Below, in pieces: positions 1 to 64,000 of a DNA stretch of 64,000 nt. The translations under genes were made by a program, and so were the position numbers. Source of the stretch: an uncultured Verrucomicrobiota bacterium (GTDB taxonomy: Bacteria; Verrucomicrobiota; Verrucomicrobiia; Limisphaerales; UBA1319). The DNA lies in the NCBI GenBank assembly GCA_903845125.1, contig CAIMWS010000506.1, positions 1 to 64,000 on the forward strand, in the 5' to 3' direction. Positions within the stretch are counted from its first letter, which is position 1, and each line of letters starts with the position of its first letter. The notes below the pieces were generated by a model. That model worked only from the letters and a program-made list of their open reading frames with translations. It did not search any database and was not told the origin of the DNA.

Positions 1-159
1 CCTTCCCTGTTCCCCAGCACCCAGCCCCTCGCAAAAAATCGCGGCCGCTGACGGTTTCAAAATCGAAGCCGGATGCCCGCGAGGATCAGGGCGATTTGCT
101 TCAGGCTACGCCTCCCTCCCAACTTCCAAGGCATGGCCCAGGAGGAGCTTTATCGGCCG

Positions 160-924
160 TCACGGATTGCCCGCAGGCAGGAGGATCTCCGGTTTAAGGA
201 TGCCGATCACTTGGGCTGGCAACCGGGAATCGAGGGAGTCCGGCAGGGGGGGGGAGCGGTCCACATGGCCATCGCAAAAGAGGACATTCGCCTGGCGCCC
301 ATGCCGGAAGTGGGCGGTGGGTTCATTGGTGGTCACATAATAGAATTCCTCCAGCATGGGGTTTTCCGGCGAGGCGGGGAATTGGAAGGTGTTCACCTGG
401 GCGGAATCGGCCAGAAAGGCGGTGTCGCCGGGCTGGCGAAAGCGGTGGACCACTTTGGCGGGCTGGGAGGCAGCGGCCGACAGGCTTAAATTATAGCCGT
501 AGCCATAGGCGGCGCCGACGGCCTTGAGCTTGAAGGATTGCAGGGCATAATTCAGCGAGGGGCAAAGCTCGATGCCCCGCCCGCCCAGGTAGGGGAAAAG
601 GGCGCCCTGGCGGGCGTCGAAGGCGCGGGTGGATTCAGCCCCGCGGCCCAGCCACCCGAACCAGAAAACATCCCCGCCGTTGGTGGCGGCGCCCCGGTAG
701 CGGAACGTGCGGCCATCGTGCTCATCCCAATACATCTGGGCGGCCAGCCCCAACTGCCGGAGGTTGTTGGCGCACTTGATCCGCTGGCTGCTGAGTTTGC
801 CCCGGTTCAAGACCGGCAGCACCAGGGCGGCCAGGATGGCGATGATGGCGATGACCACCAGCAGTTCCACCAGGGTGAAACCCGGGGCAAAAAGCCTGGC
901 CGGTGGTGGAGTGTGCCGGCGCAT
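160..924 (-). CDS. type II pseudopilin-like protein (H-X9-DG class)
   Basis: 254 aa. Residues 15-40 form the prepilin methylation signal: a GFTLVELL core followed by a hydrophobic helix, with cleavage expected after the Gly before FTLVE. The C-terminal third carries the H-X9-DG signature ([12 protein letters not shown]) typical of the large DUF1559-like pseudopilin families of Planctomycetes and Verrucomicrobia. The protein is probably membrane-inserted by its N-terminal helix with the globular part outside; its exact role is unknown. The start at 924 lies 2 nt after the stop of the preceding gene on the same strand. It is therefore the third gene of the riboswitch-led operon 2746-160. Confidence 0.88.
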
Positions 925-926
925 GG

Positions 927-1904
927 TTAGGGCCGCCCGGCTTTCACCCGGTAAAAAGCGGCCGGCGAGGAGGCGGCCGGATCGGCCAGCTGCACGCGGG
1001 CCGGGGCGGCTTGGAGGGTTTCGGCCACCGGGGTCCAGAGCCGCAGATTGTCCGATCGTTCCAGCTGGTAGGTCCAGTCTCCGAGGCCTTGGAATTCAAC
1101 GCCCCAGCCCGGTTCCAGCCGCAGGCATTTCAGAGCCTGGATGGGCGGTTCGGGAACCACTATCTGGAGGTCGTCCAGGCGGCCCTGGGCGAAGATGGAT
1201 CCCGTGGCCTGGGCATCGCTGTAGCTGCAGATGGCAAAGGCATCCAGCCGGAAATCCTTGAAGGTTTCGGTGAGGACCACCGGATTTACCGGGCCGAGGG
1301 ATTGGCCATTGGCGGTGATCGTTGTGGTCAAGGTGTGGGTTTGGCCCTGGTAAACCATGCGGATGTCCAGGCTCACCTGGGTGGGCAGCTCCAGCAGGGT
1401 GTAATCATCCGCCCCGGAGTAATTGAACACGCTGTTGGTGTCGATGACGGTGGGCCAAACGGTGGCTCCGAAACCGGTGTCCGGGAAATAATCCAGCTCC
1501 AACAGGTTGGGCGATTGCCGCCCGGTGCCGCGCAGGAAATTAGTGCGGATGGCCCCGGCCAGGTTGACAAAACCAAAGGCCAGCTCAAACGCGAACGGCT
1601 TGCCGGCGGAGGTGCCCGGAGTGACCCGCTCCAAGGTCAAGCTGAGGCTGATTTGGAAATCGTCGGCTTTGGCCAGGATCGTGGGGAGTGGATGGTAAAA
1701 ATAACTGTTGGTCTGGGAGCTGTCCCAAGTGACTTGCAGGCTTTGGCTGGCGGCATCCCATTGGAACAGGCTGCTCTGGCCATGCGTTCTCCATCCATTG
1801 GTCAAAGGATTGCGGCTGAAATCCTCCCGGATCTCAGCGCCGGCCAGCAGACCCGCGGTCAAGGCCAGCAAAGACACTGGGATCCAAGGCCAGGATTTGG
1901 TCAT
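927..1904 (-). CDS. secreted jelly-roll-like protein with C-terminal FYRV module
   Basis: 325 aa. A start at 1904 gives a clean signal peptide ([20 protein letters not shown], cut near AGA). An earlier in-frame start at 1946 would run into the upstream gene, which ends at 1916. The body is beta-rich ([13 protein letters not shown] onset) and resembles the concanavalin-like jelly-roll layout of secreted sugar-binding proteins. The last ~50 residues ([15 protein letters not shown] to [10 protein letters not shown]) match a module also seen at the ends of four other proteins in this window. It is the second gene of a tightly spaced operon, 11 nt after the PEP-CTERM gene. No catalytic motif is recognised. 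Confidence 0.8.
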
Positions 1905-1915
1905 AAGGAATACGG

Positions 1916-2746
1916 TTAAGCCGCCTTTTTGATCCGAAACTGCCACACCAGGACCGAAAGGCCCAGGCCGAATAAAACCAGCGAGCCCGGCTCGGGGATC
2001 GCGCTGAGCCCGGAAAAGCCGTCAATTTCTGCATGGCCACCCAAAACCTCCAGGCGCACATATTGGATGGCATCCAACTGGACCGGGTTGCCCCTGGCAT
2101 CGATGGCCCAGCCCAGGTCAAAACCGGCCCCCCCGCCGGCCCCGGCATATTTGGCCCGGATGCCGGGCAGGTCCAATCCGGCGAAATCGGATCCTTTTAA
2201 GCCGGGGATCACCGCCTCGGAAAAATCGCCCTGACCATCGGTCGGAAATAAACCGTCAATGGACGGGGTTTTGGCGGGGTCCAAGGCATAATAGGTCTGG
2301 CCATCGGCGCTAACGGAAATCCGGAAGGGGCCATTCAAATTCCCGAACAGCGAGCCATCCGTGATGCCGCCGCCGGTGTAATCGCCGTTGGAGATGACAA
2401 AACCGGAGCTGGAGAAGACTGCAAAATCCAAACCATAAGGGTTGGCGGGATTGTTCTGCACGGGATGGCTGAACTGGACCGTCAAGGATCCGTTGGCCCC
2501 CACCGAGACCAGTTGGCTGTTGAGGTAGGCCGGATTGAAGGGATCCACCGGGCCGCCGAATTGGCCGGGTGTCACCCGGGAAGGTTCACCCAGGGCGGCC
2601 CCCGAATTGGTATAGGAAGAGACTGAAGTTGGCAAGGTGCCAGCCTGATAGTCCACGACCGCGCTGGCATAATTGGCGCCGTGCAGCGCCGGGCACCCCT
2701 GAACAGCAGCCAAAACCAGCAAGATTACTGAATGATTCCTTAACAT
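1916..2746 (-). CDS. PEP-CTERM surface protein, first gene behind a cobalamin riboswitch
   Basis: 276 aa with the start at 2746 (MLRNHSVILLVLAAVQGC signal). The C-terminus is a textbook PEP-CTERM sorting signal: PEP, a hydrophobic stretch (LVLFGLGLSVLVW), then basic RIKK. In exosortase systems this signal directs processing and surface anchoring. The mature part has conserved-looking stretches (SRVTPGQFGGPVDPF, LDFAVFSSSGFVISNGDYTGG, ITDGSLFGN). I recall similar proteins in other Verrucomicrobia, but the family has no assigned function. It is the first gene downstream of the cobalamin riboswitch at 3020-3180, so it is probably repressed by B12. A role in corrinoid capture is inference only. 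Confidence 0.85.
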   Translation of the reverse strand: MLRNHSVILLVLAAVQGCPALHGANYASAVVDYQAGTLPTSVSSYTNSGAALGEPSRVTPGQFGGPVDPFNPAYLNSQLVSVGANGSLTVQFSHPVQNNPANPYGLDFAVFSSSGFVISNGDYTGGGITDGSLFGNLNGPFRISVSADGQTYYALDPAKTPSIDGLFPTDGQGDFSEAVIPGLKGSDFAGLDLPGIRAKYAGAGGGAGFDLGWAIDARGNPVQLDAIQYVRLEVLGGHAEIDGFSGLSAIPEPGSLVLFGLGLSVLVWQFRIKKAA

Positions 2747-2839
2747 ACGCCTGATCAACCGCAAAGCGGTTGGCGGAATTTTTCCACCCCACCGCAGTAT
2801 TAATATCGCGAGACCAGTGCGCAACTTTCAGGGCGTGAT

Positions 2840-2894
2840 TTCAACTGCCGGGCCAGGCAAAAAAAAGCCTCCAGACTCCGGATTGGCAGTTGAA
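2840..2894 (-). promoter_or_regulatory. inverted repeat between riboswitch and first gene (possible expression platform)
   Basis: The 10-bp arms TTCAACTGCC (2840-2849) and GGCAGTTGAA (2885-2894) are perfectly complementary. They enclose a smaller GGAGGC/GCCT-type hairpin around a run of eight T on the minus strand. The element lies between the riboswitch aptamer and the PEP-CTERM gene. It could serve as a switchable terminator or anti-terminator; this is inferred from position and structure. Confidence 0.45.
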
Positions 2895-3019
2895 GGCCCA
2901 AGGCGCGTTCCGCCGGATACACTCCGGCAGGCTGGCCTCGTCCTTCCCTTTGACGGAGAAGCGATTCCGGGCGGGAGGGTGGGGGCCATGAACGACCACC
3001 ATCTGCCGCCGGAAATCCG

Positions 3020-3180
3020 ACGAGCACAAACCAACCGGTATCCTGGCTCCGAGCTTAAAACCGCGCTCCCTCCTTCCCGGCCTTTGGGACCAGTGGTTAT
3101 GGGAGTTTGTAGCTCGTTACAGTGGCGCAACCGCCCCCGATTCAAACGGGGTTCCCTGACATTGGCTTGAGTATGAAACA
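3020..3180 (-). promoter_or_regulatory. cobalamin (B12) riboswitch
   Basis: Read on the minus strand, the core elements of the cobalamin aptamer occur in order: AGGGAACCCCGTTTGAATC, then GCGGTTGCGCCACTGTAAC, CCACTGG, GGGAAGG and GAGCCAGGATACC. Closing-stem arms AAGCCAA (complement of 3162-3168) and TTGGTTT can pair and bound the element at roughly 3029-3168. The only gene downstream on that strand is the PEP-CTERM operon beginning at 2746, about 270 nt away. Family knowledge: these aptamers bind adenosyl- or methylcobalamin and usually switch off uptake or synthesis genes. Confidence 0.93.
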
Positions 3181-3196
3181 ATCGCTGGATTGTTTC
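3175..3196 (-). terminator. hairpin just upstream of riboswitch, possible weak terminator
   Basis: A perfect 8-bp stem, GAAACAAT (3175-3182) and ATTGTTTC (3189-3196), with a 6-nt loop. It sits 65 nt after the stop of the pseudopilin gene at 3262 and directly before the aptamer. The U-run is poor, so termination is uncertain. Confidence 0.35.
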
Positions 3197-3261
3197 CCTT
3201 TTCAAAGAGCTGAGTTCATTTGACCCCAGCGGATTTTTTTTGCCAAGCAAATAATGAACCG

Positions 3262-4155
3262 TCATTTTGCCGCGCGGGTGGTGCGCTCCTGGATCCAGGG
3301 AAGGTCGGGATTCCCCAGGCTGGGATCGTTGTGGGCATGGAAGTTCGCCAGGACCGGTTTGACGGTGCGCGGGTCCACCCAGCGGTGCGAATCTGCGTGG
3401 CCATCGGCGAAGCTGTTGTTGCCGGACCGGTTGTGGTAGCTGGCCGGGATATGGCTGAAACGGGGGGGATTGACGGCGTCCATGCGCACCCCGAAACACG
3501 GCCGACAGATGCTGTCCGGGTTCACCTCCTGGAATAGGAGCAACCGGGACGGGCCGGGATCCTTCACATCGCTGGTTTTCCGGAAAACGCGGAACCCGGA
3601 ATTGGGCATGGATTCCCAGGCAGGCCCGGTCCAATTCAGGTAGGAATTCATCGCATAGCTGCGGACCCGGACGGCCTTTTTCTGCCCGCCAGTGCCCGTA
3701 AAGCGGTCCGCAGGGCACTTGTACAGGCTGAGCGATTTGAGGTAAGGCACGAACACCGAGCGGCGCGGGTCCAGCAGGATCAGGCTGTTGGTGGAATCCG
3801 CAGGATTGGACCGGAAGCTGCCGGATACCCAAAAGCTCCCCGTTTCACCGTCGCCATTCGGGGCCAGGCGTTCCTCGTTGTCGGCTGAATACAGGATCCA
3901 GATCGTGGACATTTGCTTGAGGTTGTTGAGGCATTTGATCCGGTGGGCCTGGCCTTTGGCCGTGGCCAGGGACGGCAGCAATAGGCTGGCCAGGATGGCG
4001 ATGATGGCGATGACCACCAGTAATTCGATCAGGGTGAAGGCTGCCGGCGCCAACGTTCCGCCGGGGAACCGAACGGGCCAGGCGCAGCGCTTCCTGGTCC
4101 TGGCGGGGTCCCCGCGTGCGGCACGTCTTTCAGTTCTCCCGGGCTGGGTGTTCAT
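3262..4155 (-). CDS. type II pseudopilin-like protein (H-X9-DG class)
   Basis: 297 aa with the start at 4155 ([11 protein letters not shown]). The open frame extends upstream, but the added residues look non-coding. After a basic leader of about 35 residues comes [26 protein letters not shown], the prepilin cleavage and transmembrane helix. Near the C-terminus [15 protein letters not shown] fits H-X9-DG. Surface-exposed, single-helix protein of unknown function. It lies upstream of the B12 riboswitch on the same strand, separated by a hairpin, so it is probably a separate transcription unit. Confidence 0.88.
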
Positions 4156-4504
4156 ATCGTCCAGTAGAACAAATCCCCACGGATCTGGCCATATGAAAAA
4201 CCAGGCCGGTCCAGTCTGGATTGGGAAGCTCAAAGAAAATGCTCCCGTACCAGCATGGTTTACTTCGCCGAGGCAGTGAGATGAGGCTTCCGCCAGTTCT
4301 TTAGGTTGCGCCGGCCGGTGGGGCTTTTGCCTTGCCCACAGCTTGAAATCATTCCCGTGCAGGCGCCATTTTGTGCAGCGCGGAGACGGGAGAGGAAACG
4401 GTGTTGGGCCGAATGAAAGCACCGATGTGGTCCGCAAATCCTTAATGGCCCCAGGCCTGGGGCCAATGGGGCCGTATATGGGGGCCGTTTAACCTTCGGC
4501 AACC
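4156..4504. other. 349-bp intergenic stretch with a 20-bp perfect palindrome
   Basis: No credible gene. The main structure is TGGCCCCAGGCCTGGGGCCA at 4446-4465, a perfect 20-bp palindrome 40 nt past the stop of the 4505-5818 gene. It is followed by two further GGCC-rich repeats (4468-4487). It could form a strong hairpin at that gene's 3' end, but no T-run follows. The rest is presumably the promoter region of the pseudopilin starting at 4155. Confidence 0.6.
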
Positions 4505-5818
4505 TCACCGCCCTCCCGGGCTGGCGGCACTGTTTCGGGCGCTGGCCGCCCATATGGCGCGGATTGCTTCTTCGTCGCCAAAACCACCGGGAACGGCGGG
4601 GCTGGGGCGGTTGGCATAGTACCACCGCTGCTGGCCCACCGGATAGGCCAGGGTCCGGCTGCCGGGCATTTGCAGGAAGCCGTTGAGGTCCGTTTGCCGC
4701 ACCCAATCCCACGCATAGCGGAGCCACCGGCTGCGGTACGCCTGATCCTGGTGCGCAAACCAGGTGATCTCGTCGTAGCCCCAAATCCAGATGCTGCCCG
4801 CCCGGGCCTGGCCCGGGGTCCGGCTTACGCCCCAGTTGTCGATCTCCGCCAGGTAGGGCAGGTGTTCGCACGGCCAGCCGCTATAGGTCAGGCCGCCTTT
4901 GCTCCGGCCGTAGAGGCCGTCGGAAAAGCCCACTTTCAGGATGGCTTCCTGCGGCTGGTCCGGCACCTCCATGATCCGCAGTGGGAAGGAATGGAAATCC
5001 ATCAGCAGCCGGCCGTCGCGCACCAGGCCGCCGCTGGGCACGTGCGAGTCGAGCAGCACCATGTGCCGGCGGGCATGCTGGACGGCGTGGGAGCGGATCA
5101 AGGCCAGCACCCGGGAGTAGCACACCAGGCTGCGGTCATTATGGTTCATCAATTCCGTCTGCCCCAGGTGGATCGCCTCGCAGCCAGCGTCGATGAAAGA
5201 GGCCCCCAGGAAATAAAACCAAAGCTGGGTCTCCGGCTGGCTCACATCCGGGACCGATTGCCCGGGCTGCCAATGGTTCTTGAACTTGCCGCCTGGGTAG
5301 AGCATGTCCGCATACCTGAAATTGCGTTTCGCCACCGGCTGGCCCAGGGCCGTGAAAGCCCATTCCGGCACGGGCACCTGGTCCGCCTGGGTGGTCACAA
5401 TCTCAAAGATGCAGGCTTGCAGGACCAGGTCGGGGTCGGCGGCGTGGATTTTGGGGATCTGCTGCTTCGCCCGCTCCAGGTTGCGCAGGAGCGCGGCCTC
5501 GCCGCCCCACAGGCAAAGGCTGCGCCCAATGAACTTGGCGCCGATATGCTGGAGCATGCGGATATGGTCTTCCAGGTCGCCCCGGCCATTGAGCAGGCCT
5601 TCCATGGTGATGGCGCGGGAAAGGTAGTTTTCCAGCACTTCCCGGGTGATGGTTTTGTCGAAACGGTAATTGCGCGCGCCAGCGTGGGGCGGAATATCGG
5701 CAGCGCCGGCGCCTGACCCGTTGAGCCAGCAACCCGCCGCCAGGCAAAGGCTGGCCAGCCAGCGCGTTTTCCCGGTCACTTTGATAGAGGAGGTATTCAT
5801 GTCGATTTGTTGTTGCAT
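4505..5818 (-). CDS. secreted protein of unknown function, TIM-barrel-like
   Basis: 437 aa. The start at 5818 (MQQQIDMNTSS) has a GGAG 11 nt upstream; 5800 is the alternative. The signal peptide is TRWLASLCLAAGCWLNGSGAGAA. The sequence pattern suggests an alternating beta/alpha barrel: LSRAITMEGLLNGRGDLEDH, KFIGRSLCLWGG, DPDLVLQACIFEIVT, AGCEAIHLGQTEL, RRHMVLLDSHVPSGG, NWGVSRTPGQARAGSIWIWGYDE. I recognise no named family or catalytic pair. It is divergent from the large secreted protein at 5948 and may share its control region. A longer upstream frame on this strand runs antisense into that neighbour and is not believed. Confidence 0.72.
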   Translation of the reverse strand: MQQQIDMNTSSIKVTGKTRWLASLCLAAGCWLNGSGAGAADIPPHAGARNYRFDKTITREVLENYLSRAITMEGLLNGRGDLEDHIRMLQHIGAKFIGRSLCLWGGEAALLRNLERAKQQIPKIHAADPDLVLQACIFEIVTTQADQVPVPEWAFTALGQPVAKRNFRYADMLYPGGKFKNHWQPGQSVPDVSQPETQLWFYFLGASFIDAGCEAIHLGQTELMNHNDRSLVCYSRVLALIRSHAVQHARRHMVLLDSHVPSGGLVRDGRLLMDFHSFPLRIMEVPDQPQEAILKVGFSDGLYGRSKGGLTYSGWPCEHLPYLAEIDNWGVSRTPGQARAGSIWIWGYDEITWFAHQDQAYRSRWLRYAWDWVRQTDLNGFLQMPGSRTLAYPVGQQRWYYANRPSPAVPGGFGDEEAIRAIWAASARNSAASPGGR

Positions 5819-5947
5819 TACGCTGCCATCTCCGTTCCTGGTTGTCGAGGGCGATTGGCGGCCCCAGGGGGCAGCCAGCAGCCAGAATTGCAGGCGATTC
5901 CCCAACCGGGCTTGCCACGCCGGGCCCGCTGGCGGAAAATGGCGCCC

Positions 5948-8896
5948 ATGAATTCCTTGGAAGCCAGATATTCCGCCATGGGTAAGGAACCCGAACGGCC
6001 CGACGCCTCCTGCCACCTTGGTCCTGCCGCCAGGAATCGGCGGCAGGATTTCCCCATCCAGCCATGGGTGATCCTGGCCCTCTTCCTGCCGGGCCTGATA
6101 ACCGCCGCGCCAGGACCGGGGGAGCGCCCCGGCAAGCTCTTCCCCGGCGTGCAACCGGTGCTGGATCCCTGCCTGGTGGATCCCGCCGCCTACGCCGATT
6201 ACACCCGCCGACCCTTTCGCGCCCCGACCTGGGCCACCTTCGATAACCGGCCGCAATGGGTCGGCCTGCGCACGCTGCCCAGCCAGCGGTTCCAGGACCA
6301 GGGATTGGGCCGGGTGTGCATGGCCGGGGTGGCAGCCGTCAAAGCCCCGGATCTGGCGGAAAAATTGGCGGAAATAAAACGCCGTGATTTCTACCTCTTT
6401 GATTTGGGCGGCTACGTGCCGGGCAGCGTCACGGCCCAACACGAGATTCCGGCCGGCACGCTGCGCTTGCTGCGGGAAACGCTGGGCGACCACTTTCTGG
6501 GCTGCGACCTGGGCGAACAGGATGGGCGATACCTGTTCACCATGCGTTCGCTGGCATCGCCCGGGCCGGCCAGCCGGTTTGGCCAGTTCCTGCAAGCCCG
6601 CCGATATATGGGGCGGATTGCCGAGGACGAGGGCCAGGCCCTGAATGCCCTGATGGTTTACTGGTATTGGCACTATCCCATCCAGGAAGGGAATGTGCTG
6701 CTGGCGGGCGCCGAGACTCAAAATAAAGTGACCAGTTCCAGCATTCATTACTCCTGCCTGCGTGGGGCGGGCAAGCAATACGGCATCCTCTGGTTCGGCA
6801 ACGCCTCCCTGTTCAACACCTGGCATTACAAGGTTTTCCACGAGGAAACCGAAAAGTCCGGGCCGACCAAGGGCAACAGCCTCAGCCTGCTGCGCCGGCT
6901 CCTCTGGTCCCATTATCTATACAATTGTGTGATCCTTGGCTTCGAGGGCGCCTTGTTCCAAAACGCCTGGTGGGCGCCGGATGGCGCGGGTCCGCTCTCC
7001 CCGCTCGGCCGGATCCAGCAGGCGGCGGCACGGCATATCGCGGCCAACCCCCAGCCGGGGGTGATGCAGGCGCCGGTGGCGTTGCTGCTGGATTCATTCA
7101 GCGGGTGGATGCCCGCCCGCACCTGGACCACCGCCTACCGCGTCTGGGGCGCGCTGCCTTACGAGGCCGGGGATTACCTGACCCACAATGTGCTGGAACT
7201 GCTTTACCCGGGATACGAAAACGCCGGCTGGTATCACGATGAGCGCGGAACCATCTGTGAGACTCCATACGGCGACCTGGCCGACACCCTGCTCGCCGAG
7301 GCGCCAGCCGCGGTATTGAAACGCTACGGCGTGGTGGTGGTGGCTGGCGGCCTGGCCAGCGCCGGATTGGAGGAACGGTCCAAACTGGAAGCATATGCGG
7401 AGGCGGGGGGCTTGCTGGTGGTGACCGCCGGGAATGCGCACCTCCTGGGGCCCGAGTGGCAGATTGGCCCGCCGCAGCGCGTCGCGGCCGGAACGCCGGT
7501 GGTTTGGCGCGACGGCACCCGGGATGGCGAACCGCACGCTTTTGAATTATGCCCCGCCCGGCTGCCAGCCAGCGCCGAAGTGCTGGCCACCTGCGCCGGC
7601 CAGCCCGCCGTTGTCCGCCTGCCCCGGGGCCGGGGGCAGTTGGTCCTGAGCCTCAGCCCATTCGGCTTGAATGCGGATCCGCTGGTCCAGGGCGAACAGC
7701 ATCACCATCGGTGGGATCAACCGCTCGGCCAGCCGTTCGTGCTGCTGGCGCATATCCGGCGCCTCCTGGGTGAGGCCTTCGCCTCGCAGCAACTTTTTTC
7801 CGTGGGGGAAGGCCTTGGGTTCATCACCTGCCGCCAGGGCCCCGGCGTTTACACGCTGGGCGTGTTCAACCACAGCCTGCAGGCGAAGCCTTTTCAAATC
7901 CAATCCCGCATCGCCCCCCTGATCAGCGTCTCGGAATTGGACCTTGGCCGCCCGGAAACCAACGCCCCGGGCTGGTGGCCGCATGAATTCCAAAACAACG
8001 ATGGGGGCTGCTCCGGTCCAGCCACCATCGCGGGCGGTGATGTCCGGCTCTTCACGGTCCGCATCCAGGAACAAGACGTGCGCCGGCTCGAGCCGCTCCC
8101 GCCACCCCCCCGTCCCCACCGGCGGGCGCTGGCCATGCGGAATGTTGCAGACCTGGAGACCGCGGTGTTGCAGCATCCCTCCTTTTTCCAGCATTTCGAC
8201 GGCGTGAAACTGGATTGGACCTATCTCCAAAAACGTGATCCGCAACAGGTGCGGCTGGACCGGGCCTGGCTGGACCGGCAGCAGTTGCGCCTCATCGTGG
8301 ACTTCACGCCCGGCTTGAATCATTTTCCAGACCTGACCTTGCTGGACCTGAACCAGACCACCTATGGCCGGAGCGTGGCGGCCATCGACCAAGTCCTGGA
8401 AAAGATGCAGCTGCTGGGCGCGCGGGACGCCGTGATCGCCACCCACATGCCGCCCGAGTTCGGGGCCAATCCGGAGCAGGTCGAGGTCTCCTTCCGGCGC
8501 GGCCTCAAGGATCTCTGCCGGCGGGCGCGGGAACGCGGGGTGACCCTCCATCTCGCCAACCTCCCGCACCGCTGGCACAGCTCGGTGCGGGAAACGCTCC
8601 AGCTGGTTGAATCGCTGGGCGAAGCCAGCTTGAAGCTGGCCTGGAACACCGCCGCTGCCGCCGCCGGGGAATCACTCGCCGCCCCTGCCCGGGATCGGTT
8701 GGGCATGGTCCTGCTCAGCGCGCCCGACCCGGCGGTGCCCGAAGCACGGGCACCTTTCCATCGGCGCCCGGCTTGCCCGGTATCGCTACCGGGCTTGGAA
8801 GCCTGGCAGGTTTTGGACGCCGATTACACCAGCTGGGACGACATCCACCGGGACCTCGAAACCGCCTGGCGGCCAGGAGCCGGCGCCAACTTTTAA
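5948..8896 (+). CDS. large secreted glycosidase-like protein with C-terminal TIM barrel
   Basis: About 982 aa. The start is uncertain (5939, 5948 or 5978); a membrane or signal helix PWVILALFLPGLITAAPG follows in every case. The first ~420 residues look like a retaining-glycosidase-type barrel (ALNALMVYWYWHYPIQEGN, CVILGFEGALFQNAWW). A class I amidotransferase-like region follows (YGVVVVAGGLASAGLEERSKLEAYAEAGGLLVV), as found in trimeric beta-galactosidases. The last ~250 residues resemble a xylose-isomerase-like TIM barrel (VEVSFRRGLKDLCRRARERGVTLHLANLPH). The pairing of these parts is unusual. Substrate unknown; carbohydrate hydrolysis is inferred from fold pattern and context only. Confidence 0.7.
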   Translation: MNSLEARYSAMGKEPERPDASCHLGPAARNRRQDFPIQPWVILALFLPGLITAAPGPGERPGKLFPGVQPVLDPCLVDPAAYADYTRRPFRAPTWATFDNRPQWVGLRTLPSQRFQDQGLGRVCMAGVAAVKAPDLAEKLAEIKRRDFYLFDLGGYVPGSVTAQHEIPAGTLRLLRETLGDHFLGCDLGEQDGRYLFTMRSLASPGPASRFGQFLQARRYMGRIAEDEGQALNALMVYWYWHYPIQEGNVLLAGAETQNKVTSSSIHYSCLRGAGKQYGILWFGNASLFNTWHYKVFHEETEKSGPTKGNSLSLLRRLLWSHYLYNCVILGFEGALFQNAWWAPDGAGPLSPLGRIQQAAARHIAANPQPGVMQAPVALLLDSFSGWMPARTWTTAYRVWGALPYEAGDYLTHNVLELLYPGYENAGWYHDERGTICETPYGDLADTLLAEAPAAVLKRYGVVVVAGGLASAGLEERSKLEAYAEAGGLLVVTAGNAHLLGPEWQIGPPQRVAAGTPVVWRDGTRDGEPHAFELCPARLPASAEVLATCAGQPAVVRLPRGRGQLVLSLSPFGLNADPLVQGEQHHHRWDQPLGQPFVLLAHIRRLLGEAFASQQLFSVGEGLGFITCRQGPGVYTLGVFNHSLQAKPFQIQSRIAPLISVSELDLGRPETNAPGWWPHEFQNNDGGCSGPATIAGGDVRLFTVRIQEQDVRRLEPLPPPPRPHRRALAMRNVADLETAVLQHPSFFQHFDGVKLDWTYLQKRDPQQVRLDRAWLDRQQLRLIVDFTPGLNHFPDLTLLDLNQTTYGRSVAAIDQVLEKMQLLGARDAVIATHMPPEFGANPEQVEVSFRRGLKDLCRRARERGVTLHLANLPHRWHSSVRETLQLVESLGEASLKLAWNTAAAAAGESLAAPARDRLGMVLLSAPDPAVPEARAPFHRRPACPVSLPGLEAWQVLDADYTSWDDIHRDLETAWRPGAGANF

Positions 8897-8913
8897 CGGC
8901 CTGGGAACTATCG

Positions 8914-11442
8914 CTATTGCCGGGCCTGGTGGGTCACAATCGGCACATAACCGGTCTCCAGGCCGGCGGGCGGCTGCACGATCAGGCCGGGATCGAGGGA
9001 CACCAAAGTGCCGCGCGTGGGCGGCGCCATGTAGTCGCGGTCCAAAGGCCAATTGGCGTGGAGCTTTTCCACCAGGGCCTGGAGCCGCGCCTTGCGCTCC
9101 GAGCTCCACGCGTATTGCTGGAAGGATGGCTGGTCCACGAACCGATACCAATGGTAGGTCACCACCGAGCCATCGGCCAGCCGGGCGGTGAACGGCCCGC
9201 GCTTCGGGCCGGGATTGCCCCAGGCGCCGCCGGTGGGTGAAGTGTAGGGCTTGCCTGGCCCCTCCAGCTTGAACTCCTGCGGCAGGAGCCGGGTTTCCGC
9301 GGGCACCTCGGCTGCCGCCACCGCCACGCGCTCCTCGCCGGCGTGCCGGAAGTATTGCGGGAACCGCCCCGGCGGGCTGATGGTATTGGTGAACCATTGC
9401 AGACCCCAGACGTTGCCCTCGAAGATCCGGGTGTCGAAGACCCGCTCGACGCCGGTGATTTTTTTGCCCGCCTGGTCGTAGCGGGTGGTGCGCGTGTCCA
9501 GTTTCGGCTTCCAGGCCGCCTGGCTGTCGATGCGTCCGGAGCAGGCCGGGCCGCCATCGCGCCAGGCCTTGAAGGCGTCGTAGAGGGCCGCCTTGGAATA
9601 GTAGGTGACATCCTGCACCAGGTAAGCCCGGCCTTCGGCATCCACTGGGAACTGCAGCTTGGGGAGCTTCGAATAAACCGTGCCCCGGGCGTCCCGGGCG
9701 TCAAAACGGGGCACGGTGTTGATCTCCATGGCGCCGCCGCCCATCAAGCCGGGCCGGGCGTCGAGCCCCCGTCCGTATATGAACGGATAATTGAACAGCT
9801 TGCCGATCTTGCTCCAGGTTTCGGGAATATAGTAGGCGATGGGGCCCTTGAAATTAGCCGCGCTGAGGAAACAGGTCCAGCTTTGATCCCCGGTGGGCGG
9901 GTCGCCCGTGGTGGGATCAGTGAACGGGAGCGCCATCCAGGTATAGCCCAGGAACTGGCCGTTGGGATTCCCCTGGAACGGCAGCGCGTCCGGGGGAATC
10001 AGGAGGCGGTTGCTCAATAGGGCGATGCCCAGCCGGTGGTCGGGCAGCGCTTCGTTGCTGTAGAAGAACGACCAGCCCGGGGAGCCGATTTCATAATCGT
10101 AGCCCTGCGGCGTGGCGTTCATGCTGAATTTGGGCGGGCCATAGCGGAAATGGTTTCCCGCCCAGTAGCCCAGCCCGCCTTCCACCGTCTGAAACACGCT
10201 GCTCCAGGTGGGCCCCCGCTCCCGCCAGGTGCGGGCCAGGGTGCCCTCCGGGGCCAGGGGCTGGTCCTTGTTGTCGGAGTTGTCGGGCATGATCCACGAG
10301 CTGGGCAGCCCGATCTGGAAATTGGCCAGAGGCTGGTCCGCCAGCGGCCAGACAGCCGCGTAAAAACCCATGCCGGCGCTGAAGGCGGACTGGGGCGGCA
10401 GCTTCTCGTGGCTGAAGCCAATATACCCGTGCAAACCTTCCGAATGCTCCTGCGGCGGTGGGCTGGCGGCGGCGCCCAGCAGCCGGACCATCCCCTTGCC
10501 CAGCGCATCGCCCACGAGGAAATAAGTCTCCGCATTGCCAAACTCATGGTGTCCGTGGCCGGGATTGGGTGAGTCTTCAGGCCGGCGCACGAAATCGTGG
10601 GTTTCCACAAACAGCACATTGCCTTGGAACTCGGGGCGCGCCGCCGCGGCGGCTTGGGCCTTCCGCAGTGCGGCCCATTCCCCGGGGGCCGTCACCCACG
10701 GGCCGGTCAGCTCGCCGATCACCACCGGCAGGTTTGGCGTCTGGAGTTCGCGCCGCACGTCCTGGATCAAGTGGACCAGGTGGGTCGTGTATTGGGGCAC
10801 GGCGGTCTGCGGCTCGCAGCCGTCATTCCATCCCTGGTACCAGACGAATCCGGCGATTTCGTATGCGCCGTCGCAGCCCGGGAAATCGGTTTTCAAGTTC
10901 GCCAACGCCGCGCGCACCTCCGCCAGCATTTTATGGTAATACGGGCCGGTCTCGCCCCCGCTGCCTGGCGGCCGGAAGTCCTTGAAGAGGCTTTTCCCAC
11001 CCCAGGCGGTCTTGATGAGCAGAACCTGGTTGGTGAAGTAGTCGCCCAGGATCCAGCCAAACTGCAGCTCGGGGCCGAAATGATGCGGGTCGCCATAGAC
11101 CGAGTAGCCCATCCCCAGCGGGCCGTGGAGCAGCGGCGCCTGCTCGCGTTGGTAGCGCACCCACACGTCGTCCCGCACCGCCCACCCCCCCCGGGCATCC
11201 CGGAGATGCTGGAATTGCGGAGCCTTCGCCGGGTCGCGCAGCAGCTGCGCGAGCGTCCCTTTGCCGTCATTGTAATCCTTTCCCTCGAGGTCGGCGACGG
11301 CCTGGCCTTCCATGTTGGACTGCCCGGCCAGGATAAAAACTTTCACCGGGCTTGGGGCGGCCTGGGCGGCGGAGGTTGGAGCAGCAGCCCCGGCCAGCGC
11401 GAACGCTGCCAGGAGGATCGGGATATGTGGTTGGATCTTCAT
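8914..11442 (-). CDS. secreted SGNH/sialate O-acetylesterase-like protein with long C-terminal domain
   Basis: 842 aa with signal peptide (MKIQPHIPILLAAFALAGAA, cleaved near SAAQA). Residues 34-320 are a SASA/CE6-like SGNH esterase. The nucleophile block is VFILAGQSNMEGQ with Ser42; the late block GHHEFGNAETYFLVGDALG fits the Asp/His region seen in acetyl-xylan or sialate esterases. The remaining ~500 residues (GYIGFSHEKLPPQSAF onward) are beta-rich and unrecognised, so the protein is more than twice the family's usual length. It likely deacetylates polysaccharide outside the cell. It converges with the large glycosidase-like gene, 17 nt apart. Confidence 0.82.
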   Translation of the reverse strand: MKIQPHIPILLAAFALAGAAAPTSAAQAAPSPVKVFILAGQSNMEGQAVADLEGKDYNDGKGTLAQLLRDPAKAPQFQHLRDARGGWAVRDDVWVRYQREQAPLLHGPLGMGYSVYGDPHHFGPELQFGWILGDYFTNQVLLIKTAWGGKSLFKDFRPPGSGGETGPYYHKMLAEVRAALANLKTDFPGCDGAYEIAGFVWYQGWNDGCEPQTAVPQYTTHLVHLIQDVRRELQTPNLPVVIGELTGPWVTAPGEWAALRKAQAAAAARPEFQGNVLFVETHDFVRRPEDSPNPGHGHHEFGNAETYFLVGDALGKGMVRLLGAAASPPPQEHSEGLHGYIGFSHEKLPPQSAFSAGMGFYAAVWPLADQPLANFQIGLPSSWIMPDNSDNKDQPLAPEGTLARTWRERGPTWSSVFQTVEGGLGYWAGNHFRYGPPKFSMNATPQGYDYEIGSPGWSFFYSNEALPDHRLGIALLSNRLLIPPDALPFQGNPNGQFLGYTWMALPFTDPTTGDPPTGDQSWTCFLSAANFKGPIAYYIPETWSKIGKLFNYPFIYGRGLDARPGLMGGGAMEINTVPRFDARDARGTVYSKLPKLQFPVDAEGRAYLVQDVTYYSKAALYDAFKAWRDGGPACSGRIDSQAAWKPKLDTRTTRYDQAGKKITGVERVFDTRIFEGNVWGLQWFTNTISPPGRFPQYFRHAGEERVAVAAAEVPAETRLLPQEFKLEGPGKPYTSPTGGAWGNPGPKRGPFTARLADGSVVTYHWYRFVDQPSFQQYAWSSERKARLQALVEKLHANWPLDRDYMAPPTRGTLVSLDPGLIVQPPAGLETGYVPIVTHQARQ

Positions 11443-11503
11443 CAGTCTGGCTGGTTCCTATCACAGGCCGGCGGGGACTGCAATGCCAAGCCGCTTCCGG
11501 GAG

Positions 11504-11531
11504 GGTGAATTATCGGCGGTGAATTATCGGC
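11504..11531. repeat. 14-bp perfect tandem duplication
   Basis: GGTGAATTATCGGC occurs twice back to back (11504-11517, 11518-11531) in the 143-bp divergent promoter region between the esterase gene and the DUF2310 gene. It could be a duplicated regulator site or a replication slip. Confidence 0.8.
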
Positions 11532-11585
11532 TGGAAAACCCGGCGCCATTGGCGTACTTTCCAGTTCATCAGTCGAGGAAAGCGT

Positions 11586-12413
11586 ATGATCCTGCATGAA
11601 GTGACTTTCGGGCCCGCCACCCAGGGCCAGGGAAGCGAGGCCCGCAACCTGGCCGAGTCTTACCTGGCCGCCTTGTGCCGGAACGGCCAGCTCGGCGGCG
11701 AATATTCACTCGTGGTGCGCCAGGGGATGCTGGCGGCGTTCGTGAACCTAATGGGCCCCCAGGGATGGAAAACCAAATCCCACTCCCAAATTGGCGTCCG
11801 GGAGCGGACCAAGGTGGCTGCTTTCTTTGGCCACGCCCCTCAGTGGAAGGCCTTGCAGGACGCCGTGCCCACCCGCGAAGCGACCTGGGCCAAAGCCCCC
11901 CACCTCTGCTTGTTCACCACGTATTTCGAGCGGGAATCCCCGGTGCGCCGGGGGGATAATGAGCAGCCCATTCCGCTCTATCGTCTGCCCGTGACGGATG
12001 CGGACCGCGAAGGCATCCGCCACTGGGCGGCCGTTTACCATGATTGCGATTCCCTGTGGCTGGATTGCGGAGCGTTGGAGCTGGCCGCCTACCGGCAGTT
12101 GGCCGATCCCCGCAGCGAGTTGGCGCAGGAGGGATTGGCCCACTGCCGGACGGTGGAGAAAGCCACGGGCCTCCGGACCTTCTATTTTCTCATGCGCTAT
12201 TGGGGCCGCCCGGAGGGCGAGGAAAACCGGCCTTGTCCCTTGTGCGGAAAACCTTGGCGAACGCAGCACCCCGGCGCCCATCCCGGCGGCTTTTGGGATT
12301 TTGCCTTCCAGTGCCAGCCTTGCCGGCTGGTGTCCCACCTGGCGGATGGTCCGGAAGGCCACGAGGACTACGCCGGCATCGGCGAATACCAACCCCCGGG
12401 GAAACCGGCATGA
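11586..12413 (+). CDS. DUF2310-like Zn-ribbon protein
   Basis: 275 aa, no signal peptide, hence cytoplasmic. The C-terminal part has two Cys pairs, CPLCGKPW and FQCQPCRL, forming a zinc ribbon. The N-terminal part matches my recollection of DUF2310, described as Zn-ribbon-containing and possibly nucleic-acid-binding ([41 protein letters not shown]). Function is experimentally unknown as far as I know. Its stop codon overlaps the start of the next gene (ATGA), so the two are translationally coupled; it differs from its neighbours in being a soluble protein. Confidence 0.8.
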
Positions 12414-13195
12414 ACCATCCCCAACCAAGGCATAATCCAAGCTGCGGTTTGGTGGTTGTCCGCCAGGCCGGCTTCACGCTGATCGAACTCCTCGTCGTGA
12501 TCGCCATCATTGCCATTCTCGCCGGGATGCTGCTGCCTGCCCTGGCCCGCGCCAAACAGAAAGGACGGCAGACGGCCTGCCAATCGAACCTGCGCCAGAT
12601 TGGCATGGGCGCCATGATGTACGCGGCGGATCACAAGGATTTCCTGCCCTATGGTTACGCCTACACCTGGCCGGGGCAAAAAGAACTCTATTGGTTCCAG
12701 GATCTCTGCCGGCCATACCTCAAGAACGAACCGGTTTACAGCTGCCCCAGCGCCTCCCCGCACGCCCAGTGGACCGAGTTGCGCCCGCCGGGGACACCCA
12801 AGCCGCTGATCAAGGACTACCTCTGCAGCGCCCATGGCGGGGCTTACCCGGAAAGCGGCCAGCCCGACTGGGTGGGGGCGAACGGTCCTTTTGTCAATAA
12901 TTGGGGGAATCCCAGCCGTTCCATGGCGGAGATCCAGGATCCCTCCGGCACCATCGCCCTGTGCGACGGTAACACAAACACCTTCGAGATCTGGCGCCTG
13001 GAGCAGACGGATGCCTGGTATAACGCCGGCTTTGGCCCCGCCTTCTTCGGCGACTTCGCGGATCCGAAACATCCAGCTCAAGGCCACGTGGCCACGCGCC
13101 ATGGCGGCGGTTTCAACGCCATGTTTTGCGACGGCCACGCGGCCTTTGTCAAAAAGTCGAAATTGGGCATGTGGACCAACCGGAAAGGCGACTGA
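12410..13195 (+). CDS. type II pseudopilin-like protein (H-X9-DG class)
   Basis: 261 aa with the start at 12410, inside the last codons of the DUF2310 gene (4-nt ATGA overlap). After a short leader the prepilin signal [34 protein letters not shown] is canonical. [17 protein letters not shown] near the C-terminus gives the H-X9-DG motif. The open frame continues upstream through the overlapping gene, but that part has no pilin character. It is followed after 6 nt by the acyltransferase gene. Role unknown. Confidence 0.88.
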
Positions 13196-13201
13196 CCCCT
13201 C

Positions 13202-14458
13202 ATGAATACCCCACCCAAAGTGGAACGGTATCACAGCCTGGACGCCATGCGCGCGTTTGCGCTGCTGCTGGGGGTGTTTTTCCATGCCGCTGAATCGTTT
13301 GAGGCCGGGCACCGCGGCTGGGCGATCATCGATGCCAGCCCCAGCGTGGTCCTGCATTATTTCCGCCATGCCAGCCATTCGTTCCGGATGGAGCTGTTTT
13401 TCCTGTTGTGCGGATTTTTTGCCCGCCTGCTGTATCACCGCCGGGGCTGGCGCGGCTTCACCTGGAACCGATTCAACCGGATCTTCATCCCGTTGGTGGT
13501 GGGCTGGTTCATCCTTTATCCCATGCTGGTTTTCATCTGGCTCTGGGGCGCCTCCAAATCGGGCCAGTGGGACGCCCTCGCCCTCCCCCTGGAAGCACGC
13601 CAGCTGCCGCCCTGGAAACTGACGCTGGGCTTCCTGGCCAGCGGCGGGATGTTCCAGAAGTTCGACCTCACCCACCTCTGGTTCCTGCACCAGTTGCTGG
13701 TGCTCTACCTGCTGGTGATTCCCTTGCGGGCACTGCTGCTGCGGTGGGCGCCCGCCGGCCTTTGGCCGCGCCTGGACACGGTGTTCCGCCGCTGGTTCGA
13801 GACGCGGTGGCGCGTGGTGGTGTTCGCGGCCCTGACGGCGCCCGTGCTGCTGACCATGGATTCCTGGGATGTGGACACGCCCAAGAGTTCCCTGCTGCCC
13901 CATGCCCCAACCACGCTCCTCTACCTCGGCTTTTTCGCCTGTGGCTGGTTTTTGCATCGCCAGCCCGGGCTATGGGCCTGCCTGGCGCCCGGCTGGCGGT
14001 GGTCCCTGGTGGCGGGTGCGGCCTTGGTGCTGCCCACCGGGCTGTTGCCCCGCTGGGCCTGGAGCCAGGGTTACCGGGATGGCGCCCTGGACGCGGTGCG
14101 GGTGTTGCACACCGTGCTGTATGCCCTGATGATGTGGTCTTTCGTGTGCGGATTCGCCGGCTGGTTCATCGCCCGATGCACCGGCGCCTCCCGCTTCTGG
14201 CGCTATGTCTCCGACGCCTCCTACTGGGTATACCTGGCCCACCTGCCCACCGTGGTGGCGCTCCAGGTGGCCCTGGCTTACACCCCGCTGCCGGTCGTGC
14301 TCAAATACCCCCTGATCCTGGCCATCGCCATCCCGCTGTTATTCCTGAGCTACCATTTCCTGGCCCGTTCAACGTTCATCGGCCAGCAGCTGAACGGCCA
14401 AAAGTATTCCCGGCAGCTGCCGTGGAAAAGTTCCCCGGCCCCAGGCGGGCCCGGATGA
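13202..14458 (+). CDS. membrane acyltransferase (acyltransferase-3/OpgC-like)
   Basis: 418 aa integral membrane protein with about ten hydrophobic helices. The opening RYHSLDAMRAFALLLGVFFHAAESF carries the early His-containing motif of acyltransferase family 3. Members move acyl groups (acetyl, succinyl) onto exported glycans; the arrangement resembles OpgC/MdoC. Key visible stretches are LFFLLCGFFARLL, FDLTHLWFLHQLLVLYLL and SDASYWVYLAHLPTVVALQ. It starts 6 nt after the pseudopilin stop, closing a three-gene run DUF2310-pseudopilin-acyltransferase. A GC stem at 14437-14451 followed by a T-run at 14462 may end transcription. Confidence 0.88.
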   Translation: MNTPPKVERYHSLDAMRAFALLLGVFFHAAESFEAGHRGWAIIDASPSVVLHYFRHASHSFRMELFFLLCGFFARLLYHRRGWRGFTWNRFNRIFIPLVVGWFILYPMLVFIWLWGASKSGQWDALALPLEARQLPPWKLTLGFLASGGMFQKFDLTHLWFLHQLLVLYLLVIPLRALLLRWAPAGLWPRLDTVFRRWFETRWRVVVFAALTAPVLLTMDSWDVDTPKSSLLPHAPTTLLYLGFFACGWFLHRQPGLWACLAPGWRWSLVAGAALVLPTGLLPRWAWSQGYRDGALDAVRVLHTVLYALMMWSFVCGFAGWFIARCTGASRFWRYVSDASYWVYLAHLPTVVALQVALAYTPLPVVLKYPLILAIAIPLLFLSYHFLARSTFIGQQLNGQKYSRQLPWKSSPAPGGPG

Positions 14459-14591
14459 GATTTTTTTTGTCAAAATGGCCATTCCGGCCGAATGTCAATG
14501 CGGCACGGCGGCCAGTGGGTGATGGGCGGGCAGCCCGGGCCCCGGGTTGGCTATTGAAGAACACAGCAACACAACGAATTACGGAGGTTTT

Positions 14592-17252
14592 ATGCGCGAT
14601 TGGTTACCAGGCATCTTGTTGGGTATGGCTTTGAACATGGCGGGATGGGCACAGCAGGCACCGTTGATCGACCGGGAGCTTTTCTTCGGCGACCCGGAAA
14701 TTTCCGGCGCTCAGATTTCCCCGGACGGCAAGTACCTGGCCTTCATCAAGCCCTGGAAGGGCACCCGCAATGTCTGGGTCAAGCCGTTGGCGGTTGCCTT
14801 TGATCAGGCCCGGTTGGTGACCGCCGATACCCGGCGCCCCATCCCCGGGTATTTTTGGAGCCGCGACAGCAAATACATCTTGTTCGTCCAGGACCAGGCG
14901 GGCGATGAGAACTACAATGTGTATGCCGTGGAGCCCTCAGCCCTGCCGGCCGCTGGAGCGCCCACGGCCCCCGCCCGCAACCTCACCGAGGCCAAAGGCG
15001 TCCGGGCCACGATCCATGCCCTGCCCAAAGGCAATCCGGACGCGCTTTATGTCGGATTGAACAATCGCGACCGGGCCTGGCACGATCTCTACCGGGTTAA
15101 AATCTCCACCGGCGAGCGCAGCCTGGTGGTCACCAACACCGAACGCCTGGTAAGCTACCTCTTCGATCTGCAGGATCGTTTGCGACTGGCGGTTCGCACC
15201 ACGCCCGCGGGCCAAACCGAAATTCTCCGCGAGCGGGCCGGGAAATGGGAAAAAATCTTCTCCACCACGGTTTTTGAGACCTGCGAACCGATCCGGTTTC
15301 ACAGGGACAACCGCCGCCTCTACCTGGCTACGAACGCGGGGGAGGATGTCGATCTCTCCCGGTTACTGCTGCTGGACACCGAAACGGCGCAAACCGAGGT
15401 GGTGGAGGGCGATCCGCTGCGGCGGGTGGATTTCGGCGGGGCCATCGTCTCCGAGTTGACGGACGAACTGCTCGGCACCACCTACCTGGAGGACAAGGTG
15501 CGTGTCCATTGGTGGGACAAGGCCTACGAGGCGGATTATAACTTCCTCAAACAAAAATTCGCCGGCCTGGAGATCAGCTTCGGGTCCCACACCAAGGATG
15601 AAAAACAGTGGCTGATCCAGGTGTTCAGCGACACTGAACCTGGCGAAACCTGGCTCTTCAACCGGACGACGCGGGAGGTGGTCTTCCAATACCGCGTCTG
15701 GGACAAACTGCCGCGCGCACAGCTCGCGCCCGTGCTAGCCATCCGCTTCCCGTCCTCCGATGGGTTGGAAATCCCGGCCTACCTGACCCTGCCCCGCAAC
15801 CTGGCGGCGAAAGACCTGCCGCTCGTCGTCACCCCGCACGGAGGCCCCTGGGCGCGGGACGCCTGGGGCTACGCCGGCTTCGCCCAATTTCTGGCCAACC
15901 GCGGCTACGCGGTCCTCAAGCTAAATTTTCGCGGCTCCACCGGGTACGGAAAGAAATTCCTCAACGCGGGCAATCTCCAGTGGGGCGGCAAGATGCAGGA
16001 TGACATCACCTGGGGTGTGAAGCACCTGGTGCAGCGCGGGGTGGCCGATCCCCACCGCGTGGGCATCATGGGCATCTCCTATGGCGGCTACGCCACGCTG
16101 GCTGGCGTGGCCTTCACCCCGGACCTTTACGCGGCGGCGGTGGCGGTGGTGGCTCCCTCCCATTTGATCACCCTGCTGGAAAGCATTCCGCCTTACTGGG
16201 AATCGATGCGCATGGTGTTTTACACGCGGATGGGCGATCCGCGCACCCCTGAGGGCCGCGCCCAGCTGGAGCGCCAGTCGCCCCTGAATTCCGCCGCCAA
16301 AATCAAGACTCCGTTGCTGGTCGTGCAGGGGGCCAACGACCCGCGGGTGAACCAGCGGGAATCGGACCAGATCGTGGCGGCCTTGCGCGACCGTGGCTTC
16401 CCGGTGGAATACCTGGTGGCGCCGGATGAGGGCCACGGCTTCGCCCGCCCGGTCAACAACCTGGCCATGTTCGCCGCCACCGAAAAGTTTTTGGCGCGGC
16501 ATCTCGGGGGCCGCTGCCAGGAAGGCGGCTCCCCGGAGGTTGTCCGCCGCCTGCAGGAAATCACTGTCGATCCCCGGACCGTGGTGGTGCCGGCGCGGCT
16601 GGATCCCGGCGCCGTCGGGGTGCCCAAGGTGGCGGGCCCCATCCTCCCCGGCATCCATCATTTCCTCGCCCGGCTGAAAATGGGGGCGCAGACGATGGAC
16701 CTGAAAGTGACCACCGTGATTACCGACACCCCGGAAACCGTCGACATCGAGGAGGCCATCGCCATGCCCATGGGCGAAACCAAGGACCGCGTGGTCCTGG
16801 CCAAACCGGGCCTGACCCTCCTCAAACGCGAAATCAATCAAGGATCCGCGCAGGTCACCCTGGTCTTCCGGGACAACCAGGTGATGGGCAACATCCAGGC
16901 CAATGGCCAGGCTTCCGGCCTGAAAGTGGATGCCGGTGGCCTGCTTTTCGCCGAGGGCGCCAGCGGCCCTTTTGCCATCGCTTCACTGCCCCTGGCCGAA
17001 GGCTACACCACCGCCTTCCGGGTGCTCGATGTCCAGAAACAGAAAATCAAACTGATGCAGCTCAAGGTGGCCGGGATTGAATCCGTAACGGTGGCCGCCG
17101 GCACTTTCAACAGCTACCGGGTGGAGGTTTCCTCCACGGATGGCACTGACCAAACCACGCTTTGGATCTCCCGGGATTCCCGTCAACCGGTGAAAGTGGC
17201 CGCCTCCATGGCTCAAATGGCTGGCGCCACCATGACGCTCGAACTCCAATAA
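14592..17252 (+). CDS. secreted S9 family (prolyl oligopeptidase-type) peptidase with DUF3108-like tail
   Basis: 886 aa with GGAGG 5 nt before the ATG at 14592 and a short signal (LPGILLGMALNMAGWAQQ). Residues 20-390 read as a beta-propeller (ISPDGKYLAFIK, YFWSRDSKYILFVQD). The alpha/beta-hydrolase domain has the triad Ser496 (GISYGGYA), Asp583 (QGANDPRV) and His615 (DEGHGF). The family cleaves short peptides after Pro or Ala in the periplasm or outside. Unusually, some 240 residues follow the peptidase; their end (AGTFNSYRVEVSSTDGTDQTTLWISRD) resembles DUF3108, a lipocalin-like envelope domain. The fusion is the notable feature. Confidence 0.9.
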   Translation: MRDWLPGILLGMALNMAGWAQQAPLIDRELFFGDPEISGAQISPDGKYLAFIKPWKGTRNVWVKPLAVAFDQARLVTADTRRPIPGYFWSRDSKYILFVQDQAGDENYNVYAVEPSALPAAGAPTAPARNLTEAKGVRATIHALPKGNPDALYVGLNNRDRAWHDLYRVKISTGERSLVVTNTERLVSYLFDLQDRLRLAVRTTPAGQTEILRERAGKWEKIFSTTVFETCEPIRFHRDNRRLYLATNAGEDVDLSRLLLLDTETAQTEVVEGDPLRRVDFGGAIVSELTDELLGTTYLEDKVRVHWWDKAYEADYNFLKQKFAGLEISFGSHTKDEKQWLIQVFSDTEPGETWLFNRTTREVVFQYRVWDKLPRAQLAPVLAIRFPSSDGLEIPAYLTLPRNLAAKDLPLVVTPHGGPWARDAWGYAGFAQFLANRGYAVLKLNFRGSTGYGKKFLNAGNLQWGGKMQDDITWGVKHLVQRGVADPHRVGIMGISYGGYATLAGVAFTPDLYAAAVAVVAPSHLITLLESIPPYWESMRMVFYTRMGDPRTPEGRAQLERQSPLNSAAKIKTPLLVVQGANDPRVNQRESDQIVAALRDRGFPVEYLVAPDEGHGFARPVNNLAMFAATEKFLARHLGGRCQEGGSPEVVRRLQEITVDPRTVVVPARLDPGAVGVPKVAGPILPGIHHFLARLKMGAQTMDLKVTTVITDTPETVDIEEAIAMPMGETKDRVVLAKPGLTLLKREINQGSAQVTLVFRDNQVMGNIQANGQASGLKVDAGGLLFAEGASGPFAIASLPLAEGYTTAFRVLDVQKQKIKLMQLKVAGIESVTVAAGTFNSYRVEVSSTDGTDQTTLWISRDSRQPVKVAASMAQMAGATMTLELQ

Positions 17253-17303
17253 ACCCCGACCCGGTCCGGTGCCCCGCAATTCCCGGGGGCGCCAGCCGGC
17301 GGG

Positions 17304-19214
17304 CTATTCCTTCCCCGTAAAGAATTCGATGAACTCGCTCTTCCCGGGGCCCAGGTCCACCTGGATGGCGGCCGGGTTGGTGTGTTCCCGGCCGGAACGC
17401 CACTCGCGGGCGGCGCGGTACGGCACTGCGGGCTTGAGGCTCACGCGGGCCACGGCCTGCGGGTCCACCCGGGCGGGCGCATCCGGCTTTTTGGCCACGC
17501 CGCGGTTGTTCACCACTTCCACCACCCAGCTGCGGGGTGTGCGGTTGACCTGGTATTGGACCGCATCGCCCGCCACCGCCACGGGCAGGAATTCGCGGGC
17601 TACTTGCGCCAGCCGCGGGTCCGAAATGGCGGTGGGCCGGCCGGTGGCGGGATTCACCCAGGGCTCCAGAACCTCGATGGCGCCCTGCCGCTGCAGCCGC
17701 TCAAAATCCTTGCCCAAGGCCTGGCGGTGCCGGGGAGCGATCAAGGCCAGGCTGCCGCGGCGGAGCGCCTTTTCCAGCTCGCCCAGGAAGGCCTGGTTGA
17801 ATTCGATATCGCCCGCCAGCAGAATCACCGGGTAAGCCGGGAGGATTTCCGGCGGCACGCTGGTCAGTAAGACGTCGAAGATTTCCCCGTATGGCGTCGG
17901 CCGCAGGTAGCTGGCCTCGGGATTTTCCGGGTCGGGCCGGGCGTGAATGTGGTCGGCCCCGGGAAAGAGCTGGTGGTCGAACAGATCGCGCACTTCGCGG
18001 TCGCCGGCCGTCGGTTCCAGGATGCCCCACGGCTTGTCCATGTAGCCGTTGTAACCGGCCAGGTGATCCAACACCACGGCCACCGGGGTCCACGGCACCC
18101 CGCGGTCATGATCCCGCATGAATTGGAAAATCTCCGCCGCTCGCTCCCCGTGGCTGGTCAGGGTCCAGGGGGCGGCGGCCTGCTCGAAGAAGATGGCCAC
18201 GCTGTTTTCAGGCGTCACCATCGCCGTGCCGGCGAACCAGGCATGGAGCCACATCCGCTCATAAAAGCTCAGCGAGTGGCCGGCCTCCAGGCCCCGGGCG
18301 CCACCGCCTTCCCGGCGCAGCGGCCCGCTGGTGGTGCACGCCCCGGAAAACCACGGGCTGACCTGCACCGACCAGGGCCGCTGCCACTGCCGGGAGGCGC
18401 CCCGGGCGAAAGCCAGCTTGGATTGCGTGAACGCGATGTTTTCCGCCAGCTCCAGCCCGATGCACCGGGTGCCCCATTCAGCCGCGTAGGCCTCGTAATG
18501 GGAATGCCCCGTCACGCTGATGGTCCGGCCGAGGAGGTCGCGGCTGCGGCTGGTGAAGTAGTCCTTGACCGTCTCATAACATTCCCGGCGGCTGGTTGGG
18601 CGGCGGTCGTAGCCGGCCAGGCCCGGGGGTTTCATCAGGTGGCGGAAGACCTCCAGATCCGGGCCGTAAACATCCCGCCACCAGCCCGGATTCGACGCGA
18701 GATTGTGGAAGTAATAGCCCCACTCGCCCAATTGCACGGCGCTGAAAACGCCTGCCCGGTCCAGCGCCGCCAGCGCGGCTTCGTCCTCGCGCCCCAGCAC
18801 GCTGCGCCCGCCTTTGATCTGCATATCCGCGTGCCCGGGGTAGCAGATCACCGGCCAGCCCACCGTGGCCAGATAATCGAGCACCGGCTTGGCGCCGGCC
18901 CGCGCGGCGGGGCCGGGATCGAAGCCGTTGCCCAGGTGCTTGTCCTTCATCACCGCCACCAGCTGCCGGAGCGGCTCCAGCTCCCCGGGCGCCCCGTACA
19001 TGGTGAACACAAACTCCCGGTGGCCGGGCAGCAGCCGCACGGCCCACGCCTGCGCCGCCTTCCGTTCCCATTCCGGAAACGGGGCGGTGGCGGCCGGCGC
19101 CGGCGGGCCGGCGAGCAGCAGCAGGAGCACCCCGAGCCGGGCGGCCCAGGGCCAAAACAGGTTGCCGGCGGCCGTGAACCCCGCCCGGGAGGAAAAGCGT
19201 TGGCTGATTTGCAT
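17304..19214 (-). CDS. secreted protein with glycosidase-like and amidotransferase-like regions
   Basis: 636 aa with signal peptide (RLGVLLLLLAGPPAPAATA). The first ~400 residues suggest a TIM barrel (GWPVICYPGHADMQIKGG, VFSAVQLGEWGYYFHNL, RTISVTGHSHYEAYAAEWG). Residues ~390-520 carry a Rossmann-like amidotransferase-like segment (AYPVILLAGDIEFNQAFLGELEKALRRGSLALI), the same order as in the 5948-8896 protein, so the two may be distant relatives. No family name is certain; beta-galactosidase-like GH context is inferred. It converges with the S9 peptidase gene. Confidence 0.7.
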   Translation of the reverse strand: MQISQRFSSRAGFTAAGNLFWPWAARLGVLLLLLAGPPAPAATAPFPEWERKAAQAWAVRLLPGHREFVFTMYGAPGELEPLRQLVAVMKDKHLGNGFDPGPAARAGAKPVLDYLATVGWPVICYPGHADMQIKGGRSVLGREDEAALAALDRAGVFSAVQLGEWGYYFHNLASNPGWWRDVYGPDLEVFRHLMKPPGLAGYDRRPTSRRECYETVKDYFTSRSRDLLGRTISVTGHSHYEAYAAEWGTRCIGLELAENIAFTQSKLAFARGASRQWQRPWSVQVSPWFSGACTTSGPLRREGGGARGLEAGHSLSFYERMWLHAWFAGTAMVTPENSVAIFFEQAAAPWTLTSHGERAAEIFQFMRDHDRGVPWTPVAVVLDHLAGYNGYMDKPWGILEPTAGDREVRDLFDHQLFPGADHIHARPDPENPEASYLRPTPYGEIFDVLLTSVPPEILPAYPVILLAGDIEFNQAFLGELEKALRRGSLALIAPRHRQALGKDFERLQRQGAIEVLEPWVNPATGRPTAISDPRLAQVAREFLPVAVAGDAVQYQVNRTPRSWVVEVVNNRGVAKKPDAPARVDPQAVARVSLKPAVPYRAAREWRSGREHTNPAAIQVDLGPGKSEFIEFFTGKE

Positions 19215-19342
19215 GGTTCACCCTAACCGGATGGGCGCCGGATTCAAACCGAAAAATCCGGCTGGCGCGCCACCCGGCCACGTGCATCCCGCTCCCCGGG
19301 ACCGCCTTGCCACCCGCCTGGGCCGGGGATATATTGCCCGGA

Positions 19343-20191
19343 ATGAAAACGAACCTGTGCCGAAGCCAAGCCCGGGGATTCCGGTTGGGCTGGCCGCCGC
19401 CTTTCGCCGCTTTGTCCGCCGTCTGCCTCCTGCTGAGCCTGGCAGTTACCCACGCGGGAACCTGGTCCGATAATTTTTCCAGCAAGGAATTGAATGCCGC
19501 CTGGGCCGGGGACCGGGACTATTTCACCCCGCTCGATGGAGCTTTGAACGGGGCCAGCGCCAGCGCCCATGCGCCCGTGCCCCTGCGGCGGGTGGAGGTG
19601 GGGGCTGGCTGGGGCGATTACGTGGTCCAATGCCGGATCAACGTGATGACCCCGAACCTGCTGGTCTGCACCAAGGGCGCCCTCATCCTGCGCCAGAAGG
19701 GCGGCGAAGGCTACGTCTTCGCGCTCCATGTGGCCACCAAAACCATCGAGGTTTACCGGTTGTCGGACGGCGAAATGCTTTTGATCCAGGATGCTCCGTT
19801 GGAACTGCAACGATGGTATGAGGTGCGCGCCGAGCTCCAGGGCAGCCAGATGTCCTTTTTCGTCGATGGCAAGCTGGTGGGTGCCCTCACCGATCAACGC
19901 TCGACCTCGGGTTCGGTGGGCCTCGCCGTGCAGGATGCCATGAGCGTCCTTTACGATGACTTTACCGTCAGCGGCCCGGAGATCCCCGATTCCGCGCTGC
20001 GGATTTCCCGTTCCCAAAACCAAATCGCCCTGTCCTGGCCGGCCCCGCCCGGCCCCGCCGTGCTGCAATCCGCCAGTTCCCTCACCGCGCCCATCCAGTG
20101 GACCACCATCGCCACCATCCCGGCCGGCAGTCCAGGCTACCTGCCGTTGGATATCCAGTCCGGCGGCCGGTATTTCCGCGTGGCCCAGTGA
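19343..20191 (+). CDS. secreted concanavalin-like sugar-binding protein with C-terminal YFRV module
   Basis: 282 aa with the start at 19343 (MKTNLCRSQARG) and a signal helix (FAALSAVCLLLSLAVTHAG). Residues ~50-215 are a LamG/DUF1080-like beta-sandwich (GTWSDNFSSKELNAAWAG, YVFALHVATKTIEVYRLSDGE, WYEVRAELQGSQMSFFVDGKLVG). The last ~60 residues (IALSWPAPPGPAVLQSASSLTAPIQWTTI, ending GGRYFRVAQ) match the shared C-terminal module of this window. It probably binds or slowly hydrolyses a glycan at the cell surface. No catalytic residues are identified. Confidence 0.78.
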   Translation: MKTNLCRSQARGFRLGWPPPFAALSAVCLLLSLAVTHAGTWSDNFSSKELNAAWAGDRDYFTPLDGALNGASASAHAPVPLRRVEVGAGWGDYVVQCRINVMTPNLLVCTKGALILRQKGGEGYVFALHVATKTIEVYRLSDGEMLLIQDAPLELQRWYEVRAELQGSQMSFFVDGKLVGALTDQRSTSGSVGLAVQDAMSVLYDDFTVSGPEIPDSALRISRSQNQIALSWPAPPGPAVLQSASSLTAPIQWTTIATIPAGSPGYLPLDIQSGGRYFRVAQ

Positions 20192-20385
20192 GCCTTTGAA
20201 TCTCAAATTTCAAATGGCGGGATCCCACAGGGATTTCGCGCCAAAGCCCGGGGTGGGCGCCCCATACGCAGTGGGGTGCGCATGGATCCTATAATATTAG
20301 AAATCCCCATGGATGCCCCGCCAGAATTGGCCAGCATTGGCCGGCCGGTCTTTTCATCTTCAGGCTCCCGCCCCCCATCGACCAC

Positions 20386-20420
20386 GCAAAAAGCCGGAAT
20401 CCCGCAAGGAATTCCGGCTG
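20386..20420 (-). terminator. rho-independent terminator of the LamG/Ig gene
   Basis: A 9-bp stem AGCCGGAAT (20392-20400) pairs with ATTCCGGCT (20411-20419). On the minus strand it is followed by five T (20392-20388). It lies 28 nt past the stop of the large gene at 20448. Confidence 0.85.
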
Positions 20421-20447
20421 GAGTGGCAATCCTGGTTCAGGCTGCGA

Positions 20448-23400
20448 TTACCTGGCTGCCCGGTAGAATTTCCGGGTCGAGGTGCCGGGGAGGGCGATGG
20501 ACCAGGGCGAAGCCGCCCCGCTCACATCCCGCCAGGCCCCGGCCGCTTCATCCGCCTCCTGCAATTTGCCGGTCCAGGTGAGCGTGAGCCCGGTGGCGGC
20601 CCGCGCCACGCTGATCGTGGGCGGGGCGGTCACCGGCCTGGCGCCAGCCGCATAATGGGTGAGGATGCTCTCCGGGGAGAGCGGTTTGTCATAGACGGCT
20701 ACTTCATCGATGGATCCCTCAAAGAAGAAGCTGCCCACCGGGTTTTCCGTGGCGCTGCCGCCGATGCGCAGCAGTTGGGCATCGTTGACGCCAAAGGGAT
20801 TGGTGCTGGTGCCCACTTCGGCGCCGTTGACGTAGAAACGCTTGGTGGTGCCATCATAGGTGGCCACCAGGTGCGCCCAGGCGCCGATGGTCAGCGCCGG
20901 GCCCGCAATCACATCCCAGCCTGACGAGGCGCCGGTCCCGGTCCAGAACTGCCAGGTATTGCCCGGCTCGGCGTAGAAAATATAACCGCGCTGAGGGGCA
21001 TCGTCCCGGGAGGCCAAGGGCGAGCGGTGGGCCCCGGCTCCGCCGGTGACTTTCGCCCACACTTCAAGGCTGAAGACCGGGGGATTCAGCTCCGCCGTGT
21101 AGGGGACTTCCACCTTGCTCTGGTTGGCGGCTGAAAAACCGGCGGCGTTATTGGCATCGCCCGTGAGGGCCCCCGGCACGCCCAATTCCACGCCGTTGAG
21201 GTAGGAACCGTTGTTTTTGCCCATCACATCCGCGGCGGTTTCGCCGGAAGTTTCGCCCAGGCGCCAATAACCGACCGGGGCGTCCGCCTTGACCACCTCC
21301 AGGTAGGGCAGATTGGAAACCGTGATGACTTTCAAGGTGGCGGCATCGCTGGTGGTCGTGCCTGCCAGGTTGTTGACGATCACCCGGTAGCTGCCGGCCT
21401 CGGCCGAGGTGACATTCGACAGCGACAAGGAATTGTTGGTCTGGCCCACGAGATCGGTCCCGTTGAACTGCCAGCGGTACTTCAAGGGGAGGCTGCCCGC
21501 AGCCTGCACTTTGAAGGTGACATTGGCCCCGGGCAACACAGCCCGGGAGGCCGGTTGGGTGTTGATGGTGGGCGGGGTGGTGGCGCCGAAACCGGCCCCG
21601 AAATGCAAGGCGATTTTCTCCGGTGTTAGCACCGTGTTGTAAAAGGCCACTTCGTCGATATCCCCGAAAAAGAAGAAATTGCCGGTTTCGGTTTCGGTGG
21701 CGCCGGCGCCGATGCGCAACGGCCGGGCGGTATTGGGTCGGAAGGCGTTGGTGCTGGAGCCGGCCAGCGCGCCATCCGTGTAAAAGCGTTTGGTAACGCC
21801 ATCATAAGTGATGGCCAGGTGGATCCATTTGTCATTGACGACCGCCGGGCCGGCGATGGTGTCCCAGCCGGCGCCGGTGCCGCTCCAGAATTCCCATTGG
21901 TTGGCGGGGGTTGCGTAAATGATATAACCGCGCTGCGGGGCGTCATCCCGCGAAGTCACCGGGGAACGGTGGGCGCTGCCGCCGGTGATTTTGGCCCATA
22001 ATTCCAGGGAGAAATTCGTGGGATTCAAAGCCGCGTTATAGGGTATTTCCAGCTTGGTCTGGGCGTCGCCGTTGAATCCGGCGGCGGTATTGTTGTCCCC
22101 CACCAAGGCGCCCGGTTGGCCAAGGGAGACGCCATTCAAATAGGCCCCATTGCGGCCGCCGGCATAATCCAAGGCCACCTCGCCCGAGGTTTCACCCAGC
22201 CGCCAATACGAAATAGGTTTGTCGGCCATGATGAAGGAAGCATAGCTGTTGGCGGGCAGGACGATGACCGTCAACCGGGCCACCTGGCTGGTGGCGGAAC
22301 CGGCGGGATTGGTGGCCACGACCCGGTAATCTCCCTGGTTAACAGTCTGGGCGTCGGCTACCGCCAGGGTGGCGTTCGTCGCGTGGGCGAGGTTGGCGCC
22401 ATTGAATTGCCACTGATATTGCATCAATACGCTGCCGGCGGCCTTGGCGGTGAAATTGGCGGTGCCTCCCGCATACACGGTGGCCGGCTGCGGTGTGACG
22501 TCAAAGGTGGGCACGGAAATGTTGAGGATTTCCACCACCGCCTCGGCGCTGGCCACGGTCCCGCCCTCATTGGACACCTCGACGGTGTAAGTGCCGGCAT
22601 CGGTGAGCCGGGCGCTGGCGATGCTGAAGGTGTCATTGGTGGCATCCTTGATTGCGGTGCCTTTGAACTTCCACTGGTAGTTCAAGGGCAGGGATCCGGT
22701 GGCGGCCACAGCCAGGGAAACCGGCTGGTTGATGTAATTGGTCTGATTCTGCGCCTCCCGCACGATCACGGGTGCCACGGGAACCGGCTTCGTGCCGCTG
22801 CCGGCCAGGTAATGGGCCAGAACGCGGTCCGGCGCCAGCGCGTTGGTGTAAACGGCCGCTTCGTCCACCTCGCCGGCGAAGAAATAATTGCCGGTGCCTT
22901 CCGTGGCGCCGCCGCCGATACGCAGGGGGCGGGCGGTGTTCAGGGCCAGCACCGTGGGGGCCGCATCCATGACGGACAGCACCCCATCCACATAAAAGCG
23001 TTTATAGGAGCCATCGTAGGTGGCCACCAGGTGGGTCCATTGGTCCTCGACCACGGCGGGACCCGTCAAGGAAAGCCATCCGGCTCCGGTGCCGGTCCAG
23101 AATTCCCATTGGTTGGCGGGGGTGGCGTAGATGATATAACCGCGCTGCGGGGCATCGTCTCGGGAAGTCATCGGGGAACGGTGATTGGCAGAGCCCGGGG
23201 TCACCTTGGCCCAGCATTCCATGGTGAATTTCGGGGTGTTCAAACCGGAATTGAACGGCACATCCACCTTGTTGCCGGTGCCGTTGAAGGCGGCGGCGGT
23301 GTTGCTGTCCGCCTGGATCGCCCCGGTTTGCCCGCCCTGGGCGCCGAGGTAAGTGCCATCGGCAGCATCGGCCAGGCTGCCGATGTTTTTGGCAGTGGGC

Positions 23401-24257
23401 AGGGGCGGGATGGCCGGCTCATTCAAGCGCCAATAGCCCAGCGGCTTGAGCGCCAGGATGACCTGTTCGTAGGGGGTGGTCCGCGCGGAGTTGGTGCCGT
23501 TGCTGTAATGCGCGGAGACCTGGCTGCCACTGAGGGCGAGGTTGTAAACCGCCACCTCATCCACCGAACCGTCAAATCCGAAAGTCGCGTCCCCCCGCGC
23601 CCCAATGCCCAACGGCACCGAGCTGTTCGGCGCAAAGAGGCTGCTGGAACCCGTGCCGGCTTCCGCCCCGTTGACATAAACGGTGGCTTTGGCGCCATCG
23701 TAAACCGCCACCAAATGATACCAGGTGTTGGTGTCGAGGTTGTTGGTGGTGTTGATATTGATGGTGTAGTTGTTGGCAGAGTCGCCCTGCCGGTAGTTCC
23801 AGCCGGTGGCGGTCTGGTAGAATATCCAGCCTTCGGCGGCGGGGCTCGCCCGTCGCAGGCTGGCCATGGGGGAGACCACCCCCGTGCCGGTTTGCAGCGA
23901 GGCGGGCTTCACCCAGCCCTCCACCGAAAACGGCGGATTGGGATTGATTTCCACAGTATAGGGAACCTGGAGCCGCTGGTTGGCGATGAACCGGCCGGCC
24001 GTGTCCGTGCTGCCCGCCAGGCCGCCGGGCTGCCCCAGGGTGGGATTGCCAAGGTATTCCCCCTGGGCGGCATCTCCGAGGGTGCCGAGATTGGCCCCAT
24101 AAACCGGTTGCGGTGCGGGAGCATTGTCTCCCAGCCGCCAATAGCCGGCGGGTTGGTCCATTAAAACGGTGCTTTCGTAATTCGCAGCCAAAACCGGCCA
24201 TACGCCGGCAGCGGTGAAAGCCGCGCAGCCAAGGATGATTAACGTGGATTTTCGCAT
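20448..24257 (-). CDS. giant secreted LamG/Ig repeat protein
   Basis: 1269 aa with the start at 24257 (MRKSTLIILGCAAFTAAGVWPVLA signal). Four LamG-like jelly-roll modules each open with PxxYWRLGE/N-type text and contain VPYxxxLNxPxFSxExWAKV. Three end in the near-identical DDAPQRGYIIYATPANQWEFW string (the last as FYAEPGNTWQFW). Between them are Ig-like domains (LPLNYQWKFKGT, LTDAGTYTVEVSNEGG; SLPLKYRWQFNG, SAEAGSYRVIVNN). The C-terminus ends in the shared module (TRKFYRAAR). Likely an adhesin or glycan-binding surface protein. It is divergent from the CotH protein, with its own terminator. Confidence 0.88.
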   Translation of the reverse strand: MRKSTLIILGCAAFTAAGVWPVLAANYESTVLMDQPAGYWRLGDNAPAPQPVYGANLGTLGDAAQGEYLGNPTLGQPGGLAGSTDTAGRFIANQRLQVPYTVEINPNPPFSVEGWVKPASLQTGTGVVSPMASLRRASPAAEGWIFYQTATGWNYRQGDSANNYTININTTNNLDTNTWYHLVAVYDGAKATVYVNGAEAGTGSSSLFAPNSSVPLGIGARGDATFGFDGSVDEVAVYNLALSGSQVSAHYSNGTNSARTTPYEQVILALKPLGYWRLNEPAIPPLPTAKNIGSLADAADGTYLGAQGGQTGAIQADSNTAAAFNGTGNKVDVPFNSGLNTPKFTMECWAKVTPGSANHRSPMTSRDDAPQRGYIIYATPANQWEFWTGTGAGWLSLTGPAVVEDQWTHLVATYDGSYKRFYVDGVLSVMDAAPTVLALNTARPLRIGGGATEGTGNYFFAGEVDEAAVYTNALAPDRVLAHYLAGSGTKPVPVAPVIVREAQNQTNYINQPVSLAVAATGSLPLNYQWKFKGTAIKDATNDTFSIASARLTDAGTYTVEVSNEGGTVASAEAVVEILNISVPTFDVTPQPATVYAGGTANFTAKAAGSVLMQYQWQFNGANLAHATNATLAVADAQTVNQGDYRVVATNPAGSATSQVARLTVIVLPANSYASFIMADKPISYWRLGETSGEVALDYAGGRNGAYLNGVSLGQPGALVGDNNTAAGFNGDAQTKLEIPYNAALNPTNFSLELWAKITGGSAHRSPVTSRDDAPQRGYIIYATPANQWEFWSGTGAGWDTIAGPAVVNDKWIHLAITYDGVTKRFYTDGALAGSSTNAFRPNTARPLRIGAGATETETGNFFFFGDIDEVAFYNTVLTPEKIALHFGAGFGATTPPTINTQPASRAVLPGANVTFKVQAAGSLPLKYRWQFNGTDLVGQTNNSLSLSNVTSAEAGSYRVIVNNLAGTTTSDAATLKVITVSNLPYLEVVKADAPVGYWRLGETSGETAADVMGKNNGSYLNGVELGVPGALTGDANNAAGFSAANQSKVEVPYTAELNPPVFSLEVWAKVTGGAGAHRSPLASRDDAPQRGYIFYAEPGNTWQFWTGTGASSGWDVIAGPALTIGAWAHLVATYDGTTKRFYVNGAEVGTSTNPFGVNDAQLLRIGGSATENPVGSFFFEGSIDEVAVYDKPLSPESILTHYAAGARPVTAPPTISVARAATGLTLTWTGKLQEADEAAGAWRDVSGAASPWSIALPGTSTRKFYRAAR
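20930..23170. repeat. near-identical DNA repeats inside the LamG/Ig gene
   Basis: Segments coding DDAPQRGYI(I/F)YA recur at about 20930-21010, 21885-21960 and 23090-23165, with long identical stretches such as ATATAACCGCGCTG and GGGGCATCGTC. The 21.9-kb and 23.1-kb copies are closest. Such repeats allow recombination between modules and can confuse short-read assembly. Confidence 0.75.
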
Positions 24258-24353
24258 AAGTTTCCGTAACTTATCGCATCGAGCCCATACCAGCAAATAA
24301 TATGTTTCCCACCCCAAGATTATTGCCATCTCGTTTGCCGCCCGCCTTTTGCC

Positions 24354-24377
24354 CTGGTTTGCGTATCGCTGGTTTGC
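24354..24377. repeat. 9-bp direct repeat in divergent promoter region
   Basis: CTGGTTTGC occurs at 24354-24362 and 24369-24377, a 15-bp spacing, between the divergent giant surface-protein genes. It might be a regulator site; no consensus is recognised. Confidence 0.4.
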
Positions 24378-24469
24378 ATTGCCCTGAATCTCAGGCATGG
24401 ATTATGCTTCAATCCAGCCATACATGGTTTAGCCATTTTGCGCTTGGTATGAAGCTGAAAGGACTATTA

Positions 24470-27400
24470 ATGCGAAAATGCCCGACGAATCTCCTGCTGA
24501 TCCTGGCCGGCACGCTTTGGACACTTTGGGTGCCCCTGGCTGGCGCCCAAAACCTCACCATCTCCGAGTTCATGGCGATGAACGATTCGGGCCTGAAGGA
24601 CGAGGACGGCGCGGCCAGCGACTGGCTCGAAATCGTGAACGCCGGCAACACCGCGGCAAACCTGGAAGGGTGGTTCCTGACCGATGATCCGGCGAATCGC
24701 ACCCGCTGGGCATTTCCGGCGCGGTCCCTGGGCGCGGGCGCGTACCTCGTGGTCTTCACTTCCGGCAAAAACCGCCGCCCCGCCCAGGGCAACCTGCACA
24801 CGGATTTCCGGCTGGCCAGCGAAGGGGGATACCTGGCCTTGGTGCGGCCCGATGGGGTCACCGTGCAAAAGGAATTTGCGTCCTATTCACGCCAGCGGCC
24901 GAATATTTCCTACGGCACCCGGCTGGAGGAAATCAAAACCACCCTGTTGGCGGAGGATGCCCCGGCCCGGATTTTCCTGCCCGAAAATAACGATGCCGGA
25001 ATCCGCTGGACGGGCGGCCAGGAGCCGTTCGACGACCAGGCCTGGCGGCCGGGGCGGAATGGCGCTGGCTTCCTGGTTTCGGTCCCGGGGTTCGCCGTGC
25101 AGAATTTCAAATCCGCCGCTCTCGTGGAAGACCTGGGCGCGGCCGAGGAAGTCATCGCCAATCCCGCCCTGCAAGCCGGCTTGGCGGTTGAAAATGCGCC
25201 GGTCCTGGAATACATGGGCACCGACGACCCCGGCCATTATTCCCTGAACCGGCCATTTCCCGGCACGGCCGCCGGGCAGGATGTGGATGATTTTGTGATC
25301 CTGGCCACCGCCAAAGTAACTATTCCCGCGGCGGGGGACTGGACCTTCGGCGTGTTGAGCGATGACGGTTTTGGCCTGACGCTCAGCCGGGGCGGCCAGG
25401 TGTTTGAAATGTCCTACCCGGACCCGCGCGGGCCTTCCGACTCGCTCCAGACCTTTCAGCTGCCTGCCGCGGGCGAATACGATTTGCGGTTGGTCTACTA
25501 TGAACGCGGGGGGGGATCCGCCCTGGAGCTGTTTGCCGCCCTGGGTTCCTTCAACGCCTGGGATGAGGCCCACTTCCGCCTGGTCGGCGACACTGCCGCC
25601 GGCGGCCTGGTGGTTTCCTCGCCGCCCGTCAGCGCTGCCGGCTCGGCCAGCTTCCTGGACTTTATCCATACGGATTTGCGGGACACCATGCCCGCCCATT
25701 CTTCCACCGCCTGCCTGCGCATCCCTTTCCAGGTGGCGGATGCGACCGCGATCCAATCCTTGATCCTGGGGGTGCGTTACGACGATGGCCTGGTGGCTTA
25801 TCTGAATGGCGCCGAAGCGGCCCGGCGCAACGCCCCCAATCCGGTGGCGTTCGATTCGACAGCGCTCACCAACCGGGCGGCCGCGCAGGCCTTGGTGACG
25901 GAGCGCATACCGCTGGATGCGGCTGCCTTGCGCACCGGGGCCAATATCCTCGCCATCCAGGCTTTGAACGACCGCGTGGACAGCCCGGATTTCCTGATCA
26001 GCGCCACCTTGGAGAACGTGCTCCTCGCCTCCTCGGTGGAAGGCTATTGCGACCAACCGACGCCCGGGGCGGCCAACTCGGGCGTTTTTCTTGGTTTTGC
26101 GGAGCCCCCGGTTTTCAGCGTGCAGCGCGGCTTCCAGGCCCAGCCATTGGACCTGGTTCTGCAATGCGCCACCCCCGGGGCCACGCTCCGCTACACCACC
26201 AACGGCACGCCACCCAGCGCCACCAATGGCACGGTTTACTCGGCGCCCCTGCGCATCACCCGCACCACGGTGGTCCGCGCCGCCGCCTTCAAGGACGGGC
26301 ATCGCCCCTCCAACGTCGAAACCCACAGCTACCTGTTCCTGGAAGACATCATCAAACAGGATAGCGCCACCACGCTGGCCGCCGGCTTCCCCAGCAGTTG
26401 GAATGGCACCGCCCCGGATTACGGCCTGGACAAACGCGTGGTGGGCCAGAATGGCACCGACAGCTACGGTGGCAAATACGCGCGCACCATCCGGGAAGAT
26501 CTGCGCAGCATCCCCACCCTGTCCCTGGTGATGGATTTGCAGGAAATGTTCGGCACCAAGGGCATTTACTCCAACCCGCAAAACCGGGGTGCCGCCTGGG
26601 AAAAGGGGGTCTCGGCGGAGCTGTTCCCCCCGGATGGCCCGGCTGGATTCCAGGTGGATGCCGGCCTCAGCATCCAGGGTGGCGCGTTCCGCGGCTTTGG
26701 CCTGACCAAAAAGAAATCGTTCCGGCTGCTGTTCAAATCCATTTACGGACCCGCCCGGCTCCACTATCCATTTTTCGGCCCGGAGGCGGCGGACGAATTC
26801 GACAGCCTGACCCTGCGGGCCAACAACAACGATGGCTACCAGTGGGACGCGGCGGCCGGTACGGCGCTCTATATCCGGGATTGTTTCGCCCTGGCCTCGG
26901 CCCGGGAGATGGGCATGACCGTATCCCACAGCGCTTACGTGCACCTGTATATCAATGGGTTTTACTGGGGCTTATACAACCCGGTGGAACGGCCGGACGC
27001 CGCCTTTGGCGCGACCTATTTTGACGCCGCCCGGGAGGATTGGGATGCCATCAATTACGATTCGGCCCCCGATGGCAACTACAACGCCTGGAACCGCCTG
27101 CTGGCCCAGGCCAACAGCGGCCTCGCAAACCAGACGAATTACTACCGGATCCAGGGCCGGAATCCCGATGGCTCCCGCAATCCCGGTTATGAAAACCTGC
27201 TGGATGTGGACAACCTGATCGACTACATGCTGGTCAATATTTACGGCGGCAACGAGGACTGGCCCCACCGGAATTGGTATGCCGGCCGCAGCCGCACCGG
27301 CCTGGACGGCTTCCGGTTTTTCCCCTGGGACACCGAGGCCACCCTCGGCTTGTGGGCCACCTTGAACAGTGATCGCACCGGGGCCAACACGGCGGTGGCC

Positions 27401-29314
27401 ACCCCCTACGCCGCCGCCCGCAACAATGCCGATTTCCGCATGAAATTCGCCGACCATGTCTATCGGCATTTTTACAACGGCGGGGTTTTTTACGTGGATC
27501 CGGCCAATTCCGCCTGGGATGCCGCACACCCGGAACGGAACCGCCCCGCGGCGCGGTTCGCAGCCCTGGCCAGCCGGGTGGAGCGCGCCATGGTGGGGGA
27601 ATCCGCCCGCTGGGGGGATCAGCATGCCTCCACTCCCTACACGCGGGATGAGCATTGGGCGGTGGAAAAAACCAACCTGCTGAAGAACTACTTCCCCAAA
27701 CGTTCGGCGGTCGTCCTGGAACAATTGCGCCGGGCGGGCCTTTACCCGCGCACCGAGCCACCCGTTTTCAACCAGCGGGGCGGCCAGGTGCCGGCCGGTT
27801 TCCAGCTCAGCCTGGTGGCCACCCAGGGGGTGGCTTACTATACCACCAACGGCAGCGACCCACGGATGCCGGTTACCGTGAGCGAGTTATCCCGTTCCAC
27901 CCTGGTGGGCAATCCGTCGGCCCGGCGCGTATTGATCCCCTCCGCCGCCAATGGTGGGTCCACCCTGGGCACCGCCTGGCGGGGCGGAGCCGAGCCATTC
28001 AACGATGCGGCCTGGACCGCCGGGACCGGCGGGGTTGGCTATGATCGCGAGGCCACCTACCTCAGCTATATCCAGACCGATGTGAAAAGCGCGATGGACA
28101 ATCAAAACCCCTCCGCCTTTATCCGCATCCCGTTCGTGTGCGACAGTGCCAGCCGCCAAAAGTGGAATTACCTGACCCTCCGTATGCGCTACGATGACGG
28201 CTTTGTGGCCTTCCTCAACGGGGTGCAGGTGGCGGCCGCCAATCCGCCGGCCTCCCTGGCGTGGAACTCGACTGCGGCCGCCCAGAACGCCGACTCCGCC
28301 GCCGTGCTCTTCGAGGATTTCAAGGTGGACGATTTCCTGCCGGTCCTGAAGAACGGCACCAATGTCCTGGCCATACAAGGGCTGAACCTGGCTTTGTCCA
28401 GCACGGATTTCCTGATCGATCCCGAGCTGGTGGCAGGGGAACGTCAGCAGTCCACCAGCACGAATGCGGCGTTGGTTTACTCCCAGCCACTCGTGCTCAA
28501 CGATTTCACCATCGTCAAAGCGCGGGTTTTGAATGGCACGGAGTGGAGCGCCTTGAACGAGGCCCGCTTCGTGGTTGGCCAGCCGCGGTTGGTGGTGAGC
28601 GAATTGCACTATCACCCGGCGGATCCCTCACCCGCGGAAGTGGTCGCCGGCTACACCAATGCCGATGACTTTGAATACATCGAACTGGCCAATCCCGGCA
28701 CGCAAACCTGCGACCTGGAGGGCTTGCGCTTCACTTCGGCCATCAGTTTTGAATTTAGCGGCTCAAAAATCACCACCCTGGCCCCCGGCGGTTTCGTGCT
28801 GGTGGTGAAAAACCAGGCCGCCTTTGAAAAACGCTACGGCCCGGGCCGGCCGGTCGCCGGCGAATATTCCGGCCGCTTCGACAACGCGGGCGAACATGTG
28901 GTGGCGGTGGACGCTGACGGCCAGGTGGTCATCGACTTCACCTACGGCACCCAGCCGCCGTGGCCCCAGGCGTCCGATGGCCAGGGGCCGTCCCTGGAAC
29001 CGATCGATCCGGCCGGCGATCTCAATGCGCCTTCCAACTGGCGGATCAGCGCGCTCCCGGGCGGTTCCCCCGGAGCGGCCAATCCTCCGGCCATAACGTT
29101 GTCCCAACCGGTGCTGGAGGGCGCGCAATTGCGCTTCCAATTCCCGGGTGTAAAAAATCAGGGTTATACCATTTACGCGCGCGATTCCTGGTCCGCGGAT
29201 TCCTGGCAGGTATGGAAAAAAGGGGAGGTCTTGACCACCGATGCCCCGGTGGAGGTTCGCCTGGAAATCCCCAATGGCGCTCCCGCCCGGTTTTTCCGCA
29301 TCTCGATACCATGA
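24470..29314 (+). CDS. giant secreted lamin-tail / PA14 / CotH-kinase-like protein
   Basis: 1614 aa. The start at 24470 is supported by AAAGGA 7 nt upstream and a signal peptide (CPTNLLLILAGTLWTLWVPLAGA). Modules in order: lamin-tail domain (NLTISEFMAMNDSG); PA14-like region near 230-350 (VDDFVILATAKVTIPAAGDWTFGVLSDDG); a jelly-roll; a chitobiase C-terminal-like segment (ATLRYTTNGTPPSATNGTVYS); CotH-like kinase region (~740-1000) with HRNWYAGRSRTGLDGFRFFPWDTE; a second chitobiase-like and jelly-roll pair; a second lamin tail (RLVVSELHYHP); and the shared C-terminal module ending ARFFRISIP. CotH relatives phosphorylate secreted proteins; activity here is unproven. Confidence 0.9.
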   Translation: MRKCPTNLLLILAGTLWTLWVPLAGAQNLTISEFMAMNDSGLKDEDGAASDWLEIVNAGNTAANLEGWFLTDDPANRTRWAFPARSLGAGAYLVVFTSGKNRRPAQGNLHTDFRLASEGGYLALVRPDGVTVQKEFASYSRQRPNISYGTRLEEIKTTLLAEDAPARIFLPENNDAGIRWTGGQEPFDDQAWRPGRNGAGFLVSVPGFAVQNFKSAALVEDLGAAEEVIANPALQAGLAVENAPVLEYMGTDDPGHYSLNRPFPGTAAGQDVDDFVILATAKVTIPAAGDWTFGVLSDDGFGLTLSRGGQVFEMSYPDPRGPSDSLQTFQLPAAGEYDLRLVYYERGGGSALELFAALGSFNAWDEAHFRLVGDTAAGGLVVSSPPVSAAGSASFLDFIHTDLRDTMPAHSSTACLRIPFQVADATAIQSLILGVRYDDGLVAYLNGAEAARRNAPNPVAFDSTALTNRAAAQALVTERIPLDAAALRTGANILAIQALNDRVDSPDFLISATLENVLLASSVEGYCDQPTPGAANSGVFLGFAEPPVFSVQRGFQAQPLDLVLQCATPGATLRYTTNGTPPSATNGTVYSAPLRITRTTVVRAAAFKDGHRPSNVETHSYLFLEDIIKQDSATTLAAGFPSSWNGTAPDYGLDKRVVGQNGTDSYGGKYARTIREDLRSIPTLSLVMDLQEMFGTKGIYSNPQNRGAAWEKGVSAELFPPDGPAGFQVDAGLSIQGGAFRGFGLTKKKSFRLLFKSIYGPARLHYPFFGPEAADEFDSLTLRANNNDGYQWDAAAGTALYIRDCFALASAREMGMTVSHSAYVHLYINGFYWGLYNPVERPDAAFGATYFDAAREDWDAINYDSAPDGNYNAWNRLLAQANSGLANQTNYYRIQGRNPDGSRNPGYENLLDVDNLIDYMLVNIYGGNEDWPHRNWYAGRSRTGLDGFRFFPWDTEATLGLWATLNSDRTGANTAVATPYAAARNNADFRMKFADHVYRHFYNGGVFYVDPANSAWDAAHPERNRPAARFAALASRVERAMVGESARWGDQHASTPYTRDEHWAVEKTNLLKNYFPKRSAVVLEQLRRAGLYPRTEPPVFNQRGGQVPAGFQLSLVATQGVAYYTTNGSDPRMPVTVSELSRSTLVGNPSARRVLIPSAANGGSTLGTAWRGGAEPFNDAAWTAGTGGVGYDREATYLSYIQTDVKSAMDNQNPSAFIRIPFVCDSASRQKWNYLTLRMRYDDGFVAFLNGVQVAAANPPASLAWNSTAAAQNADSAAVLFEDFKVDDFLPVLKNGTNVLAIQGLNLALSSTDFLIDPELVAGERQQSTSTNAALVYSQPLVLNDFTIVKARVLNGTEWSALNEARFVVGQPRLVVSELHYHPADPSPAEVVAGYTNADDFEYIELANPGTQTCDLEGLRFTSAISFEFSGSKITTLAPGGFVLVVKNQAAFEKRYGPGRPVAGEYSGRFDNAGEHVVAVDADGQVVIDFTYGTQPPWPQASDGQGPSLEPIDPAGDLNAPSNWRISALPGGSPGAANPPAITLSQPVLEGAQLRFQFPGVKNQGYTIYARDSWSADSWQVWKKGEVLTTDAPVEVRLEIPNGAPARFFRISIP

Positions 29315-29356
29315 TTTGACACTCCGGGCAAGGGGTGGTAAACAGTGGGGCATCCT

Positions 29357-31348
29357 ATGAATAATGTGCGAAGTCTGTTAGGGCTGGGGTTGGCGACACT
29401 GGCCATGGCCTCCATGGAGGCTGGAGCCGCCTCCGTGCGGCTGGATGAACTGGACCTGGGGCCCATGAGCTGCGGCTGGGGCCAGCCGCGGAAAAACAAA
29501 TCGGTGACCCAAAAGCCGCTGGCCATCGGCAGCCAGGCGTTCGCCAATGGCGTAGGCACCCATGCCGGCAGCGAATGCTGGGTGGCCTTGGACGGGCAGG
29601 CGCGCACTTTCTCGGCCAAGGTGGGTGTGGATGCCGCCGCTGGCAGTGACCGCGCCTCGGTGGAATTCATGCTCCTCGGCAATGATGTGGAGCTTTGGCG
29701 CAGCGGTGTCTGCAAGTGGAAGGAAGCCCCCCGCGACTGCCGGGTGAGCCTCGCCGGGATCACCAACCTCCTGCTCGTGGTGACCGATGCCGATGATGGC
29801 TCGGGCTGGGACCACGCGGATTGGGCGGATGCGGTTTTTGAATTCAACGGGCAGCCGCCCAAAACCTTCCGGCCTAAATTTTCGCTGGAGGAGCCTTTCC
29901 TGCTCACCCCCGCCGCCCCCGCGCAGCCGCGTATCAACGGGCCGAAAGTGTATGGGGTGCGGCCCGGCTCACCGTTCCTCTACCGCATTCCCTGCACCGG
30001 GCAGCGGCCGGTGACTTTCAGCGCCCAAGGCCTGCCTGAGGGCCTGGCACTGGATCCGGCCACGGGCATCATCACCGGCCAGGTGGCCAAGGCCGGCACC
30101 TACCAGGCCACCCTGGCGGCCCGGAATGCCCAGGGGCAGGCGCACCGGGAATTCCGCATTGTGGTGGGCAAAACCCTGGCCTTGACGCCCCCCATGGGCT
30201 GGAACAGCTGGTACATCCACTACAACCGCGTAACTGACAAGGTGATGCGCCAGGCGGCCGACCAGATGATCGCCACCGGCATGGCGGACTACGGCTACCA
30301 ATATGTGAACATCGACGATTGCTGGATGGTGAAGGTGAATTCCAAGGATCCCATGATCGGCGGCCCCACCCGCGAGCCCAATGGCCGCCTGCTCTCCAAT
30401 AAACACTTTCCCGACATGAAGGCCATGACCGATTACATCCACGCCAAAGGGCTCAAAGCCGGTACTTACATCGGGCCGGGACCCGAAACCTGTGCCGGCT
30501 ACGAAGCCAGCTATGGCCACGAGGCCCAGGACGCCCGCACGTTCGCCGAGTGGGGCTTTGATTTCCTCAAATACGACTGGTGTTCTTATACCTCCAAAGC
30601 GGGTGGCAACACCCTGGCTCATCTCAAGAAGCCCTACCAGCTCATGTGGGGCGAGTTGCTGAAGCTCGACCGCGACATCGTCTTCAACCTCTGCCAGTAT
30701 GGCATGGGCGAAGTCTGGAAATGGGGCGCCGAAGTGGGCCACTGCTGGCGCACCACCGGTGACCTGGGGCTCGAAAGCGGCGGCGGCTTGCCTGGCTTTT
30801 ACAAGATCGGCTTTAGCAATGCCGCGCATTGGGACTACGCCAAGCCGGGCGCGTGGAACGATCCGGATTACATTTTGATCGGCTGGGTGGGCAATGCCTC
30901 GGGGATGGGCGAGGGCGTTCCCACCAACCTGACACCCAATGAGCAATACTCCTACATGTCCCTCTGGAGCTTGATGGCAGCGCCGCTGATATTCAGTGGG
31001 GACATGGCCAAGCTGGATGACTTCACCCTGAATGTCTTGTGCAACCACGAGGTGATCGAAGTGGACCAGGATCCCCTGGGCAAACAGGCTTTGGTCTTGC
31101 GCCGGACGAAGACGGAGGCGGTGCTGGCCAAGCCCATGGAAGATGGCACCTGGGCGGTGGGCCTCTTCAATCTCGGGCGCGCCCCGTCCAAGGTGGCCGT
31201 GGCCTGGCAGGAAATCAGCCTCAAGGGCAATCAAAAAGTCCGCGACCTATGGCGCCAGAAGGACCTTGGCACGTTCCAAGACGGTTTTGAATGCGAGGTT
31301 CCCCGCCACGGCGTCAGTTTCGTCCGGGTGGGCACTATCAAACCGTAA
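29357..31348 (+). CDS. secreted GH27 alpha-galactosidase with NPCBM and Ig-like domains
   Basis: 663 aa with a signal peptide after MNNVRSLLGLGLATLAMASMEAG. Residues 30-160 are an NPCBM-like domain (ANGVGTHAGSECWVALDG, LLLVVTDADDGSGWDHADWADA). A putative Ig module follows (RPVTFSAQGLPEGLALDPATGIITG). The catalytic barrel begins LTPPMGWNSWYIHYN. The GH27 nucleophile is Asp407 in FLKYDWC and the acid/base is probably Asp469 in CWRTTGDLG; WNDPDYIL is the conserved strand 8 motif. It removes terminal alpha-galactose from outer glycans. It lies 42 nt after the CotH gene and before a small jelly-roll protein, perhaps one operon. Confidence 0.93.
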   Translation: MNNVRSLLGLGLATLAMASMEAGAASVRLDELDLGPMSCGWGQPRKNKSVTQKPLAIGSQAFANGVGTHAGSECWVALDGQARTFSAKVGVDAAAGSDRASVEFMLLGNDVELWRSGVCKWKEAPRDCRVSLAGITNLLLVVTDADDGSGWDHADWADAVFEFNGQPPKTFRPKFSLEEPFLLTPAAPAQPRINGPKVYGVRPGSPFLYRIPCTGQRPVTFSAQGLPEGLALDPATGIITGQVAKAGTYQATLAARNAQGQAHREFRIVVGKTLALTPPMGWNSWYIHYNRVTDKVMRQAADQMIATGMADYGYQYVNIDDCWMVKVNSKDPMIGGPTREPNGRLLSNKHFPDMKAMTDYIHAKGLKAGTYIGPGPETCAGYEASYGHEAQDARTFAEWGFDFLKYDWCSYTSKAGGNTLAHLKKPYQLMWGELLKLDRDIVFNLCQYGMGEVWKWGAEVGHCWRTTGDLGLESGGGLPGFYKIGFSNAAHWDYAKPGAWNDPDYILIGWVGNASGMGEGVPTNLTPNEQYSYMSLWSLMAAPLIFSGDMAKLDDFTLNVLCNHEVIEVDQDPLGKQALVLRRTKTEAVLAKPMEDGTWAVGLFNLGRAPSKVAVAWQEISLKGNQKVRDLWRQKDLGTFQDGFECEVPRHGVSFVRVGTIKP

Positions 31349-31402
31349 CTTGCTTCAGCCCCGGTCGTGCCCCTCAGCAGGCGCGGCCGGGGGCCATTGC
31401 CT

Positions 31403-32065
31403 ATGAAACTCTTTCCCTCCTGGGCGGTTTTGATGTTCGCCTGCCTGGCGCATTCAACCCAGGCTCCAGCCGCGGAATCCCTGTTCAAAGAGGAATTCAA
31501 AGGCCAGATGCAGCCTGGCTGGACCTGGCTGCGCGAAGACCGCGCCGCCTGGCGTCTCACCGCCTCCGGGCTGGAAATCCGGGTGCAGCCAGGAAATATG
31601 TGGGGCGGTGCCAACAACGCCCGGAATGTGCTGCTGCGCGAGGCCCCGGATCCCGCCCGGGGTCCGGTCGAAGTCACCCTGCGCCTCGAAAATCATCCCA
31701 CCGGGCAGTATGAACAGGTGGACCTGGTCTGGTATTACGACGACAGCAACATGGTGAAAATCGGCCAGGAGATTGTGGATGGCGCCCTCACGGTGGTCAT
31801 GGGCCGCGAGCAAAACGATCGCTGCCGCACCGTATCCATCAACCCAATCTCCGACCGGAAAGTCCAGTTGCGCCTCCGGGTGGAAGGCGGACGCATCCGC
31901 GGCCAGTTCCGGCCCGGCGAGGCCGAAAAATGGTCGGATGCCGGCGTGTGCGACCTGCCCGTCAAAGGCCCGCCCAAAATCAGCCTCCAATGCTACCAGG
32001 GGGTGCCTGGCCAGGAGCATTGGGCGAAGTTATCCGAGGTGATCCTGCGCCAGTCCCTGGAGTAA
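31403..32065 (+). CDS. secreted jelly-roll protein (DUF1349/GH43 C2-like)
   Basis: 220 aa with the start at 31403 (MKLFPSWAVLMFACLAHSTQAPAA signal). The pattern FKEEFKGQMQPGWTWLREDRAAWRLTASGLEIRVQPGNMWGG, then YEQVDLVWYYDDSNMVKIGQEIVDGALTVVMGRE, matches the DUF1349/GH43 C2 type of concanavalin-like sandwich. Usually non-catalytic and carbohydrate-binding. It follows the alpha-galactosidase by 54 nt, so it may assist the same substrate. Confidence 0.82.
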   Translation: MKLFPSWAVLMFACLAHSTQAPAAESLFKEEFKGQMQPGWTWLREDRAAWRLTASGLEIRVQPGNMWGGANNARNVLLREAPDPARGPVEVTLRLENHPTGQYEQVDLVWYYDDSNMVKIGQEIVDGALTVVMGREQNDRCRTVSINPISDRKVQLRLRVEGGRIRGQFRPGEAEKWSDAGVCDLPVKGPPKISLQCYQGVPGQEHWAKLSEVILRQSLE

Positions 32066-32391
32066 GCCCTTCGGCCGGAGGCCAGCCGCAGGGAACCACC
32101 ACAGACTGGTGGGAAAGCGACGCTGGCCGATTGGAAACTGCCAGTTTTTCCAAAAGAAGGAAATTGCATCAGGGAGGAGCGATCAGCCCTTGGAAATTGA
32201 AGTTGGCCATGGAGGAGTGGTGGCCAAAGGGAGTGAAAAAATCCGGATCCGCCTCCTGACGGTGGGCAGGCCCAGCAGCTTTCTACTGCACGATAAGGCG
32301 ACTGCGCGGGAATGGTTTCATTCCGTTGGGAGGCGCCGCGCCGCAGCGGCGCCGCAGTCCAAACGCTGGCGCGTGGCCGGCTGCTTGGCGT
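32066..32391. other. 326-bp gene-free stretch with a strong GC hairpin
   Basis: No convincing coding frame. Visible elements are a small AAACT-GCC-AGTTTTT stem-loop near 32137-32151, possibly ending the upstream transcript, and a perfect 8-bp inverted repeat GGCGCCGC (32332-32339) / GCGGCGCC (32346-32353). The latter is 39 nt beyond the LolD-like stop and lacks a T-run. Confidence 0.55.
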
Positions 32392-33081
32392 CTATTGGGC
32401 AGGCCGGATGCGGCCGTCTTCCAGGTGGATGATCCGGTCGGCTTCGGCGGCGAAGGTTTCGTCGTGAGTGACCATGAGGAAGGCTTTGCGGGTGGTCTGG
32501 TTGAGGAAGCGCATCAATTCGAACACGGCGCGGCCGCTTTTGCGGTCGAGATTGCCGGTCGGTTCGTCGGCGAGCACGAGCACGGGGTCGTTGGCCAGGG
32601 CGCGCACGATGGCCACCCGTTGCTGCTGGCCGCCGGAGAGTTGCTGGGGGCGGTAAGACAAACGGTCCCCGAGGCCGACTTCCCGCAGGAGGCTGATCAT
32701 CCGTTCGCGGGTTTCCGGCGCCGTGGCCTGGCTGCGGAGGCGGCAGGGGAGGAGGGCGTTTTCCAGGACATTGAACTCCGGCAGGAGATAATGGAACTGG
32801 AAGATGAAGCCCAGATAATCCCGCCGGATATAGGCGCGCTCATCCTCGGCGAGCTGGGAGACGTTCCGGCCGCCCAGGAAAATGTCCCCGCTGGAAGGGG
32901 TGTCGAGCAAGCCGGCCAGGTTCAGGAGGGTGGTTTTGCCGGAGCCGGAGGCGCCCACGATGGCCACGAATTCACCGGGAACGATTTCCAGGTTGATGTC
33001 AAAGAGCACTTGGGTGGCCACCCCGTTGTCGTAGGTTTTGGCCACCTGGCAGAGGCGTACGGCTGACACGGGCTGGCTCAT
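32392..33081 (-). CDS. lolD: lipoprotein-releasing ABC transporter ATPase (LolD-like)
   Basis: 229 aa. Walker A GASGSGKTT at 43-51, signature LSGGQQQR at 148-155, Walker B VLVLADEPTGNLD from 167. The length and the NLD and HYLLPEFNVLENALLP stretches are typical of the LolD/MacB class. It would power extraction of outer-membrane lipoproteins from the inner membrane together with the permease encoded just upstream. Its ATG overlaps the permease stop (ATGA, 33078-33081), so translation is coupled. MacB-type efflux is the alternative, but no MacA-like partner is near. Confidence 0.9.
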   Translation of the reverse strand: MSQPVSAVRLCQVAKTYDNGVATQVLFDINLEIVPGEFVAIVGASGSGKTTLLNLAGLLDTPSSGDIFLGGRNVSQLAEDERAYIRRDYLGFIFQFHYLLPEFNVLENALLPCRLRSQATAPETRERMISLLREVGLGDRLSYRPQQLSGGQQQRVAIVRALANDPVLVLADEPTGNLDRKSGRAVFELMRFLNQTTRKAFLMVTHDETFAAEADRIIHLEDGRIRPAQ

Positions 33082-34376
33082 GTTCCGCGGATGACTTCAA
33101 TGGGGTTGATCCGGGCGGCCCGCCAGGCGGGATAAAGGGAGGCGATGTAGCCCACCACCACCGCGACGATGATCGCCACCACAACCAGGCGTGTGTTCAG
33201 CGCCATGGGGAAGATCTCCACCTGCCGGCCGGTGGCGCTGGCAGTGGTGCGCATTTGGGCCAGCAGCAGGCTCAAGGCGGTTCCCTGGGCCGCCCCCGCC
33301 AGGCTGCCCAGGATGGCCACCAGGGTTCCCTCCACCGCGAAAATCCGCACAATCTGGCGGCGCGTAGCCCCCATGGCTTTCAGGATGCCGATCTCCTTGA
33401 GCTTGCTGACCACCGACATGATCAGGATGCTGGCGATGCCGAAGCCGGCGGCGATGGTGGTGAACGCCAGGATCAGGTTGGAGGACTGGCTTTGCGCCTT
33501 CAGGCCGGAGAGCAGGGTCTGGTTGTCCTTCATCCAGGACCGCGCCTCGTAGGGGATCTGCAATATCAGCCGGTCCGCCAGGGCGTTGGCGTCGAAAATC
33601 CGGTTCAGCTTCAAGCCGAGGCTGGTGACCGCCATGCCCAGGCCAAACAGGGATTGGGCGTCCCGCAGGGAGAGGAATACCGTGCCGCTATCCACGAGGT
33701 TGAAGCCGGTGTCGAAAATGCCGGCCACCGTGTAGGTGCCGGCGTTGCCTTCGGCGCTGACCAGGCGGATCTTGTCCCCCAGCTTTACCGAGAAATCCTC
33801 CGCCAGGCGGTAGCCGAGGGTCACCTCGCCGGCGTTGAGGCCGAAAAAACGGCCCCGGACCAGCTTGGATTCAATATCCACCACCAGGTTGTGGCGCTCC
33901 GGCAGCACGCCGGTGACCGTGACGGCCTGGCGCCGGGCGCCGCGGGACACAAAACCCTGGCCTTCGACCACGGGGGAAACCGCCAGGACGTTGTCGTCTG
34001 CCGCCTGGAGCCGGGGCATCCAGACCTGCCAATCTTCAATTTTGCGCTGGCGCTGTTCCAGCTTGATGGTTTCGCCCACGTACAGGACTTGGTTGGTCTG
34101 CAGGGCCGGTATTTGCCAGGCGGCCAGGGGGATCCGCTCCGGTTGGCGGACCACGATGTGGGCGGTGGCACCGGTGACGCTGTTCACCAGCCGCCGCTGC
34201 AAACCTTCGATCAAAGCCCCGAGGAAAACGATCAGGGTGACGCTGATGGCCACCACCCCCATGGTCAGCAAGGTCTGGCCGGGATTGAACCAAAGATGCC
34301 GGATCGCCACCGACCAGGCGAAGCGATCAAACAGGGGTTCCTGGAATCCACGAGCCACGTCCACCTTGCCTAGCAT
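33078..34376 (-). CDS. lipoprotein-releasing ABC permease (LolC/LolE family)
   Basis: About 432 aa (34400 is an alternative start). One N-terminal helix (NPGQTLLTMGVVAISVTLIVFLGALIEGL) is followed by a ~230-residue periplasmic domain. A C-terminal FtsX-type bundle (FTTIAAGFGIASILIMSVVSKLKEIGILKAMGATRRQIVRIFAVEGTLVAILG, then VVAIIVAVVVGYIASLYPAWRAARINPIEVIRG) ends the protein. The KEIGILKAMGA and PAWRAARINPIEVIRG motifs are family hallmarks. Only one permease gene is present, so a homodimer is likely, as in genomes without separate LolC and LolE. Divergent from the receiver gene. Confidence 0.9.
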   Translation of the reverse strand: MLGKVDVARGFQEPLFDRFAWSVAIRHLWFNPGQTLLTMGVVAISVTLIVFLGALIEGLQRRLVNSVTGATAHIVVRQPERIPLAAWQIPALQTNQVLYVGETIKLEQRQRKIEDWQVWMPRLQAADDNVLAVSPVVEGQGFVSRGARRQAVTVTGVLPERHNLVVDIESKLVRGRFFGLNAGEVTLGYRLAEDFSVKLGDKIRLVSAEGNAGTYTVAGIFDTGFNLVDSGTVFLSLRDAQSLFGLGMAVTSLGLKLNRIFDANALADRLILQIPYEARSWMKDNQTLLSGLKAQSQSSNLILAFTTIAAGFGIASILIMSVVSKLKEIGILKAMGATRRQIVRIFAVEGTLVAILGSLAGAAQGTALSLLLAQMRTTASATGRQVEIFPMALNTRLVVVAIIVAVVVGYIASLYPAWRAARINPIEVIRGT

Positions 34377-34510
34377 CCCGAGGCGCCATCCGCAAACCAT
34401 TTTTCGTCCCCAAGGCGCCTCGCCGGGTCACTTTGAGCCGAACCACTAAACCATTGAACCCAACCCCACCAGCCTTTATAATGAGCGGACATGAAAGGTC
34501 ATTTGCCCGC

Positions 34511-34900
34511 ATGAATACCAAGATCCTGGTGGTTGACGATAACGTGGAATTCCGGACGATGGTTGCCTTGCTCCTTTCCACCGAATCCATTGAGGTGGTG
34601 CCTGCCGAAACTGCGAAGGAGTGCCTCCAGATCATGCGGGAGGGATTCCGCGGGCTGATCCTGATGGATGTCCACATGCCGGACAAGGATGGGTGGGACA
34701 TCATCCGGATGCTGGTGGAAGAACATCTCATACAGGGAAACCTGATTTGCATGCTCACCGGGGACCTGGTGCCGGGCACCAAGGGCGAGGGATTGCAGGA
34801 GTATGTGTTCAATTATATCACCAAACCATTTAATCCCCAGACGTTCATCCAGACCATCCGCAATGCCCTGAGCTACCTGCCAGGGCCGCCCGCGGCCTGA
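34511..34900 (+). CDS. single-domain response regulator (receiver)
   Basis: 129 aa. The start at 34511 (MNTKILVVDDN) fits the receiver fold exactly. Asp9-Asp10 form the acidic pocket, Asp53 (LILMDVHMPDKDG) is the phosphoacceptor, Thr83 and Lys105 (ITKPFNP) complete the site. No output domain; the protein stops right after helix 5. The next gene, a stand-alone CheB catalytic domain, starts 4 nt later in another frame. Together they look like a CheB divided into two polypeptides. No other chemotaxis gene is in the window. Confidence 0.92.
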   Translation: MNTKILVVDDNVEFRTMVALLLSTESIEVVPAETAKECLQIMREGFRGLILMDVHMPDKDGWDIIRMLVEEHLIQGNLICMLTGDLVPGTKGEGLQEYVFNYITKPFNPQTFIQTIRNALSYLPGPPAA

Positions 34901-34904
34901 ACCC

Positions 34905-35468
34905 ATGGTCAACCTGGTCCTGATCGGGGCTTCCACCGGAGGTCCTAAAGTATTGCCGGAATTGTTTGCCTTGTTGCCTCCGCTGGAGGCCTGCATCCTG
35001 GTGGTGCAGCACATGCCGCAATATATCAACGCCTCCTTCATCAGCACGCTCGGCAAGTATGCGGCCATGCCCGTGGTTCTCGCGCGCGAGCGCAGTGCTT
35101 TGGAAACCCGCCGGATATTGGTGGCGCCCAGCGGAACCCATTGCACCATCGACTCCGCCCATCGTATCCGGCTGACGATTGATCCGGAGGTGAACTACGT
35201 GCGGCCCGCCGTGGATGTGACCATGCAATCGGTGCGACGGGCAACGGAGCGGCAGATCATCGCCGGAGTGGTGTTGACCGGGATGGGGGTGGATGGTGCG
35301 GCTGGCTTGCGGCATTTGAAGGGGCTCGGCGGGATCACCTTTGCCCAGGACCAGGCTTCCAGCGCCGTGTTCGGCATGCCCGCCGCGGCCATCAAAATGG
35401 GGGTGGCCGATTACGTGCTGAATCCCCCGCAAATCGCCCACGAACTGGCCCGGTTGCTGGCCGCCTGA
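34905..35468 (+). CDS. stand-alone CheB-type methylesterase domain
   Basis: 187 aa, consisting only of the CheB catalytic domain. The triad is Ser10 (IGASTGGP), His36 (VQHMP) and Asp130 (GMGVDGA). CheB removes methyl groups from, and deamidates, chemoreceptor glutamyl sites. Canonical CheB has an N-terminal receiver and linker; here the receiver is the separate gene 4 nt upstream. Other CheB-only proteins occur in non-chemotaxis signalling clusters, so the substrate is open. A DUF1963 gene follows after 26 nt. Confidence 0.9.
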   Translation: MVNLVLIGASTGGPKVLPELFALLPPLEACILVVQHMPQYINASFISTLGKYAAMPVVLARERSALETRRILVAPSGTHCTIDSAHRIRLTIDPEVNYVRPAVDVTMQSVRRATERQIIAGVVLTGMGVDGAAGLRHLKGLGGITFAQDQASSAVFGMPAAAIKMGVADYVLNPPQIAHELARLLAA

Positions 35469-35494
35469 GCGCCGCTGAACGGGTTTTTCCGGCC

Positions 35495-36346
35495 ATGAAC
35501 GAACTGTTAAAGAACTGCCTCAGCCAGACCAACCTGCTCGCCCGAAGCCAGGTCATTGAAAAGGCGGTCCTGCCCGCCGCGCGGATCTTGAAAGACCTGG
35601 GAGAGGGCCGTTTGGGGGGATCCCGGTTGGGGGGCGTGCCGGATGTGCCGGCTCAATTCCAATGGCCCCAGCATCATGGATCTCCGCTGCCGTTCCTGGC
35701 GCAAATCAACTTCGCCGAACTGCCCCCGGGGATTCCCTGGGGATCCGTGCCGGCGGAGGGCCTGGCCCTGTTTTTTTACGACACGGACCACCAGCCCTCG
35801 GGCCTGGATCCCGCGGACCGCGGCAGCGCGCGGGTGATCCTGGTGCGGGATGCCTGGAGCCTGGTACCGGCGCCCATGCCGGCCGCGCTGCGGCAAAAGC
35901 AGGCGGTGCGGCCCGCTTTTCCCTTGTGCTTTACGGTGGAGCCTTCCCTGCCGGCGGAGGGGACCCTCCTCCAGGAAGCGATGGGGCTGGCCACCAGCGA
36001 ATTGGAGGATTACGCGGATTTGTGGGATATGCTCCACGAGCAGTTGCTCCCCGACCAGCCACGGCACCAGGTATTGGGCCACAGCCACGACCTGCTGGGG
36101 GAAATGCAATGGGAAGCCCAGCTCGTGACCCATGACCTGTATTGCGGGGATGCCAGCGGCTACAACGATCCCCGCGCCGCCGCCTTGGAGGAAGGCGCCC
36201 GGGATTGGCGGCTCCTGTTGCAGCTGGATTCCGACCCCGACCTGGGCTGGGAATGGGGCGACGCGGGCCTGCTGTTCTTCTGGATCCGGGAGGCCGACTT
36301 GCAGCTCGGCCGGCTCGACCAAGCCTGGGCCATTTTGCAGGATTAA
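35495..36346 (+). CDS. DUF1963 (YwqG-like) protein
   Basis: 283 aa, cytoplasmic. YwqG-family hallmarks are visible: GGVPDVPAQFQWP, PLPFLAQINFAELP, LALFFYDTD, HDLLGEMQWEAQL, WRLLLQLDSD and DAGLLFFWIREADL. The family has a known fold but no clear biochemical role. It lies 26 nt after the CheB-domain gene and before a good terminator, so it is probably the last gene of that small operon. Confidence 0.88.
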   Translation: MNELLKNCLSQTNLLARSQVIEKAVLPAARILKDLGEGRLGGSRLGGVPDVPAQFQWPQHHGSPLPFLAQINFAELPPGIPWGSVPAEGLALFFYDTDHQPSGLDPADRGSARVILVRDAWSLVPAPMPAALRQKQAVRPAFPLCFTVEPSLPAEGTLLQEAMGLATSELEDYADLWDMLHEQLLPDQPRHQVLGHSHDLLGEMQWEAQLVTHDLYCGDASGYNDPRAAALEEGARDWRLLLQLDSDPDLGWEWGDAGLLFFWIREADLQLGRLDQAWAILQD

Positions 36347-36406
36347 TCCCTGGGCCGCTGATCCCGGTTTGCTCCACGGGTCCGCCCCGGCCGGACCGGC
36401 TCCCAG

Positions 36407-36437
36407 CCCCGGGAACGCGGGGATAGTTTGTTTTTTT
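36407..36437 (+). terminator. rho-independent terminator after DUF1963 gene
   Basis: Stem CCCCG (36407-36411) and CGGGG (36418-36422) with a 6-nt loop, followed by ATAGTTTGTTTTTTT. It lies 60 nt past the stop at 36346. Confidence 0.7.
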
Positions 36438-36597
36438 CCGCTTCCACCAACCGGTCTTTGGGCTTAAGCTGAAGACGTTGCCAAGGGAATTGCCCGGGGG
36501 GGGGCAGGTTCAGCCGGGATTTCCGCGGAGACAAATCCAGGCAAGCCTCTGAAAAACAACTTCCGGAAGGTGTTTGGCGCAGGCTCCAGGAACCAAC

Positions 36598-37440
36598 ATG
36601 CGAGCCACCTTGAAATGGATTCCGACCCGGCCGGGCGAGCGATCGGCTTTCACGCTGATTGAGCTGCTGGTGGTCATCGCGATCATCGCGATCCTGGCCA
36701 GCCTGCTGTTACCAGCCTTAAGCAGCGCGAAAGCCAAAGCCCACCGGGCCAACTGCCTGAGCAACCTGCGGCAGATGGGGGTGGCTTTCAATCTCTACGC
36801 CACTGATAACCGCGATGTCCTGCCGAATTACACCGGGCGCACGCCGGGCGGGGGATTGGCGGATCCGGCCAAGGCCTCCGATCGCTATTTGCTGTGGTTT
36901 GAGCAACTGCGGCGCGTGGCCGCCGGGGGTGCCCAATCGGTTTCGAATTTCCCGGCCTGGCAATGCCCGGCGGCGCTCCTCCTCATCCAGCAACTGGCGC
37001 GGTATAACCGGGCGGTTTATTCCGGAGATATCCTCAGCTACGGCTATAATTACGCCAACCTGGGGAACGATTTTCCCGAGTTTGGGGCTTCCATGAAAGT
37101 GAAGCTGGGCAACATCACCAAACCGAGCGAGACCCTGGTGGTGGCGGACAGCCTTTCGGACCGCCTGGCGGCCAAGCTGCGGGGGAACCCCGCGGCGCAA
37201 GGGGTCTTGTGGGGTTCGGTGATCGCGCCCAAGGATTACGGCGGCGGCGCCCACCTGTATTTGATATCCGACCAGCACCAGCATCGGGCCAACATCCTCT
37301 TCGCGGACACCAGCGCCCGGCCTTATCCAGCCAAACCGCTGAACGAACAGATCCGCAGCGGCCCCCAGGCGACTGCGCAATATTGGTGGGACGCTGATCC
37401 CGCCCGGCGCTCCGACCGGGATGGGTTGTTTGCCGACTGA
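36598..37440 (+). CDS. type II pseudopilin-like protein with diverged DG motif
   Basis: 280 aa with the start at 36598 (AGGA 5-8 nt upstream). The prepilin signal [34 protein letters not shown] is intact. At the position of the family's H-X9-DG, the sequence reads [15 protein letters not shown], so the Gly of DG is replaced by Thr; the other three pseudopilins in the window keep DG. The gene sits alone after a terminator and 49 nt before the GH2 fusion gene, which may be cotranscribed with it. Confidence 0.87.
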
Positions 37441-37489
37441 TTTAAGCAGTTGATGCGCCGGCCGCCAGCGCGTATAAAGCAGCGATCCT

Positions 37490-40400
37490 ATGAATCCAAG
37501 CAATCTGGTTGATCGATGGCCCCGAGCCCTCCTCCTGGCCTGGCTTTTGGCCTCCGCCCCGGCGGTGGCCGCCCGGCCGGAATTGGTATTCGCCTGCGAG
37601 CCCGGCAACGACCTCCACCAGGCGTTGGCGGCGGGCGGCCATGAATTCCCGCGCTGGGATACTGCGGCCGGGGCGGTGGCCGCCGCCCCGGAAGGTGCGG
37701 GAGTGCTGATCCTGGCGGCAGGCTACCCGCAACAAACCACCCCGCTGGAGGCGGCGGTTTTCACGGCGGCGGCGCGCAAGAAATTGCGGCTGTATGTGGA
37801 GTTCCCCAGCCAGGTGCCGGGGCTGGAGTTGGGGCCGGTGGCGTATCTCAAGACCGGCTATTATAACGCCATCAGGGAGCGGACGGTGGTCACCTCGGAT
37901 GCTTTCGGCCCCGCCCTGGCGAGGGATCGCATCCTGGTGATCCACGACTGCCACTACCTGCCGGCCAGGGCGGCCGCTCCCCACCTCGTGCTGGCCTGCG
38001 TGGAGGGTTACGATAAACTGGCCCTGGGACTCCCGGCGGTGACCCACCCGATCCTGTTCGAATCCGCGCCGGGCCGGGTGCTGGTGGCCACCACCAAACT
38101 CAGCCAATTTGTGACGGCCCGTTACGCCCCCACGGAGGCCTGGGGCCCCGTCTGGCGCATGATCCTCGGCTGGCTCCAGCCGGGCCAGGAGCCGCCCGCA
38201 GTGGTTTGGACCCCCACGGTCCGTCCCGCCTTTGGCGCCACCGCCCGCCTGCCCGCCGCAGCGGGGCGCGAGGCGGTCCGGCGCGGTGCGGAATGGTACG
38301 TGAAATCCCGCCTGTTCATCAATCCGGGCTGGCCCCCGGAGGTCCACCGGGGTTATGATCCGCTGCCGGCGGAAGCGCCCCTGGGCGATGGTTCGCACGG
38401 CTTTGCCGAGGGATACATTGGCAAACGGATCTTTTTCCGCGGCAACCAGGCCGTAAGCCGCAGCGTGCGGGCCGACTGCAACCTGGAGGCCGCCATGGGC
38501 CTGGCCTGCGGCGCCAGCCTGTTCGCCGATGCGGATGCCCGGGCCCGCGCCGGGCGTCTCAGCGACCTCGTCTTCTTCAACTCGAGCATTTCCCAGGGGC
38601 CGCGTGCCCGTCCGGACAGCCCGTCCTATGGCCTGCTCGGCTGGGATGAAAACTCCAATTCCACCTACTGGGGCGATGACAACGCGCGGGCGGTGCTTTC
38701 GGCCATCGCGGCGGCGGCGCTGCTGCAGACCAACCGCTGGGACGAAGCCATTGTCCGCACCATCCTCGCCAATTTCCGGACCACCGGGCTGTATGGCTTC
38801 CGGCCGCAAAACCTCTCCGAGGAGGCCCTCCAGGCACACGGTTGGCGGTATTTCCACGAGTTGAATTATGTCGATTACTGTCCCCATATGGAGTCCTGGC
38901 TCTGGACCGGCTATCTGTGGCTTTACGAACAAACCCGGTGGGAGCCGCTGTTGCAGCGGGCGCGCCAGGGCCTGCGGATGATGATGGCGGCCTATCCGAA
39001 CTGGCGGCTGGAGGCCAACCGGGTGGAGCAGGAGCGCTGCCGGATGCTCCTGCCGCTGGCCTGGCTGGTGCGCGCGGACGACACCCCCGAGCATCGCCAG
39101 TGGCTGGACACCATCGCCCGCTACATTATGGGCCTGCAGGATGCCAGCGGGGCGATCCCGCAAATCCCGGGCACCGTGCTGGGCGCCAATGAAGCCTACG
39201 GCACGGGGGAGTGCGCGATCACCCACCAGGCGGGGGATCCGGCCACCGATGCCCTGTATAGCATCAACTTCGCGTTCCTCGGCATGCACGAGGCCGCGGC
39301 CGCAACGGGCGAGGAGCGCTACGCGCAGTCTGCCGCGAAAATGGCTGATTTCTTCATCCGCACCCAGACGCGGAGCGAAACCCGGCCCGAGCTGGACGGC
39401 AGCTGGTACCGCGGATTCGATTATAAGAAATGGGATTACTGGGCCTCGGACGGCGATTGGGGCTGGGGCGCCTGGACCATTGAGAGCGGGTGGACGCATA
39501 GCTGGATCACCGCCACGCTCGCCCTGCGGGAGCTGAACACCAGCCTGTGGGCATTCAGCCGGAATCCCGGAGTGCGGGAGCCTTTTGCGGTCCTGCGTCC
39601 GCGGATGCTGCCCGAGGATGAAACCTCCGGCCGCACGCAAATCAGCCTCACCGGGAATTGGAGCTTCCAGGCGGACCGCCAAAACGAGGGGGAAACGGCG
39701 GGCTGGTTCGCGGCCGGCTGGCCGGAGGCATCCGGGCGGAGCGTGGAGGTGCCGGTGGCCTTCGATCATTGCGGGCCGGGCATGGAGCACTACACCGGCA
39801 TTGGCTGGTTCCGCAAACGCCTGTTTATCCCGGAAGCATTCCGCGGGCGGCGGCTGGCCCTGCACTTCGAGGGCCTCAATTACAACGCCAAGGTCTGGGT
39901 GAACGGCAAACCGGCGGGGGAAAACCACGACGCCTTCCTGCCGTTCGCGCTGCCCCTCGGGGAGCTGGTGAAAATCGGGGAGGAAAACCAGTTCACCGTG
40001 CGCATCGACAACCTGCGGGCCCGGGGGCAGTTCCCGCTGTTTGAGGGCTGGTATGGCCAGGGCGGCTTCCTGCGGGAGGCCAGCGTGGTGGCCACCGCTG
40101 AAATCCGCCTGCTCCATACCCTGGTGGACACCTGGCCCGAGCCGGGGGGCGGGCAGCTCCGCCTGCGCGCCGCGGTCACCAACGAGGCCAGCCAGGCGGT
40201 GGCGGTGCGGCTCCAGGCCCGGGTGCTGGACGCCAAAGGCACGGAACTGGCCTGGCTGCGCTCCCCGGAGTCCCCTTTGCCGCCGGGGCAAGCCGTGGAT
40301 TTGGCGCTGGCGGGATTCGTGCCCGGCGCCCCGGCCTGGTCGCCGAAAACGCCCTCCCTCTGCACCGTCCAAGTGACGGTGGCCAGGGACTCCCGGACCC

Positions 40401-41422
40401 TGGATTGCCTGACCCGCCGCGTAGGGTTCCGCCGGGTGGAGGTCAAGGATGCCCGCCTGCTCCTGAATGGCGAGCCCTTGTTCCTGATGGGGTTCGACCG
40501 CCACGAGGATTCCCCACGCACGGGGATGGCGGTGGACCTCGCCCAGGCCCGGGAGGATTTCACCGCGATCCAGCAGATCGGCGGCAATTTTGTGCGCTTC
40601 TGCCACTATCCCCACCATCCCGGGGAATTGGATATCTGTGACGAACTGGGTCTCCTGGTCCTGGCCGAGAATGGCATGAACGAATGGGGCCACGTCGATC
40701 ATCCGGCGCCCAACGCCGGGTATGCTCTCACTCCCGCCGACGCGCCCCTGGTCCTGGAAAACGCCCGGCGGACCCTGCGCAAAATGGTCCTGCGCGATAA
40801 TCACCATCCGTGCATCATCCTGTGGTCCGTGAGCAATGAAAATGCCGAAGAGCGCGCCGAGGTGGCGGAAGGCAACGGCCTGTTGGTCCAATATGGGCAG
40901 ACGCTGGATCCCTCACGCCCCTGGACCCACGTTTCCAACTGTTTCAACAAGCCGGGCTGGGAGTCGTTTTATCGTTTTGATGATGTCATCGCGGTGAATG
41001 TTTACCCCAGCCACCACCTCAGCCTGGCGGCCCCGGCCCTGGAGGCCGGATTGCCGGAGGCCACCCGGTTTATGGTGGACACCCTCGCCAAACTGCACCG
41101 GCAATTTCCGGGGAAACCGATTGTGCTGGGCGAGTTTGGATACCCCGGTGGTGAAAGCGGGGCGGCGGGCGCCCGGCTCCAGGCCATCGCGACCGAGGCC
41201 GAGTTCAAGGGCTTGTGCGCTTCGCTGGGGGCGGTGGGCGGCGCGCTGTGGGTCTATGCCCGCCACCCTTGGGCGGACCATGCCTGCTATTCGGATGGCG
41301 TGAATGTGATCAGCCCCTACGGTTATGTCAGCCGCGACCGCAAAACTCGGTTCCCGGCGTGGACCGTCGTGGAGCGCCTTTTCCGGGAGCGCGCCGCCGG
41401 CCAACCTGAGCCAGGCAAATGA
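37490..41422 (+). CDS. secreted fusion: (alpha/alpha)6-type domain plus GH2 glycosidase
   Basis: 1310 aa with signal peptide (ALLLAWLLASAPAVAA). Residues ~250-690 are helix-rich with repeated aromatic motifs (YSINFAFLGMHEAAAATGEERYAQSAAKMADFF; WGAWTIESGWTHSWITATLAL), typical of a six-hairpin barrel. From ~715 a GH2 enzyme follows: sugar-binding jelly-roll (LTGNWSFQ; GIGWFRKRLFIPEAFRGRRLALHFEGLNYNAKVWVNGK), Ig-like domain, then a TIM barrel with acid/base Glu1117 (WSVSNEN) and nucleophile Glu1215 (VLGEFGYPGG). It cleaves beta-galactosides, glucuronides or mannosides; which one cannot be told. Two glycosidase folds in one chain is unusual. Confidence 0.85.
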   Translation: MNPSNLVDRWPRALLLAWLLASAPAVAARPELVFACEPGNDLHQALAAGGHEFPRWDTAAGAVAAAPEGAGVLILAAGYPQQTTPLEAAVFTAAARKKLRLYVEFPSQVPGLELGPVAYLKTGYYNAIRERTVVTSDAFGPALARDRILVIHDCHYLPARAAAPHLVLACVEGYDKLALGLPAVTHPILFESAPGRVLVATTKLSQFVTARYAPTEAWGPVWRMILGWLQPGQEPPAVVWTPTVRPAFGATARLPAAAGREAVRRGAEWYVKSRLFINPGWPPEVHRGYDPLPAEAPLGDGSHGFAEGYIGKRIFFRGNQAVSRSVRADCNLEAAMGLACGASLFADADARARAGRLSDLVFFNSSISQGPRARPDSPSYGLLGWDENSNSTYWGDDNARAVLSAIAAAALLQTNRWDEAIVRTILANFRTTGLYGFRPQNLSEEALQAHGWRYFHELNYVDYCPHMESWLWTGYLWLYEQTRWEPLLQRARQGLRMMMAAYPNWRLEANRVEQERCRMLLPLAWLVRADDTPEHRQWLDTIARYIMGLQDASGAIPQIPGTVLGANEAYGTGECAITHQAGDPATDALYSINFAFLGMHEAAAATGEERYAQSAAKMADFFIRTQTRSETRPELDGSWYRGFDYKKWDYWASDGDWGWGAWTIESGWTHSWITATLALRELNTSLWAFSRNPGVREPFAVLRPRMLPEDETSGRTQISLTGNWSFQADRQNEGETAGWFAAGWPEASGRSVEVPVAFDHCGPGMEHYTGIGWFRKRLFIPEAFRGRRLALHFEGLNYNAKVWVNGKPAGENHDAFLPFALPLGELVKIGEENQFTVRIDNLRARGQFPLFEGWYGQGGFLREASVVATAEIRLLHTLVDTWPEPGGGQLRLRAAVTNEASQAVAVRLQARVLDAKGTELAWLRSPESPLPPGQAVDLALAGFVPGAPAWSPKTPSLCTVQVTVARDSRTLDCLTRRVGFRRVEVKDARLLLNGEPLFLMGFDRHEDSPRTGMAVDLAQAREDFTAIQQIGGNFVRFCHYPHHPGELDICDELGLLVLAENGMNEWGHVDHPAPNAGYALTPADAPLVLENARRTLRKMVLRDNHHPCIILWSVSNENAEERAEVAEGNGLLVQYGQTLDPSRPWTHVSNCFNKPGWESFYRFDDVIAVNVYPSHHLSLAAPALEAGLPEATRFMVDTLAKLHRQFPGKPIVLGEFGYPGGESGAAGARLQAIATEAEFKGLCASLGAVGGALWVYARHPWADHACYSDGVNVISPYGYVSRDRKTRFPAWTVVERLFRERAAGQPEPGK

Positions 41423-41509
41423 TGGCGCCAGCGATGGCTGGCTGGTCGTCCCAGCTCATATCCGGTGGCGCAATCACCACCCTGCCCAAGGCAGGAATAC
41501 GGCTGGTCG

Positions 41510-42631
41510 TTACGAGAACCGGTGTGGAATGAAGCGGCTGGTATTGCCGATGATCCTTTTCCGGTCCTCGCGGATGCCGAGGCCGGCGGCTTCGTGGTTC
41601 ACAATCCACAAGCCGAGGATGGGATGGTTGCCAGCAAAGTCCGGCAGCGGGGCCACGGCCTGGTAAACAAAGCCTTCCGCTCCGTAGGCGCCATCGCTTT
41701 CCTCGCGCACCTGGCCACCCAGGCGGATGGTGGTGTTGGCCCCTTCGCGTCCCAGCTTGGGCTTGCGCACGAAATCAGCCCCCAGGGGATCGGCGGTTTC
41801 ATAAGCGGGCAGCAGGTTGGGGTGCCCGGGGAACAGCTCCCATAGGATGGGCAAAATCCCTTTGTTGCTGAGCAGCATTTTCCAGGCGGGCTCGATGAAT
41901 TGGGTGGGGGAGCCCGGAAGGTGCCCGGCGAATTCGTCCTCCCACATCCACTCCCACGGGTAGAGCTTGAAGCAGGCTTCGATTTCCCGGTCCTCCAGAT
42001 CGGTGAAACGGCCGCGGGCGGAATTCCAGCCGATGTCCTCGATGGCGAGGAGTTTGGTGTTGAAACCGGCCTGGAAGCAGGTGTCCTGCAGGTAGAGCAC
42101 GGTTTGTTCATCCTCCAGATGGTCTTTGACGCTGCACAAATGAAGGCAGCCGGCGGAGACGGATTTCCAGGCGGCCACAAGCCGTTCGTGCAGGGAATTG
42201 AACTGATCGCATCCGGGAAACAACTCCTCGAGCCAATACCATTGGGTGACCGCCGCTTCCACCAGGGAGGTGGGGGTGTCGGCGTTGTATTCCAGCAATT
42301 TGGGTGGCTGGCGGCCATCATAAACCACGTCGAACCGGCCATAGAGGCTGAAGTCGTCGCGTTCCCAGGATTCGAGGATGGCGGGCACCGCCCGCTGGGG
42401 GATGCCCAGCCGCGGGAACCAGCCACGGGTGATCACGGCCTCTGCGGCCTGGATGCATAGTTCATGCAGGGAATTGGCGGCGGCTTCCAGTTCATCGACC
42501 TCGCGGCTCGAGAATTCGTAAAAGGCCGATTCATCCCAATAAGGCCCCTCGTCGTGGGTGTGATAGGTCAGCCCGGTTTCTTCGACTTTTGCCGGCCAAT
42601 CGGGCCGGGGTTGGATGGTGTGCCGTTGCAT
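41510..42631 (-). CDS. glutathionylspermidine-synthase-like ATP-grasp ligase (YjfC/YgiC family)
   Basis: 373 aa with the start at 42631 (MQRHTIQPRPDWPAKVEETG). The family is recognised from ESWERDDFSLYGRFDVVYDG, LLEYNADTPTSLVEAAVTQWYW, EDIGWN, FKLYPWEWMWEDEF, SNKGILPILWELFPGHPNLLPAY and RKPKLGREGAN. Like YgiC and YjfC of E. coli, it has the synthetase half only, without the amidase. The true substrate is not settled; an amide ligase acting on a peptide or amine is inferred. It is the third gene after a DUF350 protein and a YgiB-like lipoprotein on the same strand, a known neighbourhood. Confidence 0.9.
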   Translation of the reverse strand: MQRHTIQPRPDWPAKVEETGLTYHTHDEGPYWDESAFYEFSSREVDELEAAANSLHELCIQAAEAVITRGWFPRLGIPQRAVPAILESWERDDFSLYGRFDVVYDGRQPPKLLEYNADTPTSLVEAAVTQWYWLEELFPGCDQFNSLHERLVAAWKSVSAGCLHLCSVKDHLEDEQTVLYLQDTCFQAGFNTKLLAIEDIGWNSARGRFTDLEDREIEACFKLYPWEWMWEDEFAGHLPGSPTQFIEPAWKMLLSNKGILPILWELFPGHPNLLPAYETADPLGADFVRKPKLGREGANTTIRLGGQVREESDGAYGAEGFVYQAVAPLPDFAGNHPILGLWIVNHEAAGLGIREDRKRIIGNTSRFIPHRFS

Positions 42632-42808
42632 GGTATGGCTGGTGGCTCGGGGCGGCTCAGGATGACCCACGCATTCTGGCTGGTTCCTTGGCCCGCTGGT
42701 TTTGTTGTGAACTCGTTCCAGATCCCAAAAAATATGCGCCTGGTTTCCGCCTTGCCCGCCGGCCAAACTGCTGCGCCATAGTTGTGCGGCCGATCACGGA
42801 TCGCCTCC

Positions 42809-43207
42809 TTAACTAATTCCGGTGCGGAAAGTGGCCGACCGGCCGAACCCGGTGCGGGTGGTGCTGCTGGCGGCCTTGGCGCGCAGGGCTGAATGAGCGG
42901 CCTGGGCATTGGCCACGGCGCCGGAGGCGGGCTTGGAGGCGGTCAGCGCGCTGGTGTGGGCTTCCGGAGACCAGGAACCGCCCGCGAAATAGCCCCGCGC
43001 CGGATCGTAGTGGTTATAGGGATACGGGAACCAGTTGCCATAATGCGCGTGGTAGTAGCCGGCCCCGGGCACGTAGTGGTTGTTGGTGTAAGTGTTTTCG
43101 GTGGATAGCTCCACCGGGGGCAAATCGCGGGGCTGCCGGGAGCAGCCCATGGGCAGTGTGGTCAAGGCCCCGGACAGGATCAGAATCACCTTTTTACAGC
43201 GTTTCAT
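42809..43207 (-). CDS. small YgiB/YjfM-like (DUF1190-like) lipoprotein
   Basis: 132 aa. The N-terminus MKRCKKVILILSGALTTLPMGCSRQ is a lipoprotein signal with Cys22 as the likely lipidation site. The middle is Tyr/His/Asn/Pro-rich (TNNHYVPGAGYYHAHYGNWFPYPYNHY) and looks disordered. The C-terminus SSTTRTGFGRSATFRTG resembles the TTTVTRGGFG-type end of E. coli YgiB, although the protein is much shorter (YgiB is ~220 aa). The assignment rests on that motif and on its place between DUF350 and the ATP-grasp ligase. Confidence 0.68.
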   Translation of the reverse strand: MKRCKKVILILSGALTTLPMGCSRQPRDLPPVELSTENTYTNNHYVPGAGYYHAHYGNWFPYPYNHYDPARGYFAGGSWSPEAHTSALTASKPASGAVANAQAAHSALRAKAASSTTRTGFGRSATFRTGIS

Positions 43208-43278
43208 GGGATATTCCTGCGCTTACCGAGGACGGCGGCAGCCGGCAATCATTTTCCGCCCGGCTGCCAAGGAGCCGT

Positions 43279-43593
43279 TCAGCCGATGATGGCGGCCGCG
43301 ACGAGGATGCAGGTGCCGATAATCACCGCCGCGCCGATCATGGCGGCGGGCAGGTTTTTGTTTTCGATGATTTCGCGGTGCAGATCCCCCGGGGTGGCGA
43401 GGTCGAATATTTTATACCCAACGATGGAGAGCACGATCCCCACCAGGGCAAACAGGACGGTGTAAAGCAGAGCCTCCCACAAGGTCTTGGCGTGCCAATC
43501 CCCGGCTGTTCCACCGGGAACCTCGGCTTGAATCCGGGCCGGCAGCGTGAAGAGCAGTCCGGCCACAAGGGTTTTCATCTTTTCTTTGAACAT
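43279..43593 (-). CDS. DUF350 membrane protein (YjfL-like)
   Basis: About 104 aa from ATG 43593 (43578 or GTG 43617 are possible). After a signal-like segment there are two helices, ALLYTVLFALVGIVLSIVGYKIFDLATPGDL and NLPAAMIGAAVIIGTCILVAAAIIG. KIFDLATPGDL, then ENKNLPAAMIGAAVIIG, is the DUF350 signature. E. coli YjfL has two copies of this unit; here one. It is the first gene of the yjfL-yjfM-yjfC-like operon; role unknown, perhaps membrane stress. Confidence 0.85.
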   Translation of the reverse strand: MFKEKMKTLVAGLLFTLPARIQAEVPGGTAGDWHAKTLWEALLYTVLFALVGIVLSIVGYKIFDLATPGDLHREIIENKNLPAAMIGAAVIIGTCILVAAAIIG

Positions 43594-43649
43594 AAGCGCA
43601 TTGCCGTTGAATTTCACTTACCTTAACCGGCCGGGGCGCTGGTCACAAT

Positions 43650-43685
43650 TATAAAAGGCCTGGCTTTTTAGAATGCAAAAGCCAG
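43650..43685 (-). terminator. rho-independent terminator of the isochorismatase-family gene
   Basis: On the minus strand CTGGCTTTT pairs with AAAAGCCAG (plus-strand arms 43660-43668 and 43677-43685), followed by GCCTTTTATAATT. It lies 13 nt past the stop at 43698. A TATAAT (complement of 43648-43653) just after it could be the -10 of the DUF350 operon. Confidence 0.75.
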
Positions 43686-43697
43686 CCCAGCGGGGGA

Positions 43698-44255
43698 TCA
43701 GGTTTTGATCAGCTTGGAAATGGCCCGGAACTGGGGATGGCTGGAGGCTACGGTTAATTCCAGGATCGCCGCCTCGGAAGTGGTGATGGTGGCTCCGGCC
43801 TGGCGCAGGCGGTCCAGGGCCAGCTGGCGGTCCAGCTCTTTGCGGGAACCCACCGCATCGGCGGCCAGGAAAGGCATCCGCTCGAAAGCCAGGGCATCCA
43901 GTGCGGTTTGGGCCACGCAGACATGGGACTCAATGCCCGCCATGAGGATTTGCAGGCGCTGGCTGTTGAGGATGGCTTCGCGGGCGGCGTCATCCTGGAA
44001 AACACTGAAGCCGGTCTTCTCGAACCGGGTGGCTTGGTCCAGCGCTGGTTGCAATGGTTCCACGGTCTTGCCCAGCCCCTTGGGGTATTGCTCGGTGACG
44101 ATGACGGGCACCCCCAGCAACCGGGCCGCCTCCACCAGGATCCGGGTGCGCTCGACGATCTGGTCGAAACCGGGAACGTGGTTGCGGAAGGCTTCCTGCA
44201 AGTCGATGACCAGCAGCAACGTGTTATCCACCGACAGCATTTTTTCGTTTCTCAT
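43698..44255 (-). CDS. isochorismatase-family cysteine hydrolase
   Basis: 185 aa, cytoplasmic. Catalytic residues of the fold: Asp18 (LLVIDLQEAF), Lys80 (RFEKTGFSVF) and Cys113 (GIESHVCVAQTALDAL). The length matches small YcaC/nicotinamidase-like members, which hydrolyse amides or related bonds. Lack of a clear metal-binding DxH pattern argues against a true nicotinamidase. Divergent from the glycosidase at 44399, with its own terminator. Confidence 0.88.
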   Translation of the reverse strand: MRNEKMLSVDNTLLLVIDLQEAFRNHVPGFDQIVERTRILVEAARLLGVPVIVTEQYPKGLGKTVEPLQPALDQATRFEKTGFSVFQDDAAREAILNSQRLQILMAGIESHVCVAQTALDALAFERMPFLAADAVGSRKELDRQLALDRLRQAGATITTSEAAILELTVASSHPQFRAISKLIKT

Positions 44256-44398
44256 GGCGGGCAGTCAGGCTACCGAAAACCGGGCCTGGGCGAAACAAAA
44301 TTCCCGGCCCAAATGCCGGCCCGCGACAGGGGGGAATTTAGGCCTTGCCGCGCCGCCCTGAACACCGCAAGTTCTACCCACCAACTGAAGGAACCATG

Positions 44399-47300
44399 AT
44401 GCTGCACATTGCCCGACTGAAGAATTCCCGGCGGCCAGGCCGGAAGCCAGGAAACTATTTGCCTGTGGCCGGTCTCGCAGCCGGAATCGCCGCGGCCTGG
44501 CTGGCAACCCTGAGTGTGGGCGGGGCCGCCATGATGGATCCCGCTTTGGACGATCCCCAAGCCGAATGGTGTTACCTGGCCAAATCAACGACGGTGATCG
44601 GGGTGCCTTATCAGCCGGATGTCACGCAGATCACCTATGATGGAGCGGTGTTCACCCGCCATGCCGAGCTCTGTTTTTTCCACGGCTCGAACGACGTGCC
44701 CTTGCTGGCCCGCAGCAAAACCTTTTTGGAGGGGTGGATTCCGGTGGTGCAATTCGCCTGGCAGGCGGGTGGCATCGGCTACGATATCGAATATTTTGCC
44801 TTTCCGCTCGAGGGGGAGGCCGAAGAGAACACCGTCAACTTTGTGCAGGTGCGGATGCATAATGGGGGGGCGCAGCTGGCCGGTGGGAAGTGGACGGCGG
44901 CGCTGCGGCACAGCGGGCGGGATTACCGGAATGGCGGGGTGGCCTTTTCCCCCGCCTGGCGCTACGAGATGACTGATGCCGCCAGCTTCCGCGATGGAAA
45001 GCTGGTCTGCGCCTTCCCTCCGGGAGCCAGCCGGGAGGCGGTGCCGGGGGTCGCTTACGAGAAACCGTTTGCCGGGTTTGAGCAGAGCCTGACCGCCCGT
45101 GCCGAGTGCTGCCTGGTCCGTTACCAGCGCCCGCTGCGGCCGGGTGAGACGTTTGCCGCCACCTTCAAAATGCCGCGAATTCCAGTGCCCGGAAGCAATA
45201 CGGTATTCCTGGCAAAACTGGCCCGGGCCGATTACGGGGCTTATCGCGCCCGGACGATCCGTTATTGGCGGGAGAAATTGGCCGGCTGCGCCGAGTTTGA
45301 ATTTCCGGAGCGGCGGGTCCAGGATGCCCACCGCGCCAGCCTGGTGCACCTGCTGCTCGGCACCCGTAGCCAAAATGGGCGCCGGATGCAGACGGACGGC
45401 CTGCCCTACCCGGATTTTTTCCTTACCTCAGTGCCGGAGGTGACGATGCACTGCCTGACCAGCGGCTACCTGGAGCATCCCAAGGAACGCCTCATTCCCG
45501 ATTCCCTGGCGCAGCAGCAGGCGGATGGCCTGTATTTCGACCGGGCGGTTTCCCAAGGCCGCATCATTCCCGCCACCCAGGGGCACATCCTTTATTCGAT
45601 CGCCATGACGGTGCTGTTCACCCAGGACCAGGCACTGGCGCGGAAAATCTACCCCAGCCTGCGTCAAGCCGTGGCCTTTGTGGAAAATTCGGTGCGGACC
45701 AATCAATACGGGCTGCTGCCACGCTGCTGGCCCTACGACGCGGAAATGATCGATGGCCACTACACCGGGCAGAACCTGTTCGCCCTCATGGGGGTACGGT
45801 GCGCGGTGCGCGTGGCCCGGTTCCTGGGGGAAGCCCGGGACGCCAGCGCCTGGACCGACCTGGCCCACGCCTACGAGGCCAGCCTACGCAAGGCGATCGA
45901 TGCTTCAGCCAAACCGAACGGCTATGTGCCGACCGGGCTTTACGATTTCCTCAGCGGTCCCGCCGCCCCACGCGGATTCCCGGATTATGGGTGTAACTCC
46001 GATTGGGAAAACATGCTGCTGGCCTGCCCGACCGAGGTCCTGGCCCCGGGGGATCCACGGGTGAGGGGAACGCTCAACCAGGTCCGCCAAGGGTATGCCG
46101 AGGGCATCATGACCTACCGCCATGGCCAGCACCTGCACCAGTATATCACTTCCAACATGATCGAGCAGTATGCCGCGATGGGTGACGCCTTCACGGCCTG
46201 GAAAGATTTCTACCACCAATTGCTCCACAGCGGCTCGACCCATGAAAGCTTTGAAAACCTGGTCGTGCCGTGGACCGACCGGCAGGTGGATCCCGGCTGC
46301 CCGCCGCCGCACGTGTGGGGCACCAGCAAACAGGGGTTGATGGTCCGCAACCTGGTGCTGATGGAATATGGCGGCCGGTGCGGCCTGGAGCCTGACCGCA
46401 GGGAACTGTGGCTCTTCCATTGCCTTTCGCCGGCGTGGGTGAAACCCGGCGCCCGGGTGAGCCTGAAAAATGCCCCCACGGAGTTTGGCCTGGTGGAGGC
46501 GGTGATGAACTTCGAACCGGAGAGCGCGACGGTGACCTTATCCGGACGATTCCACACCCCGCCGGCTGCGGTGCGGCTGCGGGTGCCCTGGTTCAAAGAA
46601 CTGGTTCGATTCACCACCGATGCGCGCACGCAACGCCGCGAGGGGGATTCCCTCCTGGTCAGCCCGGACGCCACGCGGATCACGCTGGAATGGAAGGACC
46701 GTCCGGGCGCCCATGAGGGCACCCTGGCCGCCATCCTCACCGATTATCGTTCCGCGAACCGTTTTGCCGGGATCGATAAACAGGGCCGCCCCATCATCCA
46801 ACCCGGCCAGCCATTCCTGCTCCCCGATGAAAAACGCCCCGGACCGCAGCCGCTCAGTTTTGCCCTGGTCCGCGAGGCGTTCCTGCACGAATACGGGCGG
46901 CTGGCCCGGGAAAGCGTCGAGAAAGGGGGCCAGTTGCAGAAGGTGACCGCTCCCGCCCTGTTGACGGCGGAAGAACGCCAGCGCCGTTTCGCCGCCGAAC
47001 ATGGATCTTTTTCAATCATCAAAAACCTGGCCACCGGCTGCGCGGTGGAAGCGTCCGCCAGCCTGCCGGATCACGGCCCTGAACTGGCCACGGACGGCAA
47101 CTTGAGCCTGGACTCGAGCTGGCAGGCCGATCCCTGGCCGCAGTGGCTGAAGGTGGATCTCGGCAAAGTGCGCCGCCTCAAGGGGGTCCACGTCTGGACC
47201 TACTGGGGCAATGGCCGTTACTACCAATATACGGTCGAGGTTTCCGCCGATGGCCGGGATTGGTTTCTGGCGGGCGATCAGCGAGGGAACGTCCAGCCGG

Positions 47301-47428
47301 CGACAGCGGCGGGGGATGCGTTCGGTTTTGCTCCGCGCGAAGTGCGGTACATCCGGGTGAACCTGCTGTTCCACAGCCTGAATCCGGGCGCGCATATCGT
47401 GGAGGTGGGGGCCACCGCGGCCGATTGA
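44399..47428 (+). CDS. secreted (alpha/alpha)6 glycosidase with C-terminal F5/8C (CBM32-like) module
   Basis: 1009 aa with AAGGA 6 nt before the ATG at 44399 (44396 is an adjacent ATG) and signal region YLPVAGLAAGIAAAWLATLSVGG. After a ~270-residue beta-rich domain comes a six-hairpin region (QDAHRASLVHLLLGTRSQNGRRMQTDGLPYPDFFLTSVPEV; QGHILYSIAMTVLFTQDQALARKIYPSLRQAVAFVE; WTDLAHAYEASLRKAID). The end (IIKNLATGCAVEASASLPDHG, ATDGNLSLDSSWQAD, WLKVDLGKVRRLKGVHVWTYW) is an F5/8 type C discoidin module for galactose-type sugars. GH family not determined. A sugar porter follows 56 nt downstream. Confidence 0.82.
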   Translation: MLHIARLKNSRRPGRKPGNYLPVAGLAAGIAAAWLATLSVGGAAMMDPALDDPQAEWCYLAKSTTVIGVPYQPDVTQITYDGAVFTRHAELCFFHGSNDVPLLARSKTFLEGWIPVVQFAWQAGGIGYDIEYFAFPLEGEAEENTVNFVQVRMHNGGAQLAGGKWTAALRHSGRDYRNGGVAFSPAWRYEMTDAASFRDGKLVCAFPPGASREAVPGVAYEKPFAGFEQSLTARAECCLVRYQRPLRPGETFAATFKMPRIPVPGSNTVFLAKLARADYGAYRARTIRYWREKLAGCAEFEFPERRVQDAHRASLVHLLLGTRSQNGRRMQTDGLPYPDFFLTSVPEVTMHCLTSGYLEHPKERLIPDSLAQQQADGLYFDRAVSQGRIIPATQGHILYSIAMTVLFTQDQALARKIYPSLRQAVAFVENSVRTNQYGLLPRCWPYDAEMIDGHYTGQNLFALMGVRCAVRVARFLGEARDASAWTDLAHAYEASLRKAIDASAKPNGYVPTGLYDFLSGPAAPRGFPDYGCNSDWENMLLACPTEVLAPGDPRVRGTLNQVRQGYAEGIMTYRHGQHLHQYITSNMIEQYAAMGDAFTAWKDFYHQLLHSGSTHESFENLVVPWTDRQVDPGCPPPHVWGTSKQGLMVRNLVLMEYGGRCGLEPDRRELWLFHCLSPAWVKPGARVSLKNAPTEFGLVEAVMNFEPESATVTLSGRFHTPPAAVRLRVPWFKELVRFTTDARTQRREGDSLLVSPDATRITLEWKDRPGAHEGTLAAILTDYRSANRFAGIDKQGRPIIQPGQPFLLPDEKRPGPQPLSFALVREAFLHEYGRLARESVEKGGQLQKVTAPALLTAEERQRRFAAEHGSFSIIKNLATGCAVEASASLPDHGPELATDGNLSLDSSWQADPWPQWLKVDLGKVRRLKGVHVWTYWGNGRYYQYTVEVSADGRDWFLAGDQRGNVQPATAAGDAFGFAPREVRYIRVNLLFHSLNPGAHIVEVGATAAD

Positions 47429-47484
47429 CGCCTGGTGAATGAGGAGACCGGCTGGCCATTTCTGTGGACCGCAGCGGGCTTCGC

Positions 47485-48927
47485 ATGGATAATTCGACTC
47501 CTATGGACTCGAAAACAACACCGGAAAAAGAGACGTCCGCACCCCGCCGGCGGGGCTGGTTCCGCTGGGTGATTTGCGCGGTTTTGTTTTTCGCCACCAC
47601 CATCAATTACATCGACCGCCAGATCATTGGCATCCTGAAGCAAACCTTGGAGGTGCAACTCGGGTGGTCGGAAAAGGATTACGCCCAGATCGTCTTCTCC
47701 TTCCAGGCGGCCTATGCCATCGGCTACCTGGTGGGGGGCCGGATGATGGACTGGATCGGCCTGCGTTTGGGGTATGCCCTGGCGGTGGGCTTGTGGAGTG
47801 TGGCGGCGGTGGCGCACGGGTGGATGCGGTCGGTTTCCGGATTTTGCGCCGTGCGCGCCGGCCTGGGTTTGGCGGAGGGGGGCAATTTCCCGGCCGCCAT
47901 CAAAACGGTGGCGGAGTGGTTCCCCCGCCAGGAGCGGGCCCTGGCCACCGGCATTTTCAATGCGGGCAGCAATGTCGGGGCGTTGGTCACGCCCATCCTG
48001 GTGCCGTGGCTGACCCTGCGGTTCGGCTGGCCGGCGGCCTTTTGGGTGACCGGCAGCCTGGGGTTTTTCTGGCTGTGCTCGTGGGTGTGGCTTTACCGCC
48101 ATCCGGCCACGCATCCCCGGCTGGGCCAGGCTGAACTGGCCCATATTCAGAGCGATGCCCCGGATCCCGCGGTGCGGGTATCCTGGCTGGCGCTGCTGGG
48201 CTGCCGGCCAACCTGGGCTTTTTTGCTGGCCAATTTCCTGGTCAGCCCAGTCTGGTGGTTTTACCTGTTTTGGATCCCGAGCTTTCTGAACAAACAATAT
48301 CACCTGAACCTCCAGGATCTGGGAGCACCGCTGGTGGCCATCTACCTGTTCGCCGATGTGGGGAGCATCGGCGGGGGCTGGCTCTCCTCCCATTGGCTGA
48401 AAGGCGGGTGGAGTGTCAATGCCGCGCGCAAAACCGCTTTGCTGGTTTGCGCGCTGTGCGTCGTGCCCATATATACGGCCTCCTCGGTGAGCCAGCTTTG
48501 GCTGGCGGTCGGCCTGATCGGCCTGGCGGCGGCGGCCCACCAGGGCTTTTCGGCTAATCTTTACACGGTGGTGTCGGACACCGTGCCCCGGCAATACGTC
48601 AGTTCCGTGGTTGGGATCGGCGGGATGGCCGGCGCCATCGGCGGCATGATTTTCGCCAAGATCGCCGGGCACGTTTTGCAGGAGGGGCAATTATCACAGT
48701 CTTTGTATGTCCTGGCCAGCGCGGCGGGCATGGCTGGGGGGGGCGGCCTGGCCGCGGGTGCGGGGGGCAGCCTGTTTTGCCTGCCCGCCCAGGCGTTGGT
48801 GCTGCAGCAGGGGCATGCCTACCAGCCGCTCTTTATCATGGCCTCCCTGGCATATTTGATGGCGCTGGGCCTGGTCCACCTGTTGCTGCCGAAAATGCGG
48901 CCCATGCAGCCGGTGGTTCCTGCGTGA
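47485..48927 (+). CDS. MFS transporter, anion:cation symporter family (hexuronate-type)
   Basis: About 480 aa (47503 is an alternative start). Twelve-helix MFS porter. The opening VICAVLFFATTINYIDRQIIGILKQTL and the motifs GGRMMDWIGLRLGYALAVGLWS and RAGLGLAEGGNFPAAIKTVAEWFPRQERALATGIFNAGSNVGAL are those of ExuT/glucarate-type symporters, which import hexuronates or aldarates with protons. An extra ~40 residues, rich in Gly and Ala, lie before the last helix (around GMAGGGGLAAGAGGSLFCLP). It follows the (alpha/alpha)6 glycosidase and may import its acidic product. Confidence 0.92.
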   Translation: MDNSTPMDSKTTPEKETSAPRRRGWFRWVICAVLFFATTINYIDRQIIGILKQTLEVQLGWSEKDYAQIVFSFQAAYAIGYLVGGRMMDWIGLRLGYALAVGLWSVAAVAHGWMRSVSGFCAVRAGLGLAEGGNFPAAIKTVAEWFPRQERALATGIFNAGSNVGALVTPILVPWLTLRFGWPAAFWVTGSLGFFWLCSWVWLYRHPATHPRLGQAELAHIQSDAPDPAVRVSWLALLGCRPTWAFLLANFLVSPVWWFYLFWIPSFLNKQYHLNLQDLGAPLVAIYLFADVGSIGGGWLSSHWLKGGWSVNAARKTALLVCALCVVPIYTASSVSQLWLAVGLIGLAAAAHQGFSANLYTVVSDTVPRQYVSSVVGIGGMAGAIGGMIFAKIAGHVLQEGQLSQSLYVLASAAGMAGGGGLAAGAGGSLFCLPAQALVLQQGHAYQPLFIMASLAYLMALGLVHLLLPKMRPMQPVVPA

Positions 48928-48941
48928 GCCGGTTCGGCTCC

Positions 48942-50279
48942 CTACTGGGCGGCGATGCCATAGAGGCTTTTGGAGGTGCGGATGAATAGCCGCCGGCCGG
49001 CGACTGCCACCGAAGACATCACCGGGCCTTCGCCCATGGGAATGGTGGCGAGAATTTCAAACTTTTCCCCGGCGGAAACCACCACCACGGTGCCTTCTTC
49101 ACTGACACAATAGATTTTGCCATCGGCACCGGTGGGGGAAGCGTTGAAGATCTCGCGGATGCCCAAGCGGCCCTGCCAGACTTTTTCGCCGGTGGCCGGC
49201 TGGAAGCAAGTCAGTACCTGGCGGTCGCCATCCAGCACGAAGAGCTTGTCCCGGTAATACAAAGGCGTGCAGACATCCGGCACATAGATGGTGGTTTGCC
49301 AGGCTTCATCCGGGGGCCCCAGTTGGCCGGAGCGGCCGGTTCGCAAGGCGATCAGCATCTCCCTTTTAGGCCCGCAGGCGAAGACCAAGCCGGGGGCGCA
49401 CACCGGGCTGGGGACAATGCGCCCGCCCGGGTTTTTCAGGCGGTTCAAACCGGAGTAACGCCAGATTTCAGCGCCGGTGTCCGGGTGGTGGGCGGTGACA
49501 CAATCGGCGCCCAGGAGAATGAGTTCCGTGCCGTTGGCGCCAGCCCGGGGCAGGGGAGTGGTGTAGGCCTCCATGGCTTCCTCGCGGGCGTCCGAGGGCC
49601 GCTCGTGCCGCCATAAGGTGCGGCCGGTGGCCGGGTCCAGGCAGATCAGCCAGGATTGGCGGGTGGGCCGGCCATCGAGGGCGTGGCCATAGGTGGGCGG
49701 ATTGCGCTGCAGGAGCGGCACGTAAAGTTTTCCGGCATACAGGAGGGGGCTGGCTCCATAGAGGAACAAGTTGGCGAAAGCGCCAAATTCCCCGCTGAGT
49801 TGGCGCTGCCAGGCCAGGTTGCCGTGGAAATCGTACGCGGCGAGGTCGCTGGACCCGAACAAGGCATAAACGCGCTGGCCATCGGTGACGGGCGAGCAGG
49901 AGGCCAGGTTGTTTTTGCCCTGCACGCGGTCCCCTTCGCCCACTTTCCGGGACCAGAGGATTTTGCCGTCCACGGCCTGGATGCAGAACAAACGCAGGTT
50001 TTTTTCGGGGTCGGGGCTGGATACGAAAACGTGGTTATCCCAAACCACCGGGGTGGCGCCGCTGCGGCCCGGCAGCGGGGTGCTCCAAACCGAGGGGTCG
50101 GCCAGGGTCCATTGCGCCGGGAGGTTGGTTTCCGAGGTGGCGCCATTGAAAAAAGGCCCACGCCATTGGGGCCAGTTTTCAGCCAAAGCGCAGCCAGGCC
50201 AGGCCCCCAGCAAACCGAGGCACACCCAGGCCCAGGGCTGGCTGGCCCACCAATTTTTCACCGCCGCAATCATGCCCAT
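48942..50279 (-). CDS. secreted PQQ-type beta-propeller protein
   Basis: 445 aa with the start at 50279 (signal WAWVCLGLLGAWPGCALA). NWPQWRGPFFNGAT opens the mature chain, a phrase typical of Verrucomicrobia and Planctomycetes PQQ-like propellers. Repeats such as FCIQAVDGKILWSRKVGEG, CLDPATGRTLWRHERP and TCFQPATGEKVWQGRLG each give one blade ending in a Trp. No quinoprotein dehydrogenase active site was identified, so a scaffold or binding role is likely. It begins 24 nt after the CE4-GH3 gene on the same strand. Confidence 0.87.
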   Translation of the reverse strand: MGMIAAVKNWWASQPWAWVCLGLLGAWPGCALAENWPQWRGPFFNGATSETNLPAQWTLADPSVWSTPLPGRSGATPVVWDNHVFVSSPDPEKNLRLFCIQAVDGKILWSRKVGEGDRVQGKNNLASCSPVTDGQRVYALFGSSDLAAYDFHGNLAWQRQLSGEFGAFANLFLYGASPLLYAGKLYVPLLQRNPPTYGHALDGRPTRQSWLICLDPATGRTLWRHERPSDAREEAMEAYTTPLPRAGANGTELILLGADCVTAHHPDTGAEIWRYSGLNRLKNPGGRIVPSPVCAPGLVFACGPKREMLIALRTGRSGQLGPPDEAWQTTIYVPDVCTPLYYRDKLFVLDGDRQVLTCFQPATGEKVWQGRLGIREIFNASPTGADGKIYCVSEEGTVVVVSAGEKFEILATIPMGEGPVMSSVAVAGRRLFIRTSKSLYGIAAQ

Positions 50280-50302
50280 GTTTTTCAGACGCCGGCCCGG
50301 GC

Positions 50303-53300
50303 TCAAGGCTTCATCGTCACCTCGAATGATCCGCGCAGCCGGATGTCTTTGGAGGAGGCGCCGACCATGACTTCAAATTTGCCGGGTTCCACCACCCACT
50401 CGAGGTGGCGGTCCAGCAATGCCAATTCATCGGGGCCCAGGGTGAATTGCGCTTCCCTGGTTTCTCCGGGGTTGAGAGTCAGCCGGGCAAAGCCGCGCAA
50501 TTGCAGGACGGGAACAACCATGGTGGAGATCGCGCGGCGCAGGTAAAGTTGCGCCACCTCCGTCCCGGCGCGCGAGCCGGTGTTGGCCACCTGGCAGGTG
50601 ATCGTGAGGCGGCCGCCGGGCCCCGTCCTGGCCGGGCTGATTTTCAGCTGGCGGTATTCGAACTGCGTGTAGCTCAAACCGAAACCGAACTCATAGAGCG
50701 GCTCGGGATCCAGGTCCGCGTAAGGTTTGCCCCAGCCATGGTTCACCCAATAGTTTTTCGCGGGTTTGCTGTTGTAATAGACCGGCAGTTGGCCGGCGTG
50801 GCGCGGCACGGTAATGGTCAGCCGGCCGGACGGATTGCAGGCGCCAAATAAAACGTCCGCCACCGCCTGGCCGCCCAACTCGCCACCAATCCAGGCCTCC
50901 ACCAGGGCTGGAACATGCGCCGACACCCAGCGGGTGGCCAGGGGGCGGCCATTGATCAGAACCACGACGGTGGGGGTGCCGGTTTCGTGCACGGCTTGGA
51001 TGAGCTGCTCCTGCAATCCGGTCAGTTCCAGGGTGGCCACGTCGTAGCCTTCACCGTCCGTTCCTTTTTTGCCGGGAGCGCGCCATTCGTTTTCGCCCAC
51101 CACCACCACCGCCACCTCCGCGGCCCGGGCGGCGATCCGGGCCTGCTCGATTTCGTTCACTTCCCGGCCGGTGACGGCGCAGCCTTGGACATAGGTAACC
51201 CGGGTCTGCGGTGACACGGCGGCCTTGAGGCCGGCCAGGACGGTTACCACGGGTTGGAGGACCTTTAACGCGGTGTAATCGCCCAGTTGGTTGAGCGGGT
51301 GATCGGCGTTGGGGCCGATGACGGCCAGGGAAGCCAGATTCGTTTTCAGCGGCAGCAAGCCGCCTGCGTTTTTCAGCAACACAATGCCCTCCCGTGCCGC
51401 CTGCAGGGCCAGCGCCACGTGGTTGGTGGCATGCGAAACCGCCAGCGCCCGCCGCTCATCGGCCAGCGGATTTTCAAAAAGGCCGAGGCGGAATTTCTGT
51501 TTCAACACCCGGCGAACCGAGCGGTCCACCAGTTCCATGGGGGTTCGGCCTTCCCGCACGCTCCGCACCAGATCCTGCAGGTAGGCTCTTTCGTGGGAGA
51601 TGCCCACATCCACCCCCGCCCGCAGGGCTTGTTCGCCGGCGGCTTGTTCGGAGTCCGCCAGGCCTTCGTAGAGCAGGGTGGAGATGCCGCTGCCTTCGCT
51701 CAAGACGAGGCCATCGAAGCCCAATTCCTGGCGCAGGATGCGGCCGAGGATGAAATCCGACGCGTGCGTTGGGACGCCGTCGACGGCCGGGTAGGTGGCC
51801 ATCACTCCCAGGGCGCCGTGCCGGCGGATGCCAGCCACCCAGGGGGGCAGGAACACCTCCCGCAGCGTGCGTTCGGAGATTTCCATGGCGCCCCGCTCCA
51901 GGCCGCTCAGGGGCTGGCTTTGGCCTGGGTAATGGCACAGGCCGGCGACGACCTTGTCAGGCGCGGACACTTGATCGCCCTGCGCGCCCTGGACGATGGC
52001 CTCGGCGATCCGGGCACAGAGGTATGGATCTTCACCATAGCCTTCCTGGTTGCGGCCCAGGCGGGGATCGCGGTTGGGCTCCACCACCAGGGTGAATAAT
52101 TGGTGGATGCCCACCGCCCGCGCTTCGCGCGCGGCCGCGGCGTAAATCTGCTGCAGCAGGGCGGGATTCCAGGTGCTCCCCAGGGCCAGGCCTTCCGGGA
52201 AAATGGTGCCGCCGCTGCACATCAGGCCATGGGTGCCCTCCTCGGTCTGGAGCAGGGGGATTTGGAGGCGGGTCGCCCGGGTGGCGGTCCGCTGCAGTTC
52301 GTTGAAAAACCCGGCTTGCTGCTTTGGGCCCTGGTGCAGGATGGTGTTGGCCAGGGTGAAAAAACCACCCGCCGGGCCGATCCCCGGCACCCATTTCCCG
52401 GCGGCGAATTTCCGGCAGGCTTCCATTTTGGCGGCGTCGGAGCCGCCCAGCTCCCCGACATAAACACACGGCATGTTGAGTTGCCCCACTTTTTCCTCCA
52501 GGGTCATGCGGCTCAGCAAGTCCTCCAGGCGCCGCTCGGTGGGGAGCAAGGCATCCTGGTAGTCCGGCCGGGGGCGCTGGACCGCCTCTCCCCGCTGGCC
52601 CGCCACATAAGTGGCGACCGCCTGCACGGTGTCGATCCACAGGGGATGGGCGGGATCCCGCGCATAAGCCAGGACGGCTTCCAACACATCCAGCCGCGTG
52701 GTTTGGAACTGGTTGGTGTTCCCCATCTCATGGCCGGCCAGCACCAGCCAGCCGCCCCGCTCCACGGCCTGCGTCAGCAGCGGCAGGAACTGCTCGAAGC
52801 TGCGGTTGTCGCTGGACACTCCCAGCAATTGGGCCAGGTCGCCATAGGCTGGATCATTGGCGGTCTCGTCCAGGTAGCCGCGCCCGGCCAGGAATTGATG
52901 GGCCACCAGGGGCACATAACTTTGCGATCCGCCCTCGCGCCCGAGCAGTTTCTGGCCGCAAGGATACCCGAAAGTCTGCGGCGACACCCCGAGCATGGAC
53001 TCGATGAGTTGGGTGGCTTCGCGCAATTCCTGGCGCATTTGCCCGATGGTGTAATCCTCCAAGGCCTTGTCCCGGGACCAGGGGAAATTCCCGGTGCACG
53101 GATGGTTCAGGGAATGGTTGCCGATCTCGTGCCCCGCCGCCACCGCCTTTTTCCAGCCCTCCAGGCGTTTGCCGACATTACCGGGGGAAACGTAAAAGGT
53201 GGCCTTTACCCCCTGGCTGGCCAGCCAGCCCAGCCCGGCATCCACCTGGCTCAGCCGGGCATCGTCAAAGCTGAGGCTCAACGCGGCCCGCTTGCCCTCC

Positions 53301-53407
53301 GGCCAGGGAAAACGGACGAGGTTGTTAGTGGTGGGGGACGGGGCCGCTGGCAACGCCATGGCCGTCAGCCATGCCAGCCCAGCCAGCCAATGCAGTTGGG
53401 GATTCAT
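50303..53407 (-). CDS. secreted polysaccharide deacetylase (NodB/CE4)-GH3 fusion
   Basis: 1034 aa with signal peptide. Residues ~38-260 are a NodB deacetylase: catalytic and metal Asp48-Asp49 (LSLSFDDARLS), metal His98 and His102 (HEIGNHSLNHP), late motif WLVLAGHEMGN. Residues ~290 onward are GH3: start RRLEDLLSRMTLEEKVGQ, then a GH3 C-terminal domain and a fibronectin III-like end (YEFGFGLSYTQFEYRQLKI). Two canonical GH3 positions differ: the KHF motif reads CHY (491-493), and the nucleophile strand reads LVLSEGSG with Glu571 instead of Asp. It may deacetylate and then cleave one amino-sugar glycan; that is inference. Confidence 0.88.
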   Translation of the reverse strand: MNPQLHWLAGLAWLTAMALPAAPSPTTNNLVRFPWPEGKRAALSLSFDDARLSQVDAGLGWLASQGVKATFYVSPGNVGKRLEGWKKAVAAGHEIGNHSLNHPCTGNFPWSRDKALEDYTIGQMRQELREATQLIESMLGVSPQTFGYPCGQKLLGREGGSQSYVPLVAHQFLAGRGYLDETANDPAYGDLAQLLGVSSDNRSFEQFLPLLTQAVERGGWLVLAGHEMGNTNQFQTTRLDVLEAVLAYARDPAHPLWIDTVQAVATYVAGQRGEAVQRPRPDYQDALLPTERRLEDLLSRMTLEEKVGQLNMPCVYVGELGGSDAAKMEACRKFAAGKWVPGIGPAGGFFTLANTILHQGPKQQAGFFNELQRTATRATRLQIPLLQTEEGTHGLMCSGGTIFPEGLALGSTWNPALLQQIYAAAAREARAVGIHQLFTLVVEPNRDPRLGRNQEGYGEDPYLCARIAEAIVQGAQGDQVSAPDKVVAGLCHYPGQSQPLSGLERGAMEISERTLREVFLPPWVAGIRRHGALGVMATYPAVDGVPTHASDFILGRILRQELGFDGLVLSEGSGISTLLYEGLADSEQAAGEQALRAGVDVGISHERAYLQDLVRSVREGRTPMELVDRSVRRVLKQKFRLGLFENPLADERRALAVSHATNHVALALQAAREGIVLLKNAGGLLPLKTNLASLAVIGPNADHPLNQLGDYTALKVLQPVVTVLAGLKAAVSPQTRVTYVQGCAVTGREVNEIEQARIAARAAEVAVVVVGENEWRAPGKKGTDGEGYDVATLELTGLQEQLIQAVHETGTPTVVVLINGRPLATRWVSAHVPALVEAWIGGELGGQAVADVLFGACNPSGRLTITVPRHAGQLPVYYNSKPAKNYWVNHGWGKPYADLDPEPLYEFGFGLSYTQFEYRQLKISPARTGPGGRLTITCQVANTGSRAGTEVAQLYLRRAISTMVVPVLQLRGFARLTLNPGETREAQFTLGPDELALLDRHLEWVVEPGKFEVMVGASSKDIRLRGSFEVTMKP

Positions 53408-53520
53408 GTTGAATCCTTGAATAGCAGATTGAAATCAGGGAGGCGAACAAAAATCCGCTGATTCGCGACGGGGGTGCCCGGCCGAAATTGGCTCTGGGAA
53501 GCCGGGTTTTTCAGCTTACC

Positions 53521-55260
53521 TCAAGGGAGGATCTGGATCCGGTAATAACGCTGGGTATTGGGGAGGATGGCATCCGAAAAAACCGTATTGGTAGCAGTGG
53601 CCGTCACCAAGGCGCGCAACGGGGCCCAAGTGGCGGGGGCGGTCTGCGGGGTGGTCCAAACCTGGTATTGCCTGCCGGGCGAACTGGGCCACGTCAAGGC
53701 AACCTGGCCGGAGGCGGTCGTGGCCATGCTGGCCTGCAAATCCGGGACCAGGGGATTGGTGCCCAGCGAATATTCAAAACGATTGATCACCCCGTCCCGG
53801 TCTGGATCGGCCGCTGGCCCAGCTTCGGCCGCCGTCCATAACGGGAAGTATTTGCGCTGCCAAAGATCATTCAGTCCGTCATAATTCTGGTCCGGGGCTG
53901 GATTCTTGATTTCCAGGAAGCCATTGGCATAGGCCACTTGCCCGTCCAGTTCCACCATCAGGGTGCGCATGCCGGGAGTGGCATTGCTGGCCACCTGCAC
54001 ATTGGCGGAAAGCAGGTTCCAGAAGCCGTTGTGGAAAGGATCCTGGTTCAAGGTGACATTGGTCACCGTGAGGCCATCGCCGGAAACCTTTAAATCCGCG
54101 CCGGGCGGGAAAGTGATTCCGTAAACCCCCAGGTAGAGGTTGCTTTGCCCGGGAGCCAGCGACAGGGTGCCATTATACATATACAGCAGACCTCCAATTT
54201 GGTCGGTTGGGGGGCGCAGACGGAGGATGGGAAAGGGCGGATTCCCGGCCGTGAGGGAGAAATTCGCCTGGGCATATTTGTTGGAGGCCACGGTGATATT
54301 GACCGGGGAGGTGGGCAGGAAATCGGTGCGTGCCGCCGCGTAATCCTTGGAAATATCCTCGCCGATCAAGAGCGGAATATTAACGGCCAATCCCAGTGGG
54401 GTGGCGCGCACTTGATAGGCCCCGGGAGGCATCGCGGGCAGGCTGTAGGAGCCATCCGCGCGGGATAAAGTGGCGGCCATCAGGTTGCCGTGCGAATCTT
54501 CGGCGGTAATCATCGCGCCTAGAACAGTTTGGAAGCCCAGCAAGGCCTGGCCATATATGTAACCATAATTGCTGAGGGAACTCCCGGTTGGGTATAACCA
54601 GCGCACTGCGCATTGTTCGTCGGTGGTCAAGCCCGCCAAATTGCCGACGCCAAAATCTCCCCGCACCATCATCAAGGCCGCGCCTGCCGGGGAATGTTCC
54701 AAACCCACGAGGTGGCCGATTTCATGCAGCATTACCGATTCCACGAAGAGCGCCCCGGAGGTATCATCGGGGGAGGTGGTCCAGCGGAAATCAACCCCGT
54801 TCAGGACGATGTCGCTTTCATAGATATATAATTCATTCGCATTCCAATCCTTGAATTCCACTCCGCACAGGCCGGATATGTTGTCGCGGCCGCCGTTGAC
54901 CAGGGTGCTTTTCGTGGCCCAAAAAACAACATTCGTATTATCCTGGGTATTGATGTCGATGTTGGGGCCGGCCAGCCCGCCTTCCTCAAATTTGAGGCCG
55001 GAGTTGGGCACGGCCTGCCATTGGGTGAAGCTGGTGCGCAGGGCATTCAACTCGGCGGTTTGGCTGGCTGAATAAGTGGCTGATCCCAGGAAATACCGGA
55101 TGGCATGGGTGGAGCGATTCAGCACATTGGTGTGAACATCAGCCGCCGGGGCGTTGAGGTTCCAACTGCGCCAGCGGCCGGCAGTGCTCATTTTACCTAC
55201 GAATCCGTGGCAGATGCCGGCGGCGAGCCAGGAGACGATCAAAAAGAGTTGCAGTTTCAT
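53521..55260 (-). CDS. secreted matrixin-like metalloprotease
   Basis: 579 aa with signal MKLQLFLIVSWLAAGICHG. The zinc site HEIGHLVGLEH (179-189) with the following HSPAGAALMM gives the matrixin/M10-like HExxHxxGxxH plus Met-turn. Residues ~235-320 look like a carboxypeptidase-regulatory-like beta domain (GAMITAEDSHGNLMAATLSRADGSYSLPAMPPGAYQVRATP). A TSP3-like Ca element (PDQNYDGLNDLWQ, PDRDGVINRFEYSLGTNPL) follows. The end is the shared C-terminal module (RQYQVWTTPQTAPATWAPL ... RYYRIQILP). It degrades extracellular protein; target unknown. Its start overlaps the upstream gene stop. Confidence 0.88.
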   Translation of the reverse strand: MKLQLFLIVSWLAAGICHGFVGKMSTAGRWRSWNLNAPAADVHTNVLNRSTHAIRYFLGSATYSASQTAELNALRTSFTQWQAVPNSGLKFEEGGLAGPNIDINTQDNTNVVFWATKSTLVNGGRDNISGLCGVEFKDWNANELYIYESDIVLNGVDFRWTTSPDDTSGALFVESVMLHEIGHLVGLEHSPAGAALMMVRGDFGVGNLAGLTTDEQCAVRWLYPTGSSLSNYGYIYGQALLGFQTVLGAMITAEDSHGNLMAATLSRADGSYSLPAMPPGAYQVRATPLGLAVNIPLLIGEDISKDYAAARTDFLPTSPVNITVASNKYAQANFSLTAGNPPFPILRLRPPTDQIGGLLYMYNGTLSLAPGQSNLYLGVYGITFPPGADLKVSGDGLTVTNVTLNQDPFHNGFWNLLSANVQVASNATPGMRTLMVELDGQVAYANGFLEIKNPAPDQNYDGLNDLWQRKYFPLWTAAEAGPAADPDRDGVINRFEYSLGTNPLVPDLQASMATTASGQVALTWPSSPGRQYQVWTTPQTAPATWAPLRALVTATATNTVFSDAILPNTQRYYRIQILP

Positions 55261-55811
55261 GGCCGGGCCCCCTGCACCCGTTTGCGCAAATCCGCCAGGC
55301 TGACCGGGCTGGAGGAGGGGGTGGCGGTGGCTCCCATTTTTTGGGCCTGGGGCGGCAGGGAACCGTGAAACGCGTTGCCCACCATCTGTTTGCCGGTTGC
55401 GGAATCAGTCCAAACGGAGAATTTTCCTTGAGCCAAGCCCAAGGTGACCCCTTCCTGCCGTTGGTTGAGGACTAAAAAGGCCACCACTTCATCGCCGGTG
55501 GAATATTCGACCTGTCCCGAGATCACGGTATGGCGTCGCTGCAGGCTGCCTCCGCCATGCACGACCACGAAAGGAGAGGATTTCACCGAGCCTTTCCAGA
55601 CCTCGTGCACTTGGAGTTCGATGCGCGTATAAACCCGGCCTTCGGCATCCTGCTGGCACTGGCTGCCGAGCACTTTGGCGTGGAGAACAATCTCCGCCTT
55701 GCGGGTGAGTTGATCCACGTCCATCGGTTGAAAGCCTCCCGCCAAACCTGGGGCGCCCGAACCCAGGAGGCCGAGGGCAAGCACCCAGTTATGAAACGAT
55801 TTAAGATCCAT
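55257..55811 (-). CDS. secreted protein paired with the matrixin-like protease
   Basis: 184 aa with the start at 55811 (MDLKSFHNWVLALGLLGSGAPGLAGG signal). The body is a compact beta-rich domain (LTRKAEIVLHAKVLGSQC, VYTRIELQVHEVWKGSV, FVVVHGGGSLQRRHTVISGQVEYSTGDEVVAFLV). This resembles a small domain often encoded next to such proteases in Verrucomicrobia. Its stop overlaps the protease start (ATGA at 55257-55260), so translation is coupled. It may be an inhibitor, chaperone or targeting partner; this is inference from pairing. Confidence 0.78.
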   Translation of the reverse strand: MDLKSFHNWVLALGLLGSGAPGLAGGFQPMDVDQLTRKAEIVLHAKVLGSQCQQDAEGRVYTRIELQVHEVWKGSVKSSPFVVVHGGGSLQRRHTVISGQVEYSTGDEVVAFLVLNQRQEGVTLGLAQGKFSVWTDSATGKQMVGNAFHGSLPPQAQKMGATATPSSSPVSLADLRKRVQGARP

Positions 55812-55843
55812 CAATGGGCGAGTTCTTAATGGAAAGGCCACTT

Positions 55844-56326
55844 TCAGGCAAGGGGAAACGCCATGGGCAGGGCTTCAAAAGCAGCGGTTATGCCCTGGTT
55901 GCCACAGTTCAAAATGCCCACGCTCCGGTCGCATTTGTTGCGGGGTTTGCCCGCATAACCCGGATTGAAAAAGAGCACCTGGTCGCGCCTTTCGCAATAC
56001 CTCCGGTGGGTATGGCCGAAAACCACCACCGATGCTTGCTCCTGCGCTATGCGGAGTTTGGCCGTCTCCAAGGGGTAATAAACATCGAAGATGTGCATAA
56101 CCATGATCTTGAGGCCGTTCAGGACAATGGTTTCCATTTCATTCAAATGCATCAGGTCATCGCAGTTGCCCCGCACGGCGGTAACCGGGGCGATGGTTTC
56201 CAGTTCGGTGATCAGCCAGGAGGCGCCAATGTCACCGCAGTGCAGGATATGGTCCACACCCGCAAATAAAGCCGGTATTAGCGGATCCAAATAGTCATGC
56301 GTGTCAGATAAAATTCCAATTTTCAT
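55844..56326 (-). CDS. YfcE/MJ0936-type metallophosphoesterase
   Basis: 160 aa with the start at 56326 (MKIGILSDTHD). The four metal motifs are present: SDTHD, HCGDIG, GNCDD and GHTHRRY. This short class acts as a cytoplasmic phosphodiesterase on small or artificial substrates; its natural substrate is unclear. It is 32 nt upstream of the protease-partner gene on the same strand but functionally unrelated. Confidence 0.92.
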   Translation of the reverse strand: MKIGILSDTHDYLDPLIPALFAGVDHILHCGDIGASWLITELETIAPVTAVRGNCDDLMHLNEMETIVLNGLKIMVMHIFDVYYPLETAKLRIAQEQASVVVFGHTHRRYCERRDQVLFFNPGYAGKPRNKCDRSVGILNCGNQGITAAFEALPMAFPLA

Positions 56327-56649
56327 TCCAAGGCGCTCTTGCATCGTTTGTAATTGCACTCAATCAGGACTGTGCAACCGAGTCTTTCACTGGACACCAA
56401 AGCTTGAGAAAGCGGGTCTTGCTTCAAGCCTCCGGAAAACCGTGATGTTTCACCACGTCTAACGGAGATTCCGGAGGGTGTCAAATGAATGCGAAGGATG
56501 CAAAGAGGGCCGATATTCAAAGGGAGAGTGGGGTGAAATGGAACAGGGTGGGAACGGGATGCTTGGAAAAAACTTCCCGTGAACCACCAGGCATCCACTG
56601 ATTGTTGCTGGCATAGGATCGCAACGGAGATTCCCAACCTGCCGCGGGA
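56327..56649. other. 323-bp gene-free stretch with a nested inverted repeat
   Basis: No believable coding frame. CCTCCGGAA (56429-56437) and TTCCGGAGG (56469-56477) are perfect 9-bp arms enclosing a smaller CGTG/CACG stem. No T-run follows, so it is more likely an RNA structure or protein site than a terminator. The part next to 56326 should hold the phosphoesterase promoter. Confidence 0.5.
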
Positions 56650-57588
56650 TCACCGCAGGAAAATGGCCCGCATCTGGTCCGTCGCCGGTTCCAGGTTTTG
56701 CAACAGCTGCGGCCATTCCACCCGCAAGGCAGCGTGCTGGGGCTGGGAGCCTTCCAAAGCCTGGGTCGAGACCAACCGCGCAACGGTTTCCGGTTGCTGC
56801 AGGAACCGGTATAGCTGCCCGGCTGGGGCTGGGTGCGGAGCCCCCGAGATGATACCCACCGCATTGGGGATAAAAAGCGTTTCCGAATTCCAAGGCATGG
56901 CGGCGATGGGCAAACCTTCCCTTTTTCCGGCTTCGATATCGTCCGAGTCCGTCAGGCCGATGGCGGCCTCTCCCCGGCCCACGAGTTGGACCACCAGGGA
57001 GTTGCCATCCACCAGTTTGGGTTGACTGGCCTGCAAAGCCCGGCACCAGGCTTCCCAACCCTCCGTTCCCCAAAGCCGGCGCAAGGCCAGGAAATGCGTG
57101 GCGGTGGTCCCAAAAAGCGGATAAGCGAGCGCCACTTTGCCGCGCCAGGCGGCGTTGGTCAACTCGAGCAGCGAAGTGGGCTGGTTGGCGGCTGATACCA
57201 GGTTGGTGTTCACCACCAAGCGCCGGGTGCGATACCCGAAGGTGGCCAGGCCAGGGGTTTCCTGAAATACCCCGCGCATTGCCAATTGACGGGCGCGCAA
57301 CTCTTCGTTGCCCCAAAACACATCGCATTGGGGATGGTCTTTTTCGGCCAGAAGCCGGTTGGCCAAACCGACGGTTTTTACCGCCTCGCTATCAAAAACG
57401 GCCCGGACCGGTATGCCGGTTTGGCGGGTGAATTCGCGGAATATCGGTTCCGCGTAAACTTGATCCTGAGCCGTATAGACCACCACCCCGTCTGCCTGGT
57501 GATGGGAGCAGCCCGCCCAAGCCGCCAAAAATGCCGGCAGCAAGTATCCCCAGTACGCGGCCCGCCGGCAAACGCTATTCCGGGCCAT
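56650..57588 (-). CDS. iron(III)-type ABC solute-binding lipoprotein (orphan)
   Basis: 312 aa with the start at 57588 (MARNSVCRRAAYWGYLLPAFLAAWAGCSHH). The lipobox gives a lipid-anchored Cys. The pattern VVVYTAQDQVYAEPIFREFTRQTGIPVRAVFDSEAVKTVGLANRLLAEKDHPQCDVFWGNEE is that of FutA/AfuA-type (class II) binding proteins. AIGLTDSDDIEAGKREG and NAVGIISGAPHPAPAGQLYRFL support it. The ligand could be iron, phosphonate or another anion. No permease or ATPase of this system is in the flanks. The start overlaps the upstream gene by 14 nt. Confidence 0.87.
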   Translation of the reverse strand: MARNSVCRRAAYWGYLLPAFLAAWAGCSHHQADGVVVYTAQDQVYAEPIFREFTRQTGIPVRAVFDSEAVKTVGLANRLLAEKDHPQCDVFWGNEELRARQLAMRGVFQETPGLATFGYRTRRLVVNTNLVSAANQPTSLLELTNAAWRGKVALAYPLFGTTATHFLALRRLWGTEGWEAWCRALQASQPKLVDGNSLVVQLVGRGEAAIGLTDSDDIEAGKREGLPIAAMPWNSETLFIPNAVGIISGAPHPAPAGQLYRFLQQPETVARLVSTQALEGSQPQHAALRVEWPQLLQNLEPATDQMRAIFLR

Positions 57589-58249
57589 ATTTGAAATCAT
57601 CGAACAGGGTGATGCTGTCCGCTTTGGTCCATACCCCCAGCTTTCCCGCGGTTTTGAAGGTGGCATCCCGGACCGCGAACAGCACCTTTCCATCATGTTG
57701 CACCTGGAAATCCGGGCCATGGAAGCTCACTCGCAGCCGGCTCCATTTGCCCGGTGGGATTTTCTGTTTCTGGCCATAGCCACCGATTTGGCCCACGATA
57801 TCGAGCGCCTGGCGCCGGCCTTTTTCGACCTTATATAATACCACGTTATCTTCCAAGGCGTTGGCCCGGGCCACGTAATAGTTTTGATCGTCCTGCCAGC
57901 GCCACACGAGACCTGCTGCCTGGTCAATGGCGCCGCCCACCGGTTTGAAGTTCACTTCCACAAAGCCATCCTGCAACGAGGCATCCGTTTTGATGCACAG
58001 GGGGAAACTGGACCTTGGCACCTGGCCAGACTGCTTCAGCACCTTGGGTTGGCTGGGAGCGCTGGCGTCCAGTTCCACCGTCCAGATGCATTTTCCCTGG
58101 CCGGTGATGGAAGCCACCCAACCGGGCGGTGTTTTGCCGGTTTCCATCTTATCAAAGGTGATAGTGGATGCTTCCGCTGCCAGGCTGGAGCAGCAGGAAA
58201 GCACCAACCAAGCGGTAATGAACGGGAACGAAACCCCAAAAGACTTCAT
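57575..58249 (-). CDS. secreted jelly-roll (DUF1080-like) protein
   Basis: 224 aa with the start at 58249 (MKSFGVSFPFITAWLVLSCCSSLAAEA signal). TITFDKMETGKTPPGWVASITGQGKCIW, AGLVWRWQDDQNYYVARANALEDNVVLYKVEKGRRQ and KWSRLRVSFHGPDFQVQHDGK fit the LamG-like family found in this phylum. Likely a non-catalytic glycan binder. Its end overlaps the binding-lipoprotein gene by 14 nt, so the two are cotranscribed. A perfect 12-bp palindrome lies 46 nt upstream of the start. Confidence 0.83.
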   Translation of the reverse strand: MKSFGVSFPFITAWLVLSCCSSLAAEASTITFDKMETGKTPPGWVASITGQGKCIWTVELDASAPSQPKVLKQSGQVPRSSFPLCIKTDASLQDGFVEVNFKPVGGAIDQAAGLVWRWQDDQNYYVARANALEDNVVLYKVEKGRRQALDIVGQIGGYGQKQKIPPGKWSRLRVSFHGPDFQVQHDGKVLFAVRDATFKTAGKLGVWTKADSITLFDDFKYGPE

Positions 58250-58294
58250 GCGGTTAGTGTCAACATGCCTGGAAAACAAGTCAAGTTGCCTGTG

Positions 58295-58306
58295 GGGTGA
58301 TCACCC
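58295..58306. promoter_or_regulatory. 12-bp perfect palindrome, possible operator
   Basis: GGGTGATCACCC lies 46 nt upstream of the start at 58249. A dimeric repressor site is possible, but no regulator is encoded nearby. The surrounding 58250-58454 region holds no gene. Confidence 0.4.
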
Positions 58307-58454
58307 AAAAGATTCCCATTCTGGCGGCGTTATTTGAGCCGTTCACCGGCCCGGCAAAGTTCTTATGCCACTAGAGATTGGGGTGCTGGTTGCAATGCTA
58401 CAACTGGTTGGGGCTTGGTATTTCCATCCCGCCTTCGATTGTATTGCTGGGTAA

Positions 58455-58490
58455 TAAAAAATGCCGGGCTGGTCAAAGCCCGGCATTTCA
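58455..58490 (-). terminator. strong rho-independent terminator of the EF-hand gene
   Basis: Perfect 12-bp stem AAATGCCGGGCT (58459-58470) with AGCCCGGCATTT (58477-58488) and a 6-nt loop. On the minus strand it is followed by TTTTTT then ATTACC. It lies about 60 nt past the stop of the EF-hand gene; the A-rich other side could also serve plus-strand transcripts. Confidence 0.92.
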
Positions 58491-58547
58491 TAAATTCAGC
58501 CTTCCAGCCGGAGTCAGGTCCGGCCTGGTCACCTCATCAAAGGCGTC

Positions 58548-58901
58548 CTAATTGGATTTCTTATTCTTTTTGGAGCTTTTGCCTGCGGTGCTCTTCTTTC
58601 TAAGGTCTTCCTTCATGGCCGCTTTTTCCTCGGCATCCAGTTTGCCATCCTTGTTCTTGTCGTATTTTTTAAGTTGGTCTTCGCGTTGCTTCTTTTGGTC
58701 GGCTTTCCAAGCGGCTTTCTCCTGGTCATCCAATTTGCCATCCTTGTTCTTGTCGTATTTTTTTAGGACAGCGGCGGGAACCGGTTTCTCTTGGGCGCCT
58801 TCCTTCTTGGTATCCGGAGTGCTGGCATCCGCTGCTGAGCAGTTCAAAGCCCAGGAAAGACTAAGACAAGCGGCGATTAAAACGATTCGTTTCATATTCA
58901 T
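58548..58901 (-). CDS. small secreted EF-hand protein
   Basis: 117 aa with signal MKRIVLIAACLSLSWALNCSA (58895 is an equally good start). Two calcium-binding loops, DKNKDGKLDDQE (50-61) and DKNKDGKLDAEE (81-92), each sit in a KKYDKNKDGKLD context. The rest is a charged Lys/Glu/Ala helix and a basic tail KKSTAGKSSKKNKKSN. The two loops are almost identical at DNA level. It probably binds Ca2+ in the envelope; target unknown. Single-gene unit with its own terminator. Confidence 0.88.
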   Translation of the reverse strand: MNMKRIVLIAACLSLSWALNCSAADASTPDTKKEGAQEKPVPAAVLKKYDKNKDGKLDDQEKAAWKADQKKQREDQLKKYDKNKDGKLDAEEKAAMKEDLRKKSTAGKSSKKNKKSN

Positions 58902-59147
58902 TTAACTCTCCATCTGTTTGTATCCGATTTTGGTTGGTCTTGGACCTGTCCGTAACCTTCAGTTTTTCAGCCTTACCGTCAAGTTAGTTCGGATTACCGG
59001 CCTGGCGGCAAGCGTGGGAAATTCCTCCCCAACCGTTTTCAAAGACACGGTTTAAGAATCAGACGGAAAAGGTTATGGAGGAAGCTTTTTTGGCGGGTCG
59101 CACTGGTGTGGGAGCAAAGGAGGGCCGTGGGTATAGACAACAGGGGG

Positions 59148-59178
59148 GGTGGATAACATGTGAATAACCTGTGAACAA
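59148..59178 (-). promoter_or_regulatory. three phased DnaA-box-like 9-mers
   Basis: Read on the minus strand the 9-mers are TTATCCACC (59148-59156), TTATTCACA (59159-59167) and TTGTTCACA (59170-59178). The middle one fits the TTWTNCACA consensus fully; the others differ at one base. They repeat every 11 bp in one orientation, about one helical turn, and an AT-rich tract follows. They lie 43 nt upstream of the candidate mraZ -35 element. DnaA control of the division cluster is the inference. Confidence 0.6.
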
Positions 59179-59220
59179 GTCCGGCGAGTAAAATTTTTTC
59201 ATATTTAGCACATTTGAGAG

Positions 59221-59277
59221 TTGACGGTTATGTGGGGTATTGTGGTATGAATTGGGTTGTTTTGGGGGAAAGTGGGT
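59221..59277 (+). promoter_or_regulatory. mraZ promoter with five-box MraZ operator
   Basis: Boxes TGGGG (59233), TGGTA (59243), TGGGT (59253), TGGGG (59263) and TGGGT (59273) follow each other with exactly 5-nt spacers. MraZ is known to bind TGGGN repeats at 10-bp spacing upstream of its own gene. A candidate promoter overlaps: TTGACG at 59221-59226, 19 nt, then extended -10 TGG-TATGAA ending at 59251, with an AT-rich tract upstream. Autoregulation is thus very likely; the exact promoter is less sure. Confidence 0.88.
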
Positions 59278-59303
59278 ACGCACGCTCCCAAAGCACTTAA
59301 AAA

Positions 59304-59771
59304 ATGTCAGCCACCAACGCCAGTGATCTGTACTGCTCGCAGTATCGTCATGCTCGTGACGATAAGGGACGCCTGCAGGTGCCGTCGCGTTGGCGCAATG
59401 GGGAGGCTGAAACGTGTTTGATGGTGATCGAGTGGAAGGAATGGATCGACGCCAATACGTCCCATCCATGCTTGTTGGTCGTGCCACCCGCGGTTTGGGA
59501 GCGTTTGGTTGAATCCCTGAAAGCCCTGCCATTCGGAGATCCGATATCCCAGAAAAAGCGGCGTCTGGTTGGCAAACGATCCCAGCGGGTGGCGATCGAT
59601 AAAGCCGGGCGGATCAATATTCCGGACGAAATGCTGCAGAAGGTGGGCATTCAAAAAGAAGCCATCTTTGTCGGGTTGCTGGATCGTTTTCAGATTTGGG
59701 ATCCCGATCGTTACAAGGAAATCGATAGCGAGGACGATAAATTCGAGGCAGAAGCATTCCAATCATTATAA
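59304..59771 (+). CDS. mraZ: transcriptional regulator MraZ
   Basis: 155 aa, the first gene of the dcw cluster. Two AbrB-like half-domains: YRHARDDKGRLQVPSRWR near the N-terminus and RVAIDKAGRINIPDEMLQKVGI in the second half, each with the D-x2-GR-x-x-(V/I)P core. MraZ forms rings and represses the division and wall operon by binding the TGGGN repeats found just upstream. Slightly longer than the usual 140-150 aa. The ATG at 59304 lacks a strong Shine-Dalgarno sequence. Confidence 0.95.
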   Translation: MSATNASDLYCSQYRHARDDKGRLQVPSRWRNGEAETCLMVIEWKEWIDANTSHPCLLVVPPAVWERLVESLKALPFGDPISQKKRRLVGKRSQRVAIDKAGRINIPDEMLQKVGIQKEAIFVGLLDRFQIWDPDRYKEIDSEDDKFEAEAFQSL

Positions 59772-59781
59772 GGCGGCAGTT

Positions 59782-60276
59782 ATGAAATTGTTACAGTGTT
59801 TACAGGTGGGACAGGCATTGATGAGCGTAGGCAACGGTGGCAGATACCAAATGCGCGATCAGAACTGCCTGCCAAAATTCAACCGGCAGCTCGTTCTGGA
59901 TTTGAACAGCCGGACCCTGACGCCAGCACCGGCCGCATTGGATTTGAAGCCGGAGGCTCCCCCGGTTCCTTGTTCCGGGGCGCGTCTGGATGGGCCGGTG
60001 GCGCCAATCCTCAAAACACCGTCTCCCAAGTTCCGGTCCTCGGCCCGGGCCACCGGTCCCCTGCGGCAGGCTGAGTTGTCGCTGGAAAATGTGAAAGTGG
60101 TCTGCAATGACCTGCGGGACAGCGATGTGGAACTGGTGATCCAGCGTAATCGGCCGGTGGAGACAGGATCGGCCACCCATCCGCGGATGACCACCCCCCC
60201 CGTGCCACGGCCGTGGCTGGGTTGGCTCGGCAACATGCTGGCCCGCACTTCCCGTTCCATTTCCTCGGTCCAATAA
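59782..60276 (+). CDS. unknown protein between mraZ and rsmH
   Basis: 164 aa with AAGGCGG 5-11 nt before the ATG at 59782, 10 nt after mraZ and 7 nt before rsmH, so firmly inside the operon. No signal or membrane segment. A proline-rich middle (TLTPAPAALDLKPEAPPVP) separates a short basic N-terminus (KLLQCLQVGQALMSVGNGGRY) from a compact segment AELSLENVKVVCNDLRDSDVELVIQR. The end, PWLGWLGNMLARTSRS, could be an amphipathic helix. I recognise no family. Position suggests a division or wall role. Confidence 0.78.
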   Translation: MKLLQCLQVGQALMSVGNGGRYQMRDQNCLPKFNRQLVLDLNSRTLTPAPAALDLKPEAPPVPCSGARLDGPVAPILKTPSPKFRSSARATGPLRQAELSLENVKVVCNDLRDSDVELVIQRNRPVETGSATHPRMTTPPVPRPWLGWLGNMLARTSRSISSVQ

Positions 60277-60283
60277 ATGACCG

Positions 60284-61222
60284 GTGCAAACTTTTTCCCA
60301 CATTCCGGTCATGTTATCCGAGGTGCTCGCCGGGCTTCTGCCGAAGCCCGGGGGGCGTTACCTGGATGGCACGGTCGGGGGTGGGGGACATGCCCGGGCC
60401 ATCCTGGAAGCCAGTTCGCCATCGGGCTGGTTATATGGATGCGACCGGGATGCGGAAGCCATTGCGGCGGCGAACTGCTGCTTGCAGCCATTCCAGGGAC
60501 GTTTTGAGATCCGCCACCAGAGCTTCACCGGATTGGAGGGGTGGATACCGCGGAACAGCCTGGATGGGGTTTTATTGGACTTGGGAGTCAGCTCGGCCCA
60601 ATTGGATCACCCGGAGCGGGGATTCAGCTTCCAGGTGGATGCGCCGCTGGATATGCGGATGGATACCCGGCAATCCCTGACCGCCGCCGAGGTGGTTGCC
60701 CAATATGCCCCGGATGAGTTGGCACGGATTTTCTGGGAATACGGCGGCGAGCGGGAATCGCGGTCGATAGCGCGCGCCATTGATCGCGAGCGGCAAAAAT
60801 GCCCGATCCGGACCACCGGACAGCTGGCGGCGCTAGTCAGCCGCCGGAAACCCCGTTTCGGACGCGGCGCCCATCCGGCGACCAAAGTATTCCAAGCCTT
60901 GCGCATGGAAGTAAACGATGAATCAGCCAGCCTGAAAAAAGGCTTGGCCGCCGGCTGGGCAGCCTTGGCCGCCGGGGGGCGCATGGTGGTGATCACTTTT
61001 CATTCGGGTGAGGACCGGGAGGCCAAGCAATTCAGCCAGACCCATGCCCGTGATTACCGCGTGGTGGGGGAGGTGGATCGGCCGGAATTCCGCACCGATT
61101 GGCGGCCCGATCTGAAAATTCTGACAAGGAAAGCGCTCAAACCGTCCGAGGCGGAAATCCAATCCAATCCCCGGGCGCGCAGCGCACAAGTCCGTATTTG
61201 GGAGAAGACCTATGTTACCTAA
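60284..61222 (+). CDS. rsmH: 16S rRNA (cytosine(1402)-N(4))-methyltransferase
   Basis: 312 aa starting at GTG 60284, giving the usual opening QTFSHIPVMLSEVL. The SAM-binding motif is LDGTVGGGGHARAIL (from ~27). VLLDLGVSSAQLDHPERGFSF, PLDMRMDTRQSLTAAEVV and RMVVITFHSGEDREAKQF are RsmH hallmarks; the last normally reads FHSLEDR, here G for L. It methylates C1402 in the ribosomal P site. Standard second or third gene of the dcw cluster; overlaps ftsL by 11 nt. Confidence 0.96.
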   Translation: MQTFSHIPVMLSEVLAGLLPKPGGRYLDGTVGGGGHARAILEASSPSGWLYGCDRDAEAIAAANCCLQPFQGRFEIRHQSFTGLEGWIPRNSLDGVLLDLGVSSAQLDHPERGFSFQVDAPLDMRMDTRQSLTAAEVVAQYAPDELARIFWEYGGERESRSIARAIDRERQKCPIRTTGQLAALVSRRKPRFGRGAHPATKVFQALRMEVNDESASLKKGLAAGWAALAAGGRMVVITFHSGEDREAKQFSQTHARDYRVVGEVDRPEFRTDWRPDLKILTRKALKPSEAEIQSNPRARSAQVRIWEKTYVT

Positions 61223-61655
61223 TCGAAGCCAGCCCGTCCGGGCTTCTCGCATCGGTCCGGGTATGCCCTGGTTGTTGTTGCTGCTCCTTGGGAGTGTCGC
61301 AGGCGTGGGATACGTGGGGGAAAAATACACGGTTTATACTTTGGGCCAGGATAAGAAACGCTACGAAAACCTCCTGGACGACGCGTGCCACAAAACGGCG
61401 CGCCTGCGGGTGGAGTTGGATACCATGCAAGTGCCGCGCACATTGGAGAGCCGGATCAAGGAATTGAACCTGGGGCTGGTCCAGCCGCAACCGGAACAAA
61501 TCCTCCGGCTGGTTGAGCCTACAGCGGGTGGAACTGCCGGCCGTTCCGGGACGGAACCTTTTGTCAACCAAGGGGCGGGCGCGCAACCGCCACGTCCGCA
61601 AGCCCCGGCGAGCTATGCCTTGGCGCCTGCGATGCGCAGTTCCCTGCCGCGTTAA
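61212..61655 (+). CDS. ftsL: cell-division protein FtsL-like
   Basis: 147 aa. A short cytoplasmic N-terminus, one helix (PWLLLLLLGSVAGVGYVGEKYTVY), then a coiled-coil-like stretch (GQDKKRYENLLDDACHKTARLRVELDTMQVPRTLESRIKEL) and a Pro/Ala/Gly-rich tail longer than in most FtsL. Sequence identity in FtsL is low; the call relies on topology and the slot between rsmH and ftsI. It would bridge FtsB/FtsQ and activate FtsWI at the septum. Confidence 0.82.
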   Translation: MLPNRSQPVRASRIGPGMPWLLLLLLGSVAGVGYVGEKYTVYTLGQDKKRYENLLDDACHKTARLRVELDTMQVPRTLESRIKELNLGLVQPQPEQILRLVEPTAGGTAGRSGTEPFVNQGAGAQPPRPQAPASYALAPAMRSSLPR

Positions 61656-61674
61656 TTCTAATGTATATTGAATA

Positions 61675-63582
61675 ATGGATTATCCGCTCCAAAACCGCCG
61701 GCTGCTGTTCGTCACTTTCCTGACGATATTGGCTTTCTGCGGATTGGCTTACCGGTTGGTGGATTTGCAGGCGTTTCAGCATGAGGATCTGCGCAAGAAA
61801 GCCCAGGCCAACACGATCCGGACCTTTTTCTGGGAGCCCCGCCGGGGCGATGTGCGGGATATCAAAGGCAACCTGATGGCCACCAGCCGGCAGGTCAAAA
61901 CCGTGTGTGTAGATCCCACCCTCATCTGCAATACCAATGTGGGGAACCACCAGGCTGAGGTGGCTCGCGCCTTGGCTCCCCTCCTGGACCTTCAGGAGAG
62001 TGAATTGCTGAAACAGCTGCAAATTCAATACCTCACCAACCAGTCCGGGCAGTTGGTGCCGGACCGTTACGTCATTCTCAAGCGTAAGGTGAAAGTCGAA
62101 GATTGGGAAAAGGTGCGGGCCCGCATTAATGATTTGTCGTTTGGCACGGATGAAAAAACCGTCCCCAAACGCCTGCGGCCCTACTACCGGGCGCTGCGGC
62201 AACGTTCAGTATTCGCCGAGGATGCCCAGCTCCGGGAGTATCCCAATGGCCGCCAGGCTGCGCATGTAATTGGATACGTGGGGGTTGAGGAGCGCAAGGC
62301 CAACAAGGGTTGGGTCATTGAGACCTCCGGGAAAGATGGCTTGGAGCTGACTTTGAATGGCTCACTGACCGGAGTTCGAGGCTGGCGGGTAACGGAACAG
62401 AACGAACACAAGCAGGAGTTGGTGGTTTACCGGGAGCAGGATGTCAATCCCCGGCCCGGTTTGACGGTAGTATCCACCCTGGATCTTGGCCTGCAGAACA
62501 TCGTCGAGACCGCGCTGGAAGAAGGCATGCAAAAGTATTCGCCCCTCAGCGCGTCGGCCATTGCGGTGCGGCCGCGAACCGGGGAGATTGCGGCGCTGGC
62601 GGTGCTGCCCAATTATGATCCGAACGATCCCTCCAAATATGATCCGGAGTGGCGGCGCAACCGGGTCATCACGGATTTGAATGAGCCGGGAAGCACGTTC
62701 AAGGTGGTGGCCGTGACCGGAGCGCTGAACGAGCATGTGGTCAATCCTTCCACGGTTTTCGACTGTGAAAACGGAAAATTCTTTTACGCCGGCCGCTTGC
62801 TGCACGATACCCATCCCTACGGAGAATTGACCGTGGAACAGGTTATCACCAAGTCCTCCAACATCGGGGCGGCCAAGATCGCTTTGTTGCTGGGCCAGGA
62901 GCGTTTCCGCTCCTACATCACGAATTTCGGTTTTGGCTACCAGACCGGTTTGCCGCTGCCGGGCGAACGGCAGGGGACCGTGCACCCGCTGGCGGCCTGG
63001 AACAAGCTGTCCATCACGCGCGTGGCGATGGGCCAGGAAGTGGCGGTGACGCCGCTGCAAATGGCGATGATGATGAGCGCGATTGCCAATGGCGGGCGGT
63101 TGATGCGGCCGATGCTGGTCAACCGGTTGGAGGATGAAGAAGGGCGGGTGGTGGCCCAATACCAGCCGCAGGCGATCCGCACCGTGTGCACGCCCGCGAC
63201 GGCCCGGATGATGATTGAGGCTCTGAAAACGGTGGTGACCACCAATGGCACCGCTCGCAAAGCCCGGCTGGCCAATTACACCGCGGCGGGAAAAACCGGC
63301 ACCGCCCAGAAATCCGCCGGCAAGGAGGGCTATTCAGGCCAGCATTTCAGTTCGTTTATCGGGTTTTTCCCGGCGGACAACGCGGAATTGTGCGTCGCGA
63401 TTTTCCTGGATAATCCCCACCCGATCTATTTTGGCGGTGAAACCGCGGCGCCGGTTTTCAAGGCCATCGCGGAGCGCGCCGGCAATTATCTGAACATCAA
63501 GCCGGAGTTCATCGCGGTGGAGAGCCTGGAAAATTCCCCGCACGCCAGTGCCCGGGAAGCGGCGGTGGTGGCCACCGACTAA
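61675..63582 (+). CDS. ftsI: septal peptidoglycan transpeptidase FtsI (PBP3-type)
   Basis: 635 aa class B penicillin-binding protein. One N-terminal helix (LLFVTFLTILAFCGLAYRLVDLQ), a pedestal beginning EPRRGDVRDIKGNLMA, and the transpeptidase with Ser340 in STFK (GSTFKVV), SSN at 394-396 (KSSNIGAAK) and KTG at 540-542 (AGKTGTAQ). GYVGVEERKANKGWVIETSGKDGLE is the typical linker. It crosslinks septal wall with FtsW and is the beta-lactam target. It follows ftsL by 19 nt and precedes murE. Confidence 0.96.
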   Translation: MDYPLQNRRLLFVTFLTILAFCGLAYRLVDLQAFQHEDLRKKAQANTIRTFFWEPRRGDVRDIKGNLMATSRQVKTVCVDPTLICNTNVGNHQAEVARALAPLLDLQESELLKQLQIQYLTNQSGQLVPDRYVILKRKVKVEDWEKVRARINDLSFGTDEKTVPKRLRPYYRALRQRSVFAEDAQLREYPNGRQAAHVIGYVGVEERKANKGWVIETSGKDGLELTLNGSLTGVRGWRVTEQNEHKQELVVYREQDVNPRPGLTVVSTLDLGLQNIVETALEEGMQKYSPLSASAIAVRPRTGEIAALAVLPNYDPNDPSKYDPEWRRNRVITDLNEPGSTFKVVAVTGALNEHVVNPSTVFDCENGKFFYAGRLLHDTHPYGELTVEQVITKSSNIGAAKIALLLGQERFRSYITNFGFGYQTGLPLPGERQGTVHPLAAWNKLSITRVAMGQEVAVTPLQMAMMMSAIANGGRLMRPMLVNRLEDEEGRVVAQYQPQAIRTVCTPATARMMIEALKTVVTTNGTARKARLANYTAAGKTGTAQKSAGKEGYSGQHFSSFIGFFPADNAELCVAIFLDNPHPIYFGGETAAPVFKAIAERAGNYLNIKPEFIAVESLENSPHASAREAAVVATD

Positions 63583-63591
63583 GGATGCCGC

Positions 63592-64000
63592 ATGCAATTA
63601 AAACAGCTCATAGCAAAGACCAAGACCCTGGCGGTGGAAGGCTCCATCGACGCCGAGGTTACCGGCATCTGCTATGACTCGCGGCGGGTCACGCCGGGCA
63701 TGCTGTTTGTGGCCATTCCCGGCCAGCGGACGGATGGGCACCAGTTCATTCAGAACGCCATCGAGCGCGGAGCGGTGGCGATCGTTTATGAGCAGAATGG
63801 TTTTCTTCCACACCGGGCCACTAAAATCAAGGTCGAGGATGCCCGGCAGGCGCTGGCCCAGTTATCCGCCGCCTTTTACCGCCGGCCCAGCCAGCGGTTG
63901 AAAATGATCGGGATCACGGGGACCAACGGCAAAACCACGGTGGCCTTCATGATCAAGCACATCCTGGAATCCGCGGGCCACAAGACGGGGCTCCTGGGCA
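63592..64000 (+). CDS. murE: UDP-MurNAc-tripeptide ligase MurE, N-terminal part (runs off the window)
   Basis: The first 136 codons are visible, with AGGA 7-10 nt before the ATG at 63592. The N-terminal domain (GICYDSRRVTPGMLFVAIPGQRTDGHQFI) binds the uridine nucleotide. IGITGTNGKTTVAFMIKHIL at ~104-123 is the Mur-ligase ATP-binding loop. MurE adds the third residue (diaminopimelate in most Gram-negatives) to UDP-MurNAc-dipeptide in the cytoplasm. Specificity lies beyond the window edge. Confidence 0.95.
   Translation, partial: MQLKQLIAKTKTLAVEGSIDAEVTGICYDSRRVTPGMLFVAIPGQRTDGHQFIQNAIERGAVAIVYEQNGFLPHRATKIKVEDARQALAQLSAAFYRRPSQRLKMIGITGTNGKTTVAFMIKHILESAGHKTGLLG

Follow-up and report, generated by a model that had tools for sequence, protein, structure and literature searches.

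Analysis of a 64,000-nt stretch of DNA from an uncultured Verrucomicrobiota bacterium (the window; its genome, an 8.5-Mb assembly of 561 contigs, falls by related named records in Limisphaerales, Verrucomicrobia subdivision 3) confirmed two phased arrays in front of mraZ, at the head of the dcw cluster: three DnaA-box-like 9-mers and a putative five-unit MraZ operator. The 9-mer array is conserved among relatives, has a preferred spacing to the promoter, and is shared with other replication and segregation promoters. It is probably a cooperative DnaA site (59148-59178) with a transcription-factor role at the dcw promoter, most likely as an upstream activator, with MraZ repressing the same promoter by occlusion. 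A broader reading, for which we judge the chances about even, is that in Limisphaerales and some related families a single DnaA regulon comprises dnaA, dnaN/oriC, dnaB, smc and the mraZ operon, with DnaA directly activating dcw from upstream and MraZ repressing it, a two-input switch that would time division by replication state. The alternatives weighed below are, in falling order, DnaA as repressor, titration of DnaA, another factor, an origin-like element, and chance. How replication initiation is coupled to cytokinesis is a long-standing question. Conservation throughout an order, in contrast to a ChIP peak from one species, suggests that the DnaA boxes at the division-cluster head promoter are under selection. 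The locus also lends itself to direct tests, among them the sign of regulation by the boxes, and comes with a set of probably co-regulated promoters at dnaA, dnaB, smc and dnaN.

Two phased arrays upstream of mraZ

The gene behind both arrays is mraZ (PF02381), followed by rsmH/mraW and then ftsI (Table 1), so that an MraZ-family protein is encoded first in the dcw cluster, as at MraZ-regulated dcw promoters. An exact 11-bp period joins the three 9-mers (59148, 59159, 59170), all in the same direction; the triple is present as the first-pass annotation had described, is unique in the window, and appeared in none of 10 first-order Markov resamplings. Box 2 (TTATTCACA) fits the TTATnCACA consensus exactly, and boxes 1 (TTATCCACC) and 3 (TTGTTCACA) have one mismatch each, within the limit of about two mismatches for 9-mers near a DnaA-regulated promoter. 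Single DnaA boxes with one mismatch exceed expectation only slightly in the window (10 versus 5.4), so the argument rests on the phasing of the boxes and on its conservation.

An AT-rich tract follows the 9-mers and precedes the mraZ promoter, which is itself overlapped by the second array, an order of elements that the earlier annotation had read correctly from the sequence. The tract is possibly an UP element or a spacer. In the second array, TGG boxes start at 59233, 59243, 59253, 59263 and 59273, an exact 10-bp period, and this five-box arrangement is again unique in the window and absent from 10 first-order Markov resamplings. Five TGGGN-type boxes had been proposed here; the count and the period stand, while the motif needs amendment, as four units read TGGG and the second reads TGGT. 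MraZ-regulated promoters carry at least three GTG/TGGG repeats with a period of about 10 bp; the window has five such units, at least three phased TGG motifs occur in 59 of 104 relatives as against ~2% of mono-shuffled sequences, and the array is kept in both the order and the phylum samples.

Table 1 Features of the mraZ region (window coordinates)
Feature	Position	Strand	Description
EF-hand protein gene	58548..58901	-	PF13202; divergent from mraZ
DnaA box 1 (putative)	59148..59156	-	GGTGGATAA on +, TTATCCACC on -; weakest match of the three
DnaA box 2 (putative)	59159..59167	-	TGTGAATAA on +, TTATTCACA on -; conserved core
DnaA box 3 (putative)	59170..59178	-	TGTGAACAA on +, TTGTTCACA on -
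AT-rich tract	59185..59220		36 bp, 72% A+T; between boxes and promoter
-35 hexamer of the mraZ promoter	59221..59226	+	TTGACG, from sequence; TTGAC kept at the same place in relatives
MraZ operator (putative)	59233..59282	+	Five 10-bp units TGGGGTATTG TGGTATGAAT TGGGTTGTTT TGGGGGAAAG TGGGTACGCA; overlaps promoter and start site
Extended -10 (predicted from sequence and relatives)	59243..59252	+	TGgTATGAAT; its TG is part of MraZ box 2
mraZ	59304..59771	+	155 aa, first dcw cluster gene; PF02381, E 1.9e-18, alignment
Small ORF	59782..60276		~164 aa, between mraZ and rsmH; no family given
rsmH (mraW)	60284..61222	+	PF01795, E 5.8e-98
ftsI-type penicillin-binding protein	61675..63582	+	PF00905 and PF03717

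Conservation and spacing of the boxes at mraZ

To follow the array across the order, mraZ upstream regions were gathered from 104 loci of Limisphaerales, and boxes were counted over 103 of them. Within 350 bp of mraZ, TGTGAATAA occurs exactly in 59/103 loci, 73 copies being oriented with the gene and 6 opposed to it; TGTGGATAA has only 5 occurrences in these regions, and 64 kb of control DNA from more distant upstream positions contained no copy of TGTGAATAA. When 400 bp were searched on both strands against a resampled null, the exact box was present at 61/103 loci (0.5 expected) and a box with at most one mismatch at 79/103 (9.8 expected), and a tandem pair with 11-bp spacing was likewise found at 61/103 (0.5 expected). 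Counted by family, the exact box occurs in one or more members of 34 of 55, and 45 families have a box with at most one mismatch; among the loci of the named GTDB set, 54/80 carry the exact box. The nulls are first-order Markov resamplings, and the relatives are non-independent, which the family counts correct only in part. Since the MraZ proteins of these relatives are only ~30-50% identical to that of the window, untouched drift does not explain the conservation of the box, and retention in 45/55 families is what is expected of a DnaA-regulated promoter. The 9-mers are thus kept in relatives, one of the two points on which the first-pass annotation had staked its proposal.

Boxes for the mraZ logo were picked by similarity to TGTGAATAA, so that only the flanks and the second box are unbiased; this second box retains G-A-x-A-A at +11. 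Within the window's own family, one genome (G003, UBA1319) has the triple array as well, again in steps of 11 bp, a second (G001) has a single box, and a third (G004) has none; mraZ was not found in G002. In all, the box at mraZ is missing from 10/55 families, from one of the four own-family members in which mraZ was found (G004), and from seven other families of the class. The site is therefore dispensable in these lineages. In family f14 (L073, L079), a tandem pair lies upstream of mraZ in the opposite direction. Two mraZ-like genes are adjacent in tandem at two further loci (L037 in G016 and L081 in G049).

At the 57 loci with a settable -35 and a phased TGG array, a box with at most one mismatch was found in the 90 bp above the -35 in 47 cases (1.5 expected). 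In 33 of these 47 the box lies 36-40 bp from the -35, and smaller groups stand at 27-28 bp and at 46-49 bp; the main clusters, at 36-40 and 46-50 bp, are separated by roughly one helical turn. In f66 and f71, two families of the same class, the distances are 36-37 or 47-48 bp. A Rayleigh test with one value per family (n=23) gave p of about 1e-4 for a period of 10.5-11 bp; periods of 10 and 12 bp were only slightly worse, so the period is not sharply fixed. The window's own boxes keep the same period but lie 51, 62 and 73 bp from the -35, outside the main class of relatives (36-40 or 46-50 bp), and this unusual distance genuinely weakens any strict argument from phasing at this locus.

In E. 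coli, tandem boxes can titrate DnaA, and the sites described here might be datA-like sinks of this kind, without effect on mraZ. We regard this as improbable, because a sink needs no phasing whereas distance and direction relative to the -35 are fixed, and because one small site per gene is found at several cell-cycle promoters.

The association of box and mraZ extends beyond the order. Three further families of the class show it, f71, f72 and f66 (in most members of the last), and it was absent from f74, f65, f75, f67, f63, f70 and f73 in the class sample. In the other classes sampled the box was absent at mraZ while the TGGG array was kept, and that array is present almost everywhere in the sample. 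The original proposal of a link throughout the phylum was therefore too wide and is rejected: among the classes sampled, boxes at mraZ were found in Limisphaerales and some other families of its class. Several lineages without a box at mraZ still have one near dnaA, which indicates that the link at mraZ was lost or gained while the box itself remained unchanged.

The same box at dnaA, dnaN, dnaB and smc

Nineteen genomes searched for the tandem pair gave 32 matches, compared with 0 for the reversed pattern. Eight lie at mraZ, 13 upstream of dnaA and three upstream of dnaB, one of these last on contig C128 of the window's own genome; the rest include dnaN, mreB and a single match upstream of smc (G036). 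Testing gene by gene (at most one mismatch, 400 bp), the box was found at dnaA in 29/29 cases (2.5 expected), all with tandem boxes, upstream of dnaN in 28/30 (3.0 expected), at dnaB in 16/30 (1.4 expected) and at smc in 18/29 (2.6 expected), where 12/29 were exact (0.2 expected); the control gene ffh had it in 0/27 (1.2 expected). Many of the smc boxes lie at about -74 to -81 before the gene. Chance similarity might be entertained because single one-mismatch boxes are common in the window, yet it is rejected as close to negligible by the 45/55 families, the many-fold excess over the null, and the ffh control.

Boxes of the type TGTGAATAAC-NNGTGAAYAA precede every dnaA with enough upstream DNA, mostly about 200-330 bp from the frame, and TGTGAAYAA, the type of box 3 in the window, is the commonest second box at the dnaA promoters of the order. 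The tandem occurrence at dnaA and the recurrence upstream of dnaN are as expected of the lineage's own DnaA box at its dnaA promoter and oriC. Box 2 of the window together with the following C is one of nine copies of TGTGAATAAC in the 8.5-Mb genome, of which five fall inside predicted ORFs and the other four stand before dnaA, dnaB, smc and mraZ. Single boxes show no genome-wide excess (17 versus 16 for the reversed pattern in G075, 14 versus 9 in G000), which marks the sites as rare and specific, not scattered. That dnaA, the dnaN/oriC-like region, dnaB and smc share this element is strong support for DnaA as the predicted binder and, with it, for a putative link between replication and division.

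The window's genome encodes a full-length DnaA (TIGR00362) in which the recognition helix, GGRDHGTV, is retained. In nearly all class members read (e.g. L145, G000), Gly replaces E. coli Thr435 in GGRDHGT, and TTATTCACA boxes are preferred over TTATCCACA at dnaA loci (L105-L134) and others. The E. coli consensus is TTATnCACA (PMC5742627); the sites described here share box sequence and location at the dnaA promoter with E. coli dnaA autoregulation (PMC8203912, PMC5742627), and differ in favouring TTATTCACA over TTATCCACA and in the Gly counterpart of Thr435. Epsilonproteobacterial DnaA has a non-Thr residue at position 435 and a TTCAC box core (PMC5043019), which fits the TTATTCACA preference. 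A fifth-position T in the box and a residue other than Thr at 435 are thus shared with that group, whereas its residue is Ser or Ala rather than Gly and its box arrangement is unrelated to mraZ (PMC5043019).

With the evidence coming from DNA and protein sequences, such a regulon might be that of a factor not yet described, and another cell-cycle regulator, not DnaA, might read TGTGAATAA at dnaA, dnaN, dnaB, smc and mraZ. This would be surprising, as the motif has the form of a textbook DnaA box, stands in tandem at dnaA and in clusters before dnaN close to the skew minimum, and as the DnaA recognition helix is conserved.

The first-pass annotation had also raised a secondary origin-like role for the boxes and the adjoining AT-rich tract, and had suggested a comparison of the mraZ locus with the GC-skew minimum and dnaN. 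The comparison, made in the closed genome of a relative (G075), goes against the idea: the skew turns at 2.72-2.73 Mb beside dnaN, with the minimum just upstream of that gene, while mraZ lies at 4.25 Mb, about 1.5 Mb away. In the window, no skew switch was seen at 59 kb, the place of mraZ, and the sampled skew of another genome (G101) was too noisy to inform. Origins combine a box cluster and an unwinding element near dnaA or dnaN; the window has one promoter-sized array, and in its genome dnaA (contig C530) and dnaN (C166) are on contigs other than that of mraZ. The 36-bp AT-rich tract next to three boxes is what speaks for an origin-like element, and it also fits an UP element. On the skew of the closed relative this reading is rejected, and we consider it very improbable.

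The oriC of the order likely lies upstream of dnaN, away from dnaA, given the skew minimum of G075 and the conserved boxes there. Boxes number 64 in 18 kb upstream of dnaN against 1 in 33 kb inside it, and TTATTCACA is conserved near -60, with further conserved boxes at -170 to -215 (L410-L439, L470). In G075, two TTATYGACA sites stand directly before dnaN, although no dense box cluster was found in the 300 kb around the skew minimum (2.66-2.96 Mb, L335-L349), where one-mismatch sites number at most three per 500 bp.

Further features were seen at these promoters. Upstream of dnaA (e.g. L112, L121, L125), AGTTAATATGTTGTCCTCG is conserved directly after the tandem boxes and is likely the -10 and start of the dnaA promoter, and GGTGAATAAA is conserved near the dnaA start codon. 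The smc box locus was read in G000 (L471, contig C123:7050) and in relatives (L479-L507). A tandem DnaA-box pair lies between fmt and a small membrane-protein ORF without known family in two genomes (L148 and L150; G101 and G015), and a tandem DnaA-box-like pair lies upstream of mreB in a third (L153; G003 C73:5633).

Proposed modes of regulation and precedents

In the mechanism that we favour, DnaA would occupy two or three head-to-tail boxes with an 11-bp period upstream of the -35, on a helix face that would be fixed in most relatives, and would activate RNA polymerase by contact from upstream when active DnaA is plentiful, activation being the most likely sign. MraZ, the first product of the operon, would bind the five 10-bp units, which extend from the -35/-10 spacer across the start site, and occlude the promoter. 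The site would belong to a DnaA regulon together with dnaA (by autoregulation), dnaN/oriC, dnaB and smc, and DnaA and MraZ may thereby jointly control the division genes. Binding by DnaA, activation rather than repression, occlusion by MraZ and cell-cycle timing are what we infer from the arrangement of the sites.

DnaA might instead bind the array and repress mraZ, or repress at high and activate at low levels, in which case the division genes would be held back until initiation uses up active DnaA. The boxes at dnaA overlap the likely promoter and fit autorepression, which makes such a role plausible in this lineage. At mraZ, by contrast, the boxes are upstream of the -35 in helical spacing classes, the usual place of an activator, and MraZ already supplies repression; we therefore think a repressing DnaA rather unlikely, though the foremost competitor of upstream activation.

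Transcriptional regulation by DnaA and autoregulation by MraZ are each already known. In the review's account of B. subtilis, DnaA binds at the ftsL promoter (Goranov et al. 2005, via PMC8203912), and that case shares with the present one a DnaA site near a division-cluster promoter. As described there, the ChIP signal is at ftsL, inside the cluster, whereas here the boxes are at the mraZ head promoter, conserved across the order, usually at fixed -35 distances, and beside an MraZ array. The DnaA regulon of C. crescentus includes gcrA, ftsZ and podJ (PMC8203912) and likewise places division genes under DnaA within the cell cycle, although the set named in the review contains no dcw head promoter, dnaB or smc. 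DnaA boxes at E. coli ftsQA were later found irrelevant to ftsZ transcription (PMC8203912), an analogy that may caution against inferring regulation from boxes. In a literature search that covered few subscription journals, no earlier account turned up of a DnaA regulon spanning dnaA, dnaN, dnaB, smc and dcw, or of DnaA boxes at mraZ or in Verrucomicrobia.

MraZ represses its own operon in E. coli, M. genitalium and B. cenocepacia (PMC8475190, PMC7761207). The E. coli and Burkholderia cenocepacia systems share with the window GTG/TGGG repeats about 10 bp apart before mraZ (PMC8475190, PMC7761207). Their repeats lie downstream of the -10 (PMC7761207), whereas those in the window start right after the -35, and box 2 provides the TG of the extended -10.
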